Of a stretch of DNA of 64,000 nt, positions 1 through 64,000 are shown piece after piece. The translations under genes were made by a program, and so were the position numbers. A model generated the notes under the pieces. It saw nothing but the letters and a program-made list of their open reading frames with translations, did not search any database and was not told where the DNA came from. The stretch covers positions 558,001 to 622,000 of the forward strand of contig NZ_CP025057.1 of NCBI RefSeq assembly GCF_002813555.1, given 5' to 3'. The DNA is from Spiroplasma floricola 23-6 (GTDB lineage Bacteria > Bacillota_I > Bacilli_A > Mycoplasmatales > Mycoplasmataceae). Positions within the stretch are counted from its first letter, which is position 1. Each line of letters opens with the position of its first letter.

Positions 1-2
1 TT

Positions 3-1202
3 GCAAAAGCAGATAGTGAATATGCAGGAGCTCAAAACTCTTTATCTTTATTTGCAGGTCATGTTCCTTATGATTTAGCATCTCAAGATATGGACAAAAT
101 ATCTAGTGAAAAAAGTATGGATTTAGATACTTATGGTATGGTTGCTGCAAATAACTATGATGATATTTTATATACTGGAAAGAAAAAATCTCTTGCAAAT
201 GACGATATAGGTCTTGCCTATTTTCCAAGTAATAAATTTGATGATGAAATAAGTAAATATCCTCATAAATATAGCTATGGTGTAGGAAATATTGTTGCAG
301 AAAAAACTACTTTAATTGATTCAAATAAAAAATTCATTACTAATTTTTCTACTGGACAAGGAAATAGATTTGCAACTCTTGATGGCTCTTCTAAATATGA
401 GATTAAAAATTTTCCATGAAGTAATACAAATATAGCTGATGTTCAACCAACTTATAAATGAATGGTAAAAAATAGAGAAAAACAAATTTCTGCATTTGAT
501 GGAATTAGTGGTTATTACGATTATTATGATCCTTATTTAAAAGGTAACTCAATTGCTTTAGGATCTGGTTATGATAATAATGGAAAAATTAAAGAGGCAA
601 GTTGAACTAAAGGTGAAAAATATGATTGAACAATTATGGGTTCTAATTATTTAACAAATGAGAATAAAAATGTAGAAATTATTTTTAAAGCTCCTGAAGA
701 AATTGCAAATACTGTTCAGCTGTCTTTAAAAGATTCAAACAATGTAAAAACTAATACAAATATGTCAACACCAACTAATTTAGGTAATGGTTGATGATCA
801 ATTAAACAAGATGTTGCTAGCTCAATTTCTAAAATTGGTATTAATTTCACTGCTGTTGAAGATAAATTTAAAATTAATGTTGGTCAAATTTCTGTAGTTA
901 AAGGAGATTCTAAAAACTTATTAGAAGATTCAAATCCACAAACTAAAATTCAAAGTGAATTGGAAATTTCAAGAGGAGATATAAAAAATCTAAGATTGAA
1001 TTTTGAAAATTTAATTGATGAAAGTATATACAGTTATTATGAAATATATAAAAAGAATGCAAATGATAAATTAACTCTGATTGGTATGTCTAATTCAGAT
1101 AATTATTTCATTAAAAATATTGATAAAAACACAAATGAATTTTACTTAAAAACTACAAATAATTTAACTAAAAAAATAGAATGAATTAAATTTGAAATTT
1201 AG
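3..1202 (+). CDS. GH85-like endo-beta-N-acetylglucosaminidase, C-terminal part (5' truncated by window edge)
   Basis: About 399 C-terminal residues are visible; the start and the main catalytic barrel lie outside the window. The stretch FITNFSTGQGNRF followed by a tryptophan-rich PTYKWMV segment and a GGNSL-like GNSIALGSG strand resembles the junction between the GH85 barrel and its beta-sandwich domain (family knowledge). The last ~80 residues (IYSYYEIYKKN...) look like a fibronectin-III-like module. TGA is read as Trp at several places (for example 417-419 and 1182-1184). GH85 enzymes cut the chitobiose core of N-glycans, so a secreted or surface role on host glycoproteins is inferred. The gene is followed after 10 bases by an ABC-2 pair, possibly cotranscribed. 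The family call rests on remembered motifs only; other secreted glycosidases remain possible. Confidence 0.6.
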
Positions 1203-1212
1203 GTGATAGAAA

Positions 1213-1914
1213 ATGATTCAAATTAATAATGTATCAAAAAGTTTTGGTAAAAAAGAAGTTTTAAAAAATATATCCCTAGAAATTAAAGATGGAGAGGTTT
1301 TTGGTTTATTAGGTTCAAATGGTAGTGGAAAAACTACTTTAATGGAAATTTTAGTTGGACAATTAAAGCCAAACTCTGGTGAAATTTTAGTGGATAATAA
1401 GAAAAATGGTTACAAAAATATAGGTATACAATTTCAAGAAGGATTTTGACCAAAAGGTGTAACTTCATCTTTAATAATTAATTATTTCAAAAAGAACTCT
1501 AAAGCTGTAAAAAGCAAAGAAGTTCAAGAGTTAATTGATATTTTTGAAATTCAAGATTTTTTAAAAAAAGATTTGAATAGTTTAAGTGGGGGTCAAAAGC
1601 AAAGGCTAAATACTCTTTTAGCTGTTATTAATGATCCAAAATACATTTGTCTTGATGAAATGATAACAGGTTTAGATTTAAAAATGCAATTTAAACTAAT
1701 AAATTATTTTGAAAAAATGAAAGAGCAAGGAAAAACAATAGTGATTATTTCACATATTCCTGAAGAAGTAGAAAAGTTATGTGATAGATTCGTTATTCTT
1801 AAAGATGGAGAATTGTTTTATTATGCAGAAGTTAAAAAAGCTGTTAAAGAATTTGGTTCAATAAGAAATTTAATGATGATTTATTATAATGAGGAATTGA
1901 AAAAAAATGTTTAA
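1213..1914 (+). CDS. ABC-2 type transporter, ATP-binding protein
   Basis: 233 residues. Walker [10 protein letters not shown] (34-42), signature LSGGQ (124-128), Walker B ICLDE with the catalytic Glu at 149, D-loop TGLD and switch His in IISHIPEE are all present, so the ATPase should be active. One TGA-Trp lies at 1447-1449 (EGFWPKG). The start ATG has a modest GGTGAT ribosome site 10 bases after the preceding stop. It overlaps the permease gene by 8 bases, the usual arrangement of a two-gene ABC-2 exporter. A close paralogue pair lies at 26231-27842. The substrate is unknown; drug, lipid or peptide export are all compatible. Confidence 0.9.
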
Positions 1915-2800
1915 TAAAAATGATAAAAATACCAAAGAAAATGAATCAAGATTTCTTAATGAATCAATAATGCTTTGAAATAATTTAAAAGTAATATCTA
2001 TATCAGTTTTAAAAAACTTAAGAACATATTTATACATATTTGTTCTTCCATTGGCATTTATAACAGCTGCAATTTTTTATAGAACTCAAGGTGGATCAAG
2101 TGAAGTAAGAGTCGCTCAAATAGCAGGTTTCTTTCAAATCTCTTCATTTTTTATAATATTTCTAGTAAATATTACTATTTCGGAATGAAAAAACTCGGTT
2201 TTCTTAAAAAGGATTCACTCATCAGGAGTTTCAAAAACGAATTTCTTAATTTCTATAACATTATTTAATTTTTTAATAGGTATAGTATCTTTCCTTGTGA
2301 ATTTTGCATACATTTTGATACTGTTAACATTTGTTATTAAAAGTACTTCAACTCAAAAACCATTATCTTCAGAATTGGAACTTATTGATTCAATGGGTTG
2401 AAGTGGTGTAGTGCTCTCTCTTATTTTCACTTTACTAATATCAATATTCTTAGGAACTGTAATTAGTGGTGTTTTTAAAAGTGTTGCACTTTCTCAAACA
2501 ATAACAACATTCTTTATTTTATTTTCAATCGTTTTTTCAGATAACTTTTTATCTCCTGAAGTGATGGGAACTGTAAAAGGTTTAGTAGGTGTATCATATC
2601 TTGTACCATATAAACATTCAATATGAATTGGTTATTTAATGATTTCAAATGGTGCAAAAGATCTTATTTATCCACCAGTTACAACGAGATTATTTTTAAG
2701 TTTTAATCTTATTACATGATTACCAATTTTAACATCAATAATCTATACAAGTTTATTAGGCGTGGGAGCATACTTTACTTTTAAGTGAAATGCAAAATAA
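1907..2800 (+). CDS. ABC-2 type transporter, permease
   Basis: 297 residues with about six hydrophobic segments and no recognisable soluble domain, typical of ABC-2 permeases. A hydrophilic N-terminus of ~35 residues precedes the first segment. The block ISEWKNSVFLKRI between segments two and three is shared almost exactly with the permease at 26934 (VEWKNSVFLKRI) and is probably the coupling helix that contacts the ATPase. The start overlaps the ATPase stop by 8 bases, so the two are translationally coupled. Several TGA codons are read as Trp. The substrate cannot be told from sequence. Confidence 0.88.
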
Positions 2801-2869
2801 AACTATATTTTAAAAAAGTTAATAAAATTAATAGTAAATTATATAATAAATTTTAAAAAGAAAATAAAT

Positions 2870-2914
2870 GAAAATTTAAAAGTTAAAATTAAATTTTCTT
2901 TTTTTTTTTTTTTT
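2870..2914 (+). terminator. Intrinsic terminator with 16-T tail
   Basis: A perfect 9-bp stem (GAAAATTTA / TAAATTTTC, loop 11 nt) runs straight into 16 T. It ends the ABC-2 operon. The T-run is one of the unusually long homopolymers of this window. Confidence 0.7.
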
Positions 2915-3046
2915 GAAAAAATGGATAAATTAAAACTCAATCAATATTCTTTTTAAATCTAATAAAAATGAAATAAGGTATAAAAAACATTAATAAGATA
3001 TCGATAAAAATAATGGAAAGAATATTAAAAAGTGAGGTGTTATAAT

Positions 3047-3532
3047 ATGAATAGTAAGAACATTATATTGTGTTTTTCTAAAGAAAACTATGAAATAAAG
3101 GGTTCTATGACACTAGATGAATTCAAAAGGTACATGAATTTGCTTCCAAAAGAAGAAGCAATTAAGATAGGAAAAGCAATGAGAAAAGATGTTAATGAAT
3201 ATTTAAGTTTGGTCCCTAAAAGAGAAAGAAAAATTATAGAAAAATCTGTTGGACAACTTAATCCAATAATTGATATTGAGCAAAATGATTGAAAAGAAAA
3301 ATATTTAGAAGAAAAAAATAAAAGAGAAAAATTAGAAAAAGAATTCAATGAATTTAAAATTGAAGTAAAGCAACTCATAACTGAATTAAGACAAGAAATT
3401 AAAATTTTAAGACAAGAAAATCAACAATTGAAACAAGAAAATCAACAGTTAAGAAAAGAAGTTCAAATATTAAGAGAGAAAGTAAATTATTACGATAAGA
3501 AATATAATAATGAATGTTTTTCTAAAATTTAA
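3047..3532 (+). CDS. Hypothetical protein with C-terminal coiled coil
   Basis: 161 residues, family not recognised. The N-terminal ~80 residues are compact and charged (MTLDEFKRYMNLLPKEEA, KRERKIIEK). From residue ~85 to ~150 the sequence is a long charged helix with repeated RQEN/QQL heptads, a clear coiled coil. There is no signal peptide or membrane segment, so it is cytoplasmic. The ATG at 3047 is chosen because GAGGTG sits 9 bases upstream; an in-frame GTG at 3032 would leave no ribosome site. The ORF-like N-terminus plus coiled coil could mean a DNA- or cytoskeleton-associated protein, but that is a guess. Monocistronic, ended by the terminator at 3558. Confidence 0.75.
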
Positions 3533-3557
3533 TTAAAAAATAAAAATAATATTGAAC

Positions 3558-3592
3558 AAAAAAGGACCTTGTACTTTTAAGGTCCTTTTTTT
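3558..3592. terminator. Bidirectional intrinsic terminator
   Basis: A 13-bp perfect stem (AAAAAAGGACCTT / AAGGTCCTTTTTT) with an 8-nt loop. A and T tracts on both sides let it serve both the rightward coiled-coil gene and the leftward nitroreductase, which converge here. Confidence 0.9.
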
Positions 3593-4238
3593 ACTTAACT
3601 ATTTTATATGCCTTTTCTGCAGGTCTTCTTGTTTTTTTAAAGGAATGGTGAAATTCTTGATTAGTATCAACTTTACCAATAAACATTCCTACTAATACTT
3701 TTTCATTTTCTAAATCAATTAGTTTATGATTTGCAAGTATTTTAGCAACACCTTGTTCATCAAATCCTTCACTTGGACAAACATCTAATCCTAATTCCTG
3801 AGCAGTATTTAATACAGTTCCTAATGAAATGTATGCTTGTCTTGAAACTCATTCATCTCTTGACATTTCTAATGTAGAAAGAACATGGTCTGATCCAGAA
3901 ATCATAGTTTTTCTAATTTCTTCAAATTCATTAGGAATATTTCTTTCTGTTTGTTCTTTAAAATGTATTTTTTTTAAGTATTTTTCTTTAAAACCAATTC
4001 AAATAATAATTGCAGAAGATTGTGTTACACCAACTTGATTTCATCAAGCAGGTTTAATTTCTTCTTTTATTTTTTGATTTTCAATTAATATTGCTCTAAA
4101 TGGTTCCATACCAAATGAGCTTGGAGCAAGTCTAATTGATTCTAATAATTCAACTTTTTGCTCATCAGTTAATTTGAAATCTTCCACATATCTTTTTGCA
4201 GAAATACGATTATTTAAAAATTCTAAACTTTTTGTCAT
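3591..4238 (-). CDS. Nitroreductase family NAD(P)H-dependent flavin oxidoreductase
   Basis: 215 residues, normal for an NfsB/YdgI-type nitroreductase. The N-terminus shows the family pattern FLNNRISAKRY...LAPSSFGMEPFR, which holds FMN phosphate contacts (RISAKRY) and the SSFGMEPFR segment. The central ARDEWVSRQAYISLGTVLNTAQELGLD region corresponds to the helix before the conserved PSEGFD loop. Such enzymes are FMN-bound homodimers that reduce nitro compounds or quinones with NAD(P)H. It is transcribed alone toward the shared terminator at 3558. The physiological substrate is unknown. Confidence 0.88.
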
Positions 4239-4513
4239 TTTTATTTTTTCTTTCTATCATTAAAAGATTATATTTAAATAATAAAAAACTTTTGAACTTA
4301 AAAAGCCAAATTAAATTTTTTATATTTTTATTTTTTTTCGGTAATTAAACCATTTATCTTTTAACATTTAATTTTTTTAGTAAGTAGTATAAATATTTTT
4401 TCTATTTATATTACTTAATTATTATAAACTAAATATGGACAATAATATATTTTTTAAGTCTAAATATTTATAGTTTTCAAGTTAGAATATTATTATAACA
4501 AGGAGTTAGAATA

Positions 4514-5377
4514 GTGAAAGATATTAAAAGCATAGCAGCCACTGATATGGATGGCACAATTATTTATGAATGAGATAGAATTAGTGAAGAAAACAAAAAG
4601 CAATTATTAAAGTTTCAAAAAAAATCAAATAAGAGTTTAACACTAGTAACAGGAAGAAATTATTTTATGGCAGATTTTGCAGCAAAAGAATTAGATATCG
4701 CTTTGCCTGTAATTTGCTCAAATGGAGCATCAGTTATTAATCCAAAAACTTTTGAATATGTAGCTAAAAATCATTTTTCAAAAGAAGAAATAAAAGAGCT
4801 TTTAGAGCATTTTTTAGATACAAATATTGATATTTGTATCTCAAATGATTTTAGAACTCATTATATAAAAGAAGATGATTGACAAGATTTATTAATGGGA
4901 AATCAAAGCTCAATTGATTTTTCTCATTTTCCAAATGCTCAAGTGTTGTTTAAATATGATAATTTAGAACATTTAATCAAAACAGGATTAGATCATGATG
5001 AAAGTTTTCCAGTTATTGTGGCAAACACACAAACTGAACAAGAATTAAAAATGGTATTAGAACTTGTTAAAAAATATAATTTACTAGCATTGGAATTTCC
5101 AAAAGAGGGAAGCTGTAGAGTTGAAATATTTAAAAATGGAGTTACTAAAAGTTGAGGATTAAATGCGCTTTTAGATCATGTTGGTTTAACAAAAGAAAAT
5201 ATTCACGTATTTGGTGACGAACACAATGATTATCCGATGTTTAAAGATTTTCCAAATTGTTATGCAATAGGAAATGCAATTGAAGGTATTAAAGATTTAG
5301 CAAAAGAAGTTATTGATACAGTTCAAAATGCTGGTGTTGGAAAAAAATTAAATGAAATGATAGAAGAGTTTCAATAG
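4514..5377 (+). CDS. Cof-type HAD-superfamily phosphatase
   Basis: 287 residues. The HAD nucleophile motif DMDGT lies at residues 11-15 (Asp11, Asp13), the Thr motif is in LVTGR, and the acidic motif is GDEHNDYPMF near residue 235. The insert between them fits the C2B cap of Cof/YidA-type hydrolases. These dephosphorylate small metabolites such as sugar phosphates or flavin precursors. The start is GTG at 4514, chosen because AAGGAG lies 10 bases upstream and no nearby ATG fits. The flavin oxidoreductase gene begins 20 bases after its stop, so the two are probably one transcript. Confidence 0.88.
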
Positions 5378-5396
5378 AAATTTATAAGGGTAAAAA

Positions 5397-6434
5397 ATGA
5401 AATTAAATGATAAGTTTTTTTTGATTGAAAATAAACAATCTAGAAATAGAATAGTTTTAGCTCCAATGGACAGTCAAGTTGCAATTGATGGATTTGTCAA
5501 TGATATACATATACAACATTATGGAGCAAGAGCATATGGTGGGGTTGGAACAATCATTGTTGAAGGAAGTGCAGTTACAAGTGAAGGCAGATATAGGGAA
5601 AAAAGTTTAGGTATTTGAAAAGATGAACATATTGAAGGATTGAAAAGACTTGTAAATATTGCTCATTCTGGGGGAAGTGTTATAGGAATTCAATTGTTTC
5701 ATGGTGGAGCAAAATCGCAATTAAAAGAACAAACTAAAAGTATTAATAATTATTTTGATTTTTTAAATCAAAGGAATTTAAAAATACTTGATTTAAAAGA
5801 GTTTTATGAAATTTGTGATGAGTTTGTAAAAGCTGCCAATAGAGCAAAACAAGCTGGTTTTGATTTTGTAGAAGTTCATATTGGAGATGGAGTTTTACTT
5901 TCAAATTTATTGATAGAAGAGTTAAATACAATAATTACTTCAAAAGATATTGAAAAAAGAATTGAACCAATTGTCTATATTTTAAAAAGTATTAAAGAAA
6001 ATATTGACATTCGTGTGGGAGTAAGAATTTCAGTTAATGATGAAAATCCTGATGGAATTAAAGTAACAGATTATAAACAAATTATCTCTTTAATTGAACC
6101 TTACATATCTTATTTACATGTAAGTGGAGGAGATATTCTTTCAAAAAGAAAATCAACAATTGGTGCTGAAAATAAAGTTAAATTGCATAGATTAAACTAT
6201 TCAGCTCAATTAATTGATTATACAAAACTGCCAATAATCACTTGTGGCAATTATGATTCAAAAGATGAAGTAAAACAAGCTTTAGAAAAATCAATTAGTG
6301 CTGTTGCAATTGGAAGAGCACTAATAGCTAATGCAAATTTTGTTATGACAAACTTGTTAGAACCAAATGAAATAGATGAAAGTTATCATTGAAATAACAA
6401 TCCTTGATATAAACACCAAGATTTTTATAAGTAG
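5397..6434 (+). CDS. NADH:flavin oxidoreductase, Old Yellow Enzyme family
   Basis: 345 residues, slightly short for the single-domain Old Yellow Enzyme class. The N-terminal NRIVLAPMDSQ matches the FMN-binding first strand, QLFHGGAKS holds the conserved QLxHxG, and the C-terminal IITCGNY...AVAIGRALIANANF matches the phosphate-binding end of the barrel. The usual catalytic HxxH/HxxN stretch appears as EVHIGDGVLLS, shorter and different from the common HGAHGYL, so substrate preference may be unusual. It is cytoplasmic and follows the HAD gene closely. Low-molecular enone or quinone reduction is inferred. Confidence 0.82.
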
Positions 6435-6483
6435 TTGCTTTTAATTAAAATTAAAAATTAGATAATAAGATATTAATATATAA

Positions 6484-6645
6484 AGTGCAATTGAGTAGTT
6501 TCAACTCATGAAGGTATTAAAAAAATGATATGGTTTTGCTTATGTAAACAGAGATGAATTTAGTTTAAAAGATTTAAAAAGATATAGAAAAAAATAGTTT
6601 TTTTGATATAAAAATCTAATTGAAACAAATGAAAGTGAATTATAA
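6484..6645 (+). pseudogene. Remnant of GH1 6-phospho-beta-glucosidase (C-terminal ~50 residues)
   Basis: Three fragments in order match the C-terminus of bgl/ascB-type 6-phospho-beta-glucosidases: VVSTHEGIKK, then after a frameshift near 6527 WYGFAYVNRDEFSLKDLKRY, then after an in-frame TAG at 6595 FFWYKNLIETNESEL. The family's typical ending has the pattern KRYGF-YVDRD...LKRYKKKSFYWYKK. Nothing else of the ~470-residue enzyme survives, so the gene was deleted and this tail is decaying. It suggests a former beta-glucoside PTS locus here. Confidence 0.75.
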
Positions 6646-6668
6646 TTAATAATTAAATAAATTATTTG

Positions 6669-6710
6669 AGTAAAATATTTTTATGCTTATAAAATATTTT
6701 ACTTTTTTTT
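6669..6710 (+). terminator. Intrinsic terminator
   Basis: Perfect 13-bp stem (AGTAAAATATTTT and its complement), 9-nt loop, 8 T. It lies just after the dead glucosidase tail and was presumably its terminator. Confidence 0.8.
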
Positions 6711-6786
6711 ATTATATATAAAAAATATTTATTAAGTTTTTTACATATAATAAAATATTTTAGAAAAGAAAAAAAAGGAATAAAAT

Positions 6787-7689
6787 ATGAAAAAAATATT
6801 GTCAATTTTAACTACTTTTATATTAATAACACCAACTGTCTCATCTGTCTTTAGTTGTCAAAAACTAAATCCCTCAAAACCTGAAACTATTCCACCAGTT
6901 GAGAAAGTTTCAAGTAGAAAAACTATTTATATAGATAGTAATGGTTTAAAACAAGAAACTGAAGAGTTAGATTTTTTAAATATAGATGCCAAAGAAATTC
7001 TTGAATTAGGTTTTAGTAAATATGGAGAAACAGTTAGAAATTTTCAAGGAAATAAAGTTCCTAAAGAATTACCAAAGCAAGTAAATTCATTGTTTAGTTT
7101 TTTGGCTCTAAATAAAAATTTAATAATTGAGAATTTAGAAGATTGAGACACATCTAATATAACTTCTATGAGTCAAACTTTTCGTGATGCAACAAATTTT
7201 AATACAGATATATCAAAGTGAAATACATCAAATGTAACGGACATGAATGAAATGTTTTATGAATGTAAAAAAATAAACTTCTCAATTAAAAATTGAGATA
7301 CATCAAAAGTAAAAAGTATGAGTTCAATGTTTCAAGGCGCTAATATAGCTAAACAAGATTTATCAAATTGAAATACATCAAATGTAAAAAATATGAGTGG
7401 TATGTTTTTAAAAGCTCAAAATTTTAATCAAGATATTGGAAATTGAAATACATCAAATGTAACAAATATGAGGTCTATGTTTTATGAAGCACAAAGTTTT
7501 AATCAAGACATTGGAAATTGAAATACATCAAATGTAATGGATATGAATAGTATGTTTAAAAACTCACCAAAATTTAATCAAGATATTAGTAAATGAAACA
7601 TTAATAAAGTTACTTTACATGATGATTTTGATTTTACAGCAAATAGGCAATGAATAAAAGCATATAAACCTAAATTTGAAAGAAACTAA
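6787..7689 (+). CDS. Surface lipoprotein with DUF285 (BspA-type 25-residue) repeats
   Basis: 300 residues. Residues 1-24 are a lipoprotein signal (MKKILS..., lipobox SSVFSC, Cys24). Residues ~110-275 hold six tandem copies of a ~25-residue unit with the core W-(D/N)-TS-(N/K)-V-x-x-M-x-x-MF...FNxDI, the DUF285/bacterial surface protein repeat known in Mycoplasma and Listeria. All Trp codons in these repeats are TGA. Such repeats form leucine-rich-like solenoids exposed at the surface; adhesion is plausible. A TATAAT at 6746-6751 lies 36 bases before the start. Repeat number may vary by recombination because units at 7370-7530 are nearly identical in DNA. Confidence 0.88.
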
Positions 7690-7715
7690 TTAGTTGAAGT
7701 AGTTTTAATTAAACA

Positions 7716-7746
7716 AAAAAATAGAGTATAGATCTCTATTTTTTTA
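7716..7746 (+). terminator. Intrinsic terminator
   Basis: An 11-bp stem (AAAAAATAGAG / CTCTATTTTTT) with a 7-nt loop and a T-rich tail follows the DUF285 gene. Confidence 0.8.
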
Positions 7747-8220
7747 TTTTCTTAATTAATATCTGCTATATTTTTTGAGAAGTATGGCACATATTTATTA
7801 GATAAACAACAAATAGAATTAGTCTTTTTATTTTTTTATAAAAGTTTGTAAAGTTGTTTTTAATAAGAATAAAATAAATAATAGAGAAATTACTAGAAGT
7901 ATATCTTTTAACTATTAATTGAACTTTATTAAATTAGCAAGAAAGTGATATTGGAACATAATATACAAGTAGAATTTATTTTCAAAAATTTGATATTAAT
8001 TTAAGTTTAAAATGAAAAGTTGAATATAGATCTAAGTTTAAAAAATTTGTAAATATATAAATAAAAAAATAGATAAATAACATTAGCAAAGTAATGTGAT
8101 AAATACATTTTATTAATCTAATACTTTTTCTATTTCATTCTAATTAAAATTTTTATTATCTAAAAAATATAATAATTTTTATAAAATTTCTAATAGTTAT
8201 TTAATAGTAATATCATTGTT
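7747..8220. other. Gene-free stretch, AT-rich
   Basis: About 470 bases without a supportable gene. A short coding-like patch around 7945-8060 (ESDIGT, stop, YTSRIYFQKFDINLS) may be debris of a lost gene, but I cannot assign it. No RNA structure is evident. Confidence 0.5.
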
Positions 8221-8227
8221 TTTGTTT

Positions 8228-8233
8228 TATAAT
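8228..8233 (+). promoter_or_regulatory. -10 box of manA promoter
   Basis: TATAAT preceded by TTTTTGTT. The same TTGTT(T)TATAAT form recurs before the genes at 51039, 53854 and 55003. No convincing -35 is seen, so it may be an extended -10 promoter. Confidence 0.55.
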
Positions 8234-8256
8234 GACTAATGAAAAGGATAAAAAAG

Positions 8257-9168
8257 ATGAATAAAATAATTAAGTTATCTCCATTTTTCTCAGAAAGAAT
8301 TTGAGGAGGAGAAAGATTAAAAGAATTTGGATTTAATATTCCAAATAATAAAATAGGGGAAGCATGACTTATTTCAACACTTGAAAATGGAATGTCATAT
8401 TTGAAAAAAGAAAATATATCTTTTAAAGATTATTTTGAAGCTAATAGAGATAAATTTGGACTTACTAATAATCAAGAGTTTCCATTATTGACAAAAATAA
8501 TTACTGCAAATGATTATCTTTCAGTTCAAGTTCATCCAAATGATGAATATGCTAAAACTCATCATAACTCTCTTGGAAAACCAGAAAGCTGATATGTTTT
8601 AGATTGTCCTGAAAATGCTAAATTAATTTATGGACATAATGCAAAGACTTTAAAGGAATTTGAAAATTATGTTTCAAAAGGTGAATGAAATAAACTACTT
8701 AAAGAAGTAGAAATTCAGAAGGGTGATTTTCTTTATGTAGAACCTGGAAAAATTCATGCTATTACTCCAGGAGTAATAATTTATGAATTGCAAAGATCAA
8801 GTGACATAACTTACAGACTTTATGATTATGATAGAGTTGATGATAAAGGAATCTCAAGAGAATTGCACATAAAAGAAAGTTTGTCAAATGTTTCTATTCC
8901 TGATACTAAAGAAGTTATTATTAAAAATTCAAAAGATTTAAAATTTAAATGTGATTTTTTCTCAGTTGAAAAAATTAACTCTATTAGTAATCAAAAAACA
9001 ATTTGAAAGAATTTTAAAAATAATAAATGATTTCAATTAACAATAATAAAAGGAAATTGTACTATTAACAATATTGATTTTAAAATTGGAGAATCAGCAA
9101 TATGCATTGATAATTTAAAACAATTGGAAATTTTAGGTGATGCAGAAATCTTAATATCTTGATTATAA
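8257..9168 (+). CDS. manA: Mannose-6-phosphate isomerase, class I
   Basis: 303 residues, the short Bacillus-type length. SPFFSERIWGGERL at the N-terminus, LTKIITANDYLSVQVHPND with zinc-ligand Gln/His, the downstream HHNSLGKPESWYVL (Glu ligand), and EPGKIHAITPGVIIYELQRSSDITYRLYDYDR in the cupin core are hallmarks of ManA. It interconverts mannose 6-phosphate and fructose 6-phosphate. It sits immediately upstream of a fructose/mannose-type PTS gene, suggesting imported mannose is funnelled to glycolysis. A strong terminator separates the two, so they are transcribed independently. Confidence 0.93.
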
Positions 9169-9208
9169 AAACATTTTACTTATTATAAATGTTTTTTTTT
9201 TTTTTTTT
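9167..9208 (+). terminator. Intrinsic terminator with 17-T tail
   Basis: A stem AAAAACATTT / AAATGTTTTT begins inside the manA stop region, with a 10-nt loop and 17 T. It is another member of the 15-17 nt homopolymer set. Confidence 0.8.
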
Positions 9209-9262
9209 ACTTGATCATTTTTTGAAATTAGTTAGAAAATATTTTAGAAAGGAAACAGATAA

Positions 9263-11743
9263 ATGGAAAATATTTATAAAGAAAAACTAATCTTTTTGAA
9301 TTTAGATTTAAATTCAAAAGATGAAATTTTAAGATATATATGTAATAAAGCAAAAGAATTTGAATATGTATCAGATTCACAATCTTTATTAGAGTCTTTT
9401 TATCAAAGAGAGAAGGAAGGAACTACTGGATTTGAAGATGGATTTGCTATACCTCATGCAAAAATAAAAGGTATTAATCAAGCTTTTATAATTTGTGTAA
9501 GAACAGTTAATGGTGTTGAATGAGAATCATTGGATGGAAAACCAACACAGGTAATTATTGCTTTAATTATTCCTGAAAATGCTTCAGTTGAACATTTAGA
9601 AATTTTAAGTGCAACTGCTAAAAAATTGATGAGTTCAGAGTTAAGAGAAAAACTAAAAACTGTTGAAACTTCAAAAGAATTTGCAAAAGCTTTAAAAGTT
9701 GAGATTAAAAAACCAATAGCAACAAAAGAAACTTTAGCAATAAATGGTTATAAAGGAAAAAATATTGTTGCTATCACAGCTTGTGTTGTTGGTGTTGCTC
9801 ACACTTATATGGCAGAAGATAAACTTATCAATGAACTTTCTAAAATTGGAGCAAATATAAGAGTTGAAACTCAAGGAAGTAAAGGAGTTGGAACTGAACT
9901 AACTGAAAAAGAAATTGCCAATGCAGATGTTGTTATTATTGCAGCAGATACAAAAGTAAATTTGCAAAGATTTAATGGTAAGCTAGTTTATTCAACTCAC
10001 GTTGCAAGAGCAATTAAAGAACCTTTAAAAGTTTTAGAAGATGCTTTTGCAAAAGGTACAATTCAATCAAATGTTGAATTTAAAAATGACAAATCAATGA
10101 ATAAGCAAAAAGAAGGTGTCTTACAACATATTTTTGCAGGTATTTCTTATATGATTCCTGTAATAATTGGAGGGGGAATTTGTCTTGCATTTTCTATAGG
10201 TCTAGCAAAAGCAATTTGAGGACCAGAAGCAAGAACTTCAGGACCATTAGATATAAATGGAAAACCTTTATATCCTTGGAATCCTTTAGCAGTAATGGAC
10301 AAAATTGGAGGAGCTGCATTTACTCTAATGATTCCAATACTAGCAGGTTTCATTGCTAATTCTATTGCTGGTCGAGCAGCAATAGCTCCAGCAATGTTGG
10401 GAGCATTTATTGGAAATAATGCAACTTACTTTATGCCATTGCCTGGAATGCCCAATATTCAAACTCCAACAGGATTTGTTGGAGCAATCTTATCAGGTTT
10501 ATTGGTTGGCTATTATGTTAGATGAGTTAATACTTGAAAGGTACACAAATCTTTAAAAGCAGCAATGCCAATATTTTTTATACCTTTAACAGCAGGAATA
10601 GGAATTTCAGTATTGTTTATCTATTTAATTGGAGGACCAATTGGATATGTAATGCAACAATTATCTAATGTTATTAAAGGGGGATATGAAAATCCTAACT
10701 TTGGAGTTGGTTTAGGTATTGCTTTAGGAATATTAATTGGTGCAATGGCATCATTTGATATGGGAGGACCAATTAACAAAATTGCTTTTGTAACTTGTAC
10801 AATGTTAATTGATTCAGGTATTTACTATCCAATGGGAACAATGGCAGCAGCAATTCCTGTTGCACCATTAGGAATGGGATTAAGTACAATCTTATTTAAA
10901 CGTTTCTTTAATAAAGAAGAAAAAGGATTAGGAATAGCTGCTATGATTATGGGAACTATTGGTATATCAGAGGGTGCAATTCCATTTGCAATTCGTGATC
11001 CAAAAAGAGCAATTGCTGCAAATATTGCTGGGGGAGTTGTTGCAGGAGCAATTGCAGGAGCATTTAAAATTCAAGACTTGGCAGGTCATGGAGGACCAAT
11101 TGTTGCAATTTTAGGAGCAGTTCCATATGGATGACAAACTGCAGTATTCTTTTTAGCAGTTACATCTGGTGTTGCAGTTACAACTTCACTTTATGGACTA
11201 ATGTTAATTTCAAGTAAAGGAACAATAGGTTCTTTAAAAGAAACACATGCAAATCATATTGAAAAACTTATTGAAGAGAAAAGTTCTCAAAAAAGAGATA
11301 TCAATGATCAAATTAGAGTTTTAAGATCAACTATTAAAGTGTCAAAAAGTGAACAAGAAAAAAATGAAACACTTGTTAAAATTGAGAAATTAAAAAGTCA
11401 AAAAACTGATATATCAAAAAATACAAAAGAAAAAATTATAAAAGCAATTGAAATATTTGATCAACTTAAAAAATTTGAAAAAGATTATGTAAATCAAAAT
11501 AAAGAACATACTAAAAACTTTATTAGAGCACAAAAAGAGCAAAAAATGATTTCTTTGAAAAATAAATTTATGAGTAAATCAAAAGAGTTAACTACTCTAG
11601 ATCATTATGATAAAAAAATATATTTAGAGAGTTATTCAAAATCTGTTGAAGAAATTAAAGAAAATTATCAAGAGTCAATATTAAATTATCAAATTAAACT
11701 AAGAAAAAAGTTTACAAATGAATATAATGAAAAAGTGAAATAA
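9263..11743 (+). CDS. fruA: PTS fructose-specific EIIABC component with C-terminal coiled-coil extension
   Basis: 826 residues. EIIA (1-150): phosphorylated His65 in GFAIPHAK. EIIB (~165-265): phospho-Cys174 in ITACVVGVAHTYMA. EIIC (~290-655): some nine membrane segments with IIGGGICLAFSIG, GFIANSIAGR and GGPINKIAF. Residues ~660-826 form a long charged coiled coil not usual in FruA. The enzyme imports and phosphorylates fructose or, given manA next door, mannose. No 1-phosphofructokinase gene (fruK) is adjacent, so the product cannot be settled here. GAAAGGAAACAG provides the ribosome site. TGA-Trp codons occur throughout. Confidence 0.92.
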
Positions 11744-11755
11744 ATAAAATTTATT

Positions 11756-11783
11756 AAGCCAAATAATTGAATTTGGTTTTTTT
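11756..11783 (+). terminator. Intrinsic terminator
   Basis: CCAAAT / ATTTGG stem, 6-nt loop, 7 T, 12 bases after the fruA stop. Confidence 0.75.
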
Positions 11784-11951
11784 AATTTTAATATAAAAAT
11801 TTAATTCTACTTTAGTAAAAGAAGAAAGTAAATTACTTTTTAACAATAAAAAATATATTAAAGTCAAACTAATTTTTAAAAGATACTCTCTCTACTGTTA
11901 AAATTTTATTGAAAGTTTTTTTGCTAATTAAAAAAACAAAAGAGGAAGAAA

Positions 11952-12776
11952 ATGGATGAATTAAAAATATACAATACTCTTAGAGAAATTGCGTTTAAAA
12001 ATAATGTTGATATCAATTCTCACATTGCAAATTGAATTTTAAAAAATACTGAAAAAATAAAAAATATTAATTTAGAAACTATTGCAAAAAAAACAAATAC
12101 ATCTAAACCATCAATTATTAGATTTTGTAATAAACTAGGTCTTTCAGGATATAGTGAATTAAAATATCAATTATCTAAATTTAAAAAAAGTAGTTTGAGT
12201 TTGAATGAACAATTTAATTTTCAAAAAGAGTTAATTAAAGAAAATAATCATTATTTAAAGTATTTAGAAATAAAAAATAATTCTTCTAATTTAACTCTTG
12301 AGAAATATATTTTAAAAGAAAATGAAATAAAAAAATTTTTAAAAAAATTAGAGAAAGCAAAAACTATTTATGTTTTTGGTATGAATCTTGCATATAACAT
12401 ATCAAGAAATTTTGTTCAAAGAATAAGATGATTAAATAAAACTGTTATTCAAGAAAGAGATTTGAATTCAATAGAATCATATGTAGAACAAATAGATCAA
12501 AATGATATTGTAATAATTTTAAGCTTAAGTGGAAGTAGTAAACATTTAATTGATATTGTAAAAAAACTTGAAAGTAAAACTTTTATGTTTGGAATATTAG
12601 GAGAAAAAGGTGAGATTAATAAATATTGTGACTTATTTATAGATCTTCCAAATCTTGAAGAAAATATTTGAGATTCATTTTCTATAAGAGGTCAATGCTT
12701 AATTCAAATTTTAGACTATTTATATTTAGATTTTACAAATTATTTATTAGTAAAAGTACAAAGTGATTTACTTTAG
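11952..12776 (+). CDS. RpiR-family transcriptional regulator (HTH + SIS)
   Basis: 274 residues. Residues ~1-77 form the RpiR helix-turn-helix (LETIAKKTNTSKPSIIRFCNKLGLSGYSELKYQL). Residues ~120-260 form a SIS sugar-phosphate-binding domain: TIYVFGMNLAYNIS, then DIVIILSLSGSSKHLIDIV with the conserved serine-rich SLSGSS loop. Regulators of this family sense phosphosugars. The malX-like PTS gene starts 70 bases downstream, so it most likely controls the malX-malY-ridA cluster. The ATG at 11952 is preceded by AGAGGAAG. Confidence 0.9.
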
Positions 12777-12846
12777 TACACGATAGGCTCATAGTAACAT
12801 AACGACTTTTAAATTTAAGTAATATATTTTTGAAAGGAGAGTTATT

Positions 12847-14502
12847 ATGAAACATATTTTTTCAAAAAAGAGGGATGAAAAAAAAGAGAATGAAAAAGAA
12901 AGTAAAAAATTAAAAACTAAAAAGTCAAAAAATAGTTTGCTTAGCAAGTTTCAAAAATTGGGAAGAACATTTATGTTACCAATTGCTGTTATGGCATTTT
13001 GTGGTATTTTTTTAGGAATTGGCGCTTCTTTAACATCAGAAGCTACATTGACACAAATGCCTTGATTAAAAACAAGAGGGTTATTTGACTTTTTTGTATT
13101 TTTAAAATTAATAGGAAATATTGGTTTTACATTTTTACCTTTTATGTTTGCCATGGCAATACCATTAGGTTTAGCATCTGACAATCAAGGTGTTGCTGCA
13201 CTAAGTGGTTTTTTAGGTTATGCAACAATGTTATTTAGTATAAATTTTACAATCAACATTTTTCCTTCAAGTTGATTACAAGAAGGAACTTTTATTGGAA
13301 GAACTACAAAAGAAATATTGGGTATTCAAACAATGGATATTGGTGTTTTAGGAGCTATTTTTGTAGGTCTTATAATATATAAATTACATGAAAAATTTCA
13401 ATACATAAATTTACCAAATGCAATTTCATTTTGAGGGGGAACTAGATTTGTTCCTATAATATCAATACTTTTATTTTCAGTTTTAGCACTTCCAGCAACT
13501 TTCTTTTGACCAGCAATTGCACAATTGCTAGCATGAGTTGGATTGGTAGTTCAAAAGATAGGAGTGTTTGGTCCATTTCTATATAGGTTTACTGAAAGTT
13601 TAGTAAGACCTACAGGAATTCACCATGTTATAAATTCAATTATTAGATATACTGAAGCTGGTGGATCATGACAAAATCCTGTTAATAATGAAATAGTTTA
13701 TGGAGCATTAAATATTTTTTATGAACAGTTAAAATATAATCAACCTATTTCAGCTGAAGCTACAAGATTTTTAAGTCAAGGGTATATGCCAACTGTAATG
13801 TTTGGTTTGCCAATGGCAGGATTAGCAATTTACTTACTTGCACAAAAAGAACAAAAGCCAATGGTTAAATCAATTATTGTACCTGGAATAGTTGCAAGCG
13901 TTGTTGGGGGAATAACCGAACCAATTGAATTCTTATTCTTATTTGTAGCACCAATGCTTTATTTAATTCATTGTTTTTTTATAGGTATGGCATATTTATT
14001 TGTCGCGTTACTCCAAGTTAAAATAGGAAATACGGATGGCAATATAATTGACTTTATTGTCTTTGGTGTAATTCAAGGTTTAAATACAAAGTGATACTAC
14101 ATATTAGTTATTGGATCAATTTGAGGATTTCTATATTTTAATTTATTTTACTTCTACATAAAATTAAGAAATGTACAAATAATTGGAAGAACAGAACTTA
14201 CACCAGAAGAAAAAGAAAGTATTGTTCAAAAAGTTGATAAAAACAAAGTTAATGATTTTGATAAAGTAGCTGAAAAATATTTACACCTGTTAGGTGGAAA
14301 AGAAAATATTGAGAGCTTAAACAATTGTTATACTAGATTAAGAATTACTTTAAAAGAAACTAAACAGATTCAACAAGAAGATGTAAAAAAACTTGGAGCA
14401 ATAGCTATTAAATATATTGATGAGTTAAATATTCAAATAATTATTGGACCAAGAGTTGAGAAATTAAAAAATGAAATAGCGAAATTAATGAAAAGTGGGT
14501 AG
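12847..14502 (+). CDS. malX: PTS glucose/maltose-type EIICB component (MalX-like)
   Basis: 551 residues, order IIC then IIB. A lysine-rich cytoplasmic N-terminus (~30 residues) precedes about ten membrane segments. IIC markers are RPTGIHHVINSIIRYTEAGG and GGITEPIEFLF. The IIB domain is at ~470-551 with phospho-Cys494 in SLNNCYTRLR. There is no EIIA domain, so it depends on a glucose-type EIIA elsewhere. AAAGGAGAG is a strong ribosome site. The neighbours (rpiR before, malY 3 bases after the stop) copy the malX-malY pairing known from enteric bacteria. The sugar is probably glucose or maltose, not determinable here. Confidence 0.87.
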
Positions 14503-14505
14503 CTT

Positions 14506-15684
14506 ATGAATAATTTTAATAAAATTATAAATAGAAAAAAGAATAAGGAAAGAAAATGATCAAGTGAATATTTAGAAAATAATTATTCAATTGATTTTTC
14601 TAAAAAAATTTATAACTTATCAATAGCAGATTTGGATTTTGAAACACCAAAATCTATTGTAAAAGCAATTTTTAAAAGAGCTAAAAGAAAAACTTATAGT
14701 TACACATATCAAGAAGAAAGTTCAATACTTTCAATAATTAATTGATACAATAAGGTTCACAATATTTTTTTAAAAAAAGAACTTATTAAACTAGTGCATG
14801 GTACAGTTAATGCAATGTTTGAAACAGTTAAGTGTTTTACAAATATAAATGATGCAGTACTTATTCAATCTCCAATATATCAACCTTTTGAAAGATCAAT
14901 TATAAAAACTAAAAGAAAAGTTATTTATAATCGTTTAGTTTATAAGAATAATAATTATTTTGTAAACTTTGAAGAGTTTGAAAAACAAATTAAAGAAAAT
15001 GAAATAAAACTATTTTTATGATGTAATCCTCACAATCCTGGTGGGAGAGTTTGAAATAATGAAGAGATAGAAAAGATTATAGAAATTTGTAATAAGTATA
15101 AGATTCTAATTTTTTCAGATGAAGTTCATGGGGATTTAACTTTAGAAAAAGAACACAACTCAATATTAAAATATAGAAATCAAATTAATAACTTTATAGT
15201 TTGCAATTCACCAAATAAAGCATTTAACTTGGGAGGATTAAAAGGATCTTACATGATTTGTTCAAATAATGAAATTATGAAAAAAATATTAACTCAATAT
15301 GAAAATGATTCTTTAACTTCTTCAAATGTTTTTTTTCAACCAGCTTTAATTGCAGCTTATTCAAATGAGTATAGTTTTAAGTGATTGTTAAAATTAAAAA
15401 AATACATTTTATCTAATTATTTATTTTTCAAAAATGAACTTAAAAATTTTGATAATGTTAAAATAATGGAAATGGATGCATCATATTTGCTATGAATAAA
15501 CTTAAAAACGCAAACAAATTGAGATGAAATTAAAACTATATTTTTAAAGAAAAATATGATTTTAAATTTTTATAATGAATTTGCAGATTGTGAGCAAGGC
15601 TGATTAAGAATTAACATAGCTATAAGCAAAAAACAATTAAAAGAAGTTACTAAAAAGTTTAAAGAAATTATTAAAAATTTATAG
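14506..15684 (+). CDS. malY: PLP-dependent aminotransferase / cystathionine beta-lyase, MalY/PatB family
   Basis: 392 residues, the standard MalY/PatB length. NLSIADLDFETPKSI is the N-terminal substrate loop, LVHGTVNAMFETVKCFT the first PLP contact, LFLWCNPHNPGGRVW the NPHNPxG motif, ILIFSDEVHGDL the aspartate that holds the pyridine ring, and NSPNKAFNLGGLKGSYM carries the Schiff-base lysine. The C-terminal ADCEQGWLRINIA holds the substrate-carboxylate Arg. MalY cleaves cystathionine/cysteine C-S bonds to pyruvate, ammonia and thiol via 2-aminoacrylate. Coupled to malX (3-base gap) and followed 16 bases on by ridA. Confidence 0.9.
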
Positions 15685-15700
15685 AAGGGAAGAATAATTT

Positions 15701-16075
15701 ATGAAAGTAATAAATACATTAAAAGCACCAAAAGCAATAGGACCATATAGTCAAGCAATATTAACAGATGATAATTTTCTTTATTTATCTGGTCAATTAG
15801 GTTTAAATTCTGAAACTATGCAATTAGAAGAGGGAATTGAACTTCAAACTAAAATAGCATTAGATAATATTAATGAAATTTTAACTGAAGCTGATTTTAT
15901 AAAAAATAATGTAATTAAGGTATTAATCTTTTTAAAAGACATAAATAATTTTGCAAAAGTTAATGAAATATATGAAAACTTCTTTAAAGATCATAAACCT
16001 GCTAGAAGTGCTATTGAAGTATCAAATCTACCTAAAAATGGTTTAATTGAAATAGAAGTAATTGCAAAAAAATAG
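15701..16075 (+). CDS. ridA: RidA/YjgF/YER057c reactive-imine deaminase
   Basis: 124 residues, full length for RidA. Visible family motifs: KAPKAIGPYSQAI at the N-terminus, FLYLSGQLGLN, and the C-terminal RSAIEVSNLPKNGLIEIEVIAKK holding the active-site Arg and Glu. RidA trimers hydrolyse 2-aminoacrylate and related imines released by PLP enzymes. Its position right after malY, a beta-lyase that makes this intermediate, gives a concrete reason for the pairing. AGAAGGGAAG lies upstream; the gene ends the rpiR-malX-malY-ridA cluster. Confidence 0.95.
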   Translation: MKVINTLKAPKAIGPYSQAILTDDNFLYLSGQLGLNSETMQLEEGIELQTKIALDNINEILTEADFIKNNVIKVLIFLKDINNFAKVNEIYENFFKDHKPARSAIEVSNLPKNGLIEIEVIAKK

Positions 16076-16118
16076 ATTAAGTTTTAAAGAATAGTAAATA
16101 AAATTAAGATTTTATAAG

Positions 16119-16156
16119 AAAATAGTATTAATGAATAAATTAATGCTATTTTTTTA
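16119..16156 (+). terminator. Intrinsic terminator
   Basis: A 14-bp stem (AAAATAGTATTAAT, one G-U pair), 6-nt loop and T tail, 44 bases after ridA. Confidence 0.8.
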
Positions 16157-16338
16157 TGAAATTTTATGGATAAAAGAGCAAACAAAATAAAAACTTGTTA
16201 AAAGACTAGATTTCTTTACAAAATTATGTAAAATAAAAGTGTAGTTTTAAAAAGAATATTATTCAAAAATAATGAAAAAATTGAATAGATTACTTGTAAT
16301 TTTAAAAATAACAAAGATAGAACTAGGTGTATTAATAC

Positions 16339-17092
16339 ATGTTACAAATAATTAAATTAAATAATATATCAAAAAAATTTGATAACAAACAAGTTTTAAA
16401 GGATATAAATATCGAAATACAAAATAATAAAATTTATGGTCTTTTAGGTAATAATGGTGTTGGAAAAACAACCTTAGTTAAGCTAATTTTCAATGAATTG
16501 AACTATGACACTGGAGAAATAATATATTTTAAAGATAATAAGCAATCTGAAATTGATTATGGTGAATGATATTATTTTTTAAAGAGTGGGAATTTACCTC
16601 AAGAAATTAAGGTTAAAGCTTACATTGAATATATTAAAAATTTAAATAATATATCTAAAAAAAGTTTTGAAGCTAAATATAATGAAGTAATTAAATTAAT
16701 TGACGTTTCAGCATGATTAAAATTAAAAGTAGCTGATCTTTCAGCTGGACAAAAAAAGATCTTATTGCTTTTTATTTGTCTAATTTTAAAACCTAAGGTT
16801 TTATTTTTAGATGAACCAACAGCTAACGTAGATATACAAACAAAAAAAATGATGATAGAAACAATTGAAGCATTAAAAAAAACAAGGAATCATTATAGTT
16901 GTTATTACACATTTAGTAGATGAAGTAGAGCACATTTTGGATCATATATTTATTCTTGAAGAGGGAGTTATTAAAATAGATCAACCTTATAAATTAGAAG
17001 AAAATGGCAGATTAAAAGAACTATTTGAGTTACATACAAGCAAAACAATCAGTAAAAAAACAGAAATGGAAAATTATTTAAATGAAAAATAA
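16339..17092 (+). pseudogene. ABC transporter ATP-binding protein, frameshifted in an A8 run
   Basis: The first ~180 codons read as a normal ABC ATPase: Walker A GNNGVGKTT (37-45), signature LSAGQ, Walker B VLFLDEPTANVD. At 16876-16883 a run of eight A shifts the frame: the 0-frame turns into nonsense (TRNHYSCYY) and stops near 16970, while removing one A gives QGIIIVVITHLVDEVEHILDH, the expected H-loop, and continues to a TAA at 17090-17092. The intact length would be ~250 residues. It precedes and overlaps its permease by 11 bases. Either the gene is broken, a fraction of product is made by slippage at A8, or the run was miscounted in assembly. Confidence 0.75.
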
Positions 17093-18614
17093 TAAATCAA
17101 TAAATTTATTTAAAACGGTTTTACTAAATCAAATTAAAAATCGAAAGCTAATAATTTTAACATTAGTTTCCTTTTTTCTTTTAATACTTATAGATTCAAT
17201 TTCAATTTACTTGGTTTTAGCATTTAATGATTATTCTCAACTTATACTAATTAATAAATTAATTATTGCTACTAGTTCTGTTTTAATTGCTTTGCTAGTT
17301 TTAATACATTGTTCACATCTTTTTATTTTACAAAAAAATGAAGGTTTATGAAAAATAGATTTAAACTTTGGTTACTCAGAAAAAAGTATTTTTCTATCAA
17401 GAATTTTATTATCATATTTTTTAATTTTAGTTTTAATTATTTCAAAGTTATTAATAAATTTAATTATTTATCTTTCAATTAATAAATACGATAGTTTATG
17501 AGCATATCAATTTTTTATAACTCCATTTGGATGATATAGTATATTTGCTTTTTTCATTCCAATTGTAGTTTTAGTATTCAGTGTTTTAATAAAATCAAGT
17601 ATTTCAATGGTTGCTTCTACTTCATTTACAATATTTATCTTATTATTGCCACTGCTTACTATATTTTTTTCAGTTTTAACATCAACAACTGATTTTAATA
17701 AAAATCAAGCATTTAGTGATGCTTTAAAAAATCAAATTTTTTATAATATTAAAAAACAAATTGACAGAGATGATTTAAGTACAACTATTTATAATGAAAA
17801 TTACACAAAAAGATATATAGAAAGTAACGGTCAAATAGAAGCTTTTATTATGTCAGGTTATGATGAAAAACAAATTAATTCTGATAAAGAATATTGAAAA
17901 TTTATAAATGCTGTTGAATCACAAATAGATGCTAATCAACGTGATTTGCTTTCTTGAAATCAAATTCAAGAATGATCAAATAAAACTGTTTTGATTAAAG
18001 AAACTCCAGGTAAAATATTTGATAAAATAAATTTCAATTTTGATAGTAAATATGGAAATATATTGAATGCATATAAACAATTTATTTTAAATTGAAATAT
18101 TTGAAGAAATATAAATGAAGAAAATCCAAAATCAGGTATTTTATTAAATCCAATAAACAAATATAAAATTGAAGCTAAAACAACAGCAACAAAATTTATG
18201 TTTAGAAAATCTTTTGAATCAATGTTATTTAATGTTTATGAAGTTATGCAAGTTGCTTTAGAAACAAACAGTAGAAATGGTATTGCTATTGCTAATCCAA
18301 TAGTTACACTTCAACAAAAACAAAAATCTTATTTAATTTCAAATTTATTAAACCCAATAAGTCATTTTAATTTAATGTTTAATTCAATTAATTATCAAAA
18401 AAATAATACATTTTTAGATTATTATAATTATCACTCAATATTCTATGCTAAAACATATAATTCAAAAGTAGTTGGTAAAAAAGGGGAATTATATTTAGTT
18501 AACAAAATAAAACCATTATTAGATGTTTTATTTATATATTTATTTTATTTTGCAATAGGTTCTTTAATAATAGTATTAATGTATAAAAAATGAAAGCGAT
18601 CATTAAAAAAATAA
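17082..18614 (+). CDS. ABC transporter permease with large extracytoplasmic domain
   Basis: 510 residues. About six membrane segments occupy residues ~20-215; residues ~220-475 are hydrophilic and probably face outside; a single segment (VLFIYLFYFAIGSLIIVLMY) closes the protein before a short basic tail. This MacB-unlike layout with one big loop before the last helix is common among unclassified mollicute ABC permeases. It overlaps the ATPase gene by 11 bases. Its partner is frameshifted, so the transporter may be dead unless slippage or another ATPase rescues it. No function assigned beyond the class. Confidence 0.75.
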
Positions 18615-18635
18615 TAAAAGCTTACTATTCTAATT

Positions 18636-18695
18636 AAATACTTCATAAAATTCTTGAATTAAAAAATATTTCAGAATTTTATGAAGTATTTTTAT
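18636..18695 (+). terminator. Long intrinsic terminator hairpin
   Basis: A ~22-bp stem with one mismatch (AAATACTTCATAAAATTCT and its complement) followed by TTTTTATTT, shortly after the permease stop. Confidence 0.85.
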
Positions 18696-18915
18696 TTAGT
18701 ATTTCTAAATTTTTAAGATTAGTTTTGAATTAATATTTTTCAATTAAAATGGGAATTAATTAAAAAGATTAATAAATAAAATTTAAGAGTAAAAAAGAAA
18801 TTCTAAATATTATAGTTATTGGTTCAATAAGTCTATAAAATATTTTTAAGCTACTAAAAGTATTTTACTTTTACTTCACTCATAGTTCATAAAATTTAAT
18901 TAAGAGGAAGAGAAT

Positions 18916-19477
18916 ATGAAATATGAGCAAAAATGAATTTTTAGAACTATACTATAAAAAGATTAAAATTAGGTATATACTGTTTGGTATGCTAAATATT
19001 TTCATATTTATTGCTTTATTAATAATAACAATAGTTTTTTAAAAAAAATGAGATTTTAAACACTTGGGAAGTTTTAAAGTTTGCATGACTTTTTTCTTAA
19101 TAATAAACTGATTTTTTACTATTATTTTTTTTAATAGTTTTTGGATTAATAAATGCGTGAAGAATAAAGAATGGAACTGATGAAAAAAAGGAATTAGGTT
19201 ATAAATATTTTCTATCACTTTTTACTAGCGTAGAAAAAATAAAGATTATTTATCCCAAAACAAATGAAATATTATCTTTAGAAATTTTTATAAGTATAAC
19301 ATTTAACTCTTTTGCACTATATTATGACTTATTTCTTATTTAATTATTTTTATATTAATAAAAATAATCTTTATTCCTTTTGAAATGAAAATAAATAAGG
19401 AAATAAGAAATATAAAAATAGAAGAAGAAGGAATTGAAAGTAAATATATAAATAAAAAAAATTTAAAAATTAAATAA
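18916..19477 (+). pseudogene. Degraded small membrane protein gene
   Basis: A good ribosome site (AAGAGGAAGAG) precedes MSKNEFLELYYKKIKIRYI (from 18923), a membrane start that ends at a stop near 19042. Coding continues in other frames: GLINAWRIKNGTDEKKELGY then KYFLSLFTSVEKIKIIYPK, stopping near 19341, and a last piece EIRNIKIEEEGIESKYINKK ending at 19477. At least three frame changes and several stops separate the pieces. The original product was a small membrane protein with a charged tail; the family is not recognised. Confidence 0.6.
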
Positions 19478-19621
19478 TAAATTCTGAGTATTACAATTAC
19501 TTTCAAAAATAGAAATAATATAAATTATTAAATTATATTATTTAGAGAATAAATATTTTTGAAATAAATTAAAAAAATTTTCATAAAAATTTAATTTCAT
19601 AAAAATGAAAGAGGTAAAAAA

Positions 19622-20458
19622 ATGAATTTATGCTTTGATTTAGGGGGAATGTCTTTAAAAATATTGTTATATTAAAAATAATAAAATTGTTTTTAAAGAC
19701 TTTATAAAATTTCAAGGCTTTGTTACTGGAGATTATGTTTTAAATTTAATAATGAAATTAGTATAAGATAATCTTAATAAAAATATTGAAAATATCTGCA
19801 TTTCAAATTCAGGAGTTATTAATTCGGGTATTGGTGAAATAACTGGCTTGTCGGCTATTATAGATTTACATAAAATTAATTTTAAAACTAGTCTCTTTAA
19901 AAAATACAAAATTCCTGTTTTTATAGAGAATGACTCAAACTGTGCAGCTTTAGCTGAATTAAAATTAGGAAATGCAAAATATGCTAAAAACTCTGTAGTT
20001 ATTTTAATAGGTTGGAATAGGGTGTTCCTTAATAATTAATAAAAAAATTTTTAAAGGATCTTTTTTAGGCTTTGGAAAATTAGGTTGTATTTTAAACAGT
20101 TTTAAAAATGAAGAATATATAAATTGATCATATGCTGCAAGTATGAATTTTTTTAGAAAAAAATATTTTAGTTTAACAGCTAATGATATAAGTAGTAAAA
20201 AATTTATGAAAATTATTATAAAGATTTAATAGCAAAAGAAGTGATTACAGAGTAAATTACGAGTCTTGCTATTTTAATATTAAATTTGTAATTTATAATG
20301 GATCCAAAACTTATTGTTTATAGAATTATTAGAAGAAATTATATTTTTTATTTATCAAATCTGGACTGAAAAGAAACATGAAGTTAAAGAATGCTTGTTT
20401 TTTAACGATTCCCATTTATCAGGTACCAATGAATTAGGCAAATTATAGTTAGCAAAAT
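19622..20458 (+). pseudogene. ROK-family sugar kinase, degraded
   Basis: Fragments in order match ROK kinases: MNLCFDLGGMSLK (phosphate loop), frameshift near 19663, IVFKDFIKFQGFVTGDYVLN, a TAA near 19765, ISNSGVINSGIGEITGLSAI, IPVFIENDSNCAALAELKLG (substrate and catalytic Asp region), frameshift near 20013 in ILIG(T)GIGCSLIIN, GSFLGFGKLGCIL, LAILILNL, MDPKLIV, and SHLSGTNELGKL, the typical ROK C-terminus. At least two frameshifts and four stops rule out a working glucokinase or N-acetylmannosamine-kinase-like enzyme. The gene died recently enough for the whole length to remain legible. Confidence 0.8.
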
Positions 20459-20913
<455 letters not shown>

Positions 20914-21311
20914 ATGAAAAGCAAGATGAATAATTTTTTTCACTTATTAACAGCTTCAATTTTTATTATAAGTTTAAGTATTATAACATCTTTTCAAAAA
21001 AAGAGTTAGAAATAACTATTTAGTAGTAAATGACTTTGAGTCGAAAAAAATTAAACATTTAATTTATAAGAAGGCGGAAGAAAACTTTAATGAATACCAT
21101 TCAAATTTTACTTACTAATTTAATTCAAGTAACCTCAACAAAAAAATTTAATAAATTTTTAAATAAACAAATGTTAATCAAAAAAATCTGTGAGGAAGAA
21201 ATTTGATCAGATAATAACAAAACTAATTTTATTAGTAATCTTAAGCAAATTTTTAGGGATAATAAAGTTCAAAAAAAAATAAATAATATTTTGGAAATGA
21301 ATGAGAAATAA
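20914..21311 (+). pseudogene. Degraded lipoprotein gene (lost lipobox, two frameshifts)
   Basis: The start MKSKMNNFFHLLTASIFII... looks like a lipoprotein signal, but where intact lipoproteins of this window have S-C the sequence reads TSFQKK, so the lipidated Cys is gone. The frame then stops near 21009; the next frame gives LVVNDFESKKIKHLIYKKAE up to a stop near 21117; a third frame gives TSTKKFNKFLNKQMLIKKIC and ends at 21311. The helical, Lys/Glu-rich content and KKAEENFNEYH resemble the N-terminal region of the lipoproteins at 24177 and 46114. Broken coding-like text continues to about 21490 with no clear end. Confidence 0.6.
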
Positions 21312-21491
21312 TATTATGAGAAATTTAAATTTTTTAAAGGGAATGAAAAATAAATATAGAGAAGAAAAAAATATTTATTTTCTTTTTAAAAAAATATTTT
21401 CAATTAAAAATTATTTAAAAGTAAATATAAATTTATTTTTAATATTAAAATATAGCAATACAATTAGTTTGGAACAATACTACATAAACTG

Positions 21492-23216
21492 ATGGTAAAA
21501 GTAAGACGTATTATCTCTTCAGGAGTAATAATTAAATTTACAATAAAATTAATTATTAAAGAGAAAACATATCTAGCTATAAATATTTTTTCACTATTAT
21601 TATCTGCTGCTTTTTTAACTTATTTTTTAACTATTAATAATAATGAAAAATTAGTTATAATGTTTGATTACTATGCTTTATTTTATTTATTTATTTTAAT
21701 GTTTATGTTGTGCTTAAGATTAGTATTTTTTATTTTTATAAACAAAAGAGATGATAAGACGTTACAAATTATAATCTCACATCAAGTCAAAAGAACTAAG
21801 TTATTTTTATTTCAAATAATAACTATTCTTATATTAGTCACTATAAACATAATTATTAATTACTTATTAATTAATACTATCTATAGTTTAATTAGATGAG
21901 ATATTAATTTTGTACTTTTAAGAATATCAAGTGTTTACTTCTTTTATGTTTTTATTAGTTGTATTTTTTTAATAAACTTTTTTTTACTAATGTCTTTAAT
22001 TGCCGGTCAACAATTTTTAGCAATTATTGCAACATTTATATTGTCATTGAGTTTCATAAGTAATTTACCATTACAATTTTTATTAAAAGATATTGAAAAT
22101 AAAAATATTACAATGCGAAGTAATAATTATGGTCAAACAACAATGAAAGTTAATGAGATGTATGATTCCTATAATCTTAGAAATCATGCACTTAATAAAA
22201 AAAATAAATATCCAAATTTAAGTTATGATATTTTTAATTTTTTTATAGAAAGTTCCTTTAGAACTTCTACATTCGAAGAAAACAAAAACAAAGAATTAAG
22301 AATTAATTTTTTAAAGAGTAAAGGCATCGTTGTAGAAAAACCTGTTGCAGTTGAATTAAAAACTCCAACTAGAATGGCAACTGCATATTCAAGATCATTG
22401 CTTAGTCCTTGAGTAGGATCTAATGTTACTTTTAAAACTTCTCTTAAATATAGATTTTTAAGTATTGAGGAGTTAAAAGAAAAATATCCAGATGATTTAT
22501 TTATAAAAGAATTTATTGAATTTACAAATTACATAAATAGTATTTATGCTAATTTTCAATCTCAGTTTTATTCTCTTTTTGAGCATTTTATTATTTTAGA
22601 TAATAATAATATTGCTACAAGTTATATTAAAAATGAGCAAACTGGACAAAGTCTAATATTTGATCCTGAATATTTAATTGATATTTATCAGAATTATTTC
22701 AATTTAAATCAAAACAAATTATCTCTTGACAAAACTACAGCACTAGATGTATTAATTACAGAAACAATTAATTTTCCTACAATGTTGAGTGTTAGAATTC
22801 TAGAAGACTATTTTTTAAGATACACAAGCAATCTTGTTATATTAGATGATAGTGTCATTATAACTACTTCAGCTGATTGAGAAGATTATAAAAATGTAAC
22901 TTCCTTGTATGGTGGGTTCTTTCATGCTAATCTTATTTCCAATATGTTACTTAACTATTCTTATTATGGGGGTAGAGCATTTGATGAAATATGATTTGAA
23001 CCTGATAGTACAAGTAAAATTTTCTTTAATAAACAAAACAATCTTTTTATAAGTCATATCTTTTATACTTTTAAATTAGATTCAACTTATAAAATAACTT
23101 ATGATACATACAATAATTATTTAGAACCATATTTCTATATATTAGTTCAAATAGTTATATGTACAGTTAACTTTTTTATAGCAAGAAGAAAATTCAATAG
23201 AATGGATTTGGCATAA
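21492..23216 (+). CDS. ABC transporter permease with large extracytoplasmic domain
   Basis: 574 residues: membrane segments at roughly 25-45, 60-80, 105-130, 145-185, then a long hydrophilic domain (~190-540) and a final segment (YFYILVQIVICTVNFFIA). The architecture is the same as the permease at 17082. No good ribosome site precedes the ATG at 21492, and the real start may be a few codons inside. The cognate ATPase gene starts at the next base after its stop but carries a nonsense mutation, so the transporter may no longer work. Family otherwise unrecognised. Confidence 0.7.
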
Positions 23217-24149
23217 ATGATAGATCAAAAACCTGTAATAACTTTTAAAGACTATTTAAAAAAATTTAAAAATTCTAAAATTGGACCACTAACTTTTGAA
23301 ATTCAAAGTAGTAAAATCACAGCATTACTTGGTAGTAGTGGTAGTGGAAAAACAGTTATTATAAATACACTTTTAGGAATAATAAGAAAATATAAAGGCG
23401 ATATAGTTTTAAACGATATAAATCGAAAGGCATATAGTTACTATAAAGCCAATTACAATGTTGGTTTTTATACACAAATGGATTTTTCGCTATATGAAGT
23501 TACAGCATATGAGTTTTTATTAGATATTTGTTTAATGCTTGGTCTTTATAAAAAAGAGTATAAAAAAAGAATTGAGTATTGAATGAAGTATTTTGATTTA
23601 TGAGAATCAAAAGATAAAAAAATTAAAAATTACTCATGGGGTATGAAAAATAGAATGAATTTAATTTTATGTTTCATAAAAGAACCTTCAATAATTATTT
23701 TAGATTAACCCGGAGCAAATTTGGACTCTTATTGAAGAGAAAAAATAAAAAAGATCTTAACTAAATTTAAAAATGAAGGAAAAACTATAATAATTACTGT
23801 TCATAATATTGATGAAATAAATGAGATAATTGATGATTATTTAATTATTGATAAAGGACAATTAGTTTTTTCAGGTTCAAAAGTTGAATTAGATATATAT
23901 TCAAAATATAAAATCTTTATTACAAAAAAATATGATGTAAATAAATTTAGACTTTTTTTGAAACAAAATAATATTAAATCATTTAAATATGATGAGGATG
24001 AAAACTCATTAGTAATATCAATTAGCAATTATAAAGAATTAAATTATATAGTTCTTTATTTAATAAAAAATAATTTACCTTTAAAGAATCTTATAAAATT
24101 GCCAATAAATATGGAATCAATTTATAAAGCTTTAGATGATAAAAATTAA
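23217..24149 (+). pseudogene. ABC ATPase with stop codon at the Walker B catalytic glutamate
   Basis: One continuous frame of 310 codons is interrupted by a single TAA at 23706-23708 (codon 164). Before it: Walker A GSSGSGKT (39-46) and an unusual signature (NYSWGMKNRMNL in place of LSGGQ). The stop falls in IIILD-stop-PGANLD, exactly where ABC ATPases have the catalytic Glu (LDEPxxNLD); GAA to TAA needs one base change. After it the frame still gives IIITVHNIDEINEIIDDYL (H-loop) and a ~110-residue C-terminal domain. The remainder is well conserved, so the mutation is young, or it is a sequencing error. Start ATG is adjacent to the permease stop. Confidence 0.8.
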
Positions 24150-24176
24150 AACAACTTTTTAGAAAAGAGGGTAAAA

Positions 24177-25931
24177 ATGAAAAAAATATTAACACTACTT
24201 TCAGGATTGACTATATTTTCAGCTCCAATAACAACTGTTATTTCTTGTAGAACAACTCCTGTTGATCCACCTCCAACTACTGAAGAAGACGATTATGCGA
24301 AGTTAATTCAGGAATTAACTCAAGATGTTAGAGATATTTATAATAATCATTATGCACAAGTAATTTCAAATCTAATTGGTGTTCCATCAACAGAAATTTC
24401 AAATGAATTTTTAAGAGAAGAAAATATAAAAGCAAATTCTGGTAAAGAGTCAGAAATAACTGATAAACAAAGACTTGCAATAACAAATGATTTTAATAAA
24501 ATCATGAGAACTAATGAGTTATTTGCAGAGTTTAGAAAAATGACAGAAAAAGATAAATATAAAATTTTATTTTACGATATAGAAACTATTTCTGAAATTA
24601 CAATTAATTTTGATACTTTAAAAATTAATAATGGACATATAGAAGAAAATAATATTTGAATGGGAAATGTTCAATTTGATTTTAAAGTTATAATTAATTA
24701 TAATAATGGAATTACTAATAATACAGAAGCTTTAACTTTAAATGAAACATTTGCATATTCTTCAACAGAAAGTGATGCTTTTAAACAAGGTACTGATAAC
24801 TTTCTTGAAAATATAACAAGAGATTATTATACTTCAAATGATGCTATCGAATATACAGATTTATTTTATAACAAAATAGCTCCAAATGGAGAACCTCAAG
24901 ATGCTTATTCAGGTTATTATGAAAATTATATTAAAGATTTTTATAATAAAGATGAAGAATTTAAAAATAATCTAACAAATTTTATTAGCAATAAATATTT
25001 TTCAAGTATTCAAAGTCTACCTTTAATTTTTTCACAAGATGGCATTTACCAAGAAATTAATAAAGTAAATAATATGGAAAAAAAATTAAATCCAATTGAA
25101 TATACTTATGATGTAAACAATACTCAAAATGATGCTTGATTTTTATTTAATTCTATATTTAAATTAGATCCAAATTCACTAGAAGCTTCTAACATAATAA
25201 ATGATAAATATTTACTTAAAAATAAAAATGACTTTGAAAGTGATTATTTAATAAAACAAGAAGAATTTTTAAAGGAAAAAGATATAGAACTTACTAGTGA
25301 AATTTCAGATCGTAAAGGATATAAAAATGCAATTTCAATGGATATAGTTTCTTTAAATGGACTTTCTATAAAAGTTGGAGGAGGTTCTTCATCAGTTTAT
25401 GAACACCGTTTACCAAAATTTGATTTACTTATTAATTATTCAGCAAATGATCAAACAGGAAAATTAGATGTTGATGATTTAAATACTTTTATAAAACATG
25501 AAATTAAATCATTTAGAAATATTTTTGGTATTGAAAGTTCACAAATGGGAGATCCTAAAAAATTAATGACTATAACTAATACTAATGAATTTTTTGATTC
25601 TTGAATTGGAGAATTTGTACAAAATAGTGCAGTTCCAAAAAAAGGTATAAATGTACTTCTTAATTTAACAGGATCTTTGAACACTATTACTAATAATATA
25701 ACTAATTTTGGAATTGGAATGAGAAGTAAATTACTATTAGAGTCAAAAAGTGATCAATATAGATTTGCTTTTGTAAATGGCGAAGGTCCGAAATTTTTAG
25801 AAGAAACTACAGAAAGTTATACTGGTTTTGCTACTCGTAAAAATTCAAACACTCCTATATCAGATGCTAAAAACATTTATTATTATTATGCAGATTGAGA
25901 TATAAAAGGAAAAAATTTAAGATTACTATAA
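24177..25931 (+). CDS. Lipoprotein of the KIYNNH paralogous family, probable premature stop
   Basis: 584 residues to the TAA at 25929-25931. Lipoprotein signal with Cys24 (TTVISC). The region DVRDIYNNHYAQVISNLIGV aligns with KIYNNHMKSEVIGNLIGL of the lipoprotein at 46114, and YKILFYDIETI / YSSTESDAFKQGTDN also match it. The same frame stays open beyond the stop (WNMNWINLLFDVTSMF...) to a TAA at 26049-26051, and that longer version would be 624 residues, matching the 623 of the paralogue. The early stop therefore looks like a recent nonsense mutation removing ~40 residues. It follows the broken ABC operon by 27 bases. Function unknown; surface-exposed. Confidence 0.8.
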
Positions 25932-26050
25932 TGAAATATGAACTGAATTAATTTACTTTTTGATGTTACTTCAATGTTTTCTTATGATAAAGTAAATAAT
26001 CCAAATATAGCTTGAATTGATTTTAATCGTATTCCTAGTAATATTAAATA

Positions 26051-26093
26051 AGGAAATAAAAAAGAATATTTAAAATATTCTTTTTTATTTCCT
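26051..26093. terminator. 43-bp near-perfect palindrome, bidirectional terminator
   Basis: A 21-bp arm (AGGAAATAAAAAAGAATATT...) with its exact complement and one central base, overlapping the distal lipoprotein stop. Internal A6/T6 blocks could act as tails in either direction. Confidence 0.75.
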
Positions 26094-26230
26094 TAAAAAT
26101 ATAAAAGTTTTTAAAATCTTTAAAATTTTATTCTTATAAGTAATTTTATTCATTTTTAAAAAAATAATAAAGAATATGTATTTTTTGTTATCATATATGT
26201 TATATTTAAATGAATTAAAGGAGAAGAAAA

Positions 26231-26941
26231 ATGCAAACATTAATTGACATTAAAAATGTATCAAAGAGCTTTGGCAAAAAAGTAATATTTAAAAACTTTG
26301 ATCTAAAAATTGAAGAAGGTCAAAGAGTTGCACTAATGGGAGCAAATGGTTGCGGTAAAACAACTTTAGTTGAAATGATAGCTCAATTTAGTAAGCCTGA
26401 TTCAGGAGATATCAAAATCAATTTAACTGAAAATATTAAACAAGAAATAGGAATTCAATTACAAGAAGGAAATTGACCTACTGGTATAACAGCACAAAAT
26501 ATGTTAGATTTTTATAAATTTGTTTACCCAAAATTTACAAAAGAATGAGAAACTAAATTAAAGGAAGTTTTTGAAATTGATGAGTTTATAAACAGACCTC
26601 TTAAAAAATTAAGTGGTGGACAAAGACAACGATTTAATGCTATGATATCAATTATGAACAATCCAAAAATAATAATTCTTGATGAATTAACAACAGGATT
26701 GGATATGGAATTACAGTTTAAAATTATTGATTTTTTTAAAAAAAATACAAAAGAATTTAAACAAACTTTATTGCTAGTTTCACATCATCCTGAAGAAGTT
26801 GAAGAAATGTGCAATAGACTAATAATTATTAAAGATAGTAAAATTTGATATGATGATTCAGTTGAAAATACAGTTAAAAAATATGAATCTGTAAGAAAAT
26901 TAATGAATAAATTCTTTAAAGGAGAGAAATATAATGACTAA
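26231..26941 (+). CDS. ABC-2 type transporter, ATP-binding protein
   Basis: 236 residues with Walker A GANGCGKTT (37-45), signature LSGGQRQR, Walker B IIILDELTTGLD and H-loop LVSHHPEE; all catalytic residues are intact. It is a paralogue of the ATPase at 1213 (both have IGIQ(F/L)QEG(F/N)WP after Walker A). AAAGGAGAAG lies 6 bases before the ATG. The C-terminus overlaps the permease gene by 8 bases. Exported substrate unknown. Confidence 0.92.
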
Positions 26942-27842
26942 AACTGAAAAGAAAAATAAATTTGAAGTTAAAAAACAAATTAGTATTTTTAATAACTTAT
27001 CATTATTACTTTATAAATCTTTTATAAAAGAACCAAAATCAATAATTTTTATGATTTTTGTTCCAATATTTTTTAATATTATGTTTTTCTTTATAATGGG
27101 AGCTAAAATTCAAGGAGAAAAATATGGTGCATTATTTGGTTATACATTATTACCTTGTTTAACATGCTTAACTTTATTAGCTCCTGCTGTTGTTGAATGA
27201 AAAAACTCTGTATTTCTAAAAAGAATTGATATTACAGGAATTAGAAAATCAATGTTTATTGGAGCTCTTTGATTTGTTTATCTAATTGCGGGAATAGTAG
27301 CTTTCTTTTTAATGATGATATTTAATTTAATTTTTTCACAAATACATAAATTAGTTTCATCAAGTGATGCATTAAGCTTTGCACAACTTTTAGGAAAAGT
27401 AAATTGAGGTTATATGCTATTGTCTATGATTTTAATTACATTAACATCAATTGCTCTTGCAACATTTTTTGGTGGACTATTTAGTTCAGTTGGTTCAATG
27501 CAAGGAATGATAATGATGATATATTTCTTTAGTATTTTCTTATCAGGAATAATGTTACCTCCAGAAGCATTTGAATCAAGTAAAGGAATGATAATCTTTA
27601 CATATTTTATACCTCATAAGTATGGTGTATTCTTATTTTTATATGCAACAAGAGGTTGAAGTGATAAAGGATGAGAAAGTGGATTTAATAATCACTATAA
27701 AAATCCAATGCAACCAATTTCAGAAGAGTTTATTGGAAAAGATTTTACAGCAACATGACAGCCAATACTTGGAGCAGTATTAATACTTGCTGCAATATTT
27801 GCACTTACAACATTTACTTTTAAATGATCAGCTAAAAAATAA
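26934..27842 (+). CDS. ABC-2 type transporter, permease
   Basis: 302 residues with six hydrophobic segments and the coupling block VEWKNSVFLKRI shared with the permease at 1907. It starts inside the ATPase gene (8-base overlap) behind AAAGGAGAG. The gene pair at 1213-2800 and this one share order, overlap length and protein motifs, so they are duplicated ABC-2 exporters that have diverged. A hairpin terminator ends the operon. Confidence 0.9.
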
Positions 27843-27845
27843 TTA

Positions 27846-27874
27846 AAAAACATTTACTTTAAGTAAATGTTTTT
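27846..27874 (+). terminator. Intrinsic terminator
   Basis: A perfect 14-bp palindrome (AAAAACATTTACTT and complement) with a 1-nt centre and T5, right after the permease stop. Confidence 0.85.
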
Positions 27875-27967
27875 GTCTTTTAAATATAAAAATACAAAAT
27901 TTATAGATATTTTTTTGTAATTCTTATTAAAACCTATAAAATTTTAATAAGAAAAGAGATAAAAAAA

Positions 27968-30691
27968 ATGGAAAATGATAAATTTTTTACAAATAGAAAT
28001 CAACAAGAGCTTTTAAATGAAATTCAAAATGAAATTAAAACTTCTGATGAAGTCTATTTAATTTATCCATTTATTTCTAAAACAATATTAAATAAAATAT
28101 CTCTATGTTTTGACTATTGCTTAGAAAATAATATTCCAATAAAAATTATCTCAACAACTTTTGATGATTTATCTCAGTTTAATAATTTGAATGAACTGAA
28201 GTTAATTGTTCAAAAGTATAAAAACATTCAAATTAAAATCGAAGATAATATGGAAAGAAATAGTGAAAGAATTCATATTAAAGCTTCTATTTTTAAAAGA
28301 AAAACTTTACCAGATAGTGCAATTATGGGATCTTCAAATCTAACTTATAAAGGTATGATAAGTGGAAGAGAATGAAATATAAAAATTACTTCTAAAAATG
28401 AAAATGACTTAGTTCAACAAATGATTCAAGAATTTGATAATTTATGAAATGAAGATTTTGTTGATTTCTCAATTGCAAAAGATAGAGATGATCTTATTGA
28501 AAGAATTAAACAAAATCAATTGGTAAAAAATCAAGTAGAGTTATCAAATCAAATTCAATTTAGCAAAAAATACTTATATAAGTTTCAAAAAGAGATTATT
28601 GAGAAACTAAAATATCGAAGATATATCGGGAAAACTAAAAATTTAATTATTATGGCAACAGGAACAGGTAAAACTTTAGTGTCTGCTTTTGACTATAAAA
28701 ATCAAAGACAAAGTGCTAAAAATAATTTAAGTATATTATTTTTAGCACATCAAAAAGAAATTATAGATCAAGCAATTAAAACTTATCGACAAGTTTTAGA
28801 AGAACAAAATTTTGGTGAAGTACTTTATGATGGTCAAATAATAGCAGATAAACCCAAACATTTATTTGCAACGATTCAATCACTTTCAAACAGATTAAAT
28901 AATTTTGATAAAGATCACTTTGATTTAATTATTTTTGATGAAGCACATCATTTAGCTGCTAACTCTTTTGATAAAGTTTTTAATTACTTTAATCCAAAAC
29001 AAGTTATTGGTTTGACAGCAACTCCTGAAAGAGAAGATGGCAAAGATATTAAACAATACTTTGATAATGAATTTGCATCAGAATTAAGACTTTGAGATGC
29101 AATTAATCAAAAACTTTTATGTCCTTTTGATTACTACTGTATTGATGATACATCAACAAATTTGCAAGGAATTGATTTAAATTCAGACAAAGATATTTTT
29201 AAAGTAGTTAATACAGATTCAAGAAATGAATTATTATTTAAAACAATTGAAAAGTATTTAGGTATTTATGCAAGACCAACTGCTTTAATTTTTTGTACAA
29301 CAATTGATCATGCAAAGATTATTGCAAATTTTTTAGTTCAAAAAGGATTAAAAGCAGAAGCATTTACTTCTGAAAATAATAAAGAAAGAAATAGAATTTT
29401 GCATGAATTTAAAATTGGAAGAATTAATTATCTTTGTGTTGTAAATATTTTTAATGAGGGAATTGATATTCCTGAAATTAACACAATAATTTTGTTAAGA
29501 CCAACAAGTTCAAAAACAGTTTATTTACAACAATTGGGAAGGGGTTTAAGAAAAATAGAGTTAAAAAATAAACTTGAAGTTTATGATTTAATTTCTAACA
29601 TAGATTCCAAGTATGATATAACTTTGGGCATAAGGAATTTATTCAATCCAAATATTATTGGAACTAATTTTATTTCTACAAAAGAAGGTTTACCTTATGA
29701 TTCTACAATTACTTTAGAAAAAAATACAAAAGAAATTATTTTAAAAAGTTTAAAAAAATGATTTGGAAATAAAGATATTATTAGAAAACAAGTTATTCAA
29801 TATTATAAAAAATATCAAGATTTTGCTCTAGAGAAAATACTTCAAGATTATGAAATCAGTTTATTAGATTTTTATAATAAGTTAGATGAATTATTCTTGA
29901 AGGTAGGAAAAGAAATAAGAATTTATGATAAAAATGAAAACGATACAAATAGAAATAAGAATATATTAAAGCAATTTATTTTTTTAGATAATTTTAAAAT
30001 AATAAATTATTTTTATAATAGATTAAGAAACAATATTTCAAAAGAAGAAATTGATTTAGATTTGGATAATCTATTAATGACTTCGTTTTTATATGAAATA
30101 ACAAGTATGGAGAAATTCTTAACTATTTATCCAAATTATTTAGAAATTGAAGATTTAGTACAATATTTTATTAATACAAATAGATTAATTGTTGATGAAT
30201 TGGCAATGATTTTAAAATACAAATTAGAAAAAGAAACATTGGTAATTACAGAAAGTACTGAAAAAATGTTAACAATAGATTCAACATATACAGTAAAACA
30301 AGCTCTTGCAGCAGTGGGAAGAACAAATTTTTTACATTATAGAGAAGAGTTAAAAGTTTTGACTTTTCAAGCAGGTTATTTAACATTTTTCAAAACAAAA
30401 CAAATTATTTTGGCTGATGAAGATGGTAATGGATATGGAAAACTAACTAAATATGATGAATTAAGTAAGAAGTTTTATTGATCATTGCCTGAAAAAATGA
30501 CAATAAATCATAAAATTATTGAAGACTTTAATAATAAAAATATAGTAAAGTACTTATTTATTCACGATAAACAAAATTATGGTAATAAAAATATGTTTTT
30601 AAAGCTTTATAAATTTAGTGGAATAGGAAAGTTTGTAAAAATGAATACAGAACAATATCTAACTGTAGAATTTGATATAGAAAATAACTAA
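27968..30691 (+). CDS. PLD-like nuclease domain - SF2 helicase - DUF3427 protein
   Basis: 907 residues. Residues ~1-170 form a phospholipase-D-like domain with RIHIKASIFK (HxK) and IMGSSNLTYKG. Residues ~200-400 are the first helicase domain: ATGTGKT (Walker A), IIFDEAHH (DEAH), GLTATPERED (motif III). Residues ~430-560 are the second: IFCTTIDHAKIIA, VNIFNEGIDIPE, QQLGRGLRK (motif VI). The C-terminal ~300 residues, ending with the VKQALAAVGR and TYDEL-like TKYDELSKKFYW part, match the DUF3427 tail of this family. Proteins of this layout occur in mobile or defence contexts; a DNA-processing or phage-defence role is inferred, not shown. It stands alone, with terminators on both sides. AAGAAAAGAGAT precedes the ATG. 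Confidence 0.88.
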
Positions 30692-30778
30692 ATATAAAAT
30701 TTGAATTTAATATGAAACATTTTTAGGAGATTTCTATTAAATTAGTAAAATATAAATAAGCATATTAATTAAAACTGG

Positions 30779-30811
30779 ACATATTCTATATTTAATAGAG
30801 TATGTTTTTTT
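30779..30811 (+). terminator. Intrinsic terminator
   Basis: ACATATTCT / AGAGTATGT stem (one G-U) with a 9-nt loop and 7 T, ~90 bases after the helicase gene. Confidence 0.75.
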
Positions 30812-30962
30812 ATGATTAATTTTTAATTATTGTGTTTATAAAGTTAGTACAAACAAAAATAAATAATTTGAAAGGGTGTCAAAAAATAAAAAAGTGTGTC
30901 ATTTTAAGAAATCCCTAATTTTGTTTATCCTTTTTTGATAATGTTATTTCAGAGGTGATTGT

Positions 30963-31538
30963 ATGAATTTAAAAACTAAAATAAAAATTAATTATGGTAT
31001 ATTAATCTCTTTAGTTATATCATTATTAATTAATATACTCTTAATTCTAATTGTTTATGTCTTTGGCAATATTAAATTTAAAAGTAATGATATTGTGTAT
31101 ACAATATCATTATTTAGTTATCTTAAAAAAACACCAAGCTTTTTAATTAGTGAATTATTTAAAACGTGTCTTTACATTTGACTTATATATAAAATAATAA
31201 AATGTATTAAAACTGATAATAACTTTAGTTTTAAAATATGAGTCTACATCTTAATAATAATATTTGAAATTGCTCCTCATATACAGCATTTTAATTTATT
31301 TAGTAGCTCATTTCTTGAAAAAAAATATGATCAGTTTGTTCTTTTGAATCCTGATATAAGCATCACTAAAGATCTTTTTTTAACTCTTGCCAAAACAAGA
31401 CTAGTATTTTTTTATGCTATATCAACTATATCAGTATTTTCTCTAGTTTTTCGCTTTTCTTTATATACAGTTTATATATTGTATAATATAAAGAAAAGAA
31501 GGGAATTAAAGAAAGTTGATGAAAATCAATTACATTAA
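30963..31538 (+). CDS. Unknown multi-pass membrane protein, partner of the membrane AraC regulator
   Basis: 191 residues, not recognised. Five or so hydrophobic segments (about 11-35, 40-60, 62-78, 84-102, 128-160) are separated by short loops; the C-terminus (YNIKKRRELKKVDENQLH) is basic and cytoplasmic by the positive-inside rule. A strong AGAGGTGATT lies 4-5 bases before the ATG, and a GATAAT -10-like box lies near 30938. Its end overlaps the next gene by 20 bases, so the two proteins are made together and may act as a sensor pair. There is no similarity I can name. Confidence 0.7.
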
Positions 31539-32334
31539 TTTATTTATTCATAATATTATAAATAGAATTGTTTTTTTAATAATTTTATTTTTCTTTTTAT
31601 TTTTACTAACAAACTCATTAATTATTATTTACACATTTTTTCCAATTATATTTTTGCTAAGTTTAGGTTTACTTTTTACAATACTTTATAAGAGAAAAAA
31701 AGTGTCTATTAAGTTTTTATACTTTTGTTTTATTCCTTTATTTCCATATAAAATTTTTATTAAAATTGTGTTTTTTAATAAAAATCATGATAATTATTTT
31801 GAGAGTTTTAGAATAAAATTATTCCTAAGACAAGTATCAGCACTATTATCTAACTTAGCTATTTTTATTGTAATTTTGTGCTTTTCAACATATAATTTGA
31901 AATATTGAATTCTAATTTCTATGTCATTGTGTTGTGTTATTGTACAAATTGTATTTTTTTCAATTACTGTATATTCAATAAAAAATAAAGTTAATGTAGC
32001 TCCTTTAAAATTTTTTTATAAAATGTTTTCTCATAATTCTGATAAAAGACATAAAAGTTTTAAAAGTGAAATAATAAGTGAAATAGATAATAATAATGGC
32101 ATTTTAACTTATAAAGAATTAAACACTAAATTTTCTATTTCTTTAAAAACTTTAAATAATATAGTTATTGAATTTAAAAATACAAACTTTAAAACATATT
32201 CAATACAACTTAAAATGGAATTTGCTAAAAGTCTATATCAAGAAGCAAATTATTCAACAAAACAAATAGCTGAAAAGTGTGGTTATTTGTCAAAGTCTTC
32301 TTTTTTAAAGGCATATAACAGTTATTACAAGTAA
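31519..32334 (+). CDS. Membrane-embedded AraC-type transcriptional regulator
   Basis: 271 residues. The N-terminal ~150 residues hold about five hydrophobic segments (IVFLIILFFFLFLL, IIFLLSLGLLFTIL, LYFCFIPLFPYKIF, LLSNLAIFIVILCF, LISMSLCCVIVQIVFF). After a basic linker, residues ~180-271 form an AraC/XylS DNA-binding domain: first HTH ITYKELNTKFSISLKTLNNI, linking helix LKMEFAKSLYQEA, second HTH NYSTKQIAEKCGYLSKSSFL, ending in KAYNSYYK, the usual AraC terminus. A regulator anchored in the membrane would sense an external or membrane signal directly. The ATG at 31519 overlaps the upstream gene. Target genes unknown. Confidence 0.8.
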
Positions 32335-32345
32335 AATAATGAATT

Positions 32346-32374
32346 TAAAAAATCACTATAAAAGTGATTTTTTT
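32346..32374. terminator. Bidirectional intrinsic terminator
   Basis: AAAAAATCACT / AGTGATTTTTTT hairpin with a 5-nt loop between two converging genes (AraC-type gene and SDR). Confidence 0.85.
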
Positions 32375-33209
32375 AATCTACATGTAAATTTGTAGCTTCT
32401 TTTTCTAATTCTTTCATATCATTTGATATTTTTTTCATTTTATCTTCAGCATCTTTATAGGCATCTCTTCCAGTAAAAATATGTAATGGAGGTTTAGCAG
32501 ATTTACTTGTTAAATTAATTATAAAATCACAGTATTTTTCTGGATCTCCATCTTGTTTTTTATTGAATTTAACTAGTGCTTCAAAATATTGATCTCTTGC
32601 TTTTTTATAATCTGAGATTTTATCTTCTCCAGTTACCATTGAAGTTGCTTCTAAGAAATTAGTTCTAAATCCTCCAGGTTTTATACAACTAATTCCAATA
32701 TTTAAACCTTTAAGTTCATGACTTAAAGCTTCACTTCATCCATCAGTGGCAAACTTAACAGCTGCATAAGTTGAGATATAAGGATCTCCAACATAACCTC
32801 AAATAGAAGAAGTTGTAAAAATATGTCCATATCCTTGTTTTCTCATATATGGTAAAGCAGCACGAGTTGCATTTAAAGTTCCAAAAAAGTTAACTTCAAA
32901 ACATTTTCTAATTTCTTCATCACTTGTTTCTTCAAAAGTTCAAAGTTGGCCATATCCTGCATTATTTAACAAAATATCAACTGAGTCAAATTTATTAACA
33001 CATTCTTTCATTGCTTTATCCAATTGTTTTTGATCAGATAAGTCAACTTTTAAAGCTAATAAATTTTCATTTTTCCCGACTTGTTCAATGATTTTTTCAG
33101 GACTTCTGCTAGTAGCGCAAACAAAATGTCCTTTATCTAATAGTTTTTTTACAAATATTAAACCAAAGCCTTGACTAGCTCCAGTTATAAATCAAACTTT
33201 ATTTTTCAT
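32373..33209 (-). CDS. Short-chain dehydrogenase/reductase (SDR), classical
   Basis: 278 residues. FITGASQGFG at residues ~7-16 is the Rossmann TGxxxGxG motif, VDILLNNAGYG the NNAG motif, IFTTSSIWG holds the catalytic Ser and YISTYAAVKFA the YxxxK. The C-terminus from ~190 (PGGFRTNFLEATS) is typical of the YusZ/YbbO-like extended-tail SDRs. Cytoplasmic NAD(P)H oxidoreductase of unknown substrate. Ribosome site AGAGGTG lies ~11 bases before the ATG. A 16-nt T run (on its strand) lies 135 bases upstream between promoter-like boxes. Confidence 0.9.
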
Positions 33210-33934
33210 AAATTATTTCACCTCTATGTATATTTTAGAACATTACAGTTAATATAATGCAAGTGAAATAACGATTTTTTTTAAAATAAAAATTTCCAAT
33301 TGGTGTGTTAATTAAAATAGGAAATAATTAACACCCTTTAATAATAAAAAAAAAAAAAAAAGCATAGTAAAAAACGAAATATAAAAATATTTTTGTAAAT
33401 GTAAAATATTTTTATATTTATTCTTTTAAAAATGTCAGTGTAAAGAAAATAGGATATTTAATAGAATTTTTTCTAAAATATTTTTAGATTCTGTAAAGTT
33501 ATAGATTTTATTACTATTTTTTGAAACAATAAAGTTGAAAGAAATATTAATTTCTTTCACGAATTAAAGGTTATAAGTAAAATGTTTATATTTAAAATAA
33601 ACTATTATAAATTTAAAACTTTAAGTATTCTAATCCTCTAATAAGAATACCAAAATAAAATTTATACATGTATTTAGTATAAAACTTGCAGATCACAATT
33701 AAAAGTATTTTATAAAATGAAAGTAATATAGACATTGCAATGCAATTAAAAAAAGATATATTCAATAAAATATAAACATATCATCAAAATAGATAATGTA
33801 ACTTAAGGTTGCCAAAAGTTAAATTGTCTGAAATTTATTTAAAAATAATTAACATTAAGTTTTACGTTTATTATTTTAATATAAAATTTTATTTTTAAAT
33901 CTTTCAAATAAAACTATTCTTTATTAAATTAAAT
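33210..33934. other. Gene-free region upstream of SDR and sucrose operon
   Basis: More than 700 bases without a supportable gene. It holds the SDR promoter region (TTGCAT near 33260 on the minus strand), a 16-nt homopolymer at 33346-33361, and no recognisable coding debris. Confidence 0.5.
33341..33366 (-). promoter_or_regulatory. Possible slippage-tuned promoter (16-nt T spacer)
   Basis: On the minus strand: TATGCT, 14-nt T-only spacer, TATTAT. The layout copies the elements at 46001 and 48021 (14-nt T spacer), but the downstream CAATTTGAATT box is missing. The SDR start is ~130 bases away. Confidence 0.35.
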
Positions 33935-33959
33935 TCTCTATTTATTAGAGATTTTTTTT
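33935..33959 (+). terminator. Orphan intrinsic terminator before the sucrose operon
   Basis: TCTCTA / TAGAGA stem, 5-nt loop, 8 T, about 95 bases upstream of the PTS gene at 34055. No rightward gene precedes it for ~1.6 kb, so it could be a leader attenuator, the end of a small RNA, or a relic. Confidence 0.55.
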
Positions 33960-34054
33960 GTTCTTTTTTAAAAATCAAAAACTTATAATCATAGGTATAT
34001 ATATTCTTGATATAAAAATAAATAATGATAATGTATAAAAGTTTAGGAGATACT

Positions 34055-35743
34055 ATGTCAAAAAACATATTTTATGACAATGCTGTTTTAATGATTGATT
34101 TACTTGGTGGTAAAGACAATATTAAAGAAATTCAGCATTGTGCAACAAGATTAAGATTTATATTAAAAGATGATACAAAATTTGATTTAGAAAAAGTTAA
34201 AAAGCATCCTTTATTTAAAGGGTACAAAAAACAAGAAAGTCAACACCAAATTATTATTGGAACAGGTGTTGTTGACAAATTGTATAAACAAATAAATTTA
34301 ATTCTTAAAGATGATTTACAAGAAGGCGAAATAAAAGTTGAAAATAAAGAACCATTTTGAAGAAAAGATGTTTCTGTAAAATCAAATTTATTTATGATTT
34401 CAAAAAGAGGAATGAACTCTTTTGCTTCAATTTTTGTGCCTTTAATTCCCATATTTATAGCAGGGGGAATGTCATTGGCTTTAAAATCCTTAATTGGTTC
34501 ATTTGCTCCAAATTCAGGATTTACTAAACTTTTAGATATAATTGGGGGAGCAATTTTAGGATCTCTTCCAGCATTTGTTGGATATACAGCTGCAAAAAAA
34601 TGAGGAGGTAATCCTTATCTTGGTATGGCAATGGGATTAGTTCTAATATCTCCAGGTTTATTAAATAGTTATGCTATAAATACACCAGTTTTATTAGGAT
34701 TTGATTTAAATACAAGTTCAGATGTTATTCAAAGTGCAAGAGAAGCTGCATTTAAACAGTGACTTGAATCAAATGGATTTACAGAATCACAAATACCAAC
34801 TGATCCAGGTCAATATAATGAACTTCTTAACAAGACTGTAGGAGCTTATTATTATATATTTGGAAATGTAGCAGGAGGTTTTTTTAAGATTAAATTAATT
34901 GAATACCAAGCTCAAATTATTCCAGTATTATTAGTTTTAGCTTTATCTGTTAACTTAGAAAGATTACTTAAAAAAATAACTCCCAATGTTATTGCCATTA
35001 TTGTAGTTCCTCTAGTGACAGTTTTAGTATCATCATGACTTGCTTTTTGACTAATAGGTCCATTAGGTCAAATTATTGGAAAAGGAATATCTATTGAACT
35101 GGCAGGAATGTTTAAATATACTAATTGAAATTTCATTGGATTTGGAGGATTAGTGTTTGCATTCTTTTATCCATTCCTTGTGATTACAGGATTACATCAA
35201 GGATTTTTACCAATTGAAACTCAACTATTAGTTGATACTCAATTGAAATATGGACATTCATTTTCATTTATTACTCCAATTGCTTGTGTTTCAAATATTG
35301 CACAAGGTTCTGCAACATTAATGCTCATCTTCTTTTGTAAAAAAGATAAAGAACAAATTACAAAAGCATCATCTGGAACCATTGGAGCATTTACAGGCAT
35401 AACAGAACCTGCAATGTTTGGAGTTAATTTACAAATTAAACCATTGTTTTTATCAGCTGCAATTGGAAGTGGAATTGCAGGGTGATGATTGGGAATGACA
35501 CACACTGTTGCAAATTCACTTGGAAGTGCAAGTTGAATTGGTTTAGTTCAATTTGATTGAACTACTCAAGCAACTCAAAATTATTTTGCAAAAGAGAATA
35601 TAAATGCTGTTTTCCAATCAATTCCAATGGGAGCTCATATTGCAATTGCTATGTTAATTTCGATGGGAGCTACAGTTGGAGTTTCAACAATATTGTTAAA
35701 AACAAAGTGAGGTAAAAAATCTCTTGAAAATTATTTAAAATAG
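34055..35743 (+). CDS. PTS sucrose/trehalose-type EIIBC component
   Basis: 562 residues: IIB domain 1-90 with phospho-Cys29 in IQHCATRLRF, then IIC from ~115 with about ten membrane segments (FVPLIPIFIAGGMSLALK, GLHQGFLPIETQLL, GAFTGITEPAMFGVN). No EIIA domain. The ATG at 34055 is chosen because TTAGGAGA lies 4 bases upstream; an in-frame ATG at 34025 has none. It is the first gene of a run PTS-GntR-PTS-scrB-scrK. The closeness to a second permease of the same family suggests a second disaccharide, perhaps trehalose, but no trehalose-6-phosphate hydrolase is in view. Confidence 0.87.
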
Positions 35744-35784
35744 ATGCAAAAATTGTATAATTTTAAATAAGGGGAAATAAAAAA

Positions 35785-36483
35785 ATGGACAAAAAATGAG
35801 AAATAGTTTTTGACTATTTAATGTATTTAATTAGAGAAAATAAAGTAAAACCTGGTGAAGTATTGCCAAGTCAAAATATGTTAAAAACTAAATTTGGTTA
35901 CTCAGAACAGCCCATTAGAATAGCATTCAATAAATTAATTGAATTACAAATTGTAAAATCAGTTAATGGAAAGGGTTTTGTTGTTCAAGATAAAATTTCC
36001 AACAATTTATTATTTAGTTTCAGAGAATTATTTCCTGGATCTAAAAGTATATATACAGATTTTGAAGAATTGATTTGTGATGCTTTATTAGCACATGAAA
36101 GTGGTTATCAAATTAATGAAAGACTTATAAAATTTAAGTGTTTTCGAAAAACAGAGAAAAACGAATTAATTTTATTTCAAGAAAGTTATATTAAAAAAGA
36201 AAAGTTTAAAAATTTGACATTAAAAGACTTAAATCAAGAAGGTTTAATGTATTTTATTGAGAAAAAAACATCTTCAATTGTGAGTCACTCATCTAAAAAA
36301 ATATCATTTATTACAAATTCAGAAGATATTGAAAAATATTTTAATTTAACTGAAAATGCTATTAATGGTTTAATTTTAGATGAAGGAAAAGTTTATGACA
36401 TTTTTGGAGAAATTTTAGAATTCAGAAAAAGTTATTATCAACCAAAATTTTTTGAATGAAATTTTATAGAATGAAGAAAATAA
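35785..36483 (+). CDS. GntR/HutC-family transcriptional regulator
   Basis: 232 residues. The winged helix-turn-helix lies at ~1-70 (PGEVLPSQNMLKTKFGYSEQPIRIAFNKLIELQIV...GKGFVV, the GntR pattern), then a UTRA-type ligand-binding domain (RLIKFKCFRKTEKNELILFQESYI; SSSIVSHSSKKISF). TreR-like members bind sugar phosphates and repress PTS operons. Its place between two PTS permease genes makes it the likely local repressor. AAGGGGAAAT precedes the ATG. Confidence 0.9.
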
Positions 36484-36507
36484 AAAATAGAAAAGGTACT
36501 ACTAATT

Positions 36508-38493
36508 ATGGCAAAAGTAAATTATGCTCAAGAAGCTAAAAGATTTATTGATGCAGTTGGTGGAGAAGAAAATATTGAATCATATTTACATTGTGTTACA
36601 AGATTACGTTTCAATGTAATCGATAAAGAAAAAGTAAATATTGATGAAATTAAATCTTCACCAATTGCTAAAGGTACAAACTGAACTCAAAATCAATTGC
36701 AAATTATTTTGGGAACAGGTGTTGTTGAAGCAGCTTATGCTGAAGTTCAAAAAATATTAGAAGTTAAAAATAATGTAGAGAGCTCTTCACAATCAACAAA
36801 AGGTGAATCATTTGAAGAGTTTGCACTAAAAGCAAAAGCAAATAAAGAAGCTTTAAGAAATAAAGGTGGAAGATTTGCTTGATTGCAAATGAGTATGAAA
36901 ACATTGGGAGATATTTTCTTACCAATTATTCCTGCTATTGTTGCAGCTGGTCTTGCAATGGGAGTTGCAGCTTTAATAAAAACTATTGTTAAATCATCTG
37001 CAGGTGATGAAGCTATTAATCCTAATTCATTGCTATGAATTATCATTGATATAGTTACAAAAACAGCATTTAGTTCACTTTCAGTACTAATTTGTTGATC
37101 TACTGTTAAAAGATTTGGTGGAAATCCAGTTATTGGAATTATTATAGGATTGATGTTAGTATCACCATTATTACCAGATAAAGGTGCTATTGCTTCATGA
37201 GATGCACAAAGTCAATTTTTAGAAAATTATAAGATTAATCCTATTGATCCAAAACTTACTGGTGAACAATATTGAGTAGATCACTTAAAATTAAATTTAA
37301 TGACTCAAGAAGTTAAACCAATATATTTATGAATTATTCCAATTACTGGATATCAAGGTTCAGTATTGCCAGCTTTAATTATTGGAATTGGAGTTGCTTA
37401 TTTAGAAAAATGAATTAAAACATGAATGCCTAAATCAGTAAATATTATATTCACTCCATTTTTAACAATAGTTGTTGCATTGCTTGTTGCATTGCTTGCA
37501 CTTGGACCAGTTTTACTTCTAGTTGAAAAGGGAGTATTGATTGGAACTCAAGCAATACTTAATATTCCATTTGGATTTGGAACTGCTTTAATTGCAGGAG
37601 TACTTCAAGCAATTGTTATTACTGGTTGTCACCAAGTATTACAAGGATTGGAAATGCAATTAGTAACAAATGGTAGCATACCTGTAGATGGTGTAGCTAG
37701 TGGATCAATTTTCAATGCTATATGAACAGCTTCAATTATTTCACAAGGTGGAGCTGCAATGGCAGTTGCGTTGAAAACAAAATCAAAACAAGAAAAGAAT
37801 TTAGCAATGTCTTCATCAGTATCAACAATGTTTGGTATAACAGAGCCAGCTATTTTTGGAGTTAACTTACCAAAAATAAAACCATTTATTTTTGCATCAG
37901 CGGGAGGAGCAATTGGAGGATTTGTTGCAGGTCTGTTAAATGTAAAATGTAGTGGAATGGGAGTTACTGTATTGCCAGGATTGCTATTGTATACAGACAG
38001 TGTTAGAAACTTATTGTTAATTATATTAGTAAATGTAGTTTCATTTGGTAGTGCTTTTGCCTTATCATTCTTTTTCTATTGAGAAGCAGGAAGAAAAGTA
38101 ACTCAAAAACAAATTGATGCTTATGCAACAAAAGTTGTTAATGCTCAAATTGATTTGAAAAAATTTGCAAAAGAAGTAGAAGTTAAAAATCATGAGCAAA
38201 AAGTAAAATCATTTGAAAATAAATTGGAAAAAATGAAAGTTAAAGAAGCAAAATTAAAAGAAGATAAAGTTAAATATGAAACTTATATTCAAGAAGTTAA
38301 AGTTTTAAAAGAACAAGAAAAAGCTGAAAAAACAAAAGTTAAATTAGAAAAACAACAAGCTAAAGAAGAATTACAAAAACTAAAAGCTGATCCCAAAAAA
38401 TGAGAAGAACTTTTAGCAAAAGTAAAAGCAGACAAACTTGTTGAAAAACAAAAACTAAAAGAAGAAAAAGCAAAAAATAAAATAACTAGATAA
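36508..38493 (+). CDS. scrA: PTS sucrose-specific EIIBC component with C-terminal coiled-coil extension
   Basis: 661 residues. IIB 1-90 with phospho-Cys29 (YLHCVTRLRF), IIC ~125-540 with ten or so membrane segments and GITEPAIFGVNLPKIKP. From ~545 to 661 follows a long charged coiled coil (EKMKVKEAKLKEDKVKYE, KLEKQQAKEELQKLK), absent from typical ScrA and recalling the tail of the fructose PTS protein at 9263. No EIIA. Sucrose is inferred from scrB 26 bases downstream. The imported product is sucrose 6-phosphate. Confidence 0.88.
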
Positions 38494-38519
38494 TAAAACA
38501 AAGTAATGAGGATGACAAA

Positions 38520-39971
38520 ATGAAATGAGAAAAATATAGTTTAATAAATGAAAGTCATTTAGAACTTTTTAAACAATATCATGACAAAAAAGAAAAAGAT
38601 TGATATAACAATCAATTTCATTTATCAGGATATGCAGGTTCAACAAATGATCCAAATGGTTTAGTATTTTACAGAGGACAATATTTTGTATTTATGCAAA
38701 ATTGTCCTTTTAGCATTGAACATTGAAATAAATCATGAGGATTATATACTACAAAAGATTTTATTAATTATACATATGAAGGACTGACTTTAATTCCATC
38801 AAATGACTATGATAAGAATGGTGTTTTTTCAGGAAGTGCAAGAGTTAATTCAAAAGGTGAAATGGAAATCTACTATACAGGTAATGTAAAATTTAATGAC
38901 ATTGACAGAACAAGTTATACTTTAAGAGCATTTATTGATTTAAAAGAAAAAATTGTAACTAAAGAACTTTTATTTGAATGTGATTTAAAAAAATATACAG
39001 GTCATTTTAGAGATCCAATTGTATTTGAGAAGAATAATAAATTATTTATGTTAAATGGAGCACAAACTTTAAATAAAGAAGGTGTTTTAAATGTTTATGA
39101 ATTTAATGGCAATAGTTGAGAATTCAAAAAAGATATTTTAATCGATGAAGGTGATGAACAAAATTCATATATGGTTGAATGTCCAAATTACTTTGCAATT
39201 GATGGCAAGGAATATATTTTTTCTTGCTTGGAGCAAGAAACTTCATTAAAAGAGGGAAGTCACTTTGTTAAATATAGAGAAGTTGAAATTGACAATGATT
39301 TAAACTTTAATTTTAAAACTAATTTAAGAAAGATAGATTTAGGTTTTGATTTCTATGCTCCACAAATATTTTCAAATACTCAAGATAGAATTATTATGCT
39401 GGGTTGATTAGGAAATTCAAAATCAAATCCATTTCCTGAAGAGTTAACTACTTGAAGTAATCATTTAACAATTCCAAGAGAATTATTTGTAAAGAATGAT
39501 TATTTATATCAATTACCAATTAAAGAGTTGGAAAATTTAAGATTAGGTGAAATTAGTTCAAATAAAGATTCTTATGAGTATAAAAATGGTTTAGTAGAAA
39601 TAATTGGAGAAAATATTTCAAATAAAGATTTTGAAATTAAGATTCAAAGTAATGATAAGTTTATTAGTTTAAGAAATGAAAATAGTAATTTTATTATTGA
39701 CAGATCAAAAATGGATTTTAATGATGAAGAAAATCTACCTTCAATAATTAATTTAAATAATTTGGATATTGATAAAATTAGAATTTTAGTGGATAGAAGC
39801 TGTTTAGAGATTTTTATTAATGATGGTCAATTTGCAATTTCTTTAAGATTTTTTATAAAAAATCATAATACAATTATTACAGATTTAGAAAATAAAAAAA
39901 TTATTCAACTAGATTCAAACAAATATATTTGAAATAATATAATGTTTAAAAATCAAATGATGGAGAGATAA
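38520..39971 (+). CDS. scrB: Sucrose-6-phosphate hydrolase (GH32)
   Basis: 483 residues, normal for GH32 invertases. STNDPNG places the nucleophile at Asp44; HFRDP (Asp165) is the transition-state stabiliser; MVECPNYF (Glu220) is the general acid. The C-terminal beta-sandwich ends with IRILVDRSCLEIFIND, a family hallmark. It splits sucrose 6-phosphate into glucose 6-phosphate and fructose. A TGA (Trp3) follows the start ATG immediately; the ribosome site is AATGAGGATG. scrK begins 6 bases after its stop. Confidence 0.95.
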
Positions 39972-39977
39972 AAAAGT

Positions 39978-40898
39978 ATGAAAAAAATAATTTCAATAGG
40001 TGAAGTTTTAATGGATGTATATTCAACAAATGAAGTTAATCAAGCAATAGTGGGTGGTGCAAGTTTTAATGTGGCATGTTCAATAGCTGCTTTGAAAAAT
40101 AATGAAAGTTATTTTATGGGAAGTTTAGGAAATGACAATTATAAAGAAGATATAAAGTTATTTATAGAAAAATTTGGTATAAAAACAGATTTTATTCAAC
40201 ACTCTGAACTGCCAACAACAATTGCAAAAGTTACTTTAGATGAAAATAAAGAAAGATTTTTTGAATTTATTAGAAATAGTGATGCTGATTTTCATTTATC
40301 TAAATTTTCAAATAATCAATTAAAAAAAATTGACTTTGTTCATTTTGGAAGTGCAACAGGATTATTAGATGGAGATTTAAATAAATCTTATTGAGATTTA
40401 TTTAAATTTGTAAAAGACAATAATATTAAGTTTTGTTTTGATCCAAATTTCAGAGACAAATTATGAAAAACTGAATCTGAGATAAAGCAATTTATTAAAT
40501 TGTGCAAACCTTTTTTAGACTCAGCAAATTTAATTAAATTAAGTGATGAAGAATTATTGTTAATATCAGGAATGATTAAAGAAGAAAATGCTTTAAAATC
40601 TTTAATGAAATCCAATCCAAATGCTTTAATTTGCATAACTCGTGGAAGTAAAGAAACTATGTGTGGTTGAAAAAATGAAATAATTTATGTTCCAACAATT
40701 GAATGTAAAGAAATAGCAGATACAACTGGAGCAGGAGATGCATTTATTTCATGTTTAATTAATGAATTTGTATCAAAAGATATTGAACAAAAATCTTCAA
40801 AAGAAGAAATTATTGAAATTATTTCAACTTCAAATAAATTTGCAAATAAAGCTGTTAGATATCTAGGGGCTTTAACTTTCCTTGATCATTTAGACTAA
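39978..40898 (+). CDS. scrK: Fructokinase, PfkB family
   Basis: 306 residues. ISIGEVLMDVYS at the start, GGASFNVACSIAAL (PfkB signature 1), GSLGNDNYKEDI, DPNFRDKLW and the C-terminal ADTTGAGDAFISC with the catalytic Asp (signature 2) are all present. It phosphorylates the fructose released by ScrB to fructose 6-phosphate. Last gene of the sucrose operon, ended by the terminator at 40931. ATGGAGAG lies upstream of the ATG. Confidence 0.95.
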
Positions 40899-40930
40899 AA
40901 TATTTTTAAGTGTAGTAAATAAAGTTTATA

Positions 40931-40957
40931 AAGTATCTATTTTATAGATATTTTTTT
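40931..40957 (+). terminator. Intrinsic terminator
   Basis: TATCTAT / ATAGATA stem, 3-nt loop, 7 T. Ends the sucrose operon. Confidence 0.8.
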
Positions 40958-41036
40958 ATTTAGGTATATATTATAAGTAACTAGACTTATTTATTTGCTT
41001 TTCTTAATAAGAAAGCCATCTGAAAGAGGCGATCAA

Positions 41037-41771
41037 ATGAGAAATTATTATGAACAGATAATTTTAACAATTTTATCACTTATAATTATTTTTCTAGTTA
41101 TATTTTATTTAGTAACAGAGATATTTTTACCAGTTTATGCTAGAAAAAATAGTTTATATTTTAAAAGCAAAATTGATACACAAAAAATTAATGCAAAAAT
41201 TAAAGAAGAAAAATGAAAACGTTTTATTCTATTTTGAACAATTCTATTAATAGTTGCTACATTTTTAATGAGTTTAACTTATTTTTTCATTCAATCAAGA
41301 AAAATATATGTTCATTATTCATTATTTATGATAATAGTATTTACATCCTCATTTTCAGCTTTAGTATTTATTTACTTTATAGTAAGATTCAAATTATCTA
41401 AAAAGGAATGAAAATCAAAAAAAGAAATCATTGTTTATTTTTGAAAATATAAATATAAAAATATAAATAATGCTGTTTTTAAAGAAATTAAACTTTTAAA
41501 TAAAATTGGAGAAGAAAATCTAAAAATTAATAGAAAAATATCTAAAAATCAAAAATTAGTTATAAAGAAATTAAATAAATTATCTAAGTTTAAAGATAGT
41601 ACTTATAAAGAATTTTATATATTTAAAAAATATATAAATAAAAATGGACTTATTTTAAAACATTTAGAAAAAAAATATATAAAAAATAATTTGAAAATAA
41701 ATAAAAGTATGGATTCAATTGATGATTTATCAACAGCAATGATTGATAATTTCCTTACTTTTATGAAATAA
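41037..41771 (+). CDS. Hypothetical membrane protein with basic helical tail
   Basis: 244 residues, unrecognised. Segments at ~9-30, 60-82 and 90-115 are hydrophobic; residues ~120-244 are hydrophilic and strongly basic (KEIKLLNKIGEENLKINRKI, KYIKNNLKINKS) and probably helical in the cytoplasm. GAAAGAGGCGATCAA gives a ribosome site before the ATG at 41037. It is monocistronic between the sucrose operon terminator and the nrdD control region. A DNA- or RNA-contacting tail is possible from its charge only. Confidence 0.7.
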
Positions 41772-41824
41772 TATTTGAGAAAAAGACAATTAATAAATTG
41801 TTTTTTTTATTATATGTTTATAAG

Positions 41825-41844
41825 TGTGGATAAAATGTGGATAA
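41825..41844. promoter_or_regulatory. Two perfect DnaA boxes one helical turn apart, upstream of nrdD
   Basis: TGTGGATAA, the complement of the DnaA box TTATCCACA, occurs at 41825-41833 and again at 41836-41844, 11 bases apart. A TATAAT at 41938-41943 and the nrdD start at 42022 follow. DnaA control of ribonucleotide reductase is known for E. coli nrdAB, so a similar link is plausible. Confidence 0.6.
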
Positions 41845-42021
41845 CTTTTTTCAAAAAAGTAAGTAAATATAATCTTTTTAGATGTTTAATAACATAAAAA
41901 AATTTAAAAAAAATCTTAAAAAATATTGATTTTTTAATATAATTTGAGAATATAAACTCAAACCAATAAAAAATAAGAACAAGAAAAGCAAAATTTAAAG
42001 TAATAAGAAAGGAATAATAAA

Positions 42022-44142
42022 ATGAGTTTAAAAGGAAATAATTACAATGTTATTGTTGATGAATTTAACCAAGTAATTTCAACTACAAGCAATGATATTA
42101 AGAATGAAAATGCGAATATGAGCGGAGATACTCCAAGTGGAAAAATGATGAAATTTGCTTCAATTTCAGCAAAAGATTTTGCTTTGGAAAATTTAGTTAA
42201 AGATACTCACTCAAAATTACACAAAAAATCATTGATTCACATTCATGATTTGGATTATTATCCAACTAAATCAGCGACTTGTGTACAATACAATATTGAA
42301 GAAATATTTAAAAATGGTTTTAAAACTAGAAATGGTTTAATTAAAGAACCACAATCAATAGGGGTTTATACTGAGCTTGCAGCAATAGTTTTTCAAACTG
42401 CACAAAATGAAATGCATGGTGGTCAATCAATTCCAGCATTTGATTATTTTATGGCACCAGGAGTTAATAAAAGTTTTAGAAAAGCTTTAATTAAGAATTT
42501 AAATCATTTTTTTATATTTTCAAGTATTGAATTTAATGAGCAAAAAATTAATGAAATAAAAAATGATGAACAAATAACATTTAAAAATTTAACAAAATCA
42601 ACTCTTGAAAAGTACTTATCAGGTTATAAAATATCAGATGAGAATTTTAAAAAAATATATGATTTAACAGTTAAAGAAGTTGAAAAAGAAACAGATCAAG
42701 CAATGGAAGGTTTTGTTTATAATTTAAATACTCAACATTCACGTGGAGGAAATCAAGTAGTTTTCTCATCTGTTAATTTAGGAACAGATACTTCAAAAGA
42801 AGGAAGACAAGTTATAAGATCATTATTTAAAGCATTAGAAAATGGATTGGGAAATGGAGAAACTTCAATTTTCCCAATAGTTATTTTTAAAATTAAACTA
42901 GGAGTTAACTTTGATGAAAATGACTATAATAAAGCTATGAGTTTAAGTCAAGATAAATGATTTGAAGATAATACTTGAAATGTTAAAAACTTTGATTTGT
43001 TTTTACAAGCAATTAGAACTACAAGTTTAAGATTATTTCCAAACTTTATGTTTTTAGATCAAAAATTTAATCAACATGAATTATGAAAAGCAGATGATAA
43101 AAACTCATGATATTATGAACCTGCAACAATGGGATGTAGAACTAGAGTATTTGAAAATATCAATGGAGAAAAAACTTCAATTGGAAGAGGGAATTTGAGC
43201 TTTACATCATTAAACTTACCTTATATTGCTCTTGAACTATTAAAAGAGCAAGGAAAATTAAAAGATGAAAAAATTAATTTTAATGAAATTGATATCGATC
43301 AAATCAAAAAAGATTTCTTAAAAAAAATAGAGTTTTATTCACAAAAAGTTTGTGAACAATTAAAAATTCGCTATGATTATCAAACAACAGCACTTGCAAA
43401 AGAATTTCCATTTTTAATGAGAAATAATATTTTAACAGGGGGAAAAGATTTACAAGCAGAAGAGTTTGTTAAAGAAGTATTTAACCAAGGAACATTAACA
43501 GTTGGTTTTGTTGGTCTTGCAGAAGCTCTTAAAGCTCTTTTAAATGTTCATCACGGAGAATCAAATGATGCACAAAAATTTGGAATAGAAATAATTAAAG
43601 TTATTAATAAAGTTGCTTTAAAATGAAAAGAAGATACTCATTTAAATTTTGGAGTTATTGCAACTCCAGCAGAATCAGTAGCTGGAAGAATGGCAAAAAT
43701 TACAAGAAAAGAGTTTGGTTTAATAAAAGAAATAACTGAAAGAGATTATTTTACAAATTCAAATCATGTTCCAGTTTATTACAACATTAGTGCTGCTGAA
43801 AAAATAAAAAAAGAAGCTGAGTATCACTCTTTAACTTTAGCAGGAAGTATAAGTTATGTAGAACTTGATGGAGAGGCAAAGAAAAACTTACATGCAATTC
43901 TTTCGATTATTAATGCAATGAGAGTTTATGGCACTAATTATGGAAGTTTAAATCATCCAGTGGATAGATGTAAAGAATGTAATTATACTTCTTTAATTCC
44001 ATTTAAATGCCAAATGTGTGGAAGTGAAGAAATTTCAAGAACAAGAAGAATTACTGGTTACTTAGTTGGTGATTTAGATGGATGAAATAAAGGTAAACAA
44101 GCTGAAGAAGCAGAGAGAGTTAAACATAATACTAACTGTTAA
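42022..44142 (+). CDS. nrdD: Anaerobic ribonucleoside-triphosphate reductase
   Basis: 706 residues. Class III features are visible: [71 protein letters not shown] and, near the C-terminus, the zinc site [18 protein letters not shown] (four Cys) followed by [15 protein letters not shown], where the glycyl radical Gly lies (GYL). It reduces ribonucleotides to deoxyribonucleotides without oxygen. AAAGGAATAAT precedes the ATG. nrdG overlaps the stop (TAATG), so the two are coupled. Confidence 0.95.
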
Positions 44143-44639
44143 TGAAAATTTTAAAAATTTTTAAAGAAACAATAAGTGATGGACCAGGAATAAGATATTC
44201 AATTTATGTAGCGGGTTGTTTACATGCTTGTAAAGGTTGTCATAATATGATTAGTTGAAGTTTTAAAATTGGGAGAGACTTTGATAAACAATACGAGCAA
44301 GAAATTATAGATGAAATAAAAGCAAATCCCTTATTAAATGGAATTACATTTAGTGGGGGAGATCCAATGTTTAGTGCAATTGAATTAATTCCTTTTGTTA
44401 AAAGAATTAAAAAAGAAACTGGTTTAAACATATGACTTTATACTGGTTTTACAATTGAAGAGTTAATTGCAAAAAAAGATGATAAAGATGAAAATCAATC
44501 AGCTATGTATCAACTTTTATTAGAAGTAGATATACTTGTTGATGGAAGGTTTGTTCAAGAACTTTATGATCCAAATATTTTATACAGAGGAAGTTCAAAT
44601 CAAAGATTAATTGATGTTAAGAATTATTTAAAATTGTAA
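44142..44639 (+). CDS. nrdG: Anaerobic ribonucleotide reductase activating protein (radical SAM)
   Basis: 165 residues. The radical-SAM cysteines form [10 protein letters not shown] (C-x3-C-x2-C) near residue 30, ITFSGGDPM is the GGE-like SAM motif, and [10 protein letters not shown] matches NrdG. It uses an iron-sulphur cluster and SAM to make the glycyl radical on NrdD. The ATG shares one A with the nrdD stop. A terminator follows at 44661. Confidence 0.95.
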
Positions 44640-44660
44640 AAATTAATTTAATTAAAATGT

Positions 44661-44696
44661 AAAGTTATTTTATAAAGTATAGAATAACTTTTTTTA
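44661..44696 (+). terminator. Intrinsic terminator of nrdDG
   Basis: AAAGTTATT / AATAACTTT stem with a 13-nt loop and T7, ~20 bases after nrdG. Confidence 0.8.
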
Positions 44697-44757
44697 ATTT
44701 AATGATTACCAATTTTAACAACGTTCCCCCCAAATTGGGAACGTTTTTTTTTTTTTT

Positions 44758-45612
44758 TTATCATTTTTTATTCATTCTAATTCTATCATTATTATAAAAG
44801 TCCAATCATGCTCATGCTATTTCCATACATTGATTAATGTTTTCAATATAACATGTTCTTATAGTTTCATCTTTTAAACGACCATGAAAACTTTCATGTT
44901 TACCATTATGATGAGGTGTTCCTGGTTTTGAATAGCTTCTAATAATTTGTAAATCATTACATAAACTTATGTAATCCAGAGAGGTATATTGATTTCCATT
45001 ATCTGAATGTAATAATATTGAACCTAAATATTTTTTATTTTTATATGCCATTTCTACAGCTTCAAGAACAAAATCTGTTTTTTGATTATCAATTCTTTTA
45101 GATTTTCCTATTATTTCTCCAGTTAAATTATCTTGAACTGTGCAAATATAACCTTTTTTTGTTTTAACTGAAAATTCAGTTATATCACTAGTTCAAATAT
45201 TTTCAAAACCAATTTCTTTTGCTTCTTTTAAATAATTCTTTCTAATAGTTTCGTTATATCTTTTAATCTCATGTTTAGATTGTTTCTTAATGTAATATGC
45301 AATATGATTAAATTTTTTAAATATACGTTCTAATTTTTTATGATTAATTCTGAAAGGGTCAATATAATTTAATTTAAAATATAGGGCTCATCTTTTAGCA
45401 CTATAAGCACTAAGGAAATTATTCCTTTCAATTTCTGAAATAACTAAATTCATAATTCTTGTATCATCCAGGAAATTCATTAAAGTTTTATTTTTTTTAT
45501 ATGTTGATGTTCTATTAATATTTAAAATTTTACAAATCATTGTTCTATTGCTCTTGGTATTTATCAATAATTGTTGAACTATTTCTTTTTGGTTTTGGCC
45601 TTGGAGGCTCAT
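44758..45612 (-). CDS. IS3-family transposase, OrfB (DDE integrase)
   Basis: 284 residues. The DDE triad is visible: WTSDITEF, HSDNGNQYTS (second Asp) and NGKHESFHGRLKDE (Glu, in the usual D-x35-E spacing region). Upstream is the helical HTH_21-type segment (RINHKKLERIFKKF). The ATG at 45612 is probably internal to a fused OrfAB; the product is made by -1 slippage on AAAAAAG at 45615-45621, where orfA reads TTA AAA AAG and the shifted frame continues GCA ATG AGC. All catalytic residues are present, so the element may be active. Confidence 0.9.
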
Positions 45613-45908
45613 TGCTTTTTTAAAATATCATTCTCCTTAATTAATTCCTTATTGTAATCAAATAGAATTCCTACAAACAGATCATTTGCCTTTTGAGATA
45701 TACTGTAATCTATTTTATAAGGTAAACGAGTTTTTGAATCACCAATATCTGTATTTTTGTATTTGTTTATTATTGTTCCAATTGATCCTGTAGTTGAGTT
45801 AAATTTTAATGCTATTTCCTTTAGAGAATAACCATTCAAACTTAATTCAATAATTTTTTCTTTTTCTTCTTGAGTTCACTTTCTAAACTTTTGTCCTTTT
45901 TTTGCCAT
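45579..45908 (-). CDS. IS3-family transposase, OrfA
   Basis: 109 residues to the TAG at 45579-45581 if TGA is read as Trp (a TGA at 45609-45611 would end it in the standard code). MAKKGQKFRKWTQEEKEKII and NGYSLKEIALKFNSTTGSIGTIINKY form the HTH that binds the IS ends; the C-terminal leucine-zipper part ends in ENDILKKQW. It overlaps orfB by 34 bases with the slippery heptamer inside the overlap. Confidence 0.88.
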
Positions 45909-46000
45909 ATACTTTATCCTTTTCTATTATTGTATAAAAACTGTTGCCTAAATGGGGGGAACATTCAAATTGATAAATTAAAATTTATTCAACTTATCTA

Positions 46001-46026
46001 TTGCTTTTTTTTTTTTTTTTTATTTA
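46001..46026 (+). promoter_or_regulatory. Poly-T spacer promoter of lipoprotein 46114
   Basis: TTGCTT at 46001-46006, a run of 17 T (46005-46021), then TATTTA (14-nt spacer) or TAACAT at 46025-46030 (18-nt spacer). ACAATTTGAATT at 46038-46049 matches the box found behind the other copies. The lipoprotein ATG is ~70 bases on. Confidence 0.55.
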
Positions 46027-46113
46027 ACATAAAAATAACAATTTGAATTTAAGAGTAAAAAACTAAGGGCGCTTATTTGTTTTTTCATTTATTTATTTTA
46101 AAAAGGAGAAAAA

Positions 46114-47985
46114 ATGAAAAAATTATTAAGTGTATTGGCAACAATTGGTTTTGTATCGTCATCAACTGTTAGTGTAGTTGCTTGTGGTACAAAAGAGAAA
46201 TCTAAAGATACTTCTAAACCAGAAGAGCCTAAAAAAGAAGATTTAAATGATATTATAAGAGATTTTCAATCTGAAGTTACAAAAATTTACAATAATCATA
46301 TGAAAAGTGAAGTTATTGGAAATCTTATAGGTCTACAAGAAACAGAAAAAAACTATTTGTTTATTAAAAAGGATAATATAATAGCTTTTTCAAATAAAGA
46401 AAAAGATATAACAGCTGAAAATAAAAAACAAATAGAAAATGATGAAAATTTAATTTTAAGATCAAAATTATTGGCAGAAAAATTAAATGAGTTAAAAAAA
46501 GTAAATAGATATAAAGTTATTTTAGATGATGTTGACTCTATTTTTGATGGAATAGAAGTTATTTATAATGATAATTTTAAAATAAAATCAGGTGAGTTAT
46601 CTCAAGGAGTTTATATTGGAAACCTTATAAATGAATATAAAGTGAATATAAAATATAAAGGAAAAAATGATATTGAGAAATTTGAAATTGGAGATACTTT
46701 AAAATATACTTCAACAGATGATGAAACATTTAAAGTAGCAGGAGATAATCTAGCAAAAAATATTGAAAAAGATTTTTTAGTTTCAAATGAAATGAAAAAA
46801 TACTCTAATTTTGAGTGAAAGAATATAAAAAATAGTAAAAATTTTTATGAAGGGTATGGAGAATTTTCAAATGAAATAAAAAATTATATAAATTCAAATG
46901 ATGAATATAAAAATAGTTTAATTAGTTTTATTAAACAAAATTATTTTAAAAGTTTTGAAAATTTAAATTTAAATTTTAATCAAAGCAATATTTATATGGA
47001 TTCAAGTTTTAGAAATAATTTATTAAATGTATTTGAAACTAAAAGTGCAACCTCTTTTGAAGATTATACAAAGTCAGATCAAAATTCTGAGAAAATTTTT
47101 AAAACTATTTTTAGAAATGATCCAAATAGTGAATCAACTAAACAAGTTCTAAAAGAATTATATTTTACAAGTAATAATATGGATAAATGAAATAAAGAGC
47201 TAATTACTTTAAAAAGTAATTATCTTAAAAATTTAAAATTAACAGATCAACAAATTAACTTAATTGAAAAATCAAATGAATATATTAGTGCAGATTCAAT
47301 AGGGAATATTAAATTAAAAGGGGCAACTATTACAATAGGTTCAGGAGTTAATAAATATATTCATGAATTGCCTGATTTTAATTTATCTGTAACATATAAT
47401 GCTTCTTCAAAAGTTGAAGAAAAAATTGACTTTTTAAGTGAGTTTACTTCAAAAGTAATAATAAAAGGTATGCATAATTTTTATGGAATGGATTCAAATT
47501 TTAAATATCCAGAGTTTAATTCTGATCAAGATTATTTAATGAATATCGGAGATAAAGAATTAATTAATTTTATGAAAGAATATATTAAGTCTAATCCTTC
47601 AAAATCAGGAGGTTTAGTTCGTCTATGATGAAGTCTTTGAAATGATTTAGATTATCAAAAAACTAAGGAGTTTATTAGTAATTTAAATATTTTTAATATG
47701 TTGTTAACTAATAACCTGAAATCAGTCTATTTAATTAATTCAAACCTTTCAAATAATATCAAAGATATTTCAAATTCAACTCAGGAAACTTATTGAAATA
47801 ATAAAATTGAATATGTTTTAAACGAAAATGATATATCTTTTATTCCTGCAAAAAGTGGAGCAAAAGATAAAATTCCTGACACTATTACATTTAAATTGGG
47901 TTATTTAGCAATTAACTTTAAATATGAAAAATTATTTAATTTATCTGAAAATCAAGAAGCAAAAGCATTTATTAAATTTGTGTAG
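46114..47985 (+). CDS. Lipoprotein, KIYNNH paralogous family
   Basis: 623 residues. Signal MKKLLSVLATIGFVSSSTVS with Cys24 (VVAC), then a charged linker (EEPKKED). Shared blocks with the next gene: NELKKVN(R/K)YKVILDDVDS, GNLI/GNVI...YKG and TLKYTST-type repeats; the lipoprotein at 24177 is a more distant copy. No catalytic motif is recognised. It is anchored at the outer face. Its 5' control is the poly-T promoter at 46001 and its 3' end the hairpin at 48007. Tandem copies with near-identical signals suggest duplication and possible antigenic variation. Confidence 0.88.
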
Positions 47986-48006
47986 TTTAAAAATAAATTT
48001 TTAAAG

Positions 48007-48046
48007 AAAAGTCAAAAAAGTTGACTTTTTTTTTTTTTTTTATAAT
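48007..48046 (+). promoter_or_regulatory. Overlapping terminator and poly-T spacer promoter between two lipoprotein genes
   Basis: AAAAGTCAA / TTGACTTTT forms a perfect 9-bp stem (loop 48016-48020) running into 16 T: a textbook terminator for the gene at 46114. The same bases also give a -35 (TTGACT, 48021-48026), a 14-nt T-only spacer and a -10 (TATAAT, 48041-48046). TCAATTTGAATT follows at 48055-48066. The next lipoprotein starts 60 bases later. Confidence 0.65.
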
Positions 48047-48105
48047 TAGCAATATCAATTTGAATTGTTTTATTTGTTTTTATAGCTCTTTAAAAAGGAG
48101 GAAAA

Positions 48106-49902
48106 GTGAAAAAATTATTAAGTGTATTGGCAGCAATTAGTTTTGTATCATCTTCAACTGTTAGTGTAGTTGCATGTGGTACAAAAGAAAAACCAAAGGA
48201 ATCAAAACCAGAAGAGCCAAAAAATGATATGAATGAGGTTATTCAAGATTTTAAAAAGGAAGTTACAAAAATATGAACACAACACTACGAAAAAGAAGTT
48301 GCAAATAATCTAATTACTATAGAAGATGTTAAAAATGATTACAAATTTTTAAATAAAGAAAATATTCAAAAGTATTCGAAACCTGAAAATAAAGATAAAT
48401 TAACAGTTGAAGAGAAAAAACAATTTACAAATGATGTGGAAAAATTATTTAAAGCTAAATTACTAAAGCAACAATTAAACGAGCTGAAAAAAGTAAATAA
48501 ATATAAAGTTATTTTAGATGATGTTGATTCAGTTTTTGAACATGTAGAGTTACTTTTTAATGATAATTTTGAAATTAATTCAGGAGAAATTATTAAGGGA
48601 AGTTATATTGGAAATGTGATTGTTGATTATAATATTGTAATTCAATATAAAGGACTTAACGATGTTGAAAAATTTAAACAATCAGGAACAATGAAGTATA
48701 CTTCAACTAAAAGTGAGTCTTTTAAAAAAGTTGGAGATTCAATGTATAAAAATATTGCAAAAGATATGTTCACTTCGCAAGAAACTTTAAAATATGTAAA
48801 CTTGAAGTGAAATGAAATTAAGAATAAAAGCAAAGATTCAGATGCTTATGTAAATTCAAACAATGAGTTAAAAAATTATTACAATAGCAATGAAGATTTT
48901 CATCAAGCTTTATTAAATTTAGTTAAAGAGAAGTACTTTAAAGATAGTTTTCCAACATTAGAAATTAATTATAGTAAAAAAAGCATATATAGATCAAATA
49001 ATTTTTTAGAAGAAAACAAAAAATATTTAATTGTAAATAACTTTGATAAAGAAAATAGTATAAATTTGAGACAAAAGGATAGTAGAGAAATAATATCAAA
49101 AATTCTTTTAGGAGATGAAGAAGTAATAAAAGAAAATTTAAAATCAGATATATTTAACTCAAGAACTTTGCAAAAAAATAGAGTTAAATATAGAGCTACT
49201 CAAGATCAATTTTTAAAAGAGTTTTTAAATACTCAAGAAGTAGAAAATTATAAAATAAGTGATAGTTATCAATTTGCCATAGCAATGGGTTATGCTGATT
49301 TTATTGGACCAGTTATTAAAATTGGAGAGAAAGAAAATTCTTATATGCACAAACTTCCTGATTTTAAATTAGCTATTTCTTATTCAATGAATGGTGAAAA
49401 TGATGAAATCAGTGAAAGTCTTATAGATTTATCACTAAAATTATTTAATGTTTATAAAAAAATTTGAGCACCTAGCATAGTGACAGATACAAAATATTTA
49501 TTTAACATAAATTATAAACAACAAAATATTTGAAATGAATTTAATACTCGTTATAGTCGTTTATTAGCTAGAAGAGTTAATGATTTTTTAAATAATTATA
49601 ATTCTTTTTATTTTATAGAGTTAGAAAAGAATTTGAATTTATTAAATATGACAAGAAATACTTTTAATAGTTCTAATTTCTTTTACTCAATAAATGTCGA
49701 TAATTTTGAATCAAATTTAGCTGATATATCTTTTTTTAATAAAAGTAGTAGTAAATATTACTTTGAAGTAGAAGAACAAATTGGTACTGATAACAAAGTT
49801 AACTTTTTTGATACAGTTAATTATTTAACTTTTGATCTATTTGGAATAGTAAAAATGAATATTTATTTTACTAAAGAAATTAGACAAGCAATCTTTTTTT
49901 AA
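48106..49902 (+). CDS. Lipoprotein, KIYNNH paralogous family (tandem copy)
   Basis: 598 residues from a GTG start at 48106, 1 base after AAAAGGAGGAAAA, an excellent ribosome site; no other start fits the signal MKKLLSVLAAISFVSSSTVS (Cys24 in VVAC). KKVNKYKVILDDVDS and MKYTSTKSESFKKVGDS align with the lipoprotein at 46114. The C-terminus (VNYLTFDLFGIVKMN) matches the end of the extended frame of 24177. No enzymatic motif seen. Its promoter is embedded in the upstream gene's terminator. Confidence 0.88.
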
Positions 49903-49930
49903 AATAGATACTTTAAAATAAGTTAAAATT

Positions 49931-49956
49931 AATAGGTGTATTTGCACCTATTTTTT
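49931..49956 (+). terminator. Intrinsic terminator
   Basis: AATAGGTG / CACCTATT stem, 6-nt loop, T6, just after the second tandem lipoprotein. Confidence 0.85.
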
Positions 49957-50100
49957 CATTATCAATTTAAAAGTAGTTTGAAATTTTTTTAAATCACCTT
50001 AATTATTTTTTAAAAGATGAATATGGTCAAAAAATAGTGAAATGCCTCTATTTTCAAACTAAAGAAAGTGTTATATTAATATAAAAGAGGGAGTAAAAGA

Positions 50101-50688
50101 ATGAAAACAGTTGTAATTATTGCTAATCCAAAACCTAATAGTTTTAATCATGCAATTTCAAACTCTGTTGTAGCAGGTTTAAAAAAAGCAAATAAGAAAT
50201 ATGAAATTTGAGACTTGTATGAAATGAAATTTAATCCAATAATAAGCAAAGAAGAATTTGAATTATTTGGTTATGCAGAATATGATGGAACACTAGAACA
50301 TTTTATGAATGTATTAAGAGATGAATGTGAACAAATTGTATTAATTTATCCAATAGTTTTTTTTGAAATGCCTGCTATTTTAAAAGGATTTCTAGATAGA
50401 GTCTTTATTGGAACTTTAATTAAAGAAGGAGAGGATCCAATTAATTGAATGCCTTCAATTAGTATAGAAAAGACTTTCATTATTGAAACATCTCTTGGAG
50501 ATATGTGATCTCTTGCAGGTAATCAAAATAGAAAGCAAAATGAAGTTCTTACAGCACAAATAATGAGAAGAATTGGATTAAACAATCCTATTATAGAAAT
50601 ATATAAAAATTTGGCTACATCAACTTTAGAAGAACGTGAAGAATTTCTAAAAAGAATAGAGCAACAATTTTCATCATTTAATATTTAA
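50101..50688 (+). CDS. NAD(P)H-dependent oxidoreductase, flavodoxin-like fold
   Basis: 195 residues, the size of KefF/MdaB/NQO1-type quinone reductases. VVIIANPKPNSFNHAISNSVVAGL is the FMN-binding first loop, IVLIYPIVFFEMPAILKGFLDRVF is the conserved YP...P..LK.ffDRV core, and TFIIETSLGD the later FMN contact. Such enzymes transfer two electrons from NAD(P)H to quinones or azo compounds. Monocistronic; AAAGAGGGAG precedes the ATG. Substrate unknown. Confidence 0.9.
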
Positions 50689-51038
50689 AATAAGGTAATT
50701 AAAAAAGATCATTAATACATTATATTCATTAAATCTAAATTTTGTAATTTTTCTAGAATTTATAGTCTTATTATCTTTTTTAATTTTTTTGTTACTTGAT
50801 TTAATTTTCTCACTTTATGATATTGGATACATTTTCAAGTTTTAATAAATAATACAAGTTTATATTATTTATTTCAAAAATACTATATTTAAAAAATTTC
50901 TGTATATACACAAAATTTAATAAATTAATATCCTTTTCTTTAAAATGTTTAAATTTAAAAATATTTTTAAGAAAAAAGTAAAAGTATTTAGTGACACTTC
51001 TCTTGTTATAATTTTTAACAAATTAGGGGATAAAATAT
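50689..51038. other. Gene-free stretch with lipoprotein promoter
   Basis: About 350 bases with no gene. A TATAAT at 51007-51012 in the TTGTTATAAT form and AGGGGAT before the next ATG are the only signals seen. An open frame overlapping the end is a shadow of the lipoprotein gene. Confidence 0.5.
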
Positions 51039-53681
51039 ATGAAAAAAATATGAAACATTTTTATTGCCATAGCGCTTATAGTTACACCATTTTCATACGT
51101 CTTAGCATGTACTTGAAAGTCAACACAAGAAGAACTTAAATTTTGAGAAAATAATTATCAATATGGACCTCAAAAAGAATTTAAAACTCAAAGTGCTTCA
51201 AATAATCAATATATAGATTATTTTTTTGGAAAGCCAGAATTCAATTATGCAACTTATCTGATAGAAGCAAACAGTGTTGAAGAAACAATAATTTCTGAAA
51301 CAGTTAAATTTAATGGGGATTTAGAAAATGTTAAAAAAACACCACTAAATCAATCAGAATTAAAGTTATGAAAAAATGATACTCAATCAACGCAATTAAT
51401 ATTGTTTAAAGAAAATAGTGAAGATGTAATTAGTGATTTAAAAATTGAAATATTAAATTCTAAAGATGAAGATATAGAAATTAATGCCAATTTTATTAAA
51501 CCTATAAAAGCAAAAAATACAATTAATAATATATATAATCCAGCTTCACCAAAAGCAGTTTTCTACAATTATGATGAAATAGCTACTAATGAACTATCTT
51601 CAATTAAATTGGATTTTCAACCATTATTAATAACTGCAAAAACAAATGATCAAACACAAGTTGGTAAAAGAGATGTTAATTTTAAATTGACTTTCAAAGC
51701 CAATAGTGTAGAGCAACAAATTGATTTTCGTCAAGAGTTAAATGTTGTTGATATGAATATTAATCGAGCAAATGAACAAATTAATGCTATCAGTTCTGAT
51801 TCAATGTCTTTTCCAACATCATCACAAAAATTTGTTTTAAAACAATTTGATAAAGTGATAACAAAGAAAAGCATTAATTTAAGTCAAAAAGAATATGACA
51901 ATTTATTTAATTTAACTGAACAAGAAATTTTAAAAATTATTAAAGATAATAATATAAGTATGCCTTCAGATACTAAAATTATTAGATGAGAAGATGAAGA
52001 AAATGAAGGCGAAATTTTTAGAAAAGATAAAGATAATAAACATGTTAGCATTTTAATTCAATCAGATACTTACTTTGTAACAAATAAAGCTGCAAATAAA
52101 ATAAATGGTCAAGACAATCCAACAGATAAAATTCAAATTTATTTTAATAATCCTAATCCTAATCCTAATCCTAATAAAAGTATAAATAAAACAAAAGGAT
52201 ATGATCAGTCAGTTTATGTTAAACCAACTTTCAAAAATGATTCAGTAACTAGTGTTTTTTCAAATCCAGATAAAAACTATTCAAGATTGGTAAATTATAA
52301 AAATAGTTTACATGATTTTTTAGTAAAAGAAGATAATGAAAATGAAAATAGAAGTTTAGATAATAAATATGGTAGAAAATTTAGTCAATTAAAGCAAGAA
52401 AATAATGCAAAATATGGCTATGTGCCAAATTTTGGTTTAGGTTATATCAAATATACAGCAACAAATAATAATTTAAAAACTGTAGATGATTTTTGATCTT
52501 CAGTTGATAAAAATAATTTAGCAGATATCTTCAATGAGGATTTAGAATGAAGTATTAATTTTGATATCCTTGATGAATATATGAACTTTTTAAATGAAAG
52601 TGGTTATGAAAAAATATTCATACCAGTTACTGCAAGAAATGCCAATCCCTTTAACTTTTATTATAAAACAGATATTGATGCAATTAATCAAAGTGGGGGA
52701 AATGCTCAACAAAAAGTATTGGCAAATATTACTTATAAAAATAAATTTATAGATCCTAGTGGCAATATTTCAAAAGATTATGAAGTATTAAGAGATGAAA
52801 TTATTGCCATTTTAACTAAAAACTTAGTAACTCATATAAATAAAATTAAAGCAAATAATAGCTCAACTTATTATGATGCTTATAATAATATTGATATTTA
52901 CTATTCTTTTGATGAAACTAAACAAGAAATTAATGAAAAAGTAATTGACACTTATCAATTAGAAGATCCAGAGAATTTAATTAAAACACATGCTTATATT
53001 GGATGAGAATTTGAAGTTGAAGACTATTATAATGTGGATGAATTAGAACAAAAATTTAATCCTTATGATGAAATTACTTTACAACAAAGAGAGTATATTT
53101 TTAATTATGAAAAGGGCAGTCAAAAAGATGTTAGTAACTTTAGAAAATTAGTTGAAGATCGTCACAGTCAAGAAAAAAATACAAGATTTTATTCTTCATG
53201 ACAAAATTTTCCTGGAGGATATTTATCTTCAGTGCCAGGAGATTTAACTTGATCTACTTTAATGGCATATAAATATGGAACAAATGGATTTGATCGTTTC
53301 CAATTAGATGGATTTTATTCAAATGATATATCCTTAGATGGCTATATTTTGGGCCATCCTCATGAACCAGCAGATGCATCACTTATTTATCCTGGAGATA
53401 GTGAAAAAATTTATGATAGTTTAAGATTAGTAAACCTTCAAAATGGAATTAAATTAGTATGAAAATTAATTACTCTTGAACAAGAAAATAAAATTTCTGC
53501 TCAAGATGCTTTAAAAATTAGAAATTATATTAAATGAAACAATGATATAAGATCAAATATTGAATATAAATGAACAACAAATTTAAATGATACTATTACA
53601 ATCAACAATTTTGATAGTGAAAATGATACTGTTTATACTCAAATATTTAAAATTAAAGAGTTTGTTAATATGTTTAGTTAA
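51039..53681 (+). CDS. Lipoprotein with DUF4091/GH123-like glycoside hydrolase domain
   Basis: 880 residues. Lipoprotein signal with Cys24 (YVLAC). The N-terminal ~350 residues are beta-rich (IDFQ/TFKANS-type strands). Residues ~500-870 resemble DUF4091/GH123-like hydrolases: LVTHINKIKANN..., IYYSFDET with the probable Asp625-Glu626 catalytic pair, then SSWQNFPGGYLSSVPGDLTW, MAYKYGTNGFDRFQLDGF, and the C-terminal LIYPGDSEKIYDSLRLVNLQ that matches the YPG...SIRLE-LRDG ending of DUF4091. GH123 enzymes remove N-acetylgalactosamine. A (NP)4 repeat sits at 52149-52175. Surface glycan cleavage is inferred; the assignment is from remembered motifs. Confidence 0.7.
52149..52175 (+). repeat. In-frame AATCCT hexamer repeat, four units plus AAT
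   Basis: Encodes NPNPNPNPN in the lipoprotein. Changes in unit number would keep the frame, so only linker length would vary. Confidence 0.85.
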
Positions 53682-53724
53682 AATGGTTTTCTAATAGTGA
53701 AAGTAAATTTATATAATAAAAAGT

Positions 53725-53750
53725 AAACATAGATAAAATCTATGTTTTTT
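53725..53750 (+). terminator. Intrinsic terminator
   Basis: AAACATAGAT / ATCTATGTTT stem, 3-nt loop, T6, ~45 bases after the glycosidase lipoprotein. Confidence 0.85.
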
Positions 53751-53853
53751 TATTAAATATTTATTTAATAATTTTAAATTATTTTGTTTTGTTAGAATGA
53801 GTAATTAAAACTCATAGTTGTTATAATAAATAAAGCAAAAGGAGTTTTGTAAG

Positions 53854-54390
53854 ATGACAAATAAAGATGTTTTAATTATTGTTGTAGTTTCAACATGACT
53901 TATTGGCGTATTAATTACAGGACTTTTAGCATTAATTTTTAAAGATAAATTTAAAAATTTCAAAGAACAAAATATATTAATTCAATCTCAATTAAAACAA
54001 GAAAGTAGTAATTTCAAGTTAAAGGAAGTTGAAATTAACTTTAAATTACCAAAAGAGGAAAAGTGTTTTTTTTATGAAAAAAATATTAACTTATTTAAAG
54101 TAAAATTAAATAATAAAAAAGCAAAGCAAAATTATAAAAAAGAGTTAAAAGAATCTAAACTTAACTGTTCAATATATGTTACAAATAAAAGAATAATGAT
54201 TCAATTAAATGATCAGTATTTTCAATATTATATAAAAAATACTCTTTATTGCAATTATCTTTTAGTTTATTTTAAAAGAAATTGACTAAATTCAATTCAA
54301 TTAGAAATAAATGAAGATAAATATATTATTTTAAGTCAAAATTTTAATTTATTGTTAACAGTTAAAGAGTTAAATAAAAAGGAGAAATAA
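53854..54390 (+). CDS. Hypothetical single-pass membrane protein
   Basis: 178 residues, not recognised. One N-terminal membrane segment (VLIIVVVSTWLIGVLITGLLALIF) then a basic cytoplasmic domain with alternating beta-like strands (CSIYVTNKRIMIQLND, FQYYIKNTLY), a pattern that resembles PH-like or GRAM-like folds by eye. GCAAAAGGAG lies upstream and a TATAAT at 53822-53827. An inverted repeat ATGAGT / ACTCAT (53797-53815) overlaps the promoter area. It shares an operon with the next gene (4-base gap). Confidence 0.65.
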
Positions 54391-54394
54391 AGAA

Positions 54395-54952
54395 ATGTTA
54401 TATTCAAGTGTATGAACAAGTAGTGTGATTACTGGCTATATTTTAATGTCATTTACAACATTAGCATTATGTTTTTTCTTTGCAAATCACTTTAAAAGAT
54501 TGAAAAAAATGAAACTTATCTGACCTGAAAATAAATACTTAAATAAAAAAATGTATAATTTTTTTAATTTATATATATTTGTAGGATTCATTCCAATGTT
54601 TTTAGTAATGTCAATTTTTTTTGCAATAAGTTTAATATTTAGAAATATTCAATTATTAGGAATTATATTCACATTTTGCTATTTAGCTTATACTGTTCAA
54701 CTTTTTTTATATATAATTCTTTTAAACAATAAACAATCTTCAATTGTTGCTTTTGAATATGAAAATCAATTAATTTTATTTAATGAAGTAATAAAATTAG
54801 AAGATATTGTCGATATTAGTCACAATCTTAAAAGAACCATTATTTTTATTACATTTAAAGATGAAAAACAGTTAGAAGATATTATAAAACTTAATTATAA
54901 TTGAAGATTATTTGATTTTTTGAAAGGTCTAAACTTGAAAATAAACAATTAA
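54395..54952 (+). CDS. Hypothetical membrane protein
   Basis: 185 residues, unrecognised. Three or four membrane segments (~10-30, 57-82, 88-112) precede a ~70-residue soluble tail whose short strands (SSIVAFEYENQLILFNEV, RTIIFITFKDEKQLEDII) look PH-like, as in the upstream gene. TAAAAAGGAG, inside the previous gene, is the ribosome site. The two may be interacting membrane partners. Confidence 0.65.
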
Positions 54953-55002
54953 ATTGGAAAATTTGTTTTATAATTTAAGTAAGTTTAATAAGGAGTTTTA
55001 AA

Positions 55003-55326
55003 ATGCTAGAAAAATTATTAAATAAACAAGAAAAAGAGTTATTCTCTTTAAAAACTTTAAACAAAATTAAAAAACAAGATTTTAAAGCTTATTTAGATAT
55101 ACAAGAAAATATTTTAGAATCTCTTAAAAAACAAAGTCAATTAGATGTGAAATATACTAATGAAATTTTGAAAGAAAAAATTGTAAAGCAACAAAATTTT
55201 GTTAATAAATTAACTGTTTATTATAATGAAGTTATCTTAAAAAAAGAAAAACAAGTAGAAGAAGTTGACTTTATTACAGAAGAGTTTGAAAATATGATAA
55301 AAGAATTAGTGAAAATACAAAAATAA
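55003..55326 (+). CDS. Small hypothetical coiled-coil protein upstream of engB
   Basis: 107 residues, all-helical and Lys/Glu-rich with no signal or membrane segment. A TATAAT at 54969-54974 and AAGGAG 8 bases before the ATG indicate its own promoter and efficient translation. engB starts 19 bases after its stop, so the two are cotranscribed; a ribosome-related role would fit that neighbour but there is no motif to support it. Confidence 0.7.
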   Translation: MLEKLLNKQEKELFSLKTLNKIKKQDFKAYLDIQENILESLKKQSQLDVKYTNEILKEKIVKQQNFVNKLTVYYNEVILKKEKQVEEVDFITEEFENMIKELVKIQK

Positions 55327-55345
55327 AAGTGGAGAATAAAATATT

Positions 55346-55936
55346 ATGATAAAACAAGCAAAATTTATTACTTCTGCTGCCAATAAAAGTGGTTGATTAA
55401 AAGATAATATTCCTGAAGTTTGTTTTATAGGAAGAAGTAATGTTGGTAAATCTACTTTTATTAATGCTTTAACAAATCAAAATAAATTGGCAAAAACTTC
55501 ATCAACACCAGGAAAAACAAGATTGTTGAATTTTTTTGATATTAATAATAATCAATTTAGAATAGTTGATGCTCCAGGATATGGTTATGCAAGAGTTAAT
55601 CATGATCAAAAATTAGCTTTTGCCAAAATGATGGATGAATATTTAATAAATAGAGAAGAGTTAAAGTTTATTTGTCAGTTAGTAGATTTAAGACATCCTC
55701 CAACAAAAGATGATATTGAAATGTATAAGTTTTTTAAACACCATAAAATTAAAGTTTTTATTGTAGCTACGAAAAAAGATAAATGTAAAAAAAATGACAT
55801 TCAAAAAAATGAAAAAATAATAAAGCAAAATTTGGAATTTGATTCAAATGATAAATTTTTGTCAGTTTCATCAACAGAAAAAAATAACTTAGATAAAGTT
55901 TATGACATTTTTATAGAAATGTTTGAAATGAATTAA
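55346..55936 (+). CDS. engB: Ribosome biogenesis GTP-binding protein EngB/YsxC
   Basis: 196 residues. G1 GRSNVGKST, G2 in STPGKTRLLNFF, G3 DAPGYGYARV, G4 ATKKDK and G5 VSSTEKNN are present and in the YihA/YsxC order. EngB is an essential GTPase for 50S subunit assembly. AGTGGAGAAT precedes the ATG. Follows the 107-residue protein in one operon and is followed 30 bases on by the carrier gene. Confidence 0.95.
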
Positions 55937-55966
55937 TAAATAATTTTAACAATAGGAGAGATAGCA

Positions 55967-57082
55967 ATGTTCTATAGCAATTCATTAAAAGCTATTGTAG
56001 ATGTCGTTTCAAATTTTAATTTTTGAAGTATTTTAATAGCAGCTTCACTTGTTATATTTATAGGATTTATCTTTCAAAAAAAGCAATTAATTTTTGCTGA
56101 TTGAGAAAAGGTGATTGTTAAAATAATATTGTATGTGGCATTGCCCGCACTAGCTTTAAAAAGTTTTTTAATAGATATTAATACAGAAAATATTTGAGAA
56201 TCAGTTGCAATAGCAATTATTGGTTTAATTTTTTATACAAGTTTAACTTTTGGATCAAAATACTTTTTCTTAAAAACTACAAAATCAAAACAAGATACAC
56301 TTGCTATGAGTGTTGCTTTTTCATCAGCAGTTTATTTTGGAGTAATGATAATTAAAGCAATTTATCCACAAAAGCAACAAGAAATTGATTTATATTCATC
56401 TTTATTTTTAGTAGGTTTTTGAATTTTTATGTACTCTGCTGCTGCAAGTATTATGCAAAAAAAATATTATGATGAAAAAACAATTCAAGAATCATTACTT
56501 GATCAAAACAAAAAATGATGAGATTTCTTTAAGGTTTTTAAAAATCCAATAATAATTGAAACTTTTGTTGGAATATTTTTATGACTATTTCAATTGATTC
56601 CTGGAGTTAACATTATTAAAGGAGGATATTCAATAAGCAGAGTTGATAAATATATACCAGGAGTAAATCAAATTTTATCAATTTTAGCACCTCTAGCAAG
56701 TCCGCTTGCATGATTTTCTATGGGATCAATTTTGGCAAAAAGTGAAATAAAAGAAGCATTTAAATCAAAATTAGTTTGATGAGCTTCATTTGTTAAAAGT
56801 TTTATAACACCTTTAATTTGTCTGGTTTTATTTATTATTTTCTCATTAGTTTTTAAATCAATTTCAGAAACTTCAATATCATCTTTAGCTTTAGTTTTAA
56901 GTATTGCAATTGTTGCTTCTCCAACTGCAAATACAATAGTGGGTTATGCTATTTTATATGATAAAGAACCCAAAATAGCTTCGCACATAGGAACATTAAC
57001 AATATTATTAAGTATTGTAGTGATACCAGTATGAATACTTGTTGCATCAGCAATTGGAGCAACAAGTTTATTTACACAATAA
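55967..57082 (+). CDS. Auxin efflux carrier (AEC) family transporter
   Basis: 371 residues with about ten membrane segments in two halves. VIVKIILYVALPALALKSFL and the second-half LAPLASPLAWFSMGSIL and SIAIVASPTANTIVGYAI match the broken-helix motifs of AEC/MdcF malate-permease-like carriers. Fifteen or so TGA-Trp codons split it under the standard code. AGGAGAGATAG is the ribosome site. It may export or import small organic acids such as malate; the substrate is not determinable. Confidence 0.85.
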
Positions 57083-57720
57083 TTAAAAAATTAAAAATAT
57101 TAAGTTCTAAAGTGAATGTATGCAAAGAGTTGTAAATTTCATTTTTTAAAGAAAAGTCAAAAAAGTTGATTTTTTTTTTTTTTTTATAATTAATAATAAC
57201 AGTTTGAATTATTCTGAAATTCTTAAAAAAGAAAGATAAATGGAGTATAAAAAAATAAGATATTTTAATTTCTTAATATTATTTACATTTAGATATTAAT
57301 ATTTAAAATCAACTTAAAAATATTTTAATAATTTCAAAATCCTTTTAAGTTCTCTATAGTCTATACACTTTAATTATATAATTTATTTAGAAACAATATT
57401 ATATACAGAAAAGATTCGAAGGAAATGTAAAGTGCTAAAAAATTTTTTGCAGATTAAGTTGCTATATTTTTTTATTAAAATTAATAATGTAAAAGAAAAA
57501 CCTCTATAGATAATAATGTCTATACTATATAAAAGTTTTTAATCTATATTTGCAAAAATAGTTATTATTAATTTTGTAATTTTATTATCTTTAAACATAT
57601 AATTTTAGTTATGTTTTTTAATAATAATAGTAATAATAATTTATATTCAATAAGCAATTTACTTTTTAAAAACTTGAATATATGTCATTTATTATGAAAT
57701 ATTTGAAGGAGGTGAAAAAA
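57083..57720. other. Gene-free stretch with orphan poly-T promoter element
   Basis: About 640 bases without a supportable gene. It contains a copy of the lipoprotein promoter/terminator element (57141-57215), an inverted repeat TATAGA-8-TCTATA at 57505-57524, and a strong AAGGAGGTG just before the next gene. No lipoprotein follows the element. Confidence 0.55.
57141..57215 (+). repeat. Duplicated lipoprotein promoter/terminator element, orphan copy 1
   Basis: Matches 47995-48070 nearly base for base: TTTTTTAAAGAAAAGTCAA, AAAAG, TTGATT (-35), 16 T, TATAAT (57185-57190), then ACAGTTTGAATT (57199-57210). The spacer is 13 nt. It follows the AEC gene and could terminate it. Confidence 0.75.
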
Positions 57721-58119
57721 ATGAGTACTACATCGAAAGGTTTAGGAATTGCAGGTTCAATAGTTATGATTGTAACAACATTGATATCTTCAATTATAGC
57801 TATTATTGCTTGTGCATATCTATTATCTAAAGAATTAACAGGAACAGATAAATGAATTGCAGCAATTATTGTATTAGTAATTTTAGCAATAGGATTGATG
57901 ATAACAATAGTATTTCCAATTATTATTTTAGTATTTTTAACTTCCAAAGATAAAAGTAATAAAAAAATATTAGCAGCAGGAATACTTTCAATTATTGTTG
58001 CAGCTCTTTCAATATTAGGATCTATTTCAAATCCAATTTACTGGATAAATTTAATATCTGCAGGTTTACTACTAGCAAGTGGTATTATGATCTGTAATGA
58101 ATATAAAAAAGCAAAATAA
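57721..58119 (+). CDS. Small multi-pass membrane protein
   Basis: 132 residues with four hydrophobic segments (~8-38, 47-75, 83-103, 108-125) and little else; DKSNKK loops are cytoplasmic. Unrecognised. AAGGAGGTGAAAAAA is the strongest ribosome site of the window, so it may be abundant. It lies between the two orphan promoter copies, but its own transcription start is not evident. Confidence 0.75.
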
Positions 58120-58696
58120 AATTTTTAAATTAATAAATATAATTCTCTGAGTATAAGTAATGTTGGGAAAACATAAAGAAAATATAAGGAGAGTTTTTTA
58201 TTTTAATTTTTTTAAAAAGAATAATTTAGAATAATTACAAAAAACACTGACTTTTTTTTTTTTTTTTTATAATTAATAATAGCAATTTGAATTGTTCTTA
58301 AATTCTTAAAAAAAAAAAAAAAAGTATATGGACGATAAAAAAAGTTGATTATTAATGGCGTTAGAAAACTTATTCTGATAAACTTTTCCTATATAATATA
58401 ATTAATTGAAATAGGAAAAAATATAAATTGTTTCGATTTTAAACCAAAAAAAAAAAAAAAGTATTCTTATTATAAAAAGTCTAGTCATAATAGTTCAAAT
58501 AATTGAAAACAATATTATGATAAAAAAAATAAATAAACTAGTTGATGTCAAAAAAATATATAAAATAAATTAAAACTTTTGATTAATATTTTTATTCAAA
58601 AGTTATTCAAATAAAAAAATACAAGATAAATTAATAAGTCAATTTTAAAAAGCTACTTTGAAATACAATTATTAATTTAAATAATATGTTATAAAT
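58120..58696. other. Gene-free stretch with several long homopolymers
   Basis: No gene seen. It contains 17 T (58252-58268), 16 A (58308-58323) and 15 A (58446-58460), the first inside orphan promoter copy 2. Confidence 0.55.
58240..58323 (+). repeat. Duplicated lipoprotein promoter element, orphan copy 2
   Basis: CTGACT (-35), 15-nt T-only spacer, TATAAT at 58268-58273, GCAATTTGAATT at 58282-58293, then TTCTTAAATTCTTAAAA as in copy 1. No lipoprotein follows; a 16-A run comes instead. Confidence 0.75.
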
Positions 58697-58738
58697 AAAC
58701 TTCATTAGTAAATATTTTAATATTTACTAATGAAGTTT
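58697..58738. repeat. Perfect 20-bp inverted repeat hairpin
   Basis: AAACTTCATTAGTAAATATT, 2-nt centre, exact complement. It lacks a T tail and no gene ends nearby, so it may be a relic terminator or a structured element. Confidence 0.75.
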
Positions 58739-58916
58739 TAATTGCTTTCTCAAATTATTGAAATAAATTAAATCTTTTAAAACTAAAACAAATAAATTAA
58801 AAAATTTATTATAATCACAAAAAAATATGTTAATCTTAATACTTTATAAAAAAAATATTGAAGTTATTTTTTTTTTTTTTTTTGAAAAATAGCATAAATT
58901 ATATTGAAATGAAAAA

Positions 58917-58952
58917 AAATCCCACACAAGAAAGAAGTGTGGGATTTGTTTT
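58917..58952. terminator. Terminator of the ABC exporter gene
   Basis: AAATCCCACAC / GTGTGGGATTT, 11-bp GC-containing stem with a 9-nt loop and A/T tracts on both sides. It closes the leftward exporter gene. Confidence 0.85.
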
Positions 58953-60905
58953 TTATTTTGATAATTGATATAAAGTTTTGAATAGTCCTTCAGTTGAAAT
59001 TAATTTTTCAAAATTTCCTGTATCAACAATTCCTTTTTTTTGCTCTAAAACATAAATTTCATCAAAATTTTTAATTGTACTTAGTCTATGAGCAATTGAT
59101 ATTGTTGTTCTTCCTTCCATTAAACTTTCTAATTCTTTTTGAATTTCTGCTTCAACAATATTGTCAAGAGCACTTGTTGCTTCATCAAGTATTAAAATTT
59201 CAGGATTTTTTAAAATTAATCTAGCAATTACTAGACGTTGTTTTTGTCCTCCACTTAATTGTGCTCCTCGTTCAAATAAAATTGTTTCATATTGATCTGG
59301 TCAACTCATAATTAAGTCATGTATTTTTGCTTTTTTACAAGCTTCAATTATATCCTTGTGATTTTTATTTTCTAAACCATAACTTACATTTTGATAAATG
59401 TTTCCACTCAGTATTTGAGGTTCTTGATCTACATAACCAACTTTATCTAATCATGATTTTAAGTTTAATTCCTTTAATTTAATTTTATTGTTAATAAGAA
59501 TTTCTCCTTGTTGAGGATCATAGAAACGAAGCAATAATTTTGCTATTGTTGATTTTCCACTTCCAGTAGGTCCAACAAAGGCATACTTTTTACCTTTAAC
59601 TAAATCAATATTAAAATCTTTAATAATAAATTCATCAGTTTGAGGATAGGCAAATCCAATATTTTTTAAGCTAATTGAATTAACTGTTTCGTTAATTTCT
59701 TTTTCTTTATCTTTTTCAATAAAAATTTCACTTTCAAGCAAAGCACTAACATTTACAGCAGATACTCTTGCTTGAGGAGCGTCAGAAATTATTTGTCGCA
59801 ATTGCATAATTGGAATTGTCATAACAATAACACCAGCTGTAAATGAAGTCATAATACTAATTAGAGCTTGAGTTTGATTATAAAATAGAAATACTCCAAA
59901 TATAATGGATGCCATTGAAAAGCTTCCTATACCTCCAATTATTAATGCAGAAGGGACTTCTGAAGCAAAGAATTTTTTCTTTTTCTTTTTAGAAACATGA
60001 TCGATCATTTCGTCAAAATGTTGTTTTTCTTCTTTAAAAGTTCCAACAGATTTAACTAATCTTATGTTATATATTTTTTCACTCAATTCATTGTCTAAAC
60101 CTTGTGAGATTTTACTAATTTTTCTTGTTGCTTTATTTGAAATTATTATTGTTATAAAAATTATTAACATAAAAGCAAGTAATAACCCAAATACACATAA
60201 AGCTAATTTTCAACTAATATTAAACATTAATATTGCAGAAAATGAAATTGTAATTGTTGATAAAAAGTAAATAATTGGTGCTTCTTTTATGTAAGAAGAG
60301 ACAATAGAACTATCTTTTACTATTGTTGAAATTAATTGACCAGTTTTATTAGAATTAAAATAATGTAAGTCTTGATCAATTATTTTATTTATAAGTTTTC
60401 TTTTTAATTGTGTTTCATATGCTTGAGCAATATGACCACTGATAATAAAATTTATATAAGAGAGTATTACAACAAGTGTAACATCAAAAATCATTGAAAA
60501 TGATAAAGCATATAAACCAAAATTTTTACCAAATAAAGTTATTGATAGGTTTTGTCCATCATAATGAACAAAATCATAAAAGAACTTTTGAATTATTTGT
60601 TCATATACGCTAGATCCAACATTTATACTATTTAAAATTTGATCAATTTGTTCTTGAGTCAAATTCAATCCTAATTGTTTAATGATTTCATAAATATCAT
60701 TTGTTTTCAATGAAAGCATTGAATCTAAAACACTTTTAGATACTAAAAGAGCTGTAATATATTCAATTGCTTTAATATTTCAAATTAACAATAAAGCAAT
60801 TGAAACTGTTATCATAAACATTAAAAATGTTAATATTTTTTTGTTTTTCATTGCATTGAATAAGTGAACGTAGAGTTCTACTTTTTTTCTTTTTTTAATA
60901 ATCAT
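58953..60905 (-). CDS. ABC transporter, fused membrane and ATPase half-transporter (exporter type)
   Basis: 650 residues. About six membrane segments occupy ~15-340, with an unusually long hydrophilic loop (~65-115) after the first segment. The ATPase half from ~400 has GPTGSGKST (Walker A), [20 protein letters not shown] (Walker B, Glu present) and SIAHRLST (H-loop). Such half-transporters dimerise and export drugs, lipids or peptides. It is divergent from the marR gene with ~140 bases between; the palindromic operator there likely regulates both. A basic N-terminus (MIIKKRKKVEL) leads the first segment. Confidence 0.93.
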
Positions 60906-60954
60906 TTTTTTCTATTCCCCGTATTTTTCTTTATAATAAATATTAGTGACAAAT

Positions 60955-61025
60955 ATTATTTCAAATAAGTTATATTATTTCAAATAGATTAACTCATTTC
61001 ATATGAAACAAGTTAATCTTATAAT
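60955..61025. promoter_or_regulatory. Divergent control region with palindromic operator and direct repeats
   Basis: 60987-61018 is a near-perfect 32-bp palindrome (GATTAACTCATTTCATATGAAA..., two mismatches per arm) centred on TTTCATATGAAA. Two direct repeats ATTATTTCAAATA lie at 60955 and 60974. TATAAT for marR is at 61020-61025, just beyond the palindrome, so a bound MarR would block it. The exporter's promoter lies leftward. Confidence 0.7.
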
Positions 61026-61043
61026 AGTTTTTTAGAGGTGTCA

Positions 61044-61481
61044 ATGAAAAAACAATACAATTTAGATAATTTAAGTACTCTTGTAAAAGGAAACTTAGTT
61101 ATTATCATCTTAAGTAAAAGAATAAGTTTAAGAATGATCAGAAAATATCCAGATCTATATAGGTTAGCATATTTACATTTAATGTTTATTAAAAATGTTG
61201 AAGGTATCAGTCAAGTAGAATTAGCTGATTTAACAGATACAAATACTTCAACAATACACAGAAATATTCAAATTTTAATTAAAAACAATTATATTGAAAA
61301 AAAAGTCTCTTCAAGAGCAAATGAAAATGAATTGTATTTAACTCAAAAGGGTGAAAGTGTAGTTAAAGATATTATTGAATGAGTTAATGAATATGAAAAA
61401 GAAATGGGATTTAATGAAGAAAATACAAAAGAGTTATCATTAATGTTTAAAAAAATGATAACTAAATATTCTGATTTTTAG
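61044..61481 (+). CDS. MarR-family transcriptional regulator
   Basis: 145 residues. Winged HTH in residues ~50-115: GISQVELADLTDTNTSTIHRNIQILIKNNYIEKKVSSRANENELYLTQKG-like, the usual MarR wing (DRAxxxxLTxxG). Helices at both ends allow dimerisation. ATG at 61044 is chosen over GTG 61038 because AGAGG sits 5 bases upstream. It is divergent from the ABC exporter and likely represses it and itself through the palindrome at 60987. Confidence 0.9.
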
Positions 61482-61991
61482 ATTAAAATACTTTAAATTT
61501 AAAAAAAGAACAATATTTATTATATAAAAATAAGCTAAAAAGAGTTATTAAAAAGTATAATGAAAAAAGCTATACAGTTTTGATTATGCTTATTTGTTAC
61601 TACTTTATACTTTTAATAAGCCAAATAGCTTAATGTTTATAATGTCAAAAACAAATCAAACTATGCCAATTATTATGTATAAATTTCAAGAATTTCTATT
61701 GTATTTATAATAAAACCTATGATTTAAATTGCTAAAAGAGATTTAATCTAAAAGTTTAAAAGAGAAAAGTACTAAAAAGCTTTTCTTTTTTTTAATTAAG
61801 CAGATTTAAATATTAAATAAAAACCTTAATATTCTAATTTGAATAAAATATGTGTTAATATATTTTTAAGTTTAAAACTAAAAATAGTTTTAAGGGTAAA
61901 CTTTGTTTTGTTCTAAAATTAAATGAATAAAAAAATTCATATAATAAAAATGTACTTATAAGTTAATTTATGAAACTTTGTAGGTGAATAT
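61482..61991. other. Gene-free AT-rich stretch with one terminator
   Basis: About 510 bases. A hairpin AGAAAAG / CTTTTCT with 8 T at 61761-61793 is the only structure. A 22-codon open frame at 61640 is too short and lacks a ribosome site. Confidence 0.55.
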
Positions 61992-62684
61992 ATGCTAAAA
62001 ATAAAAAAATGAAATAAACATTTAATATATTTTATATTTGTTACAATAATTTTTATTCATTTTTGTTTAATAACTATAAATGAATATGAAGTTTTTATAA
62101 ACAAAAGAACAGATAGTATATTTAAACATTTTAATATTGTTTTAAATACACTATTTATGCTTATAATGTTATTTACTTTGATTATTCAATTTAGTAAATT
62201 TATGCATTTTGTTGATATTAACAGTAACAATCAAAATTTGAAATGAATGATAAAAAAAGAGAATTTAGAAATTTTGGCTAAAATAATTTATCTAACTTTA
62301 CCTTTTATTGCTTTATTTTTAATAAATTTTTACATAAGAAGAAGTAGACATTTTGAATTTACTATTTGAATTTTAACTTATACTTCTTTAACTGCTATTT
62401 CAATGATTGTTTTAACAATATTGACTTTTATTTATAAATTTGTTGTTAAAAAAAATATTATAGCAAATTATGAAGAGGATTTTATTTTTAAAATGCAATT
62501 ATTATATTTACGTTCCTTATTTCATTTAAATATTTTTGATTTTAAAAATCAAAAATTTAAATTTAAAGAAGCTATTAAAGTTTTTCTTTCTTATTTACAT
62601 CAAGAAAATGAAATGAGATATTCATTAAAAAATTCTCTATCTTTAAAAGATATGAAAAAAGCAACAATTCCACCAAGGATTTAA
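61992..62684 (+). CDS. Hypothetical membrane protein
   Basis: 230 residues, not recognised. Four membrane segments (~10-28, 48-66, 95-112, 122-150) precede a soluble C-terminal domain (~155-230) rich in Phe/Lys. GTAGGTGAATAT is a weak ribosome site. It lies ahead of a lipoprotein gene (92-base gap) but its own terminator is not obvious. Confidence 0.65.
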
Positions 62685-62776
62685 TTTTTTGTAATAACTT
62701 GAAAAAATACTTATATGCTTAAATTCAAAGTTTAAATTTTTATGTATAAATTTAAATGAAAGAGAAGTATAAAATT

Positions 62777-64000
62777 ATGAAAAAATTATTATCATTATTA
62801 GGAGCATTAGGAATAACTGCTTCTACAAGTATAACAGCAGTTGCATGTGCAAAACCATCATCTTCAAATACAAAAACAGAAGATGTTTTATTAAATAATG
62901 TTTTACCCGAAACTATTTTAAAAGCTTACAAAGAGAAAAACCCAAATGCAAATATAGATGAACTTGAAGTATTTGATTACAATCAAAATAGTGCACGATT
63001 AGTTTATAAAAAATCTTCAAATTCTAATGGTAAATTTGAACCAATTATTTTTAATTATAAAATTAAAGCTTTAGATTTATCTGATAACAATCAAGCATTG
63101 GTAAGAAATATTCTTGTAGGAGAAATGGATGAGAATGGTGTTATAAATAAAACAATTAGTGCAAGTGATGTAGTGAAGAATAAAAAAGTTACAAAAAATT
63201 CAATAAGAACTTCATTTGCAATAATGAACGGAGTTTTCTTAAATGAAGAAGATATTGAAATTGGAGATATAAATTATAATAACGATACAGTAACAATCAA
63301 ATCAAAAAATCAAAATATTTTAAAAGGAACTGAAGAAGTTATTTTAACACTTAACAAAAATGTAAGTTCAAATGATATTTTAAAAGTTACAGAGATAGGA
63401 AATATTTATTTGCCAGGATCTTTATATGATAATAGAAGAAATTATTTTGATGGAACTTATAAAGATGAGCAAGGCAATAATGTTGCTGAAGGAAATATTC
63501 TTGTAGCTTTACCTATATTGTTTCAAAATCTAGGAGATAGAAATAAACTATTCTCTTATTTAGCAACTGATTTAGTTTTATCAGCTATGGCTATTGCAGG
63601 AGTTAGTTCTTCAAAAATAGAAGAAAATATGTCTATGAATTTCTTTAAATTAAACTTATCATGAGGGGGAGAACAAAATAGTTTGGTTTCAAATAATATA
63701 ATTACAGCAACTGATTCACAAACAGTAAATATTAAATTTAATTTGCAAAAAGAAGATAGATTGATTTTAGGAGAACATAGACCCAGTTCAAAAGACTTTA
63801 CAGTATCAAAAAAAGCATATGCTTCTAAAGACATTAAAACAATAATTTCAGAGATTTATGATCAAGCAGATAGTGCTTTTAAAAATCAAGTATCAAAAGA
63901 AATGTTTATAAAGTTTTCAACAATTAATTTTGCAAGTGAAAATGAAACTCCAACAATTGAATTGCTTCCTGGAGGAGATTATGTTTATGCATTTGACCCA
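62777..64000 (+). CDS. Lipoprotein (3' end beyond the window)
   Basis: At least 408 residues are visible. Signal MKKLLSLLGALGITASTSIT with Cys24 (AVACAKPSS). The body is beta-rich with LYDNRRNYFDGTYKDEQG and DVVKNKKVTKNSI; no enzymatic motif recognised. ATG at 62777 chosen because AGAGAAG precedes it and the signal starts there. The family is different from the 24177/46114/48106 group. Promoter elements are not clear. Confidence 0.8.

Follow-up and report, generated by a model that had tools for sequence, protein, structure and literature searches.

A two-gene operon of Spiroplasma floricola 23-6 was composed of a gene for a small membrane protein (gene A) and an overlapping gene for a membrane-integrated AraC-type regulator (gene B); on balance, gene B probably activates its own promoter through a direct repeat of GTGTCA, with gene A restraining it until a membrane signal arrives. 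Gene structure, topology, the AraC domain, the conservation of pair and repeat, and the uniqueness of the repeat at the promoter are computed results.

Organization of the two-gene locus

The host genome was a single contig of 1,284,130 bases (1.28 Mb; G000), and ORFs were read with genetic code 4 (TGA=Trp). Within the window (the whole stretch of 64,000 nucleotides analysed, positions 558,001 to 622,000 of contig NZ_CP025057.1), the locus displayed the following features:

30777..30812, plus strand, terminator-like hairpin and T-run upstream of the pair (fold -12.2 kcal/mol, z -4.9)
30876..30901, plus strand, candidate operator, a direct repeat of GTGTCA (30876-30881) and GTGTCA (30896-30901), 20 bp start to start
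30937..30942, plus strand, possible -10 box GATAAT (read by eye, weak; no good -35)
30951..30959, plus strand, Shine-Dalgarno-like AGAGGTGAT ahead of gene A (sequence)
30963..31538, plus strand, gene A, predicted four-helix membrane protein of 191 aa with ATG start (model, hydropathy; relatives P0005 in G013, a decayed copy in G012, and P0003 in G030)
31519..32334, plus strand, gene B, predicted membrane-integrated AraC-type regulator of 271 aa from ATG, an alternative TTG start one codon earlier being possible (HTH_18, model, hydropathy; relative P0004 in G030)
31567..31965, plus strand, predicted four-helix membrane part of gene B, residues about 17-149 (hydropathy and positive-inside count, two species)
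32047..32331, plus strand, two-HTH AraC-type DNA-binding domain of gene B, residues 177-271 (HTH_18, model helices)
32347..32373, plus strand, terminator-like hairpin at the 3' end of the two-gene operon (fold -9.7 kcal/mol, z -3.87)

The overlap of genes A and B amounted to exactly 20 bases by ORF coordinates under code 4, as the first-pass annotation of this DNA had it. The hairpin at 30777-30812 suggests that the operon is isolated from the preceding gene; it was absent from the list of the consensus scan, which missed it because its stems are A+T-rich. A second pair-bearing genome of the same genus (G030) kept the same gene order, namely the gene of a small four-helix membrane protein (P0003) followed by that of a gene B relative (P0004) with a one-base overlap, and this pair was also preceded by the same kind of hairpin (z -4.35). 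Terminator-like hairpins flanked the pair on both sides in both genomes (three of the four stood well outside the shuffled range, and the fourth had z -2), and the pair is therefore a self-contained operon.

The neighbours of the pair were different in the two genomes: (i) SDR and restriction-like helicase genes in the window and (ii) csoR-like, copper-chaperone-like, and P-type-ATPase-like genes in G030; therefore, either the unit or its surroundings moved. The first-pass annotation had staked its reading on the two genes being conserved together, and they were indeed found together in a second genome at an unrelated place, this conservation being limited to two genomes. Directly upstream of the pair in the window, 27968-30691 encoded a large protein that combined a PLD-like nuclease domain with ResIII helicase and helicase C-terminal domains and resembled type IV methyl-directed restriction enzymes (PADLOC mREase_IV, E 3e-102), while 21492-27842 contained genes for two large proteins without Pfam match (574 and 584 aa) and then an ABC ATPase and an ABC-2 permease, all on the same strand. 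The copper-related cluster of G030 (L014 5848-8597) came after the pair, with a terminator-like hairpin in between.

The AraC-type regulator and its membrane partner

The two-HTH AraC domain ascribed to the second protein by the first-pass annotation proved real: gene B scored 36.2 bits against Pfam HTH_18 (cut-off 33.6), the only Pfam family above cut-off, and P0004 scored 54.7 bits. Both HTH motifs were present in the single-sequence AlphaFold2 model of gene B, their helices lying at residues 177-270 (pLDDT about 79-88) and being joined by a long helix; the models of genes A and B were all single-sequence, with membrane parts of low confidence. The best Foldseek matches of the gene B model were Rns, GadX, ToxT, and YesN, with weak E-values (0.018 and up) because the model was single-sequence, and by sequence, too, members of the AraC family (Rns, YesN, and GadX among them) matched best. 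VIA-align rows that outranked the AraC chains seem to reflect helices arranged alike by chance and were set aside. HTH_18 was covered at profile positions 3-70 of 80 by gene B and 3-69 of 80 by P0004; the last ten or so positions were missing in both species, and this is therefore a conserved end and no truncation.

The number of helices ahead of this domain matters, because an odd count with the N-terminus inside would place the HTH motifs outside. Hydropathy with charge counts gave gene B helices at about 19-37, 36-54, 106-124, and 131-149, with the predicted positively charged inner side formed by the N-terminus, the 55-105 loop, and the C-terminal domain, and P0004 displayed the same four helices with no ambiguity. 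A candidate fifth segment (66-84) is probably an interfacial loop with a conserved FPY motif, because the P0004 stretch aligned with it was much more polar. The membrane segments of the second protein, earlier put at about five, are thus best read as four in this two-species comparison. From the four helices and the charge distribution, the AraC domain of gene B is predicted to be on the cytoplasmic side; an HTH outside the membrane, named beforehand as fatal to the signalling idea, was predicted in neither species.

Gene B was the sole HTH_18 protein detected by Pfam in its 1.28-Mb genome, and the domain was found in five of the 60 genomes of the family. The family HTH_18 proteins outside the two pair loci were soluble and looked Ada-type by sequence (zinc-binding plus AraC), the two scanned by Pfam being both confirmed as Ada-type; since they are soluble, a membrane-borne AraC protein, as predicted here, is unusual among these genomes. 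Compared to these Ada-type relatives from other Spiroplasma-like genomes, gene B shares the two-HTH AraC domain, but it has four predicted membrane helices in place of the ligand domain, while they have an Ada zinc-binding domain and no helices. Four such Ada-type proteins were located at L015 5900-6460, L016 5653-6195, L017 5673-6215, and L018 6449-7000; they had zinc-binding and AraC HTH parts with no methyltransferase domain in the same frame (Pfam: L015 and L018), and three of the four genes directly followed a NAD-binding-like gene. Multi-helix AraC proteins are likely to occur in other phyla (Bacteroidota).

The first protein, annotated earlier as an unknown multi-pass protein, keeps that description: gene A had no family above cut-off in Pfam, NCBIfam, or PHROG, and its single-sequence model contained four helices (11-36, 58-84, 90-112, and 136-190). 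Its ends were basic, both termini were predicted inside, and an outer loop was placed at about 108-146. The Foldseek search with the gene A model gave no match. Several candidate assignments were rejected: (i) EXPERA for gene A (E 0.022) and CitMHS for its relative (E 0.02) were below cut-off and mutually inconsistent; (ii) DUF2975 (PF11188) had no Pfam match to gene A, the PF11188 search of G000, G030, G012, and G013 returned nothing, and, while the resemblance at the helix 2-3 junction looked convincing on inspection and outscored 198 of 200 block shuffles, hhalign gave 22.2 versus 21.5 for an unrelated membrane protein of the same window, so this assignment was dropped; and (iii) PHROG 1450 and phage tblastn leads led only to ordinary soluble AraC or response-regulator proteins. 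BLAST of gene A against P0003 gave no similarity; the profile comparison of the two gave a collinear match over 68 columns, with a score that none of 200 block shuffles and none of the unrelated membrane segments tried could reach.

Occurrence of the pair and of its direct repeat

P0004 was 38% identical to gene B over its full length, with 51% identity in the DNA-binding half and 32% in the membrane half, and the second recognition helix KSSFLKAY was identical in both. No further gene B relatives were found in other genomes of the order (320 searched, E 1e-8). Class-wide matches covered the AraC domain alone, and the eight of 10 fetched matches that were checkable had no or one predicted helix each. 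A weak match in G011 (E 0.004) was without HTH and was taken as chance. Scans of genome, viral, and plasmid contigs gave no other relatives, near relatives being possibly excluded from these collections. For gene A, a relative with 42-43% identity (P0005) was found in G013, a genome with no AraC domain detected; therefore, gene A is not strictly tied to gene B, and it may have a function of its own, as judged from this sequence distribution. P0005 stood alone, downstream of an inorganic-pyrophosphatase-like gene (L020 6563-7111), and the same place in G012 (L021, about 6717-7282) contained a decayed gene A relative with many stops, which by its sequence appears to be in the course of loss.

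The GTGTCA motif was first spotted by eye and later tested in the second species and in whole genomes. Allowing at most one mismatch, the operator pattern had one match in the window (0.05 expected), and GTGTCA also stood twice ahead of the G030 pair, at a spacing of 21 bp and in DNA that otherwise aligned poorly between the two loci. The exact pattern GTGTCA-N13..16-GTGTCA occurred once in the whole genome of G000 and once in that of G030, both times at the promoter of the pair; of the 58 other family genomes, 56 had none and two had one each, both at the looser 22 bp spacing, a frequency at chance level. No other hexamer recurred at a distance of 18-24 bp in both upstream regions, and none of 4000 simulated sequence pairs shared such a repeat of a hexamer with at least three G/C. 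One-mismatch sites elsewhere were at chance level and equally frequent in genomes without the pair, and the one common to G000 and G030 lay inside the dnaK gene; these were rejected as operators.

The promoter itself was weakly assigned: the -10 candidate GATAAT, which the promoter scan did not list, stood 41 nt after the start of the proximal repeat, and its counterpart in G030, TATTAT, stood at 43 nt. AraC/XylS regulators bind half-sites in direct repeat at a distance of about two helical turns, and the conserved repeat at this promoter, spaced 20/21 bp, is a candidate for such a pair of sites. The repeat could instead serve another regulator, or gene B could act on it as a repressor.

Two readings of the locus bear directly on these distributions. 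A decaying or non-functional acquisition, whose patchy occurrence and fast divergence would come from drift, could point to the presence of the pair in two of the 320 genomes of the order and to the related pseudogene of G012; nevertheless, both frames were intact in both genomes, the 51% identity of the DNA-binding half went with a largely identical recognition helix, and the operator was conserved amid poorly alignable upstream DNA, so this reading is very improbable. In the second, gene B alone would be a one-component sensor (four helices plus HTH, as in BcrR) that represses or activates the operon, and gene A would be an effector made in response. The sole detectable exact operator lies at the operon's own promoter, leaving gene A as the only clear output besides gene B, and gene A has a relative unaccompanied by the regulator; against this, degenerate sites elsewhere could escape so strict a search for exact matches, and the 20-base overlap and conserved order suggest a stoichiometric complex. 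By analogy with BcrR, self-sensing by gene B alone is the main rival to restraint by gene A, and we regard it as rather unlikely.

Relation to known membrane regulators

The comparison was applied to four kinds of systems: LytTR Regulatory Systems (LRS), transmembrane transcription regulators (TTRs), DUF2975 plus Xre pairs, and the Ada-type proteins described above. LRS, such as HdrRM and BrsRM of Streptococcus mutans, are two-gene operons composed of a regulator and a multi-helix membrane protein, with autoactivation and with direct repeats (spacers of 11-13 bp) immediately ahead of the promoter; the membrane protein silences the regulator, and its inactivation leads to positive feedback through the repeats (PMC6193735). 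In the LRS-like operons of Bacteroides, the membrane gene precedes that of a multi-helix regulator, and the membrane proteins carry NfeD-like and DUF2154 domains (PMC6193735). The text of that paper does not mention Mollicutes or Tenericutes (PMC6193735). The pair of S. floricola shared with LRS the two-gene operon with a multi-helix membrane protein lacking a large domain, and the direct repeats adjoining the weakly assigned promoter; like the Bacteroides operons, it had the membrane gene first and a regulator with several helices before its DNA-binding domain. Unlike LRS, gene B had an AraC-type domain and no LytTR domain was found (HTH_18 being the sole Pfam family above cut-off), the order was the reverse of that in S. 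mutans (regulator gene first, membrane gene second), and gene A, unlike the membrane proteins of the Bacteroides operons, had no family match. Because it lacks the LytTR domain and has a different gene order, the pair is not an LRS by membership, yet by analogy its design appears suited to the same way of working. The open-licence papers searched contained no report of an AraC-based LRS version or of this locus.

As predicted from sequence, gene B fits the TTR definition (PMC10269533) of a DNA-binding domain and membrane helices on one polypeptide, with that domain facing the cytoplasm. The TTRs BcrR, CadC, ToxR, and HigX each unite a sensor and a DNA-binding domain in a single membrane protein (PMC10269533, PMC13384398). 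BcrR and HigX have four helices each, as gene B has, and BcrR is a four-helix membrane regulator that senses alone (PMC13384398). Unlike in these four TTRs, the DNA-binding domain of gene B is C-terminal and AraC-type, and a partner gene overlaps. As the earlier remark had it, solubility is the rule for AraC proteins, but transcription regulators integrated into the membrane form a common class (PMC10269533). DUF2975 plus small Xre (YozG-type) pairs of Bacilli, an arrangement seen in many loci, likewise encode a four-helix membrane protein beside a DNA-binding protein, but their regulator is a soluble Xre protein of about 70 aa, and the homology of gene A to DUF2975 was not above background.

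The TTRs also bear on the role of gene A, which could be a co-receptor or stabiliser required for the activity of gene B, with the same operon and operator. Some membrane regulators do have cocomponents, such as ToxS for ToxR and TcpH for TcpP (PMC10269533), HigX and BcrR are active only with their membrane part (PMC13384398), and the outer loops of gene A, by predicted topology, are long enough for ligand contact; nevertheless, the known associated proteins are mostly differently built, and LRS operons are closer in promoter and helix count, which leaves a co-receptor role with a low probability. The closest architectural precedent, LRS, suggests by analogy that gene A is an inhibitor.

Restraint of gene B by gene A hence stays the preferred reading, and it would proceed as follows: (i) gene B would bind both copies of GTGTCA, each serving as one AraC half-site at a distance of two helical turns from the other; (ii) from these repeats just upstream of its own promoter, it would activate the operon in positive feedback; (iii) gene A, as do the inhibitors of LRS, would hold gene B in check in the membrane; and (iv) a membrane-borne signal would relieve this restraint. 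Gene B is cast as activator and gene A as restrainer because the plan matches LRS and the order of the Bacteroides LRS-like operons. Against this reading stand the presence of the pair in two genomes only, the solitary gene A relative of G013, and the weak -35/-10 elements. The one-step transmembrane signalling proposed by the first-pass annotation draws support from the predicted cytoplasmic AraC domain, the overlapping genes, the pair in a second genome, and the repeat at the operon's own promoter; its transporter partner does not, as nothing points to a transporter role of gene A.

A further-reaching proposal, which we put forward tentatively and hold to be possible rather than probable, is that the locus is an AraC-based counterpart of LRS, that is, a self-amplifying membrane switch with its own promoter as the only operator, in which sensor, regulator, and output would be the same two membrane proteins and which a wall-less bacterium with a reduced genome would have kept. 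The idea is open to simple testing, since the predicted operator is a short, exact sequence with no second copy in the genome. If true, LRS-style sensing, with a membrane partner and a self-activating regulator on direct repeats, would not be tied to the LytTR domain, and this compact locus would serve as a model of how a regulator anchored in the membrane gains access to DNA; the LRS plan would have emerged, or been reassembled, around an AraC domain in organisms that have lost the majority of their regulators.
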